Assembly (NCBI GenBank): GCA_024690635.1
Contig: JAILOW010000045.1
Location: 1-40,390, forward strand
Direction: 5' to 3'
DNA length: 40,390 nt
From: Butyrivibrio sp.
Lineage (GTDB): Bacteria > Bacillota_A > Clostridia > Lachnospirales > Lachnospiraceae
Positions within the stretch are counted from its first letter, which is position 1, and every line of letters begins with the position of its first letter. The position numbers and the translations under genes are program-made. Shown here piece by piece: positions 1 to 40,390 of the stretch. A model generated the notes under the pieces. The model did not search any database. It had not been told where the DNA came from and saw only the letters and a list, made by a program, of their open reading frames with translations.

Positions 1-44
1 TATTTTACATATTTTATGGAACAATGTAACTATTTCAATAAAAA

Positions 45-72
45 AAGCGCCACAATTGGGTTTGTGACGCTT
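45..72 (-). terminator. Rho-independent terminator of the GH43/regulator operon
   Basis: The arms at 45-55 and 62-72 pair over 11 positions around a 6-base loop. The only irregular pair becomes a G-U wobble when read on the minus strand. On that strand the stem is followed by a run of six T. It lies about 30 bases after the stop of the regulator gene at 105, so it should end that transcript. Nothing else is seen in the first 104 bases. Confidence 0.8.
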
Positions 73-104
73 TGTCTTTTTATTATCAAGTTGTCTTGGT
101 TTCC

Positions 105-1034
105 TCAGTAATGTAGTACCATTTCTATATTTTGGTCAAAATCACCAAAACGGTTTCCAAAGAGGTTCATGCCGCCCACGAATTCGGAGCTTTCTTTTAC
201 ACCTATCTTGAAGCTGATGAAGTCTCCCTCATCAATCTTAAGGCTCTTTAGATTCTCCTTGGAAGTGCGCTTGTTGTCCACATAGCAGCCGTCGTTGTCT
301 ATCATAACGCTGTACAGCTTGCCGTACTGAGTGAGGATGTCCGGCCACCACTCGGGATTTAGCTTGCCCCTTCTGCCGCCGTAGTCTCCTTCGCTCCTAA
401 AGCTTCCTATCTCAACTCCGTTTATCCAGACAGTGATATCGGAAGGCCATGTGTTATTGTACCCCGGAGCCTCGGAGCAGGCTTCAAAAGTAAACTCCAC
501 CCCGTTTATATTGCCATGCTCATCCACATGTCTTTTGGGGAACCTGTATTCCAGATAGCCCTTATAGAACCACAGAATCTGAGCCATAGTCCTGTCGGGA
601 AGATAGAAAGCATCCTTGTCATCGTCAGGAGAAATTGCCTGTTTTTCCGACGATATCCCGCAGGGCGCTTCTATACTGCAGTCCGAATAGTTTCCAATAG
701 GCATCGAAATCCGCACAGTTCTGCTGGAGGAAGCATCATCATCAGTGGATTTTATATCGATATGTACAGTCTTTACCTTGATGCCGCTGACTTTCTGGGA
801 TCCTCTTATGCCCGGCAAAGGCTCAGACACCACAAGTCCCGCCTCTTCCAGAACCTTTATCTGAAGTGCAGCCGTGGATACGGGAATATCCAGTATCTCG
901 GCAATACTGCTGATATTAAGCGCCTGGTCATCCAAAAGGCGCAGTATCTCAACTCTGAGTTTTGATGACAAAGCCTTGGATATACTGGTGACCTTGTCTA
1001 TATTGCTAAGGTTTAACGTAACTTCCTGTTTCAT
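105..1034 (-). CDS. ArsR-like winged-helix regulator with C-terminal beta-rich domain
   Basis: A 309-aa probable transcription factor. Residues about 10-85 form an ArsR/HTH_20-type winged helix: a helical SISKALSSKLRVEILRLL stretch, the helix-turn-helix ISSIAEILDIPVSTAALQIK, then a wing. Residues about 90-309 are a beta-rich, Trp- and Tyr-containing region that I cannot assign to a named family; it could bind a carbohydrate-derived ligand. The start is supported by AGGGGGAG 6 nt upstream. It sits 19 nt after the stop of the GH43 gene and ends at the terminator at 45-72, so the two genes form an operon. The inferred role is control of that operon or other glycoside-hydrolase genes. The DNA-binding domain is clear; the ligand and targets are guesses. 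Confidence 0.75.
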   Translation of the reverse strand: MKQEVTLNLSNIDKVTSISKALSSKLRVEILRLLDDQALNISSIAEILDIPVSTAALQIKVLEEAGLVVSEPLPGIRGSQKVSGIKVKTVHIDIKSTDDDASSSRTVRISMPIGNYSDCSIEAPCGISSEKQAISPDDDKDAFYLPDRTMAQILWFYKGYLEYRFPKRHVDEHGNINGVEFTFEACSEAPGYNNTWPSDITVWINGVEIGSFRSEGDYGGRRGKLNPEWWPDILTQYGKLYSVMIDNDGCYVDNKRTSKENLKSLKIDEGDFISFKIGVKESSEFVGGMNLFGNRFGDFDQNIEMVLHY

Positions 1035-1053
1035 TTGTATCTCCCCCTACGGT

Positions 1054-2508
1054 TTATCTGGTTTTGTAAAAGAGAACCTCAGACAGCCCAAGCCCCGCTG
1101 CGCTTCCAAAATCAGCCACTTCTATTCTGACCCCGGAGGTCTCCTTATTATCAAAGTAAAGAACAAGAGGCCCTTCTTCACAGGCTTTGACGCTGACATT
1201 CTTTATAGCGCCGTCATCAAATATGACATTCAGGCCATTTACCTCGTAGTCCTTATTCGCCGAACCGTAGATATATATACAGTTTATTACCCTAGTCTGC
1301 CCAAAGTCAAACTCCGCATAGACTTTTTCAGACTTTTCACTTCTCCACTCGTAAGCATCTTCATTTCTGCTGTTAAGTGTTTCCCCGTCGATGAGAGCCA
1401 TAGGGCTTCTGCCTTCAAGGGTTCCTTCAGCGGTTACATTTTTTACATCTATCTTTTCAAGATTTCCATGACCTGAATACGGAGTCTGAAAAGAGGTCGT
1501 AGGGCCGTTTATATAAAAAGAACCGTCTTCCCTGAATCCACACCTGTCTATAGTAACTTTCCTGTTGCCGCCCGCAATGAGTTTGATGGTATGGGTATGA
1601 TAGCAGGTATATAGCTCTTTTCCGTCAAGGGTTTTAAAAAAGCTGTTGTTTCCGGGCCCCGACACATTTTCAGTCGAAGCTATCACCGGATTTTTGTCAT
1701 ATTTAGTAAAGGGTCCCATGGGAGAGTCGGATACCGCATAACCTATGGAATAGGTGGAATCCGCGTAGCATCCGCTTGAATAAAAGAGATAGTATTTTCC
1801 TTTATGCTTCAGGATATCCGGTCCCTCATTCCAGAGGTAATCCCCTGATGCAAACTCCCACTCCTGCTCGGGAGTTGCCACAAGCACAGGATCTGCGCCC
1901 TCTTTTATCCCGGTATAGCCATCCATCTCGATGCAGTAGAGTTGACTTGTATGATGTCCGTTCACTATATTCTCAGAGCAGTCCCTGGAAAAATACAGAT
2001 ACATCCTGCCGTCATCGTCAGTAAAAAGATTGGGATCTATAGTGGCATAATCATAGGGAAGGAGCGGATGATCCAGCGCGTCTTCGTAAGGCCCCGTTAT
2101 TGAATCCGCTACAGCAACGCCGATCCTGAGGGAAGAATCATCATTGTTTCCGCAATAATACAGATAATACTTCCCGTCATTTCCTATTACTATCTGCGGT
2201 TGCCAGAGGCTTGTCCTGACCCAGCCTTCCTTGGCGCTTGAGGAAAAGATCCTTCCTTCTTTATTCCAATTTGCAAGGTCCTCAGAAGAATAAATATCAT
2301 AGCCCTTGCCATCACAGGTGGCAGTAACATAATACTTTCCGTTTTCAGTTACCAGATAGGGATCTCCAATATTTGAAATTACTTCTTTGTTGATATAGCC
2401 CTGAGAGATGATCTCAGAAGCATCCAAAAGAGTGATCTCCGGCGCAGCGCAGCCGGAAACCATAAGAGCACATGCAGTCATGGCAGATAATATCTTGTTT
2501 TTCTTCAT
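1054..2508 (-). CDS. GH43-family glycoside hydrolase, lipoprotein with discoidin-like C-terminal domain
   Basis: A 484-aa exported glycosidase of the five-bladed beta-propeller clan (GH43; related families include arabinofuranosidases and xylosidases). A lipobox ends at Cys20 (LMVSGC), so it should be anchored to the outer face of the membrane. The three expected acidic residues are visible: Asp49 in NIGDPYLV (general base), Asp158 in ATIDPNLF (pKa modulator) and Glu228 in LWNEGPDILK (general acid). Propeller motifs such as GKYYLFYS recur. Residues about 350-484 resemble an F5/8C (discoidin, CBM32-like) sugar-binding domain. GGAGG lies 8 nt before the ATG. It heads an operon with the ArsR-like regulator. 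The likely substrate is arabinose- or xylose-containing hemicellulose or pectin side chains, but specificity cannot be read from sequence alone. Confidence 0.85.
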   Translation of the reverse strand: MKKNKILSAMTACALMVSGCAAPEITLLDASEIISQGYINKEVISNIGDPYLVTENGKYYVTATCDGKGYDIYSSEDLANWNKEGRIFSSSAKEGWVRTSLWQPQIVIGNDGKYYLYYCGNNDDSSLRIGVAVADSITGPYEDALDHPLLPYDYATIDPNLFTDDDGRMYLYFSRDCSENIVNGHHTSQLYCIEMDGYTGIKEGADPVLVATPEQEWEFASGDYLWNEGPDILKHKGKYYLFYSSGCYADSTYSIGYAVSDSPMGPFTKYDKNPVIASTENVSGPGNNSFFKTLDGKELYTCYHTHTIKLIAGGNRKVTIDRCGFREDGSFYINGPTTSFQTPYSGHGNLEKIDVKNVTAEGTLEGRSPMALIDGETLNSRNEDAYEWRSEKSEKVYAEFDFGQTRVINCIYIYGSANKDYEVNGLNVIFDDGAIKNVSVKACEEGPLVLYFDNKETSGVRIEVADFGSAAGLGLSEVLFYKTR

Positions 2509-2534
2509 TTTTCATCCTCCGATACAGGTACCGG

Positions 2535-2551
2535 TTACATGAAAAATGTAA
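2535..2551 (-). other. Leader hairpin of the GH43 operon
   Basis: TTACAT and ATGTAA flank GAAAA, giving a perfect 6-bp inverted repeat between the predicted promoter (2575-2604) and the GH43 ribosome-binding site. It could be an mRNA hairpin or a protein-binding dyad, possibly the site of the ArsR-like regulator encoded downstream. Function is not established. Confidence 0.35.
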
Positions 2552-2574
2552 TTCATAATCTAAAAGGCAAATTC

Positions 2575-2604
2575 ATTATGCACACAAAAGCCCTCCCCGG
2601 TCAA
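2575..2604 (-). promoter_or_regulatory. Promoter of the GH43/regulator operon, overlapping a terminator
   Basis: Read on the minus strand, TTGACC (2604-2599, 5 of 6 to consensus) is followed by an 18-bp spacer and CATAAT (2580-2575, 5 of 6). Transcription would start near 2568, about 60 bases before the GH43 start codon. The -35 box coincides with the loop of the terminator hairpin of the upstream protease gene. Confidence 0.6.
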
Positions 2605-2613
2605 GAGAAGGGC
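2590..2613 (-). terminator. Terminator of S8 peptidase gene 1
   Basis: Minus-strand arms GCCCTTCTC and GGGGAGGGC pair over 9 positions, two of them G-U, with a 6-base loop, followed by TTTT. It lies 19 bases after the stop at 2632. The T-run is short, so termination may be incomplete. Confidence 0.6.
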
Positions 2614-2631
2614 GCGTCAGATCCCAAATAC

Positions 2632-5600
2632 TTATTTCTTTACCGTTACCGTAACAGATGTGGTTCTGTTTGTTCCGTCATTTACTTTGACGGTGATCTT
2701 GGCTTTTCCGGTCTTGCCGTTTTCAAAGTATCTTGGAGTGATCACAAGAGTACTTCCGCTCATATAAGCTGTGCAAACGCTCGGATTACTTGATGTTACG
2801 GTGCATCCGCCACCTGCATAGTTGTAAAGCCTCAATGTCCAGAAACTTTTGCTTATATTGTTGATATTAAGCTTACTAATTTTTTTCCATCCATTTGATG
2901 ACAAGAATACCTTACCGTAGTTATTGATTCCGCTGAATGACTTTGAATCAGATACAAGCTCGGTACCGTCTGTAGTCTTGGCTGTTACTTCCACATAGAA
3001 CAGTGCATCTGAGGTGCATACCGTTTCCTTTCCATCCACTTCGATGGTCTTGGTCTGAGGTAAGTAGAACTTCATCTTGTCGCGATAGGTAGGATTATTG
3101 TAATACTTATAGATCTGTTTCCAATAAGCATTATCATTCTTGCACTTGGAAGTCACCTTGCCACCTGACATTGTGTAAAAGAGCTTCTTTTTCTTGATCT
3201 CTTTTTCAAGAGCCTTTCCTACAGTATCATCCTCATCTTCCACAATGTAGAATTTTTCCTTTTCCACTTCCCTGCCATTACTGTCCATCCAGTAAACAAC
3301 CCATACAAAGCGGTAATCCCATGTAACCTTGTTTACACTGGGCTTTCCGTAGGTATTACCCAGCTTTGCAGCAAGGCTGGCACTCTTCTTGTAAGCCAGA
3401 TAAGTACCCTGGTTGTTCTTTATAACCAGATTAACGTTTGATGCAGGTGTGATGACATTTACTTTTACAGTCGCCTTCTTGCCTGAGCCGTCGCTTGCCT
3501 CAGCGGAGATGGTAGCACTTCCCTTGGAGACTGCAGTAACATTACCGTCCTCATCAACAGTTGCAACCTTGGAGTTACTTGATTTCCACAAAATAGCAGG
3601 ACCGTTGATCTCTCCGCCTGTCACATTTGCCTTAAGAGTGATCCTTGTGGAATCAACAGGCTTTCCAAGAGCCTCATCGTAGTTGGGATTTCCGGGAAGG
3701 AAATCAACTTTTGTATCAGTAAGCTGAACTGAGGTCAGTGTGTTTTTCTTTTTATCGCTTGTAACCTTAAAGATAGGCTCATATTCACTTCTTGCTTTTG
3801 CAGTATCAAGAGAAACCCCTGTAGCCTTGTAGTCACTTACATGAACAATGATACTCTTCTTAAGTCCAAAGAAATTTGTAAGAGGAGAGGTGATAACAAG
3901 TGCCTTTGGCCAAACTTCCGCATATACAGTAAAGTGGTCAAGCTCACAGCTGCTGTCAACGGTAACCTTACCTGTCTGATCGATGGTAACACCCTCGCCT
4001 TCCTCTGTAGAAAGAGTCCATTTGATACGCTTTTCTGCAGCTTTTGCAGGAAGAACTTTTGCTTTATATTTTGCGCTTGTGCCCTTTACGATATTGGTCT
4101 GTCCTGTAAGCGTAAGTCCTGTAGGCGCCTGATCTGCTCTGGACTCCAAAACCTTCTTAAGGCCGGAACCGTCAGTTGATGATACGGTTATCTTGATCTT
4201 TCCGGGAGAAACAGCTTTAAAAGATGCCCACCAGTATCCACTTGCATCAGATACATCGCTTACACTTGTTATAACTATATTTTTAGTGCTTGCAGTAAAT
4301 GCAGGTTTTGTACCATTATCAGTTTTAGCGCTTACGTAGCCTTCAATATAGTGATCAAGATTTTTCCACATCACCAGTGCCTCAGGATCGATATCATCGA
4401 TCAAAAGACCTGCATAGGTAGCAGGAAGCTCCGAAAAACCGGTCTCCAGTTTGGTAGCCTCGGATACGATCCTAAAATCTGCAGCTACAGTTCTGTCATT
4501 ATAAGAAGTTGCAGCAACCACTCTGTATGTTGCTTCATCATCAATTACAAAGTCCTTAGCAACAGTCACTGTTCCGCTCTTTACGGAAAGACCGGTAACA
4601 GGCTCTACTGATCCGCCGGATACTTTACCAACGCTCCATGTAGTAACCTTCTCATCGCACTTTGAAGGAGTCATGGAAACACTAAACTTTGATGATGTTC
4701 CGGTTGCGATGGCACCTACGCCCTTCATTTCTGCCTTAGTAGCAGGCTGGAGGACTTTCAGTGCATATACAGCTTTTTTGCCTGAGCCGTCTCTTGCAGT
4801 GCAGGTAAGCTTAACAGTTCCTGCCTTGGTTGCTGTTAGACTTGCCTCGTAACCGGCGATGCTTAAGCCTGCAATACCTGTTTTATCTATAGTCCATACA
4901 GGTGAAGCTACTTCAACAAGCTCCTGACCGGCATTATTCTTTTGGCGGGCAACAAGTGTGATCTTATCTCCCACATAGATGCTGCCTGAAGTAACAGCCT
5001 TTTTATTAGTGTCATCAGCCTTATTCCATACTTCCACCTTGTTTACGATCTTGCCTGTGGAAGATACGGTTACTTTAAGTACAGCCTTTTTACCTGAACC
5101 ATCCATAGCAGCGCAGGTGATGGTTGCTGTTCCGGGTGACATTGCCTTCAGAACCGCATAATGGGTATTTCCGAGACCTTCAATCTCTATTATGCCTTTA
5201 TCATATTCATCTACATAAACAACATTTTTATTGGAAGAAGTCCATGTAACAGCAACGTCTCTTACTCTGTCCTCTGTGATGAGGTTCTTTCCCTTGGTAT
5301 CTTTGAGCTGAGAAACATAAACCACAGCTTTTCTGCTGTCATCTTCTTCCTCGGTATAAGCGCCAAAGTCTTTTGCTGAAACTATCTTGAGCGCCTTTTT
5401 ATCTGCAGCAATGGACATAGTCTTTACTGCAGATACGTTATTAACAACTTCGATCCTTGCAAGAGTCTTGGCATCTCCGTCAGCTGTTGCGCACTCAACG
5501 GTGATAGGTCCCACCTGGCCAGCAGCTGTAGTGAGCTTACCCTTGGCATCGATCTTGGCCTTAGAAAGACCTCCTGCAACAATGCTCCACTTAACTGACT

Positions 5601-7926
5601 GGGAAGCATCTTCAGGAGTAACTTTAGCAGTAAGAACTATAGACTTACCTGCGATCATCCGGGTAGGTGCATTTGTAATGGTCACAGTTTTTGAGCTGTG
5701 TCCTGTGCCGTAGTCATCATCTCCGGGTACAAAGTCAAGATCGGGATCGTAATCAAATACAAGAGTTGTAACCTTGGAGGATACGCCCATTCCCGTAACT
5801 GCGATAGCTTTTACGGTTACTTTGGATGCAATACCTTCGGTAATGAAATCTTCAATATTGATGCCGGAACCTGTAAGGAGGTTTCCGTTTGTGATATTTC
5901 CGTTTAATACAGAAGGTGTTGTTCCGTCGATGGTGTACACGATCTTGGTATTGGCATTGCCATCACCTTCAAAAGAGCCGTCTTCACGGGCATAATTGTA
6001 GCCGTTTAATCCACCGCCAAAGTTAAGGGATGCGAAGGAAACATATGCCGAAGAAGAAACAGCATCAGAAAGAGTGATATTCTGTCCGTTCTCGGCAGAT
6101 CCTGTAACTATATAATCAGGAACTGTACTGTCTGCTTCGTGAGCTGCCTTTGCTTCATCTGTATAATCTCTAAGCTCAATGGCAGGACCTGTAGTGTCGC
6201 CCTTGAGCATATTTGCAACATTTAAGATTCCTGCTCCCATGCCTGAAGAGCCCTTGGTTGCCGAAGCTTTAAGAACCGCTTCCATGGTGTCGGGATCCAC
6301 ATGTCCCACAGCACTCATGTAAAGAGCGCAGGCTCCGGCCACAACAGGTGAAGCCATGGAGGTTCCGCTTAAATATTCATAGTTCTCATCTCCGCCCCTG
6401 TAGGTAGAATAGATGTCCACACCGGGTGCTGCGATATCAGCTTTATAACCAAAGTTGGTAAAGCTTGCCTTGGAGCCGTTGTAGTTGGTAGCCACAACGC
6501 CAATAACATGGTCCATGGCTGCAGGATAACCTGCTGTATTGGTACTATCGTTACCCATGGAAGAAACCACGGTAACCCCGCTCTTATAAAGAGCATCTAT
6601 ACATGCTTTCTCTATAGGACTGTACATAGGAGAGCCAATACTGATATTTACGATATCAGCTTTTCTTTCCTCTGTGATCTCCAGAGCATCTGACATGTAG
6701 TTTTCAGAAACTATGTTATCTACTCCGGATTCACTGACACCTGCGATATAAGCCATTCCGCGGAGCATTAAAAGAGTATAAACTCCGCCGCCTTTTGGAT
6801 TTTCTTCTGTAGGATATGTAGCAACACCTACAGGCATGATGGTAACGCCGGGAGCAACGCCTGCTCCGCCCTTATCATTACCTGCCAAAGCTCCGACGAT
6901 ACCTGCAACATGGCTTCCGTGGCCTACAATATCCTCATCAGCGGCATAGCCGGGATTGTAAGAGCTTGTCTTTATTTTGCCCTCAAACTCAACGTGGTTT
7001 ACATTAACACCCGAGTCAAGGACAGCGACAACGATATCACTGCTTCCTGTAGTAACTCCCCACGCTCCGTAGGTTCCGATAGCCTCATGGAACCACTGGA
7101 AATCAGGGCTTGAAGGGTTGAGAGCAGGATCATCAAATCCATTTGTATAGTACCAGTCTTCCCATCCCTGTAAAAAAGGAACCTCGCCTGCTCCGGAAAG
7201 TGTCTCAGAGTCATCTGCAACAGGTTCTTCGATCTCAATGATATAGTTGGGCATAACAAGAGGAAGCTCATAGTCCTCATCTAGGCTGTATTTGAAAGCA
7301 TCCTCAACTGAGAGCTTGCTCTCTCCCAGATCAATGGATGCTATTCCGTAGCTGTAATCTCCAAGCTCTCCGCCGTATGCCTCGGCGATAGTCTTTGCAT
7401 GTTCTTTGCTTGAAGCAAGGCAGATAACTTCGTCTTTTTCATAGTCACTGCCCTCAGACATGCTGCTAAAGTCTGCAAATACGTTATGATCATTGGCATC
7501 TTCCTTAAGCTTTCTTTCATAAGAAGAAAGCTTGTAGCCCTCAGGCATACCAACAAGTCCCTCAGGGAGCTCTTCTATGATCTCAGCCTCCTCTTCGCTG
7601 TCAGCTGAAGATGCCGCATCAGCAGCCTCCTCAGAAGAAGCCTCTACAGAAGCCTCTGAAAGACTCTCATTCTCATCCTCAGATGATTCATCTTCATCTT
7701 CGATGTCTTCATTTCCTGCTCCGGGGGTCAGCTCATCTTCCTCATCAGAAAGATTCTCTTCCTCTTCAGTATCCTCTTCCTCTGAAGAAAAAGCTGCGGA
7801 ACTTTCCTCAGATGATTCAAAAGAGCTCTCATCAGGCTCTGCTGCCATAGCTGCAGGCGCCTGACCTGCGATCATGGACAAAGCCAAAAGACCGGCCAAT
7901 AGTTTGTTCACTAATTTGCTTTTCAA
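2632..7926 (-). CDS. Giant secreted subtilisin-like (S8) peptidase with Ig-like repeats, paralog 1
   Basis: A 1764-aa secreted serine protease. The start chosen is TTG at 7926: GGAGG lies 7 nt upstream and the signal peptide (residues 1-28, ending AAMAA) begins there. The frame remains open upstream to 8028. Next come an acidic Ser/Glu/Asp linker (29-118), an I9-like propeptide region (about 125-235) and the S8 domain (about 280-565). The triad is Asp304 (AVLDSG), His336 (GHGSHVAG) and Ser523 (GTSMASP), with oxyanion Asn459. Residues about 640-750 look chitobiase-C-like (YTIDGTTPS). Several Big_2 Ig-like domains follow, many ending DGSGKKA. The last 268 residues form a special C-terminal module. 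No LPxTG, SLH or C-terminal membrane segment is seen. It is a paralog of the neighbouring gene at 8118. Substrates are unknown. Confidence 0.9.
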   Translation of the reverse strand: MKSKLVNKLLAGLLALSMIAGQAPAAMAAEPDESSFESSEESSAAFSSEEEDTEEEENLSDEEDELTPGAGNEDIEDEDESSEDENESLSEASVEASSEEAADAASSADSEEEAEIIEELPEGLVGMPEGYKLSSYERKLKEDANDHNVFADFSSMSEGSDYEKDEVICLASSKEHAKTIAEAYGGELGDYSYGIASIDLGESKLSVEDAFKYSLDEDYELPLVMPNYIIEIEEPVADDSETLSGAGEVPFLQGWEDWYYTNGFDDPALNPSSPDFQWFHEAIGTYGAWGVTTGSSDIVVAVLDSGVNVNHVEFEGKIKTSSYNPGYAADEDIVGHGSHVAGIVGALAGNDKGGAGVAPGVTIMPVGVATYPTEENPKGGGVYTLLMLRGMAYIAGVSESGVDNIVSENYMSDALEITEERKADIVNISIGSPMYSPIEKACIDALYKSGVTVVSSMGNDSTNTAGYPAAMDHVIGVVATNYNGSKASFTNFGYKADIAAPGVDIYSTYRGGDENYEYLSGTSMASPVVAGACALYMSAVGHVDPDTMEAVLKASATKGSSGMGAGILNVANMLKGDTTGPAIELRDYTDEAKAAHEADSTVPDYIVTGSAENGQNITLSDAVSSSAYVSFASLNFGGGLNGYNYAREDGSFEGDGNANTKIVYTIDGTTPSVLNGNITNGNLLTGSGINIEDFITEGIASKVTVKAIAVTGMGVSSKVTTLVFDYDPDLDFVPGDDDYGTGHSSKTVTITNAPTRMIAGKSIVLTAKVTPEDASQSVKWSIVAGGLSKAKIDAKGKLTTAAGQVGPITVECATADGDAKTLARIEVVNNVSAVKTMSIAADKKALKIVSAKDFGAYTEEEDDSRKAVVYVSQLKDTKGKNLITEDRVRDVAVTWTSSNKNVVYVDEYDKGIIEIEGLGNTHYAVLKAMSPGTATITCAAMDGSGKKAVLKVTVSSTGKIVNKVEVWNKADDTNKKAVTSGSIYVGDKITLVARQKNNAGQELVEVASPVWTIDKTGIAGLSIAGYEASLTATKAGTVKLTCTARDGSGKKAVYALKVLQPATKAEMKGVGAIATGTSSKFSVSMTPSKCDEKVTTWSVGKVSGGSVEPVTGLSVKSGTVTVAKDFVIDDEATYRVVAATSYNDRTVAADFRIVSEATKLETGFSELPATYAGLLIDDIDPEALVMWKNLDHYIEGYVSAKTDNGTKPAFTASTKNIVITSVSDVSDASGYWWASFKAVSPGKIKITVSSTDGSGLKKVLESRADQAPTGLTLTGQTNIVKGTSAKYKAKVLPAKAAEKRIKWTLSTEEGEGVTIDQTGKVTVDSSCELDHFTVYAEVWPKALVITSPLTNFFGLKKSIIVHVSDYKATGVSLDTAKARSEYEPIFKVTSDKKKNTLTSVQLTDTKVDFLPGNPNYDEALGKPVDSTRITLKANVTGGEINGPAILWKSSNSKVATVDEDGNVTAVSKGSATISAEASDGSGKKATVKVNVITPASNVNLVIKNNQGTYLAYKKSASLAAKLGNTYGKPSVNKVTWDYRFVWVVYWMDSNGREVEKEKFYIVEDEDDTVGKALEKEIKKKKLFYTMSGGKVTSKCKNDNAYWKQIYKYYNNPTYRDKMKFYLPQTKTIEVDGKETVCTSDALFYVEVTAKTTDGTELVSDSKSFSGINNYGKVFLSSNGWKKISKLNINNISKSFWTLRLYNYAGGGCTVTSSNPSVCTAYMSGSTLVITPRYFENGKTGKAKITVKVNDGTNRTTSVTVTVKK
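7567..7842 (-). repeat. Acidic Ser/Glu/Asp low-complexity linker of S8 peptidase 1
   Basis: Encodes residues about 29-120, almost entirely Ser, Glu, Asp and Ala. It separates the signal peptide from the propeptide. It includes EEAADAASS, a motif also seen in S8 peptidase 2 and in the leucine-rich repeat protein. Likely an extended, highly charged spacer, or a substrate for O-glycosylation (inference). Confidence 0.75.
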
Positions 7927-7961
7927 AACACAACCTCCATATATATATAAACAATCATCAT

Positions 7962-7981
7962 ACTCTTTTTTCCAAAAGAGT
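7962..7981 (-). other. Hairpin in the 5' leader of S8 peptidase gene 1
   Basis: ACTCTTTT and AAAAGAGT form a perfect 8-bp inverted repeat with a 4-base loop, about 35 bases upstream of the TTG start. No T-run follows it on the minus strand, so it is not a typical terminator. It may stabilise the long mRNA or affect translation. Confidence 0.4.
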
Positions 7982-8002
7982 TTTTCGGGCACAATTCTCT
8001 TT

Positions 8003-8008
8003 AGTATA
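8003..8008 (-). promoter_or_regulatory. Possible -10 box for S8 peptidase gene 1
   Basis: TATACT on the minus strand lies between the terminator of the preceding gene and this gene's start. A TTGATT at 8028-8023 gives only a 14-bp spacer, so the -35 is uncertain. A promoter is expected here because the preceding transcript has a strong terminator. Confidence 0.3.
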
Positions 8009-8051
8009 ACCCCCAAAAAGCAAATCAAGTAATTAAAAAAGCATAAAATTT

Positions 8052-8085
8052 AGGGCTCTTTGCAAGAAAATATGCAAAGAGCCCT
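8052..8085 (-). terminator. Terminator of S8 peptidase gene 2
   Basis: A perfect 13-bp stem (AGGGCTCTTTGCA and its complement) with an 8-base loop lies 32 bases after the stop at 8118. On the minus strand it is followed by AAATTTTA. The two S8 genes are therefore probably separate transcripts. Confidence 0.75.
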
Positions 8086-8117
8086 TACTTATTTGAAATT
8101 ATTTTTCCAAAACCGGA

Positions 8118-11100
8118 TTATTTTACTTTAACGGTAAGAGTAGCTTTTTTACCTGATCCGTCATTGGCTTTTAAGGTAATCTTGGCTGTGCCGCGGTTGT
8201 ATTTTTTGCCGTTGAAGCGCGGGAACAGCACCAGTTCCCAGGTTCCATAGTCATAATCATAGTAACAATTTGCATACAGAACCTTTGGATTACTGGATGT
8301 AACGGTAAAGCCCGTACCGCAGTCAGATCTTACAGTGATTATCGCAACATTAGTTTTGGTATCTAAATCAACCTCTTTCATATCATCAACAGTAAAATTT
8401 TTAGCCTTGCGTCCATCTACCATGAAGGAAATATTTGTTGTAGCATCACAAGCTCTGAAATCCTGAATTCCAACAAACTCTGTTCCGTCCAAAGCTTTTG
8501 CGGTAACACGTATGGTGGGACTTGTAACAACCCTGTAGCTTTCGCCGTCTGCTTCATATTCAAAGAAGTCGCGCTTTACAACACCTCCCTCCAAATGCGA
8601 CGAGAAGCTAAAGTAGCCTGTTGAGTACTTCATAAGATTCTTTGACCAGTTTTTCTTGGTATTTGCGGTAACCTTGCCCTTTGACATGGTAAAGAAGGCT
8701 TTGCTCTTTTTGAGCACTGCGGCTTTTTCAGGATCAAGTTCGCGAATGTAGTCCTCTTCTTCTACAACCCAGCCATTTTCGGCAGAGTCATATCTAAGTA
8801 GTTCGCCCTTTTCAATGATCTCATAATCCCAGCTAAATTTTTTGACATTTGGCTTTCCAAACAATTCTCCAAGCTTTGCAGTGACGGTGGCGCTCTTTCC
8901 AAGACCCAGAGCTTCTGCCTGGTTATTCTTTACAGTAAGATGAACGCCCGATGTGGGAGTTATTACACTTACCTTTATGGAAGCTTTTTTACCTGATCCA
9001 TCCTCCGCAGAAGCTGTTATGGTGCAGGAACCTTTGCCCACAGCAGATACAACACCGGTGCCCGATACCGTAGCAACTTTTTCATTACTGGATGACCATA
9101 CAACTTGCGCGTTCATCCTCGTGGTTCCGGCCTTGTCAGTAATGTCGCTGTTAAGAGGAATGGAAGTTCCGAAACCAACACTATATTCCCAGTTGGGATT
9201 GCCCTTAACAAAGGGTACATCCGTGTCTGTCAGCTGCACTGACGAAAGATTTTCGGTCTTCTTATCGTAAGTGATCTTATAAAGAGGCGCTTCATGAGGC
9301 AAAATATCAGCAGTATTTATTCCAACCTGTGTAGCGATTGCGTCTTTGATATATACGATCTTTTCAGCCGTTACGCCGCTTCCGTCCTGAGCATCCATAA
9401 AGAGTTTAAAAGAACGTGCTGTGCAGGCATCTGAAACCTTTATTCTGTTTCCATCCTCAGTAGTAATACCGGTGATACCATCTCCGTTATCCGCTATCCT
9501 CAGAGTTGTCCTCTTGTTGTTTGCAGTTTTAGGCAGAACCGTAGCAGAATACTTGCCCGATGTAGTACCCTTGGCGATATAGGTCTGACCTGTGATGGCA
9601 ATTTTTGTCACAGGCTGAACCAAAGTCACGGTGATGGTGGTTTTTTTCTTGGAGCCGTCATCTGCCGTGGCGGTAACCTTTACACTGCCCTTTTTAACAG
9701 GTGTCAGGGTAATATAATTGTTTCCCGTGGCAGGCTGGTAGCTTGGAGCCGTCAGTTTGGCGCTCTTTGAACTAACTGACCAGGTAACTTTTGCCTTGTT
9801 ATCTGCATTTGCTTTTAGGACAATGCTTCCGCCCAGCATTGCGCTGCAGTTGCCGTTTTCTATGGTCACTGTCTTTGCCTTATCTACGATCCTGAAATCA
9901 GCCGCTCCAACAATCGTAGCGGGGCTTCCAAGAGCCTTTGCCGCAACGGTGTAATATTCACTTGAAACTGTAAAATCAGAAGGAACCGTAACCTTGCCGT
10001 TTACAATTTTTATTTCCTCTACAGGATTATCATCGGAATCAGCTACATACCACTGGACTTTTTTATTGTCTGCAGTTGCAGGAAGGACAGATGCCTTGAA
10101 AGTCCCGGATGATCCTTTGGGGATAATCGAACTTCCGGTTACGTTCACATCCTGTACAGGCTGCATGACCTTAAGGGTAAATACAGCTTTTTTGCCCGAT
10201 CCGTCTCTGGATGAAAAAGTAAGCTTTACGGTGCCTTTTTTAGCACCTTCAAAAGAGAACCATTCTCCCTCATCACTTGAAGGATCAGCTTCCGTAGAAG
10301 ATATATCTCCGAAAATTCCTTTTTTATCCATTGCAAGATCAACATATGCTACTGATGCAAGCTGTTTACCGTCAGCGCCAAGCTGCTTTACATCCAATAT
10401 ATATGTCTGATCCACATAAATGCTCGCTGAAGAAACAGCCTTATTATCACTGTCGCTTAGTTTAATCGACTTAACGATTTTTCCTGTGGAAGTGACCGTA
10501 ACCTTGCAGGTAGCTTTTTTGCCAGAACCATCATTGGCCATACAGGTGACTGTTGAAGTTCCCGGCATCAGCGCTACCATAGTTGCATGATTGGAAGATG
10601 TGCCTGTACCTGCTGAAACACTCAGTACTTTTGGATTGGACGAAGTCCAGGTAAGTCCCAGGTCGGCATAGGAGCCATCTGTCAAAAGGTCATTTCCTTT
10701 TGTATCCTTAAGCGTCTTTAAAGCTATGCTCTTTACAGAATCCGGGCCGTTTCCATCCACACTGTCAGATTTTACGATGAGGGTTTCCTTGGTTTTATCA
10801 AGGCTCATGGTCTTTACAGGATATCTGCTCTTTACCACCTCAATTTCCACCGTTGCTCCGGCGTCCCCGTCAGCAGCTGTACAATTTATGCTTATGGTTC
10901 CGGTCTGCCCAGCCTTGGTGGTAAGCTTTCCGTTTTTATCGATCTTGGCGCCGGACATATTGCCGCCGTTGATAGCCCACTTAACAGCCTGAGATCCTGT
11001 GATTGGATAAACTTTTGCAGACAATGTAACGCTCTTACCTGCAATGAGCGTTTTGGGCGCGCCACTTATCTCAACAATCGTTTCCATATGGTCAGAAACC

Positions 11101-13226
11101 GATTTGTAAGGAGAGTAAGTGAAAATAAGCGTACTAACTTTACTAACAGTTCCCATGCCGTTTACAGAGACAGCTTTTATAGTCAGCTTGGTAGTCCTGT
11201 ATTTTTCTTCCTCCGTAAGGATAGTACTAAGCGGAACATTAGGCTCCGTCTTATCAAACAGTTGTCCGTTTGTTACTACGCCATTTGATACTTTGGGAAC
11301 AGTCCCGTCAGTTGTGTAAACCACCTGAGTCTGCCCATTGGCGCCCACTGCGCCGTTGTAGTTCATTGGATATAACCAAACGTAGGATTCAAGAGGAACC
11401 TCGTCCGTAAGTGTCACGGTGTCGCCGCGATATGCTGCTCCAATCTGGTCATAGTTGTTCGAGCTGTTTTTGGAAAAAACTCCAACTATGGGACCTGTGG
11501 TATTTTTATTAAACATATTTGCCACATTTACTATTCCTGCGCCAAGTCCGGAAGAGGATGCCTTGGTGGAAGTTTCTTTTAACACCCTTTCCATGGTATC
11601 CGGATCAACATGTCCCATAGCACTCATATAAAGGGCACAGGCACCTGCTACCACAGGACAGGCCATGGATGTACCGTCCATAAATTCATAGGTACTGGTG
11701 GGAACGGTAGAATAAATATCTACGCCGGGAGCCGCAATGTCAGCGCCGTATCCGGAATTGGTAAAAAAGGCTCCGGTTCCGTTGTAATTGGTTGCAGTAA
11801 CACCTATTACATGATCATAAGCTGCAGGATAAGCTGCAAAATTGCTGCTCGCATTGCCCGTGGCTGCAACGATAGTTACACCTGCCTCATAGGCTGCATC
11901 TACAGCCTGTTTTGCAACAGAATCGTATGTAAATCCGCCAAGAGACATATTGATGATATCAACACGACGCTCTTCCTCGATCACATGAGATTCCGGATCG
12001 CAGCCTGCTGCCCAGAAGATAGCACGGGCAATATAATCATTATTCATATAGCCTTCTGCTGCTTCATCTGCTTCATCTGCAGAAACACAGATCGCATAGA
12101 TATGAGCACCGGGAGCAACTCCTGCTCCTCCTATGCTGTTATCCATGGCTGCACCTATGATACCCGCCACGTGAGTTCCGTGGGGATTCATATTTATATT
12201 GCCGTTTTTATGAGGATCATAACCTGCACTTTCGGCATGTCCATCAAAATCAGGGTGTGAAGTCTGAACGCCGGAATCTATAACAGCCACTTTAACAGAG
12301 TTGCAATCAGTGGTGATGCCCCATGCCGCATAGGTTCCTATTGCCTCATGGAACCACTGATAATCGGAAACAGAAGGATTAAGTGCATAATCCGGATTTT
12401 CCAGAGTGTCGTAGTACCAGCTTCGCCAGGTAGAAAGAGTAGGAACGCTCTCACCAACACCTGTCAGGATCTCAGGGTCAATACCCATAGACTCAGGCTC
12501 ATCAAGTTTCGTCATATAGTTTGGAGAAACAAGAGGAAGATTATTTTCCTCATCAAGACCTATCTTAAAAGCTTCCTTAACAGTCAGCTCACTTTCCGAA
12601 AGGTCGATTGTAGCTACGCTGTAGCTGAAATCCTTCAGCTTTCCGCCGTAGGCTTTTGCTATGGTTTCGGCATGATCTCTGTCTTCTGCAATGCAGATAA
12701 CCTCATCCTTTACATAGTCTTTTCCTTCCGACATGCCCTTCAGATTACTGTAAACATCATGAGCATTGGAATCAGCCTTCATCTCTTTTTCAAAAGAAGA
12801 AAGCTTGTAGCCTTCAGGCATGCCAACAAGGTTCTCTGTGAGCTCTTCTGTAATCTCCAGTTCGGAACTGTCTTCTGAAGAAGCAGCATCTGCAGCATCC
12901 TCGGAGGAACACTCGGAGGAGCTTTCGGAAGAGTCGTCGTCGGATTTGTCAGTAGCAGCATTATCCTCGCTTTCTGTTCCTTCCTTGCCCGAGTTTTCCT
13001 GATCTTCGGCATCGGAAAGGTCAGATGCCGCATCTTCCTCTTCAATAGACGAAAGCGCAGAAGACGCCTCATCGGCCTCATCCTCAGATGAAGCTTCGGT
13101 GGACGCATCCTCTGCGCTCTTAATAAGATCAGTATCCTCGGCTGCATACACAGACCGTCCCTGACCAAATACCATAGCTGTAACAAGAACTGTTGACAGC
13201 AGTCTTTTAATCTGTCTGTTCTTCAA
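8118..13226 (-). CDS. Giant secreted subtilisin-like (S8) peptidase with Ig-like repeats, paralog 2
   Basis: A 1702-aa secreted serine protease with the same plan as its neighbour at 2632. The start is TTG at 13226, with GGGGG 6 nt upstream. The signal peptide covers residues 1-29, followed by an acidic linker (30-128) containing SSEDAADAASSE and a propeptide (about 135-240). In the S8 domain (about 290-575) the triad is Asp317 (AVIDSG), His349 (HGTHVAG) and Ser520 (GTSMACP), with oxyanion Asn458. A chitobiase-C-like segment, Big_2-type Ig-like domains and a 276-aa C-terminal module follow. No wall anchor is recognisable. The start is 24 nt after the stop of the PPOX gene with no terminator between, so the two are probably co-transcribed. 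Activity is expected; substrates are unknown. Confidence 0.9.
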   Translation of the reverse strand: MKNRQIKRLLSTVLVTAMVFGQGRSVYAAEDTDLIKSAEDASTEASSEDEADEASSALSSIEEEDAASDLSDAEDQENSGKEGTESEDNAATDKSDDDSSESSSECSSEDAADAASSEDSSELEITEELTENLVGMPEGYKLSSFEKEMKADSNAHDVYSNLKGMSEGKDYVKDEVICIAEDRDHAETIAKAYGGKLKDFSYSVATIDLSESELTVKEAFKIGLDEENNLPLVSPNYMTKLDEPESMGIDPEILTGVGESVPTLSTWRSWYYDTLENPDYALNPSVSDYQWFHEAIGTYAAWGITTDCNSVKVAVIDSGVQTSHPDFDGHAESAGYDPHKNGNINMNPHGTHVAGIIGAAMDNSIGGAGVAPGAHIYAICVSADEADEAAEGYMNNDYIARAIFWAAGCDPESHVIEEERRVDIINMSLGGFTYDSVAKQAVDAAYEAGVTIVAATGNASSNFAAYPAAYDHVIGVTATNYNGTGAFFTNSGYGADIAAPGVDIYSTVPTSTYEFMDGTSMACPVVAGACALYMSAMGHVDPDTMERVLKETSTKASSSGLGAGIVNVANMFNKNTTGPIVGVFSKNSSNNYDQIGAAYRGDTVTLTDEVPLESYVWLYPMNYNGAVGANGQTQVVYTTDGTVPKVSNGVVTNGQLFDKTEPNVPLSTILTEEEKYRTTKLTIKAVSVNGMGTVSKVSTLIFTYSPYKSVSDHMETIVEISGAPKTLIAGKSVTLSAKVYPITGSQAVKWAINGGNMSGAKIDKNGKLTTKAGQTGTISINCTAADGDAGATVEIEVVKSRYPVKTMSLDKTKETLIVKSDSVDGNGPDSVKSIALKTLKDTKGNDLLTDGSYADLGLTWTSSNPKVLSVSAGTGTSSNHATMVALMPGTSTVTCMANDGSGKKATCKVTVTSTGKIVKSIKLSDSDNKAVSSASIYVDQTYILDVKQLGADGKQLASVAYVDLAMDKKGIFGDISSTEADPSSDEGEWFSFEGAKKGTVKLTFSSRDGSGKKAVFTLKVMQPVQDVNVTGSSIIPKGSSGTFKASVLPATADNKKVQWYVADSDDNPVEEIKIVNGKVTVPSDFTVSSEYYTVAAKALGSPATIVGAADFRIVDKAKTVTIENGNCSAMLGGSIVLKANADNKAKVTWSVSSKSAKLTAPSYQPATGNNYITLTPVKKGSVKVTATADDGSKKKTTITVTLVQPVTKIAITGQTYIAKGTTSGKYSATVLPKTANNKRTTLRIADNGDGITGITTEDGNRIKVSDACTARSFKLFMDAQDGSGVTAEKIVYIKDAIATQVGINTADILPHEAPLYKITYDKKTENLSSVQLTDTDVPFVKGNPNWEYSVGFGTSIPLNSDITDKAGTTRMNAQVVWSSSNEKVATVSGTGVVSAVGKGSCTITASAEDGSGKKASIKVSVITPTSGVHLTVKNNQAEALGLGKSATVTAKLGELFGKPNVKKFSWDYEIIEKGELLRYDSAENGWVVEEEDYIRELDPEKAAVLKKSKAFFTMSKGKVTANTKKNWSKNLMKYSTGYFSFSSHLEGGVVKRDFFEYEADGESYRVVTSPTIRVTAKALDGTEFVGIQDFRACDATTNISFMVDGRKAKNFTVDDMKEVDLDTKTNVAIITVRSDCGTGFTVTSSNPKVLYANCYYDYDYGTWELVLFPRFNGKKYNRGTAKITLKANDGSGKKATLTVKVK
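12843..13139 (-). repeat. Acidic Ser/Glu/Asp low-complexity linker of S8 peptidase 2
   Basis: Encodes residues about 30-128, rich in Ser, Glu, Asp and Ala. It contains SSEDAADAASSE and ends in an EITEEL stretch that aligns with EIIEEL in paralog 1. A single Cys sits in the middle (SSECSSE), which is unusual for such linkers. Confidence 0.75.
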
Positions 13227-13250
13227 AATAATCCCCCTCTCTCATATTTA

Positions 13251-13643
13251 TCAGAAACTAACAACTTCAGGTGCACTTGTAAAAGAACTAAAGGTTGCAG
13301 TAGCATCTTTCAGATAGAAAACTTCTGTATTTCCATCGTCTGCCTTGTACATGCCCTGCAGTGAAGGATAGGCATCAAGCATAGCCTGCTTGGCTTCTAT
13401 TCTGTCATCCTCAACAAGCGTTGCCGCAACTCTGAGCCACTGTCCGTCCTTGAAGGCACATATCTCAACCTTGGGATTTTTGTGTATCTGTTTTGAAACA
13501 TCCTTTACCTTGCCGGTCTGGATGTAAAGCTTTCCTTCAAAAATATTTGCTGTTCCAAAAGGCCTTACCCTTGGCTGATCTCCCTCAACTGTTGCAAGAT
13601 AGTAGGTCTGTGCCTCTTTTAAAAACTTTGCTACTCTTTCCAT
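13251..13643 (-). CDS. Pyridoxamine 5'-phosphate oxidase-like (PPOX) flavin-binding protein
   Basis: A small split-barrel protein of 130 aa. The start at 13643 (MERVAKFLKE) has AGAGAGG 7 nt upstream. The open frame extends 17 codons further, but no ribosome-binding site supports that. The fold signature is visible as YYLATVEGDQPRVRPFG near the N-terminus, GKLYIQTGKVKDVSKQI in the middle and KVEICAFKDGQWLRV after it, as in FMN- or F420-type PPOX proteins of anaerobes. The protein has no signal peptide and should be cytoplasmic. It probably heads a transcript that continues into S8 peptidase 2, 24 nt downstream, from an extended -10 promoter at 13714-13742. Whether it is an enzyme acting on flavin-dependent redox chemistry or a binding protein cannot be decided. 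Confidence 0.85.
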   Translation of the reverse strand: MERVAKFLKEAQTYYLATVEGDQPRVRPFGTANIFEGKLYIQTGKVKDVSKQIHKNPKVEICAFKDGQWLRVAATLVEDDRIEAKQAMLDAYPSLQGMYKADDGNTEVFYLKDATATFSSFTSAPEVVSF

Positions 13644-13692
13644 ATATGATCCTCTCTTTCTGTTATAGTCACAGCATAAATTGCATGTATCC

Positions 13693-13716
13693 AATTATTT
13701 CACGCTTAAAATAATT
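13693..13716 (-). promoter_or_regulatory. Inverted repeat overlapping the PPOX promoter, candidate operator
   Basis: AATTATTT (13693-13700) and AAATAATT (13709-13716) form a perfect 8-bp inverted repeat with 8 bases between the arms. The right arm overlaps the -10 box and the left arm lies just past the expected start of transcription. A repressor bound here would block the promoter. Confidence 0.4.
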
Positions 13717-13742
13717 ATACCAAGCTAAAGCAGGCATTTCAC
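13714..13742 (-). promoter_or_regulatory. Promoter of the PPOX/S8 peptidase 2 transcript
   Basis: On the minus strand GTGAAA (4 of 6) is followed by a 17-bp spacer and a perfect TATAAT at 13719-13714, preceded by TGG (an extended -10). The predicted start near 13707 leaves a leader of about 64 bases. Confidence 0.65.
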
Positions 13743-13784
13743 CCTATTTCTACGATATTTTTAAATGCTGATAAGAATAAAAAA

Positions 13785-13823
13785 AGAAGCCTATGATGTC
13801 TCGTTAGAGCATCACAGGCTTCT
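13785..13823 (-). terminator. Terminator of C1 peptidase gene 1
   Basis: The outer stem AGAAGCCT/AGGCTTCT (8 bp), one mismatch and a further 5 bp form the hairpin. It is followed on the minus strand by seven T. It lies 17 bases after the stop at 13841 and is the clearest intrinsic terminator in the window. Confidence 0.85.
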
Positions 13824-13840
13824 GTCAGTACTATTTCGTT

Positions 13841-16800
13841 TTATTGCCTTCCAAGACTCTCCTCGGGAGTGCTGCTTACAATAACTTTTATCCTCTTGGT
13901 GGTAGCACCTGCTGCCGAACCGTCGGATGCGGACATCACGATCACTGTCTCGCCTGCTGTCACAGCAGTTATCACACCTTTGGAATTAACTGTTGCAACC
14001 CTGGGATCAAGGCTTCTGTAGTTTACTGCGCTGTTTACCGCACGTTTTTTGGTCTTGGTATAAAGAGCTGTCAAAGCCTTTTCTTTTGCATTTCTCTTCT
14101 TATCAAAGAATGCCGCGGTAACAGGATTATTTTCCTCATCAAGACCGGCAAAGTAATCCGTAGTTGCCTTTAATGTGATGGTCTTTACCGTCTTTTTATC
14201 AAGATAGACTGTGTAGTCAAATGCAGGATCTTCTGACTTTTCAACCACCTTAACCTTGGTCTTTACCTTGTTTACGGTAACAGCCTTGGTAAGTGCTGCG
14301 GAGTAAGCTCCGTTCTCACCGTCAGTCTGATCCCAGCCAAGCTTGAGGTTCACATCTGTAACGTGAGTGTAGATAGTCAGAGTGCAGGTTGCTTTCTTAC
14401 CTCCGGGCGCTGTAGCTGTGAGCTTAACAATTCCGGGAGAGATAGCCTTTACTGCAAGTGACTCATCTTTTCCGGTAACGAAAGATCCGGTCTTGGGAGC
14501 AAGGTCCTCATATGCCGCATCATACATGGAAAGGACATTCTGCTTGGCGTATCCGTTCTTTGCCGCGGTAACCTCAGAGGTTTCGATAGCATAAACCGCT
14601 ATGGTTCCGGTGGATTTAGGATCTACAGTCCAGGTGATATGGCTCTTTCTGTCATCATTAAGTACAGCGTTATCGTAAATGCTCTCAGGTGTAACCCTTG
14701 CAGTTATCACATCATAGTGCCTGTAAGAAGAATCCCTGGTGCTGTTTCCAACCTTGGTGCTCATAAAGCCCTTAGTCTTATCCAAAGCCACCTTGGTGCC
14801 CGGAGCATAGACATATACATGTGCGTAGGACACAGCCTTACTCTCTTTATCACCGTAAGTCAGATTGGTGTTAACAGAGCTTGCCATAATATCAACTTCG
14901 CCGGTCTTAAGTGCAGTGACTTTTCCGGTTGAGCTGACCTTTGCCACTGTAGGATCCGACTCGGGCGAAAGGCTCCATGTAACCTTCTGGCTTCCCGCCT
15001 TGATCTTCTTGGTATCAGGATCTGTATAAACAACCGCCTTTAAGGTACTGCTCTTTCCGGTAGCAAGCTGAAGTGTCTTTGCTATCTTTTCTTCAGCAGA
15101 ATCCGATGCAGATTTGGTAACATCCTTTTTGCCGGAGAGGATCTGTACGTAGTTGGCTTCATTTACGATGGTGATATTGCATGTAGCGCTTACTTTGCCG
15201 TCAAGCTGTTTTACTATTACTTTGGCTTTTACCTTGCCGTCTGTAACAGAGTTATCGATGGCTTTGATCCCTACTTTATTCGGGGTTGAGTAGCCATCCG
15301 TGCAATGGCTGCTGCCATCAATTATGGCTCCCTCATCATCCACAAAGGAAATCTTATCAGCAGATGCCTCGGGAATCTCCCAAATAAGATCTCCATCCTC
15401 AGGCATGGTAGGCGTCAGGGTAGCAGAAACTACTGCAGTTGCTCCTCTTCCTATTGTGACGCTGCTTGAACTAAGCTTTATTTTGGAAAGCTTTTTATTT
15501 GTTACAGTCACATAGCAGGTAAGGGTTGTGGGCTTGCTCTTTCCATAAGGAGTAAACTGCGCGATAACAGGTATCTTTTTGGATATAGGCCATTCTTTTG
15601 CGGTTATGGTGCAGGAAGGACCAACTCCTGTAGTTCCGTCCGGAAGTTCCAGATAATCGTAATCCCTGTTGGGATATTTTAATCTCCACTGCACCTGATC
15701 CAGCAGATCGATTCCGACATTTTCACCCGTCACATGATTATCTTCACTTACTCCTGTTATAGTAGGAGTAAATATAGCATTCAAAGTATAGCTAAAGCCG
15801 GGAGCCATGGTTACGGAAGTTTTGCTCAGCTTAGCTTTCTTAAGAGGAACATAAACTTCTATTGTTTCCTCCAGAGAATGGATGGGCTGTCCTTCCTCAT
15901 CCGTATCGGTGGTGCTACTCGCAACAACTTTTATGGTTCCTTCTGCCTTGGCCTTTATGATGCCCTTGGAAGGATCAATTGTTGCGTACTGCGATCCTTC
16001 TGCAATTTCCCACTTAAGTCCTTTGTTTGCAGGCTGATCCGCTTTTTCTCCGTAGTTAAACTCTGCCACCATCTGTAGAGATTTTCCTACAGCAACTGAT
16101 GTGGCATGCTTTTTTCCGTATATCTCAATGTACTCAACAGGTGTTCCCACGGTTACGGTACACTTGGCACTCTTTTCGCCGTGAATAGTCTTTGCGGTGA
16201 CAGTTACTGTTCCGGGTTCATTACCCTTTATCAGTACCTTATTACTTCCAAGCTTGGAAATGGTAATTACACTGTCTTTTCCCTTGGTGACTTTATACTC
16301 AACTTCGTCACTAGCGGTGGTTGGAAGTATAGTCTTCGCTTCAAGGTATCCGCTCTGGCCTGCTCCGATCTTCAATGTCTTTTTATCAAGAGTAAGGCTG
16401 GTTACAGGATCGTAAACCTTAACCCTGAAGGCTGCCACAAGCTCAAGCCCATGAGATGTAGCTGTTATAACCGCTTCTCCTGCGCTCTTGGCAGTGATCT
16501 TGCCTGCGGAGTTTATGGTTGCGACAGCAGGATTTCCACTGGAATAAACTACAGTCTTTGTAGCTGTAGCAGGAGTTATGGCGGAAGTAACCGTAAGGCT
16601 CTTTCCTCTGGCAAGGATAACGCCGGTCTCATCTACTTCGGTTTTATAATTACTGGATGCCAGGATCCTTGGTGTCTTTTCTTTAGTGAGAACTTTAAGT
16701 TCCGATGCGTGAACCACATCAGGATCCAGAGTCTCAGGATTCCATACAACAACTTCGAAGGCTGCTCTACAGGAAGAGTTCACCTTGGAAGTCGCATAAA

Positions 16801-19800
16801 CCAAAGCCGTACCACCTGCATCTTCAGAGGCAGGAGCCACCTTGATAACGCCGGGATCAACGGTTTCCTCTAGTGTAATGACCTTGGGATCCGAAACAGC
16901 CCATTCAACCCTCTGATCTGCGATCTTTTCACTTTCTTCCGTAGGATTTACATCCTTGTATACTGTAGCCGATAATGTGAGCGATGCCTTACTTGTTTCG
17001 TTCTCTACAAGAATTCCGGGCACCGTATCATCCAAAAGCTCCTCTGCCTCAGTAACTTTCAAAAGAAGTCCGTAAGGAAGCACCTGATGGATAGTAAATG
17101 TCTTTACCACAGTCTTAGTCTGATCATTGTCCGCAGTAGCAGTGACAGTAACGGTTCCCTGAGCTTTTCCTGTAATGGTAAGAGTTCCGTCGGAATTTAA
17201 TGTCACATCTGCAGCTCCCGTAGGAAATACACAAGCGTATCTGGCATTATCCGGATCTTCATCATAATCTTTCCAGGAGAATAACTGCTCCGTCTCTTCC
17301 GGAAGAACAAGTGCAGAGAGCCTTATAGTCTCTCCGGTTTCAATTATGCTTGGAAGGATCTGATTTCCGGTAGGAGCATCCGTAAGGACTATGTCTTCAG
17401 CCGACTTTATCCATCTGGCGTACAAAGTAGTGTACGTGGTAATGGTATCCTGTTCGAAATTCCACATAGTCTGGAAAGTAGGATCGGAATACCAGCCTTT
17501 TAAATAGTATCCCTCTTTTGCAAGCTCAGAAGGTACAGACAGGTGATCACCATATTCAACGGTCACCGGATCAATATCATCTTCGCAGTAAGTTACAAAG
17601 CGAACCGTGAATTTCAGCTTTGCGTATTTTGCATAAAGAGTTATATCGCCTCTGTCAAATTTAGTAATAGCAGACTTTCTGCTTGCAGCCGAAAATGAGG
17701 GATCTGTATACCATCCGTCAAACCTGTAGCCCACAGGGGGTCTTGCATTATAAAGCGTTGTTCCGACTGATTCTGTATATTCAGAAGGGTTATCCGGATG
17801 CTGTGTTCCGTCTCCCAGCACATATGTTATAGAAGAAGTACCTGCAGTTACTGTGACTACTATATAATCATTAGCATTGCCCACATTGGTTCTTGCAGTA
17901 ATAATGGCTGTTCCTGCTCCTTTGGCGTAGATCTTGCCATTGTAAACTGTGGCAATGTCATCATCAGAGCTTTCCCAGATAAGCTTGCCGTAATTTGAAT
18001 CTGCAGGAAGAACCTCTGTTTCCACTACAAAAGAGTCATCTGCCTGAAGGGTGATCTTTTTATCCGTTACGTTTGTAAAAGAGATACTTCCAGGGGCGAT
18101 TACTGACTCTGAGCTAATGTTGTCTGTGTAAGCCTTGATCTTGAAGTTGCAGTTCTGTGATTGACCAAAATCTACCCAATTGCCACCAGAATAGTAAAAG
18201 CTCTGTCCCGCAGTCGCGCCTGCGTTGGACACTATAGAGCTATTATGAACACTTCGCTCGTGAGCAACAGTAACATTTTTCTCGGATTTTGTCAGTTTTA
18301 CAACCGCGGAAAAAGTATCACCATTCTCCAAAGTTACGTATTCGTCTAAATCAATAGTATACATTCCGGCATAACTGGTTTCTCCTTCTAAAGTGTCAAC
18401 CAGTTCTCCGCTTTCGGGATTATTTGCATCCGAAAGATTCTTGTACACATTAATGTTATAAGTCACATTTGAGGAGTCAGTGAAAAAAGAAACTGCTCTA
18501 AGACTTTCTAATCCCGATTCGTTTGAGGCATGAGCCGTAAAAACGTTCGCTGTTTTACCATACGCATCTCTTTTGTTGCTAAGCGCACCGTCATATTGGT
18601 AATTATTGTCATAATTTGAGGCACTTTCAAATTCACCGGCATAAGTATTTTCGCCCAGTGTAGCCTCATAATATGACATCCAAAAATATCCATTGTATGA
18701 ATATTCTTCATCGTAATCCCTGTAATAGCTATTGCGAACCAGAAAGGCGCCATCACCCGGGGGTGTCTTTTTAAAATTCTCCTTTGGAAAATTATCATCC
18801 CATCCTACTATTGAAACAGCGTGATTATATGTGCTTGCTACATCGTTGTAATAGCAATTATTTTCAGCATTGTAGCAAGAAGACTTAGCATAATACTGTA
18901 TTCCGGCTGCGCCATAGTTATATACAAATCTTTTTATAGAATCAGGATCATTATTTATAGGTTCAAAATAATAATTTTTTACATGACTTGTATCATTATA
19001 AGCAATTCCGCTATCCGGGGAATTGGAAAGAATCGTTCCGGCATTTGAGTAGGGAAGTGCTGACTCATCGGCGCATCCTTTCCAACTAGCCAATGCATTA
19101 AATGAATAGATGTATGTTCCGCCAACATGTAATATATCTTTGTCAGACCCTGTTTCTCCTTCATTATAAGTTATATCATCAGCAAGACCTCCAAGAGGAT
19201 CCGTTACCGAATTATTTGTAAAATATACTAAATGTAATTCTGAGAGATCAGGAGAATCCATTACATTTCTTTTTCGAAGACTCATTTCTGCCATGGCCGT
19301 GGTAGCAAATGCCCAGCATGTACCATACGGATTCTGATTTTTCAGAGATGAAAGATCTTCATTTACATAGTAAGACGGAAGAGCCGATGAACTGTACAAC
19401 CTTCTACGCCCTGCAGGAAGATCTTTGACACTCTCAAAATCCATAATGTCATCTTCATAGAGAGCTCCCGTTGCCATCTCGAAGTCTTCTTCTGTGGAAG
19501 TTTTTCCGGAAGAGCTTTCAGCCGCGGCGTCTGACGAACTCTCCGCAGCAGCATCAGATGAACTCTCTGCTGCCGCATCTGAAGAACTTTCGGAAGATGC
19601 ATCGGAAGGAGTATCTGAAGATTTCTCTTTAACTGCATCATCAGAGGTTTCTCTGGAAGCATCGTCGGAAGAAGCACCGGATGAAGGTCTGGAACTACCT
19701 GACGAGCCACTTCCGGAGCCGGAATCTCCGCCGGAGCCGCCTTCATCCTCTGTGGAAGCGCCTGTACCTGCTGATGAACCGCCTGAAGAGCCGCTGCCTG

Positions 19801-19996
19801 CAGAAGCTTCGTCAGAGGAATTTCCCTCTCCTGCCCCTGAGATAGTCTCTGTAGAATTTTCCAAGGAACTGCTAAGGTTCTCATCCTCTGAGGCATCAAA
19901 AGCAGGCGCGCCTTCTGTGGATGCAGCAAGCGCGCTGCCTGAATTACCTATGAACATTACTCCCGATAAAAGGAGTGCAAGCAGTCGTTTCTTCAT
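13841..19996 (-). CDS. Giant secreted papain-like (C1) peptidase with lectin-like, InlB and Ig-like repeats, paralog 1
   Basis: A 2051-aa secreted cysteine protease. The signal peptide is residues 1-25, followed by a Ser/Gly/Glu/Asp linker (26-172) with a tandem ESSSDAAA repeat. The C1A-like domain spans about 205-450, with Gln221 and Cys227 in QNPYGTCWAF, His392 in YNHAVSIVGWDD and Asn422 in LVRNSYY. A lectin-like domain typical of clostridial C1 peptidases follows (about 462-625; DNNYQYDG, NVFTAHA, IKAYTD). Then come a Big_2 domain, two InlB/Listeria-Bacteroides repeats (about 722-865; FDGWYTDPSF, KGWYSDPTF) and many more Big_2 Ig-like domains to the C-terminus. The ATG has AGGAA 5 nt upstream. 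No sortase, SLH or membrane anchor is seen. It is a paralog of the gene at 20106 and has its own extended -10 promoter. Confidence 0.9.
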   Translation of the reverse strand: MKKRLLALLLSGVMFIGNSGSALAASTEGAPAFDASEDENLSSSLENSTETISGAGEGNSSDEASAGSGSSGGSSAGTGASTEDEGGSGGDSGSGSGSSGSSRPSSGASSDDASRETSDDAVKEKSSDTPSDASSESSSDAAAESSSDAAAESSSDAAAESSSGKTSTEEDFEMATGALYEDDIMDFESVKDLPAGRRRLYSSSALPSYYVNEDLSSLKNQNPYGTCWAFATTAMAEMSLRKRNVMDSPDLSELHLVYFTNNSVTDPLGGLADDITYNEGETGSDKDILHVGGTYIYSFNALASWKGCADESALPYSNAGTILSNSPDSGIAYNDTSHVKNYYFEPINNDPDSIKRFVYNYGAAGIQYYAKSSCYNAENNCYYNDVASTYNHAVSIVGWDDNFPKENFKKTPPGDGAFLVRNSYYRDYDEEYSYNGYFWMSYYEATLGENTYAGEFESASNYDNNYQYDGALSNKRDAYGKTANVFTAHASNESGLESLRAVSFFTDSSNVTYNINVYKNLSDANNPESGELVDTLEGETSYAGMYTIDLDEYVTLENGDTFSAVVKLTKSEKNVTVAHERSVHNSSIVSNAGATAGQSFYYSGGNWVDFGQSQNCNFKIKAYTDNISSESVIAPGSISFTNVTDKKITLQADDSFVVETEVLPADSNYGKLIWESSDDDIATVYNGKIYAKGAGTAIITARTNVGNANDYIVVTVTAGTSSITYVLGDGTQHPDNPSEYTESVGTTLYNARPPVGYRFDGWYTDPSFSAASRKSAITKFDRGDITLYAKYAKLKFTVRFVTYCEDDIDPVTVEYGDHLSVPSELAKEGYYLKGWYSDPTFQTMWNFEQDTITTYTTLYARWIKSAEDIVLTDAPTGNQILPSIIETGETIRLSALVLPEETEQLFSWKDYDEDPDNARYACVFPTGAADVTLNSDGTLTITGKAQGTVTVTATADNDQTKTVVKTFTIHQVLPYGLLLKVTEAEELLDDTVPGILVENETSKASLTLSATVYKDVNPTEESEKIADQRVEWAVSDPKVITLEETVDPGVIKVAPASEDAGGTALVYATSKVNSSCRAAFEVVVWNPETLDPDVVHASELKVLTKEKTPRILASSNYKTEVDETGVILARGKSLTVTSAITPATATKTVVYSSGNPAVATINSAGKITAKSAGEAVITATSHGLELVAAFRVKVYDPVTSLTLDKKTLKIGAGQSGYLEAKTILPTTASDEVEYKVTKGKDSVITISKLGSNKVLIKGNEPGTVTVTAKTIHGEKSAKCTVTVGTPVEYIEIYGKKHATSVAVGKSLQMVAEFNYGEKADQPANKGLKWEIAEGSQYATIDPSKGIIKAKAEGTIKVVASSTTDTDEEGQPIHSLEETIEVYVPLKKAKLSKTSVTMAPGFSYTLNAIFTPTITGVSEDNHVTGENVGIDLLDQVQWRLKYPNRDYDYLELPDGTTGVGPSCTITAKEWPISKKIPVIAQFTPYGKSKPTTLTCYVTVTNKKLSKIKLSSSSVTIGRGATAVVSATLTPTMPEDGDLIWEIPEASADKISFVDDEGAIIDGSSHCTDGYSTPNKVGIKAIDNSVTDGKVKAKVIVKQLDGKVSATCNITIVNEANYVQILSGKKDVTKSASDSAEEKIAKTLQLATGKSSTLKAVVYTDPDTKKIKAGSQKVTWSLSPESDPTVAKVSSTGKVTALKTGEVDIMASSVNTNLTYGDKESKAVSYAHVYVYAPGTKVALDKTKGFMSTKVGNSTRDSSYRHYDVITARVTPESIYDNAVLNDDRKSHITWTVDPKSTGTIAVYAIETSEVTAAKNGYAKQNVLSMYDAAYEDLAPKTGSFVTGKDESLAVKAISPGIVKLTATAPGGKKATCTLTIYTHVTDVNLKLGWDQTDGENGAYSAALTKAVTVNKVKTKVKVVEKSEDPAFDYTVYLDKKTVKTITLKATTDYFAGLDEENNPVTAAFFDKKRNAKEKALTALYTKTKKRAVNSAVNYRSLDPRVATVNSKGVITAVTAGETVIVMSASDGSAAGATTKRIKVIVSSTPEESLGRQ
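19481..19921 (-). repeat. Ser/Gly/Glu/Asp linker of C1 peptidase 1
   Basis: Encodes residues about 26-172. It differs from the other linkers by a Gly/Ser-rich segment (GSGSGSSGSSRPSSG) before the acidic, Ala-containing part. It joins the signal peptide to the catalytic domain. Confidence 0.75.
19508..19588 (-). repeat. 24-bp tandem repeat coding ESSSDAAA
   Basis: Three full copies and part of a fourth of an 8-aa unit. The three Ala codons read GCG GCA GCA, GCT GCT GCG and GCC GCG GCT in successive copies, so the peptide is preserved while the codons differ. This argues against recent slippage. Confidence 0.8.
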
Positions 19997-20047
19997 TAAA
20001 GTTCCTATTTCTACTTATTTATTAGTTTTTCGGCAAATACAATGGAC

Positions 20048-20057
20048 ATTATAACAT
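20048..20057 (-). promoter_or_regulatory. Extended -10 promoter for C1 peptidase gene 1
   Basis: The minus strand reads ATGTTATAAT: a perfect TATAAT at 20053-20048 preceded by TGT, an extended -10. No good -35 is seen, as allowed for this class. The start of transcription would be near 20041, giving a 45-base leader. The small dyad CAGGTCCTG lies just upstream at 20060-20068. No clear terminator separates this gene from C1 peptidase 2, so read-through is also possible. Confidence 0.5.
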
Positions 20058-20105
20058 GGCAGGTCCTGTGCAATAATTAAATTGTTATAAATTAAATTCG
20101 TATTT

Positions 20106-23100
20106 TTACTTATCTTCTACAACAACTTTGATCTTCTTTTCTACTCCGCCGTCTGCTGTAGTCATAACGATTACTGCAGTTCCGTTGCCCTTTGCCGTGA
20201 TAGCGCCCTTGGCGTTTACCGTAACCACCTTGGGATTAAGGCTTCTGAAGGATACCGCGCTGTTAACTGCAGACTTTTTGACTGCGTTGTAAACTGCAGT
20301 CTCAGCCTTGTGCTGCGCTGTGTCCTTTTTATCAGAGTAAAGAACTTCCGTCACATTGCCCTCTGCATCTGTATACATATAGTTAAGAACAGGCTTTAAT
20401 GTAACTCTCTTTACAAGCTTCTTATCAAGGAAGGCTGTGTATTCTGTTCCTGCGGCCTCATCACGCTCTTTTGAAATGACCTTGACAGTCTCTTTCTTTT
20501 TATTGATGGTGACAGTCTTGGTGACATCTGCAGTGTATGCGCCATTTCCATCGTTAGCTGCCGCATCCCAGTTAAGCTTAAGCTCTGCACCTGTTACATG
20601 AGAATGAACGGTGATGACGCAGGTTGCCTTCTTTCCTCCGGGAGCTGTTGCAGTGAGCTTAACTGTTCCGGGTGAAAGAGCTTTGATGGCAAGAGACTGG
20701 CCTCTTCCGGTCTTAACAGATTCACCGGATGCAAGTTCCTTGTACTCACTGTTATAAACAGAGAGAATGTTCTGCTTGTTATAGCTTCCGTCTGCCTTTG
20801 AAACCTTGTTTGTATCTATAGCATAGGCTGCGATCTTACCGGTAGTGCCCTTATCTATAGTCCAGGTAAGTCCGTTTTTATCATCAAAAAGAACATCCGC
20901 TCCGAACTCTTCAAGGCTCTCAGTTACGTTGTCATAGATACTATCAGGGCTGACAGTAGCGGTGACCATCTGATACTGGCTAAAGGAAGAGTCCTTTGTG
21001 GTACTTCCGACACCGGTACTCATATCAGCCTTCTTTTTATCAAGAGTAACTTTCTTGGCAGTATCGTAAACAAGCACTTTCAGTACTTCTTCTGCACAGG
21101 GCTTTTTAACAATTTCACCGTCCACCGTAACGGTATAGGAATCCTGTGAATAAGCGGTTATAGTAACAGCGCCGCTCTTTTTACCTGTTATCTTACCTGA
21201 TGCAGAAACTACTGCAATGGAAGGATCAGATGACTTCCACAGCACTTTGTTGTTTCCGGGCTTTCCGTTCTGATAGCTGTTCATAACAGCCTTCATAGTA
21301 ACGCTCTTTCCTGTGGGAATTGTCACAATGTTCTGCTGCCTTATATTTCCGGCAAGTTCAGCCGACCAGGTCTTCTTGGTCTTGCCCTGATAAAGAGTTA
21401 TATGATCTGAATCAGGTGCAAGCTCAACGGTTATCTTAACAGGGCTCATAAGCTTTCCGTTGGAGAGCTGACCCTTAGGCTGTGCGTATATAGTTGCCTT
21501 GAAAGCACCGGCGCCGTGATCAGCTTCTGCCCTTATGGTAACTTTGTTATCTTTGGATATGCTACCGGGCGCATCTTTTCCTGACATATAAAAATCTGCC
21601 TGTGCACACTTAGTTCCGTCTTCTTTCACAAAACTGATCTTGTCCCTGGAATCATCAGCTATAGTCCATTCGATGCTGTCATCACTTGGAACCACAGGGT
21701 CAAAAGCAGCCGTAACAGTAGCCTCAGCGCCTCTGTCCAGTTTTATCTTCGTTGAAGAGAAGGTAACCTTTTTCAAAAATCCGGATGCCACGCTTACTTT
21801 GCAGGTAAGAACCGTATCCTTCTTTGCTCCGTAGGGACGAAGCTTAGCCATAACTTCTATAGGAGACTTTGTGGCAGTAGCATTCTCTTTTACGGAAAGA
21901 GTGCATTTTCCGCCCTTGGCAGCATTCTTTATTCCAAGAGGGTCTGATGCCTCAAATGCCTTGTTCTTGTAGCTCCAGGATATCTCATTCTTAACATCCA
22001 CACCAACGGCAGAGCCTGTAGCGCAAGGCGCCAATGCTACGGAAGGTGTGATAACAGCCTCCAGGTCAAAGGTCTTGCCGGGAGCTATGGATACAGTACT
22101 CTTATTAAGAGCAGCTTTCTTTACGGGAACATATACTTTCAGTGTAAAGATATTGGAAGCAACCTGCTGTCCTTTATCAGTCCTGTCTGTGGTGCTTCTT
22201 GCCACAATATCAACTGTGCCTTCTCTTTTTGCCGTTACTACGCCCTTTGCATTTATGGTAGCAACAGGGTCTTTCTCATCTTCTGTATGGAGGATTTCCC
22301 AGGTGATATCCTTATTGGCAGGCTGGCTTACCTTAACTCCTCCGTTAAATGAAGCAGTCATCTGGAGAGTCTTGCCTGCAGCAATAGCGCTGACGCTTCC
22401 CTTTGAGGTAACGCTAATAGATGTTACAGCTCTTCCTACTGTAACCGTGCACTTGGCGGATTTCTCACCGTGAGCTGTCTTTATGGTAATAACCGCTTTT
22501 CCGGCCTTGTTTCCTGAATGAACTACTATCTCTCCGGTGCCGCTTTGCTCGGCGTAGGCAACATCCCTGTTACTGCTTGCACATGTAAGCTTACTGTCTG
22601 CAGTTGCAGGTAAAAGAGTCTTTGCAGTAATAACAGCCTGCTGACCCATACCCATCTTTACAGCCTTTTTATCTATGGCAAAGCTTGTTACAGGATCGTA
22701 AACCTTAACTCTAAAGGCAGCCACAAGTTCTCTGTCCTGTGCTGTTGCAGTAATAACCGCTTCTCCTGCGCTCTTTGCAACGATCTTTCCTGCAGCGCTT
22801 ATGCTTGCAACAGAAGAATTGCCACTATGCCAGTTAACGGTCTTGTCCGCGATCTTATCTCCGGACTTCTCAGGTATGAATACAGCCTTAACAGACGCAC
22901 TCTTTCCTGATGCAAGCTCAAGCTCCTGCCTGTTAACATCAGATTTACTGCTTGCATAGATAACAGGCTTTTTACCTGTGCTTGTGATCTGAAGCTCTCC
23001 TGCGTGTCCTTTTTCAGAAGCTCCTTCCGCATCAGTTACAACAACTCTGTATCCTGTGCGTACGGAAGAATCAAGTTCTGAGACAGCATAAACATAGGCA

Positions 23101-26100
23101 GTTCCTTTTGCTATAGGGGTGATCTCTGCCTTTCTATCATCGATTTCATCTACGGTCACCTGCGCAACGCCCTCATTAGAAGAAATCCAAGATACCTTTT
23201 GATCCTTGGCAGGTGCAGAAATATCCGCTCCTTCCAGAACAGGATTAAGCTCGTTATATACGGTAGAGGTAAGAGTTACGCTCTTTTTAAGTTTTTCCTC
23301 ATCCTCAAGCTTTATTCCCACAGCTTCGGGATCTGTAAGGTCGTCAATATCAGCATCTGCCGCTTTTGTAAGGACGATGCTCTTAGGAAGGATGTCTTTT
23401 ATGATAAAGGTTCTGACAGCTTCCTTGGAAGGGTCAGCGGTGCTCTTGGCACTTACAGTTACTGTTCCGACTTCCTTTGCAGTGATCTCAAGAGTATTAT
23501 TTGCTCCGGAAGTTACAGTAGCGGCGCTCACGGGATAAACGAGAGTTTCTCCCCACTCGTAGCCCTGCTCTGCAGCTGCAGGAGAAACCTTGGCCGAAAG
23601 ACTTATCTTCGTGCCTCTTTCTATCTCTCCACCAACAGATGCTCCTTCTGCATCAAGGATTTCTATACCTGTTACCGCATTCTCAACCAGCGTTTTTACA
23701 TATTTGGCGTAAAGAGTTATTGCGCCCCTATCCTTGCTTTCTATATAAGTCTTCTTGGTGTTCGCCTCAAAGGTAGGGCTTGTGTACCAGCCGTCAAACT
23801 CATAGCCTTCCGGCGGTGTGGGAGGATAAAGGGTTTTCATATAACCCTCAACATATCTTTGAGAGTTCCTTGAATCCTGGGTTCCTCCGTTTAATACATA
23901 AGATATCTTACTTCCCTTTACACTTACAGAAATCGTACTTGTATAAGTAACTCCGTTAATGGTCTGAACAAGCTGATAATCTGTGGATGTGGCATCAGGA
24001 TTTTTCTTAAAGAAATCATCCTCATAACTGTATATATCTTTTGCCTCAGAAACCGTCTCATTATAAATTGCAGAATAGTTGCGCTTTAAGACATAATCCG
24101 TAGCGCCCTCATAGTATTTCCACCAAATGGTGACTGTATTGTCATCGGCAATATCGTATCCATAGGATGAAGTTCCGGGCTCGCAGGAAATCGTAATACT
24201 GTCAGAAACATCATCAACAGAAGCTGTAAGCGTAGCTTCTCCAAGGGCAAGCGCCTTCGCTTTACAGGATGCATAAAAAATGTTGGAGTCTGTTTCCACA
24301 ATCGAGAGCAGTTCCGGAGTTGTTGTGGACCACTCAACCTTATCCATGATTTCCTTGTCGCTTGGATAAACTGAACAGGCAAAGATACCCTCTTCACCTA
24401 TTTTCACACTGTTAAACAAAGCGTTTATTTCCACAGAGGATGCCTTTTTACCAACTGTTACCGTAATACTCTGCTGAGCTTCTCCTTTGTTGGCTTTAGC
24501 CGTTATGACAGCCTCACCCGCTTTTACTCCTACGATAAGTCCGTTTGATACAGTTGCAACTTCAGGTGTATCACTTGTCCATGTAAGAGTTCTGTCTGTA
24601 GCATCCTCAGGAAGTATTGATGTATTAACCTTAAAGGTCTCACCGATTCCAACCTTAAGCTTGTTATCTGTAACATTGGTAAAAGATATGCTTGTAGGAG
24701 GCACAATCGATCCTGCAGGGAGGTTCTTGGTAAATGCCTTTATCCTGAGATTACCGCCATGATCTCTTCCATCGTCCGTCCAGATGCTGTTCCTGTGTAC
24801 AAAGCTCTGTCCCGCCTCGGAAGAGACAGAATAATTTATATAGCCGTCATTTCGCAGCCGTTCTTTTAGATAATCACCTTCAAAATCTCCCTTTTTAAGA
24901 GACAATACAACGGAAAATCTCTGACCTTTCGAAAGAGTCACAGGATTATTAAGATATACCGTATATCTTCCAGAATATGTTGTGGTTCCGGTTGTAGTTG
25001 CTTCATCTACTTTATTGCCACTCTCAGGATCTGTAACCAGTCCGGTTTCTTCGGAAACCTCAGGATCAGTATAGATTTCAATCGTATAATCCAGATTTGA
25101 TCCCGCTGTAGCAAAAGAAACAGCATTAAGGGATTCTCCGTAAAATCCACCATCAGCGTGAGCAGTAAACACATTGGCAACTCTGTCGTATCCGCCGACA
25201 AGAGTATTTGCAATTCCACCATCATACTGGTAATTGTTATCTCTTTCGGATACAGGTTCAAATTCTGCTGCGGCGGCATAATCTCCAAAAGTTGCCTCAT
25301 AGTATGACATCCAGAAATATCCGTCATAGCCCATGTTATTTTTATAATCGGTATCCGTGCCATCTTTCCAGCTGTTTCTGACAAGGAATGCGCCGTCTCC
25401 CTGAGGAGTCTTTACAAAGTTAGACTTTGAAAAATTATCATCCCAACCCACAATGACCAATTCATGGCTTGTCGAATGACGACTCGGATTATAGTATGCA
25501 TTTGTCTCCGCGTTAAATATTGAAGTGTCGAAATCCGAAGAATAGGCATCTTTTGCATAAAAGCTAATAGCAGCTGCGCCATAGTCCATGACGAGCTGTT
25601 TAATATTGGCATGTTTATCCTGAGCGATTTTATCAGCCTTCTTCTCTATAGGCTCTTCATAATAATTCTTCAGATGAACTGCCGCATCATATGCTATTCC
25701 GGAAGGCAGTCCTATTTTATCTGCCCTCTCACCATCTCTTTTATAGTCTGCAGTACTTTCATATGCAGGTCCTACCCAGTTATCAAGCTTACTGGCCGCA
25801 TATGATCCGTTTCCAAGATTCAGACCGGAGTTACTTCCAACATCTCCATTGGTTCCGCCAAGAGGATCCTCTACGGAATTGTAGGTGAAATATGCCAGAT
25901 GAAGTTCTGACAGATCAACATCGGTGGTGTGATTTTCCTTGCAAAGATATATATCCGCAAGAGCTGTTGTGGCAAAAGCCCAGCAGGTTGGATACGGATT
26001 CTGATCTCTTAAAAGAGGCAGATACTCTGTTACATGTTGGGAATCCATCTCCCCGGCCTTTACCAATATCTCTTCGCCGGGAGCTGCGTCCATCACACTT

Positions 26101-26543
26101 TCTATTTCATAGTCTCTGTCATCCTCCAGATAACCTGTCGCATACTCTTTTTTATCCTTATCTGTTTCCCCCTCTGTCACCAGAGTCTCTGAAGAAGCCT
26201 CCAATGCCGCATCGGAGGAAGACTCTGAAGAAGCTTCTGAAGACGATTCAGTGTCACCTTCTTCGCTGCCGCCTTCTTCATCATCGCCTTCTTCTCCTGA
26301 TCCGGTACCCTTTCCGGGTTCGTCGGAAGGATTATTCTCCTCATCTTCCGGGGATGTATTCTCTTCGTCATCCTCTTCATCCTCAGAGGAATTCTCTGTA
26401 TCAGATGAATCTTCCGATACGGATGTTTCTTCCGAAGAGCTCTCTGACGGAGCCTGTGTCAGATTTTCCGCCGCAAGTACATCTCCTGCATTTCCTACAA
26501 ATATTGCTCCCGAAAGAAGCACAGCAAGTAACCGTTTTTTCAT
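20106..26543 (-). CDS. Giant secreted papain-like (C1) peptidase with lectin-like, InlB and Ig-like repeats, paralog 2
   Basis: The largest protein here, 2145 aa. The signal peptide is residues 1-25 and the acidic Ser/Glu/Asp linker 31-128. The C1A-like domain (about 170-430) has Gln181 and Cys187 in QNPYPTCWAF, His360 in TSHELVIVGWDD and Asn390 in LVRNSWKDG. The lectin-like domain (about 435-605) contains DNNYQYDGG, NVFTAHA and IKAFTK. Two Big_2 domains, an Fn3-like stretch (about 785-870), one InlB-type repeat (FDGWYTSPTF, about 875-940) and a long array of Big_2 Ig-like domains follow. The start is supported by AGGAG 8 nt before the ATG. It lies 33 nt after the XRE-Uma2 gene with no terminator between, so it may share that transcript. 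Likely extracellular protein degradation at the cell surface; how it is held there is not evident. Confidence 0.9.
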   Translation of the reverse strand: MKKRLLAVLLSGAIFVGNAGDVLAAENLTQAPSESSSEETSVSEDSSDTENSSEDEEDDEENTSPEDEENNPSDEPGKGTGSGEEGDDEEGGSEEGDTESSSEASSESSSDAALEASSETLVTEGETDKDKKEYATGYLEDDRDYEIESVMDAAPGEEILVKAGEMDSQHVTEYLPLLRDQNPYPTCWAFATTALADIYLCKENHTTDVDLSELHLAYFTYNSVEDPLGGTNGDVGSNSGLNLGNGSYAASKLDNWVGPAYESTADYKRDGERADKIGLPSGIAYDAAVHLKNYYEEPIEKKADKIAQDKHANIKQLVMDYGAAAISFYAKDAYSSDFDTSIFNAETNAYYNPSRHSTSHELVIVGWDDNFSKSNFVKTPQGDGAFLVRNSWKDGTDTDYKNNMGYDGYFWMSYYEATFGDYAAAAEFEPVSERDNNYQYDGGIANTLVGGYDRVANVFTAHADGGFYGESLNAVSFATAGSNLDYTIEIYTDPEVSEETGLVTDPESGNKVDEATTTGTTTYSGRYTVYLNNPVTLSKGQRFSVVLSLKKGDFEGDYLKERLRNDGYINYSVSSEAGQSFVHRNSIWTDDGRDHGGNLRIKAFTKNLPAGSIVPPTSISFTNVTDNKLKVGIGETFKVNTSILPEDATDRTLTWTSDTPEVATVSNGLIVGVKAGEAVITAKANKGEAQQSITVTVGKKASSVEINALFNSVKIGEEGIFACSVYPSDKEIMDKVEWSTTTPELLSIVETDSNIFYASCKAKALALGEATLTASVDDVSDSITISCEPGTSSYGYDIADDNTVTIWWKYYEGATDYVLKRNYSAIYNETVSEAKDIYSYEDDFFKKNPDATSTDYQLVQTINGVTYTSTISVSVKGSKISYVLNGGTQDSRNSQRYVEGYMKTLYPPTPPEGYEFDGWYTSPTFEANTKKTYIESKDRGAITLYAKYVKTLVENAVTGIEILDAEGASVGGEIERGTKISLSAKVSPAAAEQGYEWGETLVYPVSAATVTSGANNTLEITAKEVGTVTVSAKSTADPSKEAVRTFIIKDILPKSIVLTKAADADIDDLTDPEAVGIKLEDEEKLKKSVTLTSTVYNELNPVLEGADISAPAKDQKVSWISSNEGVAQVTVDEIDDRKAEITPIAKGTAYVYAVSELDSSVRTGYRVVVTDAEGASEKGHAGELQITSTGKKPVIYASSKSDVNRQELELASGKSASVKAVFIPEKSGDKIADKTVNWHSGNSSVASISAAGKIVAKSAGEAVITATAQDRELVAAFRVKVYDPVTSFAIDKKAVKMGMGQQAVITAKTLLPATADSKLTCASSNRDVAYAEQSGTGEIVVHSGNKAGKAVITIKTAHGEKSAKCTVTVGRAVTSISVTSKGSVSAIAAGKTLQMTASFNGGVKVSQPANKDITWEILHTEDEKDPVATINAKGVVTAKREGTVDIVARSTTDRTDKGQQVASNIFTLKVYVPVKKAALNKSTVSIAPGKTFDLEAVITPSVALAPCATGSAVGVDVKNEISWSYKNKAFEASDPLGIKNAAKGGKCTLSVKENATATKSPIEVMAKLRPYGAKKDTVLTCKVSVASGFLKKVTFSSTKIKLDRGAEATVTAAFDPVVPSDDSIEWTIADDSRDKISFVKEDGTKCAQADFYMSGKDAPGSISKDNKVTIRAEADHGAGAFKATIYAQPKGQLSNGKLMSPVKITVELAPDSDHITLYQGKTKKTWSAELAGNIRQQNIVTIPTGKSVTMKAVMNSYQNGKPGNNKVLWKSSDPSIAVVSASGKITGKKSGAVTITAYSQDSYTVTVDGEIVKKPCAEEVLKVLVYDTAKKVTLDKKKADMSTGVGSTTKDSSFSQYQMVTATVSPDSIYDNVTESLEEFGADVLFDDKNGLTWTIDKGTTGKIAAYAIDTNKVSKADGSYNKQNILSVYNSEYKELASGESVKTGRGQSLAIKALSPGTVKLTATAPGGKKATCVITVHSHVTGAELKLNWDAAANDGNGAYTADVTKTVTINKKKETVKVISKERDEAAGTEYTAFLDKKLVKRVTLKPVLNYMYTDAEGNVTEVLYSDKKDTAQHKAETAVYNAVKKSAVNSAVSFRSLNPKVVTVNAKGAITAKGNGTAVIVMTTADGGVEKKIKVVVEDK
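26160..26453 (-). repeat. Acidic Ser/Glu/Asp linker of C1 peptidase 2
   Basis: Encodes residues about 31-128, dominated by Glu, Ser and Asp with a Gly-rich centre (GKGTGSGEEGDDEEGG). It ends in an ASSESSSDAALEASSE stretch related to the repeat unit in paralog 1. Confidence 0.75.
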
Positions 26544-26576
26544 TGTAAATCTCCTGTTTCTTTTTTATTGCTACTT

Positions 26577-27401
26577 TTATTTCTCATATTCTTCTATGAG
26601 GTCTCTTAGTTCATCAAGGGATATCTTTAATTTGTCACCAAATATCGCAACGGGCATCTCACCTTGCAAAGAGCTGATCTTTGGAAGGAAATCTTCCTCC
26701 TCAAAGTTATATACCATCATCATCTTTTTGTAAGGATCTATTATCCAATACTCCCTGACACCTGCCTCCAGGTACTTGGAAACTTTTATCGAAAGGTCTT
26801 TCTTTCTGGTAGATTCGGACAGTACCTCCAGCACAAAGTCCGGAGCTCCCATTACACCAAAATCGCGAATTTTGCTTCGATCACAGATCACCAAAACGTC
26901 CGGCTCCACCATGGTCTTATCATTACAGTCAAGCTGCACATCCACGGGAGATACCATGACTTTGCATTTTCCCTTGTTCTTTTTAAGAAACTCACTGAAC
27001 GTAAAAAAGACGGAGCCGACAATGTCCTGATGAATAACTTTTGGCGCCGTCATATCATAAAACACACCATCAATAAGTTCAACTCTTTTATCCTGCGGAA
27101 GAGCGTAATAATCCTCAAGAGTGTAGTCTCCGGGATTTTTTGCATTGCTTTCCGCCCCATAAACTACCGTATTCTCATTTAATCCAAAGGATGTGCCATA
27201 CTCGTAGGCCTTGCCGCGGTAGATCGACTCCTCTCCTTTCAGCACTTTCTCTATGGCATCAAGAGTAGCCTTTCTGGGATTTGCAGTCTTGCCCGTAAGT
27301 ATCCTCTGCAGAGTCACCGCTGGTACGCCGCTGTATTCAGACAGCTGCGTAAAGCTATACCCTCTGTCATCCTTTATTCTGTTCATCTGATCTATGGTCA
27401 T
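26577..27401 (-). CDS. XRE helix-turn-helix fused to Uma2-family (PD-(D/E)XK) nuclease-like domain
   Basis: A 274-aa cytoplasmic protein. Residues about 3-57 form an XRE-type helix-turn-helix (YSFTQLSEYSGVPAVTLQRILTG). Residues about 93-262 match the Uma2/DUF820 family, whose fold is that of restriction endonucleases: RVELIDG (Glu108), VEPDV (166-170), APDFVLEVLSEST (186-198) and the helix IKVSKYLEAGVREYWIID. Uma2 proteins are common in cyanobacteria and Firmicutes and mostly uncharacterised. The start has GGAGGAAGG just upstream of the ATG and a good promoter at 27452-27480. It lies 33 nt before the C1 peptidase 2 gene. It could regulate its own promoter and cut or nick DNA, or be a degenerate nuclease used only as a regulator. 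Confidence 0.85.
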   Translation of the reverse strand: MTIDQMNRIKDDRGYSFTQLSEYSGVPAVTLQRILTGKTANPRKATLDAIEKVLKGEESIYRGKAYEYGTSFGLNENTVVYGAESNAKNPGDYTLEDYYALPQDKRVELIDGVFYDMTAPKVIHQDIVGSVFFTFSEFLKKNKGKCKVMVSPVDVQLDCNDKTMVEPDVLVICDRSKIRDFGVMGAPDFVLEVLSESTRKKDLSIKVSKYLEAGVREYWIIDPYKKMMMVYNFEEEDFLPKISSLQGEMPVAIFGDKLKISLDELRDLIEEYEK

Positions 27402-27446
27402 GGCCTTCCTCCGAAATCATGATAGCATTTCATTGTGTATCTTTTT

Positions 27447-27463
27447 ATATCATTATATATCAT
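27447..27463 (-). promoter_or_regulatory. Phased ATATCAT direct repeats over the -10 box, candidate XRE operator
   Basis: ATATCAT occurs at 27447-27453 and again at 27457-27463, exactly 10 bp apart, so both copies face the same side of the helix. They overlap the -10 box of the XRE-Uma2 gene. Autoregulation by its XRE domain is a reasonable guess, although XRE sites are more often inverted repeats. Confidence 0.3.
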
Positions 27464-27480
27464 TTCTTGTATTTTGCCAT
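27452..27480 (-). promoter_or_regulatory. Promoter of the XRE-Uma2 gene
   Basis: On the minus strand ATGGCA (27480-27475, 4 of 6) is followed by a 17-bp spacer and a perfect TATAAT (27457-27452). The predicted start near 27445 gives a leader of about 45 bases. The rest of the gap 27402-27520 is AT-rich; no clear terminator for the MATE gene is visible there. Confidence 0.6.
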
Positions 27481-27520
27481 CATGTTTTCAAAAATGAACC
27501 ACTAACCCCGTCCCCCAGTC

Positions 27521-28885
27521 TCATCCGGTTTCATGCTCTCTCGTGATATTCTTTATCCACCCTTTACTCATGTAGTGGTGCACAGCAAAGGGCATCTTGG
27601 CAAATTCGTCGGTGCACATGAGCACATATACCCACAGGGGCGGAAGCTTTAGGACAAAGGCGCTTATAAGTCCAAGAGGCACTGCAAAGCCCCACATACA
27701 GGTGATGTCCAGGATCATTCCGTATCTGGAATCTCCGCCGCATCTAAAGAGTGATGCTATAAGCACTGTGTTGATGATCTGTCCCAGCTGATAAACCACA
27801 TTTATATACAGCATGATGCGAAGGTAATGGGCTGCTGTGGCTGATATTTTCACAAGTCCCGGGATAAATGGGCTTATTACAAAAAGTACCAGGCCTGATA
27901 TGATTCCGGACAAAATAGCAACTCTTAATATGGAAGAAGCATCCTTTTCCGCATCCTTAAGCCTGTTTTCTCCGATCTCTTTACCAAGCATGATGGAAGC
28001 TGCCGCAGATATGCCAAAGCCAACTACAGTTACAAGGTCCCTTGCCACGGAAACAACAGAGTTTGCCGCCACAATATCGGATCCCAGATGTCCCATGATA
28101 ATGGAGTTCATGTTAAAAGCAAGTCCCCACATGGCATCGTTTATAAATGCAGGCAGGGAATATCTGATAAAGTCTGAAACCAATGTCTTTGGTATGGTAA
28201 ACATGGAAATAATGCTCTTTGGAAGAAGGCTCTGGCTGCAAAAGTCAAAGATACATACCGCAAGGCCTATGCCGGATGAAATTGTCGTAGCAAGAGCTGC
28301 TCCTGCTATTCCCATGGTAGGGAAAGGGCCAAGTCCAAAGATCAATAGCGCATTGAGGATCACATTTATAATGAGCGTTGATGCCGACAATGTGGTTGCA
28401 AACATTACTCTCTCACAGCTCTTAAGTATCGTCAGATAAGGCTGCGTGATGCCAAGAAATATATAGGACAGGGCAACATATCGCAGATACACTGCTCCCG
28501 CATCAATAAGCTCAGGCACATTGGTCCAGATCCTGATAACGCTGTATGGGAAAAAGAAAGCGCAAACAGAAACAAACACAGTTACCAGAAGGGAAATGAT
28601 AAGTCCTATCCCAAGGATCCTTGAAATAACCTTCATATCACGCTTGCCCCAGTACTGTGATGCCAGGATGGTGAGTGCGGAATTAAGTCCAAAAAACAGC
28701 ACGTTTAAAAGAAACATCACCTGACTTGCAAGACTTGATGCGGAAATGGATGTCTGATCAACCCTTCCCAGCATAACAACATCCGCCATACTGACAGCGG
28801 ATGCTATAAGATTCTGCATTACTATAGGTATAACAAGAACAAACAGTTCTTTGTAAAAGCCTTTTCTGGCTGAAATGATCTTCAT
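27521..28885 (-). CDS. MATE-family multidrug/organic cation exporter
   Basis: A 454-aa inner-membrane protein with about 12 hydrophobic segments in two homologous halves, the normal length for the family. The N-half has the typical MATE features: the PIVMQNLIASAVSMADVVMLG segment in helix 1, ASQYWGKRDMKVISRILG in the loop after helix 2, and QPYLTILKSCERV around helix 5. These transporters export drugs or metabolites in exchange for Na+ or H+; the substrate here cannot be told. The start at 28885 has AGGAAAGG upstream. It is transcribed away from the small plus-strand gene at 29003. No other exporter or regulator gene is linked to it, and its connection with the peptidases downstream is unclear. 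Confidence 0.9.
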   Translation of the reverse strand: MKIISARKGFYKELFVLVIPIVMQNLIASAVSMADVVMLGRVDQTSISASSLASQVMFLLNVLFFGLNSALTILASQYWGKRDMKVISRILGIGLIISLLVTVFVSVCAFFFPYSVIRIWTNVPELIDAGAVYLRYVALSYIFLGITQPYLTILKSCERVMFATTLSASTLIINVILNALLIFGLGPFPTMGIAGAALATTISSGIGLAVCIFDFCSQSLLPKSIISMFTIPKTLVSDFIRYSLPAFINDAMWGLAFNMNSIIMGHLGSDIVAANSVVSVARDLVTVVGFGISAAASIMLGKEIGENRLKDAEKDASSILRVAILSGIISGLVLFVISPFIPGLVKISATAAHYLRIMLYINVVYQLGQIINTVLIASLFRCGGDSRYGMILDITCMWGFAVPLGLISAFVLKLPPLWVYVLMCTDEFAKMPFAVHHYMSKGWIKNITREHETG

Positions 28886-28926
28886 AAAACACCTTTCCTG
28901 CGATCAATTTTTCACTCACATAATAT

Positions 28927-28954
28927 TACCACATTTGCCTCAATTGTCGTGGTA
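28927..28954. promoter_or_regulatory. Inverted repeat in the MATE/small-gene divergent promoter region
   Basis: TACCAC (28927-28932) and GTGGTA (28949-28954) form a 6-bp inverted repeat with 16 bases between the arms and a CAATTG palindrome in the centre. It lies in the 117-bp gap between divergent genes. Only a plus-strand TATATT at 28964-28969 resembles a -10. It could be an operator for one or both genes. Confidence 0.3.
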
Positions 28955-29002
28955 TCATTAATGTATATTGAAACCGCTTTTTGCAAAAAGAGAGATTAAA
29001 AT

Positions 29003-29263
29003 ATGGCAGATAACGAAATGACCATGACCTACTCTGCAATAGTCAGGGATAAGGACAATAAAAAGCTGGTAAGAGTCCAGTTCACAAGAAAAGGACCAAA
29101 AGGTCCCGAAATAGCAGAAGGAATTCTCCCTGCCTGCAAAATAGAAAAGCAAAAGGGCTACTCTCCTGAGGAGATAAGCGCCCTTGAAACCTACTTAAAG
29201 GGCAACTGCGATGATATCATGGCAAAGGCCAAGGTCATCAGCAATCCCCTTAAATGGCTTTGA
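29003..29263 (+). CDS. Small conserved-looking protein of unknown function
   Basis: An 86-aa protein, the only convincing gene on the plus strand. I do not recognise a family. It has no signal peptide or membrane segment. Residues about 7-45 look like beta strands (YSAIVRDKDNKKLVRVQFTRK), followed by a helix (SPEEISALETYLKGNCDDIMAKAK) and a C-terminal NPLKWL. It contains two Cys (CK, C in GNCDD). Supporting evidence for a real gene is its own terminator directly after the stop (29275-29308), an AGAGAG purine stretch before the ATG, and a divergent layout with the MATE gene. A perfect CTTTTTGCAAAAAG palindrome overlaps the ribosome-binding region. Confidence 0.65.
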   Translation: MADNEMTMTYSAIVRDKDNKKLVRVQFTRKGPKGPEIAEGILPACKIEKQKGYSPEEISALETYLKGNCDDIMAKAKVISNPLKWL

Positions 29264-29274
29264 TTCCAAACATC

Positions 29275-29308
29275 AGAATGCCCCGTGGGTAAACCCACGG
29301 GGTATTCT
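29275..29308 (+). terminator. Terminator of the small plus-strand gene
   Basis: AGAATGCCCCGTGGG and CCCACGGGGTATTCT form a 15-bp stem with one G-U pair and a TAAA loop, followed by TTTATG. It begins 12 bases after the stop codon at 29263. Its strength and lack of a T-run on the minus strand point to use on the plus strand. Confidence 0.8.
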
Positions 29309-29320
29309 TTATGTTCTGAT

Positions 29321-29338
29321 AAATCTCACAAGAGATTT
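29321..29338 (-). terminator. Weak hairpin after the leucine-rich repeat protein gene
   Basis: AAATCTC and GAGATTT pair over 7 bp around ACAA. It lies 13 bases after the stop at 29351. The T-run on the minus strand is short (TTTAT). It may end the transcript alone or with the larger hairpin at 29275-29308. Confidence 0.4.
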
Positions 29339-29350
29339 TCTTTATTAACC

Positions 29351-32300
29351 TTACTTCTTTACAGTAACCTTTACGGAGAACTTGTTACCTGTTGACTTCT
29401 TGGCCTGGTTTCTGTATTCAGTCTCAAGATTCAGAGTGTAGCTCTTTTCCATAACGATTGCTGAAGGACTTACGAGTGTCACTGTAGCAGTTCCCACCAT
29501 ACCCGGGTTCTTGGCAAGCTGTTCGGGTGTTGCAGGTGTAAATACAGGTTTTCCGAATGCCTTCTTGAGAGCTGCAGGAGTGTTGTCTGCAAGCTTTACT
29601 CCGATAATGTCAACGTTCTCTGAGTACTTCTTCTTATCAGCCTTGGTGATGACAATATCAAAGCTTCTGGTGGCCTGTCCTGCGTAGACAGTTACAGGCT
29701 TGGCATTGGTCTTTACCTTAGGAATAGACTGCTTGGGAACGATGGTGAAGTCCACATGCTGCTTTTTCTGGTTTTCATCACCCTTACTGAATATGTAATA
29801 AACTCTTATCTTGTACTTCTTGTTATTATCAACAACGTTTGTGCTGTCGGCTTTAACAATGATCTTGTTGCTGTTAGAAGGATCAGCTTCAACCACAAAG
29901 TGTGATTTTGCAGGATCAACGAAATCATCTCTTCCGTCAATCTCCTTGAATTCTACAAATTCGATCTTGCTGACAACGTTGCTGACAGATGCTGTGTAAA
30001 CAACCTTGGAGGTATCATCCACAGGATTGAGTTTTCCTGATGATTTCCACTTCACAGAAGGCTTAGCACTTCTTATCTTGATCTTGACTGAAAAAGGAAT
30101 GATCTCAGGCTCATCGGAACCTGCTGATACCTTAAGTCCCTTTACTGTGTAGGAAAGAGTCTTTCCTGCATATACTCTTCTGTAATCCTCTGAAAGAACT
30201 GCTGTAACCTTCTTATCAGCTGTTACAGTAAGGCTTTCAAGGATATCTGTTGCCTCGGGAGTGTTCTTGCCGGGAACAAGCTTTGAAACAAGATTGCCTG
30301 CATCCTCAACTTCTCCCTGAACTCCTGTAGGAAGATTTACTACTGAATAGGTTGTTGAAACCTCTTCTCTTCCTGCGTAATCGGTATTCATTGTAAGAGT
30401 TGAGCTCTTAAGCTTGATACCGGGATGCTTATTTACTACAACAACCTTGAAGGTAACTGCCTTGACCTGCTGAGGTGTACGGTCGCCATACTGGACCATG
30501 GGCTTTACACTGAAGGTATAGGTTCCTGCAGCGATTTCCTCATCAGGAAGGTTTACAGGAATAACATCTTTCTCGGAGATACTAGCCTTCATCTTTTCAA
30601 GGAGCTTTGCTCCGTCTGCAGCGAGCTTACCCTTGGTGGTACATGTGATATGGGATACATCCTCAATGTGTACTTCCTGAGCATCCTGATTGTGCTTGAT
30701 TGTAACTGCTGTGCCCTGGCTTGCATAAGCCTTATTAAGTGTTACTGTAGCTGCACTTACCTTGGCTGTAGGAAGGCTTCCTGTAGTCTTGAGATTAAAG
30801 GTAAATGCTATAGGCCTGCTCCACTTTTCAAGCTGAACATTGATAACTGCCTTACCCTTTTCAGGATATCCGTCAACTCCGAGAGTAATGAATCCATCCT
30901 CAATTGCTTCTTCCTTATCAAGAGGCTTGAACAGATCCTCTGTGGTGGAAGCTGCAAGTGTAAGAGACTTAAGCTCATTGCCTGCTTCGTCAAGAGCAAG
31001 CTCTTTCTTCTTGGTCTTTTTATCAACGATCCTTAATTCATAGCTCTGATTCTGCGCATTTACATTTGCAGTAACGGAAGTCTTTTTAAGTACAAGTGAA
31101 GGAGCTGTGTCATAGGTTGATATGGAAACAGACTTTGCAACCCAGTCTGCCATTCCTTCATACATGATGTAAAGGTATCCGGAAGTTACTGCCTTACCCT
31201 TGGAATTCTTCTGTATTGCCTCATTGCTTCTTGTTACGATGAACTTCTTATTGTCTTTATCATCGTGCGTGATATCAAAGTTATCTCTGAAAGGATCATC
31301 ATAAGAAGCAGGAAGCTTTATTCCGTACTTCTTGTAATTGGCTGTTGATACAAGAAGCTGATCCACAACCTTTACGTCCTTAAGGCTCTGAGTTACGGTA
31401 ACACTTCCGCTCATGTCAGAAGCCTGTGTGTAAAAGAGATTGATCTTGCCTGAAGTCTTTACTGTAGGGCTGTAAGCCTTGTTAGTAACTGTAACCTTCT
31501 TTATGGGAAGGGTAAATGAAAGGTTTGTCTCTTTAATGATACCTCTCACATAGAGCTGGCTGGTGCCTGAATAGGTCTTGGCAAACGGATGCTGAGTAGG
31601 ATCTTTCTTAATATAGATTCCATCAGTCTCATAACTTATCATAAGAGTGGTGCTATCCGTAAATACCTCCATACCCTTTTTATCTTTCTTGATAGTTCCA
31701 AGCCTGAGTTCACTTGATGTAGTTGGTTCTTTAATACTATAACCGTATACATTTACAAGGTTGAGCTTTGTTCCCACTGTTGAAAGACTGTTTACGGTGA
31801 TCTCATTGTTTGCAAGTCTGGGAGTGGAATCAACAACCCTTACGATAAAGCTCTTGGAATCAGCAAGTACATCTTTACCGTTTTCCTTATTATAAACAGC
31901 AACAGTTATAAGGCTCTCGCCTGTAGCACCTTTTTTTATGGTAACTGTATTTTTATTGTTAGTACTGCTTTTAGTAGCAAGTGTTGCAACCTTAGAATCA
32001 ACAGATGTCCACTTTGTTGTTACGATAAGATTCTTGGGTGGATCATCATCTGAAAATGTATCAACAGATACATCAAATTTCACTGTCTCACTGTCAACAT
32101 GAGCCTTAGTAAACTGAAGGATTTCCACCTCCGAATCACCCACAGCGGCTTTGGGATACTTTTCTTCAGAATCAAGCTTTATGCCCAATTTCTTAGCTAC
32201 CTTTTTATCTGGAAGCTCAAGTTCTAAATTCTTAATGTTTGATCCATTAGTAACTTTAGCATTGAGAGCAATTCTTTTGGAACCATTACCCTTAAATGTA

Positions 32301-34129
32301 ATATTGATAGTAGCAGTTCCTACTGCAACAGCTCTGACTATTCCAGTCTTTGTAACTTCAACAACCTTTGTGTTAGAACTACTGTAATTCCACATCCATT
32401 CATTTATAGGGACCTCTTTCTCTTTAAGAACAAGTTTTCCTTGTTCTCCAACGACATCAAAAACTAGAGTTTTTTTATCTTCTTTCAGATAAGGTTTCTC
32501 AATTTTTTGTTTACCTTCTTCACCTACTTCTTCAATAGAAACCTGTACATCTTTTATGCTCACATCATCTGCCTTTTTCATATTCACATCGATATGAACA
32601 TCCTCTCCTGGCATTTCAAATTTAAAGATCTGAGCTTTATCTGTAATATCTTCCAATTTCCAGTCGATTTTCTGTGAAGAAGCCTTTTCCTCTACCCTTA
32701 AGCTTTCAAGAATGTAGCCCGTTTTAGGTGCAATAGTAATTTTTACAGTATCATGCTTTTCAGCTTTCATGTTAACATTCAGAGATACTGTAGCCTTATC
32801 CTTGAAGTCCTTAGTGTTGAAATCAATATCATAAGTGCGAAGTGGTTCATATTTGTAGCCTCTAATTCCGGCGTAATCTTTAACCTTTCCACCGTAACCC
32901 TTGATAACTACCTCTGCTTTCTTTGGAAAAGCCTCTTCTGCTATAGAAAAGTCATCTGCGGAAGGCTCTTCATTCTTTATTGTAATCTGTATAAGCCCTG
33001 AGCATCCGTCCATTGCCCTATTTTCAATAGCTTTTACGCTTCGAGGGAATACAATTTTAGCAATCTTAGAGCAATCGCAAAAAGCTTCTGCGCCAACAGT
33101 GGTCACTAAACTGTTTTCGTCTCCAATGAAAACATCCACCAGTGCTGGGCAATTATAGAATAGCCTTTCTGGAATAGCACTCAACTTAGTAGGAAGCTTA
33201 ACATCATGAAGCGTATCATTATCTTTAAAACAGCCTCTTCCAATAGAGATGTCACCTGTAATTCCAGAAAGATCTACGCTATAGAATTTACATTTTTCAA
33301 AGGCCGCATGTCCAATACTCGTCAGACCCGAATTAAAGGTGAAGCTATTTAATTTAGTATTTTTGAATGCCGAATCCCCTATAACAGTAACATTTCTGCC
33401 ACCTGTCACAGTATCAAGACAATCTGCACCTTTAAAAGCCTCTTTCCCGATGGAAGTAATACTATCAGGAAGCTTTATGGATGTGATGTTACTACCATCA
33501 AAAGCACCTGCCTCGATTTCTACAAGTTCACTTCCTGGATCAAATGTAATATGCCTCCAGTTTTTTGTATCATCATCATTGAAGATACCCTTGGGAATAA
33601 CCTTACATGCTGCAGGTATCACAACATCAGCCTTTATTGTAGCCGTAGGAACCAGCTGCAATACGCCCTCTTCGTCAACTGTAAAGCAGGAAGATGCCTC
33701 TCCTGTAAGCGCCTCTTCATCTATTTCGATCTCAGGCTCTGATGCTTCCGAAGAAGCCGCATCTGCTGCATCCTCCGAAGCCTCGGAAGAAGCTGCATCG
33801 GCAGCATCCTCTGAAGAGCCTTCTGTGGAAGCCTCTGTCGCGGGATCTGTTTTTTCTTTTTCTGTGGAATCTTCTGTAGATGCTTCATCCGCAGGATCTG
33901 TAACTTTCTCGGATGAGCCTTCGGATGGATCCTTTGTGGAAGCTTCGCCTGATCCCTCTTCAGTGGAAGCTCCTGCGGAAGCCTCATCGGAAGCATCCTG
34001 TGATGCCTCTGCTACCGCTTCGTTTGTGATAAGATCATCCATATTGGTTGTTGCCGCCAAGCTGGAGAAGCTTGAGGTAACTATCATCGCTGCACTTAAG
34101 GACACAGCTAACAATCTCTTAATATGCAC
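29351..34129 (-). CDS. Secreted BspA-like leucine-rich repeat protein with tandem C-terminal modules
   Basis: A 1592-aa secreted protein. The start chosen is GTG at 34129, with GGAGGAGG 7 nt upstream; an upstream GTG at 34156 would swallow that site. The signal peptide is residues 1-26 and the acidic Ala/Ser/Glu linker about 34-135. Residues about 165-395 are LRR_5 (BspA/TpLRR) repeats, with recurring IGKEAFKG, IGDSAFKN and IGHAAFEK. Residues about 435-520 resemble a bacterial beta repeat and about 525-630 a Big_2 domain. From about 769 to the end are seven copies of a 110-125 aa module that I do not recognise, each starting with a Pro followed within a few residues by Lys/Ser/Thr-rich strands. 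No anchor is seen. LRR_5 proteins often mediate adhesion or binding; that role here is inferred. Confidence 0.85.
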   Translation of the reverse strand: MHIKRLLAVSLSAAMIVTSSFSSLAATTNMDDLITNEAVAEASQDASDEASAGASTEEGSGEASTKDPSEGSSEKVTDPADEASTEDSTEKEKTDPATEASTEGSSEDAADAASSEASEDAADAASSEASEPEIEIDEEALTGEASSCFTVDEEGVLQLVPTATIKADVVIPAACKVIPKGIFNDDDTKNWRHITFDPGSELVEIEAGAFDGSNITSIKLPDSITSIGKEAFKGADCLDTVTGGRNVTVIGDSAFKNTKLNSFTFNSGLTSIGHAAFEKCKFYSVDLSGITGDISIGRGCFKDNDTLHDVKLPTKLSAIPERLFYNCPALVDVFIGDENSLVTTVGAEAFCDCSKIAKIVFPRSVKAIENRAMDGCSGLIQITIKNEEPSADDFSIAEEAFPKKAEVVIKGYGGKVKDYAGIRGYKYEPLRTYDIDFNTKDFKDKATVSLNVNMKAEKHDTVKITIAPKTGYILESLRVEEKASSQKIDWKLEDITDKAQIFKFEMPGEDVHIDVNMKKADDVSIKDVQVSIEEVGEEGKQKIEKPYLKEDKKTLVFDVVGEQGKLVLKEKEVPINEWMWNYSSSNTKVVEVTKTGIVRAVAVGTATINITFKGNGSKRIALNAKVTNGSNIKNLELELPDKKVAKKLGIKLDSEEKYPKAAVGDSEVEILQFTKAHVDSETVKFDVSVDTFSDDDPPKNLIVTTKWTSVDSKVATLATKSSTNNKNTVTIKKGATGESLITVAVYNKENGKDVLADSKSFIVRVVDSTPRLANNEITVNSLSTVGTKLNLVNVYGYSIKEPTTSSELRLGTIKKDKKGMEVFTDSTTLMISYETDGIYIKKDPTQHPFAKTYSGTSQLYVRGIIKETNLSFTLPIKKVTVTNKAYSPTVKTSGKINLFYTQASDMSGSVTVTQSLKDVKVVDQLLVSTANYKKYGIKLPASYDDPFRDNFDITHDDKDNKKFIVTRSNEAIQKNSKGKAVTSGYLYIMYEGMADWVAKSVSISTYDTAPSLVLKKTSVTANVNAQNQSYELRIVDKKTKKKELALDEAGNELKSLTLAASTTEDLFKPLDKEEAIEDGFITLGVDGYPEKGKAVINVQLEKWSRPIAFTFNLKTTGSLPTAKVSAATVTLNKAYASQGTAVTIKHNQDAQEVHIEDVSHITCTTKGKLAADGAKLLEKMKASISEKDVIPVNLPDEEIAAGTYTFSVKPMVQYGDRTPQQVKAVTFKVVVVNKHPGIKLKSSTLTMNTDYAGREEVSTTYSVVNLPTGVQGEVEDAGNLVSKLVPGKNTPEATDILESLTVTADKKVTAVLSEDYRRVYAGKTLSYTVKGLKVSAGSDEPEIIPFSVKIKIRSAKPSVKWKSSGKLNPVDDTSKVVYTASVSNVVSKIEFVEFKEIDGRDDFVDPAKSHFVVEADPSNSNKIIVKADSTNVVDNNKKYKIRVYYIFSKGDENQKKQHVDFTIVPKQSIPKVKTNAKPVTVYAGQATRSFDIVITKADKKKYSENVDIIGVKLADNTPAALKKAFGKPVFTPATPEQLAKNPGMVGTATVTLVSPSAIVMEKSYTLNLETEYRNQAKKSTGNKFSVKVTVKK
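33725..34030 (-). repeat. Acidic Ala/Ser/Glu linker of the leucine-rich repeat protein
   Basis: Encodes residues about 34-135, rich in Ala, Ser, Glu and Thr (EASTEDSTEKEK, ATEASTEGSSED). It includes the same SSEDAADAASSE stretch as S8 peptidase 2 and ends EIEIDEEAL, resembling the EIxEEL end of the S8 linkers. Confidence 0.75.
33740..33811 (-). repeat. 36-bp tandem duplication coding EDAADAASSEAS twice
   Basis: Two adjacent 12-aa units are identical in protein sequence but differ at several third codon positions (for example GCC/GCT and TCT/TCG). As in C1 peptidase 1, the peptide is preserved while the codons have drifted. Confidence 0.8.
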
Positions 34130-34198
34130 TTTTTTTCCTCCTCCAATAAAACGCACAAAACTTTTTTAAAGCACAAAATATACTTATAGTTATGATAT

Positions 34199-34204
34199 AT
34201 TATA
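34199..34204 (-). promoter_or_regulatory. -10 box for the leucine-rich repeat protein gene
   Basis: A perfect TATAAT on the minus strand, about 70 bases upstream of the GTG start, just past the preceding terminator. No convincing -35 is seen at 16-18 bp. The remainder of 34130-34238 is AT-rich with no other feature. Confidence 0.4.
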
Positions 34205-34238
34205 CATCATCTAGTGGTTTAAGAAAAGGGCAAAACAA

Positions 34239-34276
34239 GAGCGTTATAGCGGTATTAAGTGTACGCTATAGCGCTC
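34239..34276 (-). terminator. Terminator of the hydrogenase-like sensor kinase gene
   Basis: GAGCGTTATAGCG and CGCTATAGCGCTC (13 bp, one mismatch) flank a 12-base loop, followed on the minus strand by TTGTTTT. It lies 31 bases after the stop at 34307 and separates the signalling cluster from the secreted-protein genes. Confidence 0.7.
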
Positions 34277-34306
34277 ATAACTGCACTTTATTAAGCCGCG
34301 TTGCTC

Positions 34307-37300
34307 TTATGGGATTTCCTTCTTTATACCCTCCCAGTCAAGCTCCAACAGGCAGTTGCGGATCCTTTCAAAGCGCTTGGAATCCTCTGGCGAAACCCTG
34401 TACTCCTTTACGGAATCAAGAACCATGAGAATCGAGTCATAGTCCTCTGCTCCCGCGAACTCAGAAAGGCCTTCGTAGGCATCCTTCAGCATACCCTCGT
34501 CAATCTCGGGAAGGTCATCATCACTTTGCTCTATGGGCTTTAGTATCTCCACATATTTCCTGTACTGTTTCAGGAGATTTCCTGTATTTTCCGTAATGAA
34601 GCCCACATTACTTTCTTTGCCGGCTTCCTCCAAAGCCCTTGCCTTTTCAGACAATTCCAGTGCTCCCACGATCCTTGCAGTGGACTTAAGGGCATGGACC
34701 TTGATGGTATAGTTTCGTATATCATGCTCGTCGTAGTAGCCTTCGATCTCATCAGCCTTGGCATTTATGGAGGTATAAAATCCCTTCAGGATATTCAGAT
34801 ATTCTTCCGTTCCGCCGCAGTTTTTAATACCGGCTTTGGCATCTATATCCTTACAATCCGTAATCCAGCCCGGAAGCTCAGAAACATCAGCTTCAGTACC
34901 GTCATCCTCATCGGGTGCCTTGGCGATGACCACCTTGTCCTTGGGCAGGCATACAATGAGTAGCTCTTCCAGTTTATCAATATCTATGGGCTTTGTGAGA
35001 TAGTCATCAAAGCCCTCCGACATATACATCTCTCTGGCTCCGGAAATCGCATTGGCCGTAAGGCAGATGGTTGGAGTATCACCGTTAGGTCCGCCGGAAA
35101 CAGCACGCATCTCATGAAGGGTCTGTATTCCGTCCTTTTCAGGCATCATGTGATCCAGGAATATAATGTCGTAGCGTTTATCTGCCGCCAGCTTAAGAGC
35201 TTCATCACCGCTGATGGCAGTATCTATCACCATCTTCGTGCCCTTCAAAAGATTCTTGAATACATCAAGATTGGTCTCCGTATCATCCACAACCAGCACA
35301 TGAGCAGATGGAGCAGTGAATTTCTCTTTGTATTTTTTCTGCCCTTCCATTGCCTCTTTGAAGGCTTCACGATAATTACCAAGAGGCTCCCACTTGGTCA
35401 CCTTTTGTTTTAATCTAAAGCCAAACTCCGAGCCTTCGCCGTATGTACTTTCAACCTTAAGGGACGAGCCCATCATCTGCAAAAGCTGCATGGTGATGTT
35501 CATGCCAAGGCCGGTGCCTTCGATGTTTCGGTTTCTCTCAACCTCGATTCTTTCAAACTCCGTAAAGAGCTTTTTCATATCCTCAGGTTTGATACCTATT
35601 CCCGTATCTTTTACAGAGACTATGATAAAGACATTGTCAGGCTCACCCTCTGCCTTTTCAAAGTCCATGGAAAAGGTAACGCTGCCTTTTTCCGTATATT
35701 TCACGGCATTGGTCAGTATATTTGTTATGATCTGCTTTACCCTGACTTCATCACCAAATAAAAGCTTTGGCATCTTTTCATTAAACTCAAGCTTAAGCTC
35801 AAGCTTTTTAGCCGTTGCCTTGGACTGGATCATATTTACCATATCGTTTATGACAGAAGCCAAGTCATATTCAACAGGCACGATCTCAAGTTTTCCGGCT
35901 TCGATCTTGGAAAAATCAAGTATGTTGTTTATAAGCCCCAAAAGAGTATTGCCGGCGATTCGCACATTCTGGGCATACTCCACCACATCTGGCTCCATGC
36001 TCTCTCTCAGGATCATCTCATTCATGCCAAGAACCGCATTGATGGGAGTTCTGATCTCATGAGACATATTTGCAAGAAAAGAGCTCTTGGCTCTTGTAGC
36101 TTCCTCGGCAATAGCCTTTTCAATCTCAAGCTCATTAACCATGGCCTTTTCGTAGTAGATACAGTTTTCTTTGTGGTTAAATCCGTTATGGATGGCGGTT
36201 GCCATCTGAAGGCAGCTGTCATATCCGCAGCAGGTACAGTCTATATGCCTGCTGTCCTCGGTGAATTTGTTCATTGAGGCAAATATCTCCTCAAGCTGCT
36301 TTTCATTCGGGATCTCGTAGCTGCATTCGGCGGATCTGTCAGTATATTCCCTTATATAATCATCCAGGCTTAGATTCTTAAACTGCTCATTATAATGAGC
36401 AAGCCTCTCTGCAGGGGTATCACACCTTGACCAGGCATCTCCGCTTTTTTCTTTCTTGGAATTTTCCCTTATATCAAGAAGGGCATAAAGAGCATCATCC
36501 GTCTTTGATTTTTCAGGATTTACGGCAGTTCCGCAGATGCATCCCTTCTGGCAGTTAAGCGCATCTATAAAAAGAAAAGGCGTCTTTTCCTCTTTTATCC
36601 TGTCTTCATTCTGATGGAGCCACTCATAGAGATGGCGCTCTCCCTCGATCTGTCTGATATAGACCTGATCTCCCAAAAACCATCTGACATTTTCCGCAAG
36701 TCCTCCGGGAGTTGGGTAAAACGAGCCAAGGCCATACTCGATCTCGCTATGCTGCGCGGGACCGCTGATGCCATGCTCTCTCACATATTTCATGAGATGC
36801 TCAAAGGTCACATTGTACTGAACAAGGCCCTTGTTGTGAGGATCTTCGATCTCCAGCTTTTTTGCTATGCACGGGCTTATAAAGGCAAACTTATCCGTAA
36901 TGCCCATTTCTTTTCTTGCATATTTAGCTGCACACATAAGGGGACTTTGAACAGGAAAGAGCTTTGGCAAAAGCTCAGGGATATATCTTTCGATATAAGA
37001 AACAACAGCAGGACAGGGCTGGGAGATCCCACCCTTAAAGTCGTGCTTTTCAATATAATTAAGGTAACCCCAGGTGGTGATATCCGCACCAAAGGATACA
37101 CTTATGATCCGCTTTACGCCCAGCTTTTTAAGACCACCTAGGACGCTGTCATACTCATCCGGATAGTTGGCCTTAAAGGCAGGAGCAAGTAAAAGAGATA
37201 TCTCCTCTCCCTTTTCAAGATCTTCAAAAAAGCTCAAGGTATCGTCAAGGTATTCCCTGGCTCCGTGAACGCACACATCGATACAGCTTCCGCAGGCAAC

Positions 37301-37438
37301 GCATTTACTGGGATCAACATCTATCCTAGCCTTGCCGTTTTCCTCTTTGGAAATACAGGCGCCAATGGCACTGCAGACCTTGATACACTTGTTACAGCCT
37401 ATGCAATTGTCATTTGTATATACGATGCTTTTATTCAT
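34307..37438 (-). CDS. [FeFe]-hydrogenase-like sensor fused to hybrid histidine kinase (receiver and Hpt)
   Basis: A 1043-aa cytoplasmic protein with no membrane segment. Two [4Fe-4S] ferredoxin motifs come first (Cys12/15/18/22 and Cys46/49/52/56). The H-domain (about 78-370) keeps the four H-cluster ligands Cys142 (SQPCPAVV), Cys190 (SPCIAKK), Cys296 and Cys300 (LNCQKGC). The neighbouring proton-transfer Cys of catalytic enzymes (TSCCPAW) is Pro141. An Fe-S motif follows (CTCCGYDSC, Cys426), then a helical linker, HisKA (His460 in SHEIRTP), HATPase (Asn577, DTGIGI, GTGLGM), a receiver (Asp718/719, Asp762, Thr794, Lys816) and Hpt (His915 in HALKS). It likely senses H2 or redox state and feeds a phosphorelay; no PAS domain or output regulator is present. 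The ATG lacks a good ribosome-binding site. Confidence 0.9.
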   Translation of the reverse strand: MNKSIVYTNDNCIGCNKCIKVCSAIGACISKEENGKARIDVDPSKCVACGSCIDVCVHGAREYLDDTLSFFEDLEKGEEISLLLAPAFKANYPDEYDSVLGGLKKLGVKRIISVSFGADITTWGYLNYIEKHDFKGGISQPCPAVVSYIERYIPELLPKLFPVQSPLMCAAKYARKEMGITDKFAFISPCIAKKLEIEDPHNKGLVQYNVTFEHLMKYVREHGISGPAQHSEIEYGLGSFYPTPGGLAENVRWFLGDQVYIRQIEGERHLYEWLHQNEDRIKEEKTPFLFIDALNCQKGCICGTAVNPEKSKTDDALYALLDIRENSKKEKSGDAWSRCDTPAERLAHYNEQFKNLSLDDYIREYTDRSAECSYEIPNEKQLEEIFASMNKFTEDSRHIDCTCCGYDSCLQMATAIHNGFNHKENCIYYEKAMVNELEIEKAIAEEATRAKSSFLANMSHEIRTPINAVLGMNEMILRESMEPDVVEYAQNVRIAGNTLLGLINNILDFSKIEAGKLEIVPVEYDLASVINDMVNMIQSKATAKKLELKLEFNEKMPKLLFGDEVRVKQIITNILTNAVKYTEKGSVTFSMDFEKAEGEPDNVFIIVSVKDTGIGIKPEDMKKLFTEFERIEVERNRNIEGTGLGMNITMQLLQMMGSSLKVESTYGEGSEFGFRLKQKVTKWEPLGNYREAFKEAMEGQKKYKEKFTAPSAHVLVVDDTETNLDVFKNLLKGTKMVIDTAISGDEALKLAADKRYDIIFLDHMMPEKDGIQTLHEMRAVSGGPNGDTPTICLTANAISGAREMYMSEGFDDYLTKPIDIDKLEELLIVCLPKDKVVIAKAPDEDDGTEADVSELPGWITDCKDIDAKAGIKNCGGTEEYLNILKGFYTSINAKADEIEGYYDEHDIRNYTIKVHALKSTARIVGALELSEKARALEEAGKESNVGFITENTGNLLKQYRKYVEILKPIEQSDDDLPEIDEGMLKDAYEGLSEFAGAEDYDSILMVLDSVKEYRVSPEDSKRFERIRNCLLELDWEGIKKEIP

Positions 37439-37477
37439 AATATTGTACGATCATCTAAACACAATAACGTTAAGAAA

Positions 37478-37483
37478 ATTATA
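37478..37483 (-). promoter_or_regulatory. Possible -10 box for the hydrogenase-like sensor kinase
   Basis: A perfect TATAAT on the minus strand, 40 bases upstream of the start codon, in the 113-bp gap after the solute-binding protein gene. No matching -35 was found. No terminator is visible in the gap, so read-through from the operon upstream is also possible. Confidence 0.35.
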
Positions 37484-37551
37484 CAATATCACTTCATTCA
37501 AAATTGTTAAATAAGTCTAAATATAGCCTTAACTTTAGCTAACTAACCTCA

Positions 37552-38571
37552 TCAGTAGTTCATGATCTTTTCAAGCATATCCATCTGACCGGCGCAGTAT
37601 TTATCGTAAACCTTCCTCATGGCTTCTCTGAATTTCGCCTTTTCGTCAGGGTTTAGTTTTATAACTGTTGTGCCGCTCTTTTCTGCCACCTCTCTGGAGG
37701 TCTTTTCGCGCTCTGCCCAGAGCTGTCTTTCCAAAAGAGCTGACTCTCTGCCGCATTCCACAAGGATCTCCCTGTCCTCTTTACTTAGCATGTCCCAAAC
37801 CGCCTGGGAACAGATCTGAAGCTCGGGAACTCTTGTATGCTCATCTACTGTATAGTACTCAGCTACTGCGTAGTGTTTCATAGCCTCGTAGGAAGGCCAG
37901 TTGTTTTCGGCTCCGTCAACTATTCCCTGCTCAAGAGCAGAGTAAACTTCGGAATAAACGATCTTTACAGGATTTGCTCCAAGGGCTGAGACCATGTCCG
38001 CCATAACCGCAGACTCCTGGACTCTTATGTTCATTCCCTTAAAATCCTCTATTCCCATAATGGGCTTGCCGTGGCTGTAGAAGTTTCTGGCACCTGCATC
38101 ATACCAGGAAAGTCCCACAAATCCATGCTCAGGAAGCTTTGTCAAAAACTCATCACCGATCTCTCCGTCCAGGACTCTCCACATGTGGTCGGAGTTTGAA
38201 TAAATATAGGGCATTTGCAGTATGTTCATCTCAGGAACATATTCAGCAAGCTGTGAAAGAGATACTCTGGCAAATGCGATGCCGCCGTACTTCATCTGCT
38301 GGATGACTTCGCTCTCACTTCCAAGCTCCGCCCCGTATTTTACGATTATCTTTATCCTTCCGTCTGTGCGCTCATTTACAAGTTCTGTAAACCTGTAGGC
38401 ACCCTTGGTGGTGGGATAATCCTCTATCTGGTTTTCGGCGTAATAAAGCACATGCTCAGGTGCTTTTTCAGCCTGTGCCTTTTTTCTGCCGTTCATGATC
38501 ATAAATGCGGCGCCTACCATGAGCAAAACTGCAGCAATGATAAGACCCGCTACTATGTATCTTTTTTTCAT
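37552..38571 (-). CDS. DctP-type TRAP solute-binding protein, membrane-anchored, no permease nearby
   Basis: A 339-aa extracytoplasmic solute-binding protein of the TRAP/DctP family. Residues about 5-27 are one hydrophobic segment without a lipobox Cys, so it is probably a signal anchor. The binding fold follows, with EVIQQMKYGGIAFARVSLSQL, NILQMPYIY and the family hallmark Arg183 in FKGMNIRVQES, which holds the carboxylate of organic acids or sugar acids. ENNWPSYEAMKHY lies near 222-234. The ATG overlaps the stop of the response regulator gene (ATGA), so the two are translationally coupled. No DctQ or DctM subunit follows; the next gene is the hydrogenase-like kinase. It may present ligand to the YesM-like kinase as a sensor partner, or work with a permease encoded elsewhere. 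Confidence 0.85.
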   Translation of the reverse strand: MKKRYIVAGLIIAAVLLMVGAAFMIMNGRKKAQAEKAPEHVLYYAENQIEDYPTTKGAYRFTELVNERTDGRIKIIVKYGAELGSESEVIQQMKYGGIAFARVSLSQLAEYVPEMNILQMPYIYSNSDHMWRVLDGEIGDEFLTKLPEHGFVGLSWYDAGARNFYSHGKPIMGIEDFKGMNIRVQESAVMADMVSALGANPVKIVYSEVYSALEQGIVDGAENNWPSYEAMKHYAVAEYYTVDEHTRVPELQICSQAVWDMLSKEDREILVECGRESALLERQLWAEREKTSREVAEKSGTTVIKLNPDEKAKFREAMRKVYDKYCAGQMDMLEKIMNY

Positions 38572-39359
38572 GAGCCTGTAACCTCACTCCTGTACTCACT
38601 TGGAGTTACGCCAACCATTCTTTTGAACACTCTTGTAAAGTAATTGGCATCTCTGTAGCCTGCTTCCGTGCTGACATCCTTTATATTGATCATGGGGTCA
38701 GCCAAAAGCTCTTTTGCCCTGTTCATGCGAAATTCATTGAGGTAGCTGATAAAGTTCTTGCCAAAATTCTGTTTGAAAAGCTTGCAGAAATACACATCCG
38801 AATAGCCCAAAACTCCGGCTACATCCTGAAGGGAGATATCTTCTTTGTAGTGATTTCTGATGTATTCTCCCGCCTCTCTTACAAGACTGTTGGATACGTT
38901 TGCATCACCGTCACCTGCCATTTTTGCAGCATCTTCCGGCGAAAGAGAAGCATCCGCATTCTCCGTATTTTCTCCCCTTGCCACTTTGTCGGCAATGCTG
39001 AAGGCTTCATCAATTACCGCAATAAGGTCCTCATCGGATCCGGGCTTTAAAAGATAGTCCAGCGCCCTTACTTCTATCGCCTTCTTGGCATAGGAAAATT
39101 CATCAAAGGCTGTAAGGAAAATGATGCTGCAATCCTTGTTCTTTTTTCTGATCTCCTCTGCGGCTTCAAGTCCCGTCATACCCGGCATCTCGATATCAAG
39201 GACCGCCACCTGGCAGTCATGTTCAAAAAAGCTCTCCACCGCCAAAAGGCCGTTCTCAGCCAGAAAAACCTCAGCCTGTTCTTTGTAATGTTTAGTTATC
39301 TTTTTGTAGACCACCTGTCTTTCGATAGGCTCATCGTCTGCAATGAGTATCCTGTACAT
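38568..39359 (-). CDS. YesN-like response regulator, receiver plus AraC-type DNA-binding domain
   Basis: A 263-aa cytoplasmic regulator. The receiver (about 1-120) has the acidic pair Asp8/Asp9, phospho-acceptor Asp55 (AVLDIEMP), Thr83 and Lys105 (LLKPGS). A variable linker (about 125-155) precedes an AraC/XylS double helix-turn-helix (about 160-258): ISLQDVAGVLGYSDVYFCKL for the first and IKDVSTEAGYRDANYFTRVF for the second. The start has GGAGG 5 nt upstream, inside the end of the kinase gene. Genes of this kind control uptake and degradation of sugars in Firmicutes. Its partner is the kinase at 39361; the solute-binding protein gene, coupled by a 4-nt overlap, suggests that extracellular solute is the signal. 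Confidence 0.9.
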   Translation of the reverse strand: MYRILIADDEPIERQVVYKKITKHYKEQAEVFLAENGLLAVESFFEHDCQVAVLDIEMPGMTGLEAAEEIRKKNKDCSIIFLTAFDEFSYAKKAIEVRALDYLLKPGSDEDLIAVIDEAFSIADKVARGENTENADASLSPEDAAKMAGDGDANVSNSLVREAGEYIRNHYKEDISLQDVAGVLGYSDVYFCKLFKQNFGKNFISYLNEFRMNRAKELLADPMINIKDVSTEAGYRDANYFTRVFKRMVGVTPSEYRSEVTGS

Positions 39360-39360
39360 C

Positions 39361-40390
39361 TCACTCCTCCGGATCCTGACGGATCACTTTGTTGTAGGGA
39401 ATCCTGATACTGATCTTTGTTCCCTTGTCTTTTTCCGAATCTAATTCAAATGCGGAATCCTGATACATGGATCTGATCCTTCTGTTGATATTTCCAAGTC
39501 CGATTCCCACAACATCCTTGTCAAGCACGGTTTTGTCCGCCTTTTCTTCAAGCTGCTGACGGATCTTTTCAAGAACATCTTTTTCTATTCCTATACCTGT
39601 ATCCTCTACGGTTATGATCAGTTCATCTCCTGATCTGTTGATGGATACGTCAACGCGTCCTCCCTCAACCTTGGGTGAAATGCCGTGAATGATGCAGTTT
39701 TCCAAAAGAGGCTGGAAGGTAAAGGTGGGCACCATTACATTGTCGGCGTCCACTCCGCATTTTAAGTCAAAAGAAACTCTGTCTCCGAATCTCATCTTCT
39801 GAAGATACATGTAGTCTCCGGCAATTTTGAGCTCCTGAGAAAGCAAAGTTTCTTTTTCCTGAGTTTTAAGATTATATCTGAAAAGCGAGCTCAGGGCCCC
39901 TATCATCTGCTCCGTTGTGGGAGCATCCTCAAGGTTTGCCATGCCGCCTATTACATTCAAAGTATTGAAAAGGAAATGAGGATTTATCTGGCTCTTTAAA
40001 AGCTCCAGATTCATGGTCTCAAGCTGTTTTGCAGTTTCAAGGTTTTCAACCTCTCTTGCATGGAGCTGATCCAGTGCGATCCTTCTTTCCTCAAGGGCAA
40101 GGATATACTCGCCCGTAGCGTATTTCATTTTGTTGAAGGCCATAACCAGTTCGCCCAGTTCGTCCTTGTTATCAACATGAATATCATCTGTGAAAAAGTC
40201 GTTGTTGGCGATTCGTCTTGATGCGTCCGCAAGCTTTAAGACAGGCTCTGTAATGGTCTTGTCCATCATGCGGGACACCTGGAAAGCCATGATAAATAAA
40301 AGAACCGAAAGACCTATCATCAGATAGGGAATAAAAGAGATAAGGGGCAGATAATTGTTGTATCTGCTGTTTCCCTCGTTCATTGTGATA
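39361..40390 (-). CDS. YesM-like sensor histidine kinase, partial (5' end outside window)
   Basis: The C-terminal 340-odd residues of a sensor kinase. The frame stays open to the right edge, and an ATG at 40383 has no ribosome-binding site in view, so the true start lies beyond the window. Counting from that ATG: membrane helix (about 11-36), HAMP (about 37-90), coiled coil, His_kinase domain with phospho-acceptor His136 in NPHFLFNTLN, and HATPase with QPLLENCIIHG, DTGIG and GIGLGNINRR. This is the YesM/LytS-type architecture; an extracellular sensing domain is expected in the missing part. It ends 1 base before the start of the response regulator. It likely responds to a carbohydrate or organic-acid signal, perhaps through the solute-binding protein in the same operon. 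Confidence 0.9.
   Translation of the reverse strand, partial: ITMNEGNSRYNNYLPLISFIPYLMIGLSVLLFIMAFQVSRMMDKTITEPVLKLADASRRIANNDFFTDDIHVDNKDELGELVMAFNKMKYATGEYILALEERRIALDQLHAREVENLETAKQLETMNLELLKSQINPHFLFNTLNVIGGMANLEDAPTTEQMIGALSSLFRYNLKTQEKETLLSQELKIAGDYMYLQKMRFGDRVSFDLKCGVDADNVMVPTFTFQPLLENCIIHGISPKVEGGRVDVSINRSGDELIITVEDTGIGIEKDVLEKIRQQLEEKADKTVLDKDVVGIGLGNINRRIRSMYQDSAFELDSEKDKGTKISIRIPYNKVIRQDPEE

Follow-up and report, generated by a model that had tools for sequence, protein, structure and literature searches.

The closest described relatives of the protein analysed here are the sensory [FeFe]-hydrogenases (HydS). The group D (M2e) enzyme TamHydS of Thermoanaerobacter mathranii has two N-terminal clusters, an H-domain and a Cx2Cx4Cx16C motif, has lost Cys299 and carries the pair M353 to Ser and M497 to Leu; in the accessible part of its study (PMC8163306) it is a stand-alone protein with no kinase in the chain. 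For group D, the conserved pairs R30/R32 and E392/D393 are given in the portion of PMC13104023 available to us. Group C (M2f) enzymes, such as TmHydS of T. maritima and the HydS of R. albus 7 (RUMAL_RS17375), share the same module order and contain a PAS domain, and R. albus also has a separate adjoining gene for a SpoIIE-type phosphatase. HydDB, as far as the consulted sections of PMC5037454 go, lists the subtypes C1 (histidine-kinase-linked), C2 (chemotactic) and C3 (phosphatase-linked), with H2 sensing through kinases or MCPs; these are co-transcribed with different regulatory elements, and single-chain hybrid kinase, GGDEF and EAL fusions are not described there. Otherwise, the HydS literature within reach shows PAS-linked forms or separately encoded partners.

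On the output side, the hybrid kinases BarA, TorS and ArcB have the same HisKA-HATPase-receiver(-Hpt) order. Their inputs are membrane or PAS domains.

In a 40,390-nucleotide stretch of a Butyrivibrio sp. contig (JAILOW010000045.1), here called the window, ORF analysis shows a gene of 1043 amino acids plus stop, with an ATG start, on the minus strand from 37438 to 34307. The original prediction described a single chain with two ferredoxin motifs, an H-domain, an extra Fe-S motif, a kinase, a receiver and an Hpt; the Pfam order agrees, with a weak match for Hpt, and all of its residue numbers are correct. Conservation was read from 93 rows, i.e., the query and those 92 of 119 listed relatives that are 1030-1085 aa long. 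The features are:

34307..37438, minus strand: whole gene, predicted HydS-type module plus hybrid histidine kinase plus Hpt, 1043 aa (ORF and Pfam)
37259..37426, minus strand: two [4Fe-4S] ferredoxin motifs, residues 5-60 (Pfam Fer4_6/Fer4_7; conserved Cys)
36530..37189, minus strand: [FeFe]-hydrogenase H-domain, residues 84-303 (PF02906; profile alignment; predicted model and fold match)
36155..36244, minus strand: C-terminal Fe-S domain Cx2Cx4Cx16C, residues 399-428 (PF04060; invariant Cys)
36107..36160, minus strand: helix 427-444, from the last FeS Cys towards HisKA (DSSP of the model; putative signalling role)
35894..36091, minus strand: HisKA, phospho-acceptor His460 (Pfam; H460 in 93/93 rows)
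35405..35755, minus strand: HATPase_c (Pfam; N, G1 and G2 boxes)
34961..35299, minus strand: receiver, Asp762 (Pfam; D762 in 93/93 rows)
34607..34780, minus strand: Hpt, His915 in HALKST (weak Pfam match below cut-off; H915 in 87/93 rows)

The H-domain is found as Fe_hyd_lg_C at residues 84-303 (E 9e-29, 101 bits, cut-off 22.1), behind a Fer4-type match at residues 5-60 with the Cys residues 12, 15, 18, 22, 46, 49, 52 and 56. The C-terminal Fe-S match is just above its cut-off (23.6 bits, cut-off 23), and C401, C404, C409 and C426 have exactly the Cx2Cx4Cx16C spacing. HisKA (450-515, 64 bits), HATPase_c (562-678, 84 bits) and Response_reg (714-826, 80 bits) follow, while Hpt (887-944) reaches 20.2 bits and is below its cut-off of 24.6. 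Everything expected of a hybrid histidine kinase with Hpt is present: an intact H-box at 458, N-box at 573, the G1 and G2 boxes DTGIGI at 611 and GTGLGM at 641, the receiver Asp in LDHMMP at 761 and the Hpt His in HALKST at 915. BarA, TorS and ArcB are among the best NCBIfam matches, all far under their cut-offs, and unlike these the fusion has the H-domain module as its input. No PAS domain was matched at E 0.001 in the fusion protein; the Fe-S domain at 399-428 is followed by HisKA at 450. Among the 12 other large ORFs of the window, Pfam finds no hydrogenase domain.

The protein belongs to the PF02906 family by its profile match and by the four cubane ligands, as C142, C190, C296 and C300 align with the four Cys that bind the H-cluster cubane in [FeFe]-hydrogenases of known structure. 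Pro141 stands at the position of the proton-relay Cys (Cys299), as had been proposed from the letters of the DNA. The structure prediction suggested at that time for the N-terminal module gave a model that matches the [FeFe]-hydrogenase fold, and DSSP of this model places helix 427-444 from the last FeS Cys towards HisKA. With CpI numbers counted by hand on the profile alignment, K193 is the Lys at CpI 358, Ser188 corresponds to Met353 and Leu294 to Met497. No group A proton path is left in this alignment: Pro replaces Cys299, a gap covers Glu279-Glu282, and Ser319 is opposite Phe161. Thus, of the group A catalytic features, Cys299, Met353, Met497 and the proton path are all absent, and TIGR02512 scores 90 bits against a cut-off of 406. 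The loss of Cys299, Ser188 for M353, Leu294 for M497 and the C-terminal Cx2Cx4Cx16C support, at the level of sequence, a HydS-type H-domain. Pro at 299 is reported for about 10% of sensory enzymes in the part of PMC10055695 that was accessible.

As a type of HydS, the module fits neither of the described groups in full. The absence of PAS, the Cx2Cx4Cx16C motif and M353 to Ser/Thr are group D traits. However, counting by Cys offset from the FeS Cys, the group D Arg pair and Glu-Asp pair are absent from the module, which has T414/A415 in place of the Glu-Asp pair, and the kinase is in the same chain, unlike in TamHydS. Also lacking is the PAS domain that, in group C, follows the C-terminal Fe-S domain. 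Residues 1-431 are 27% identical to R. albus HydS, but R. albus HydS retains the Cys at position 299 where the fusion has Pro141, and has its PAS and a separate phosphatase where the fusion has an in-chain kinase. In a quick tree of 49 rows, which gave long-branch warnings and in which the group C/D labels of the comparison rows were assigned from motifs, the module family is a branch of its own (SH-aLRT 100), apart from the PAS-type and the group-D-like rows. We therefore take the module to work like HydS, yet place it in neither group C nor group D. The original prediction had noted that HydS are usually separate proteins. The direct fusion stands against this background, whereas a link of HydS to signalling was already known from HydDB C1-C3 (PMC5037454, in the sections consulted). 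Sensory [FeFe]-hydrogenases themselves are known. Apparently new are the hybrid kinase within one chain and the variety of outputs fused to the module, for which we found no description in the literature searched, mostly non-subscription and partly seen in extract.

Residues 1-445, used as the query of a protein search, had 4859 matches at E<=1e-10, out of 7998 scored. All of the best 120 of these 4859 contain HisKA, and they are from Lachnospiraceae wherever the source is named. Among shorter relatives, a further search turned up fusions of the module with GGDEF and with MCP domains. Outputs were then surveyed by BLAST of domain seeds at 80 loci kept of 227 confirmed. HisKA, HATPase, receiver and Hpt are present at 32 of them (two cut by contig ends), and two of these 32 have a Cache-kinase-receiver part ahead of the module. 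Among the kinase-type loci, three of the 80 lack Hpt and six lack HATPase. MCP is the output at 24 loci, GGDEF+EAL at nine and GGDEF at three, while three are cut off before the output is complete. The MCP-fused relatives would, by the class description, fit the HydDB C2 label. In the tree, 11 kinase and three GGDEF rows form one supported set, closest to which are two of the nine MCP rows.

The position of the joint between module and output was then compared. In 79 of the 80 loci, similarity to the query stops within residues 429-445, where the upper bound is set by the query end at 445; the exception (L045, 402) is cut by its contig. As the FeS match is followed after 12-22 residues by GGDEF or HisKA (L065, L041, L004), the joint lies at helix 427-444, i.e., one joint serves several outputs. 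Since the same module is found on other signalling outputs, it probably serves as an exchangeable sensor of hydrogen or redox state.

If H2 is sensed through a full H-cluster, the maturases HydE, HydF and HydG would be expected to matter; all three were scored in a first set of genomes, and HydF and HydG in a second. The first consists of 47 module-bearing genomes, to which 48 of the 80 loci, chosen by us, belong. HydG is over the cut-off in 21, HydF in 24 and HydE in 24 of these, and 21 have none of the three, including the isolates XBB2008, Butyrivibrio CB08 and AB2028. Of eight named isolates, three have none, three all and two a part. The rows nearest to the window protein in the tree are also mixed, with CB08 and XBB2008 lacking all three and one MAG (L001) having HydE and HydG without HydF. 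As a control, rpoB is over the cut-off in 35 of the 47 genomes and has any match in 40; in the 21 maturase-free genomes it is over the cut-off in 12 and wholly missing in five, so some of these genomes are incomplete.

The second set comprises 278 genomes from the family of Butyrivibrio CB08, scored for the module, HydG, HydF and PF02906 with the best five, six or nine candidates per genome, depending on the run. With carriers defined by BLAST at E<=1e-60, which admits relatives of 31-45% identity, 55 genomes carry the module. No association with HydG was found in these 278 genomes (26/55 carriers against 96/223 others, Fisher p 0.65), and 25 of the 55 carriers lack both HydG and HydF. At the stricter E<=1e-140, HydG is present in 20/43 carriers and 102/235 others, and 21/43 carriers lack both HydG and HydF.

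Nor does the pocket follow the maturases. The comparison set 20 rows, taken from 19 of the 20 genomes with all maturases, against 20 rows that represent 20 of the 21 genomes with none, in an alignment (A1) that leaves out five loci with cut-off ORFs (L018, L031, L037, L039, L045). At the pocket positions inspected the two sets of 20 rows do not differ; the exceptions are a Leu/Met change at 167 once per set and a single Tyr at position 302 on the maturase-complete side. The idea that maturase-free genomes lose pocket residues was rejected, the strongest column being position 40, outside the pocket (p 0.00016, uncorrected over up to 445 columns). Without a HydG link and with the same pocket, either redox is sensed without [2Fe], or the H-cluster is built in another way.

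The first of these possibilities is the strongest alternative to H2 sensing. Here, the H-domain would hold the [4Fe-4S] cubane only, and the kinase would read ferredoxin or redox poise and not H2. The carriers without maturases in both sets speak for it, and so does the pocket, whose inspected positions are kept even where no known route makes [2Fe]. However, the [2Fe]-relevant residues K193, S165-P166 and C300 are kept as well, and this is unexplained if [2Fe] never binds. Further, in one genome (G016) the genes hydE, hydG and hydF come, in this order and on the same strand, after an MCP-type fusion identified by Pfam, and two others (G019, G023) have the same arrangement judging by coordinates and ORF lengths; the MCP paralogue looks like part of an operon with hydEGF. 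The lack of maturases is also an imperfect guide, not only because of the incomplete genomes. PF02906 at E<=1e-53, read as A/B-type on this threshold alone, is found in 256 of the 278 genomes, and at least 101 of those 256 lack HydF and HydG. Therefore maturase absence is no clean test of H-cluster absence. Canonical group A L2 and L3 motifs also occur in MAGs without HydE/F/G. Taken with both sides, we regard a purely Fe-S-based redox sensor as a real but clearly less probable reading.

Separately, nitrogenase-like and Hyp genes seem to stand in for HydG in many relatives. For a nitrogenase-like stand-in, no description was found in the literature searched, which was mostly non-subscription and did not extend to HypD.

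Information could also flow in reverse, with phosphorylation regulating the catalysis of a working hydrogenase. HydS enzymes do turn over H2, slowly, according to the part of PMC8163306 that we could consult, but the group A proton path is gone and the swapping of outputs to MCP, GGDEF and EAL fits an input and not a catalyst, so this is very unlikely. That two genes were joined by a chimera or an assembly artefact has a negligible probability, as independent loci refute it: 41 of the 80 loci have an ORF in which the module is followed by HisKA and which also holds a receiver, and the full length recurs in 92 of the 119 listed relatives.

The same domain order was thus found in other Lachnospiraceae, as the original prediction had asked, and it is identical at separate loci in named isolates and MAGs. 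For this reason the fusion is not due to chance, nor to an assembly or frame error, and the direct fusion is widespread and no one-off. All 93 rows keep the eight ferredoxin Cys, C142, C190, C296, C300, P141, K193, the FeS Cys 401/404/409/426, H460 and D762, and the four C-terminal FeS Cys are invariant in all 89 rows of a second alignment (A2). Mean identity to the query is 86% for the H-domain, 87% for the ferredoxin part and 86% for the Fe-S domain, and 77% for HisKA, 66% for HATPase, 65% for the receiver and 49% for Hpt, a comparison biased by the ranking of the 92 relatives on the module itself.

Three co-directional genes lie upstream of the fusion, which starts 113 bp behind the nearest of them, the DctP-type gene:

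37552-38571, minus strand: DctP-type binding protein (Pfam)
38568-39359, minus strand: AraC-type response regulator (Pfam)
39361-40389, minus strand: HAMP histidine kinase (Pfam)

These were considered as a functional unit with the fusion and rejected. In the flanks of the 80 loci, many of them cut by contig ends, there is no DctP match above 60 bits, and matches above 60 bits to the regulator or kinase occur only by MCP- or EAL-type fusions (L047, L051, L069, L078). As the order is unseen beside other kinase-type fusions, we do not take the upstream genes as partners. A scan for promoter-like sites (4, 6.5 expected) and terminator-like sites (5, 3.5 expected) gave no evidence for either. In relatives, a hybrid kinase with a DegV domain (HK-receiver-DegV-Hpt) flanks 17 kinase-type loci (tblastn, at least 181 bits), often together with a further HK-receiver protein and a protein of about 254 aa, in which Pfam finds one C-terminal receiver only. 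To these shared neighbours the window shows receiver-level similarity only.

We suggest that the fusion is a one-chain phosphorelay with the state of the HydS-like module as its input, a reading that we hold to be probable, if by no wide measure; that this module does the sensing is likely. The protein would probably be cytoplasmic. Residues 1-430 would form the module, with two ferredoxin clusters, an H-domain whose pocket is altered and a C-terminal [4Fe-4S] domain, and its state would be set by H2, given a full H-cluster, or by low-potential electron carriers via the ferredoxin clusters. This state may change the conformation of the C-terminal Fe-S domain, and the change may pass through helix 427-444 to the HisKA dimer and set the autophosphorylation of His460. 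The phosphate would then move to Asp762, to His915 and to an unlinked response regulator. According to the available portion of PMC13104023, H2 does not reduce the C-terminal cluster of TamHydS, a finding that makes a simple electron wire to the kinase less likely. The original prediction that H2 or redox state controls phosphorylation inside one molecule is partly supported: the HydS-type H-domain, the fusion to a complete phosphorelay and the joint-helix model agree with it. For control by H2, the intact pocket and the MCP-type paralogues beside hydE, hydG and hydF count in favour, while the missing HydG association, the carriers without HydG and HydF and the pocket residues that stay the same without maturases count against. 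Whether H2 itself is the signal in this organism we judge to be evenly balanced, and the chances of a [2Fe] subsite in this module are about the same for and against. More tentatively, and at somewhat under even chances, the module could be an interchangeable H2/redox cassette with at least four kinds of output in gut Clostridia, where nearly half of the carriers would work without [2Fe] or by a route other than HydE/F/G.

The onward signalling of HydS was left open in earlier studies, in the parts available to us (PMC8163306, PMC13104023). With the kinase at the end of a single chain, signalling from H2 to phosphate becomes directly testable in one tube. Fermentation in the rumen yields H2 as a key product, and copies of the module fused to MCP, GGDEF and EAL would link the signal to movement and to c-di-GMP as well. 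Carriers with and without maturases, which share their pocket residues, offer a natural experiment on whether sensing needs [2Fe].

The HydS-type fusion (1043 aa) of the window carries two extra, nearly invariant cysteines close to the H-cluster motifs, as seen in the alignment of the query and 92 relatives of 1030-1085 aa. Both are absent from R. albus HydS and from the group-D-like row.

36932-36934, minus strand: Cys169 of the fusion, conserved in 92/93 rows
36533-36535, minus strand: Cys302 of the fusion, conserved in 93/93 rows

The other window genes include a set of very large proteases, all four with Ig-like domains and the papain-type ones with lectin-like domains as well.

2632-26543, minus strand: four giant genes, two for subtilase proteins and two for proteases of the papain type
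29351-34156: BspA-type leucine-rich protein

The kinase part of the fusions varies among the relatives. In six loci (L004, L007, L010, L011, L024, L054) and in the protein relatives P0009 and P0019, HisKA, receiver and Hpt domains are found without a HATPase domain, and from this domain content phosphorylation would require a partner kinase. A second variant of 1492-1497 aa (L035:7679-12166, L036; P0027, P0120) has a Cache-domain kinase part fused ahead of the HydS module and HisKA again behind it. Kinase-type fusions are also flanked, at 17 loci (e.g., L008:3762-9970 and L004:12696-19035), by a hybrid kinase in which a DegV domain, a domain of the fatty-acid-binding type, sits between the receiver and Hpt. 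This hybrid kinase is often accompanied by a protein of about 254 aa with a C-terminal receiver and by another HK-receiver protein.

An MCP-fused HydS can lie directly ahead of the maturase genes, as in the L088 locus below; by coordinates, the same order exists in G019 (C147) and G023 (C100).

L088, 3063-8810, all on one strand: MCP-fused HydS directly ahead of hydE-hydG-hydF

The MCP-fused HydS of Roseburia hominis An869 contains an in-frame stop within the ferredoxin part (L048:10001-11314); in this genome HydF is present, while HydE and HydG do not exceed the cut-off.

Among the 278 genomes of the G008 family, at least 101 have strong PF02906 matches, interpreted here as A/B-type, yet lack both HydF and HydG. 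Either many of these hydrogenases are dead, or genes were missed, or an unknown maturation route exists.

Two genomes without HydG have maturase genes beside nitrogenase-like and Hyp genes (hypF in L110 was recognised by eye only).

L109, 1424-17438 (G038, LC2019 isolate): hydF and hydE beside NifH/NifD/NifK-like genes, hypD, hypE and hypF
L110, 3557-13999 (G065): hydF beside NifH/NifD/NifK-like genes, hypD, hypE, hypF and a TM1266 regulator

Across the same 278 genomes, a NifD-like protein (scored present at E<=1e-40) is found in 28/34 genomes with HydF but not HydG versus 2/119 with both, i.e., within HydF-containing genomes it goes with HydG absence (p 1.5e-22). The corresponding numbers are 0/3 for HydG without HydF and 3/122 for neither. 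HypD lies within 12 kb of the NifD-like gene in 21 of 33 genomes. The lack of HydG in acetogens has already been described in print, where it is explained otherwise (PMC9431212). From these gene patterns, the NifD-like/Hyp set looks like a stand-in for HydG, and the CO and CN ligands would be made via a nitrogenase-like/Hyp route.
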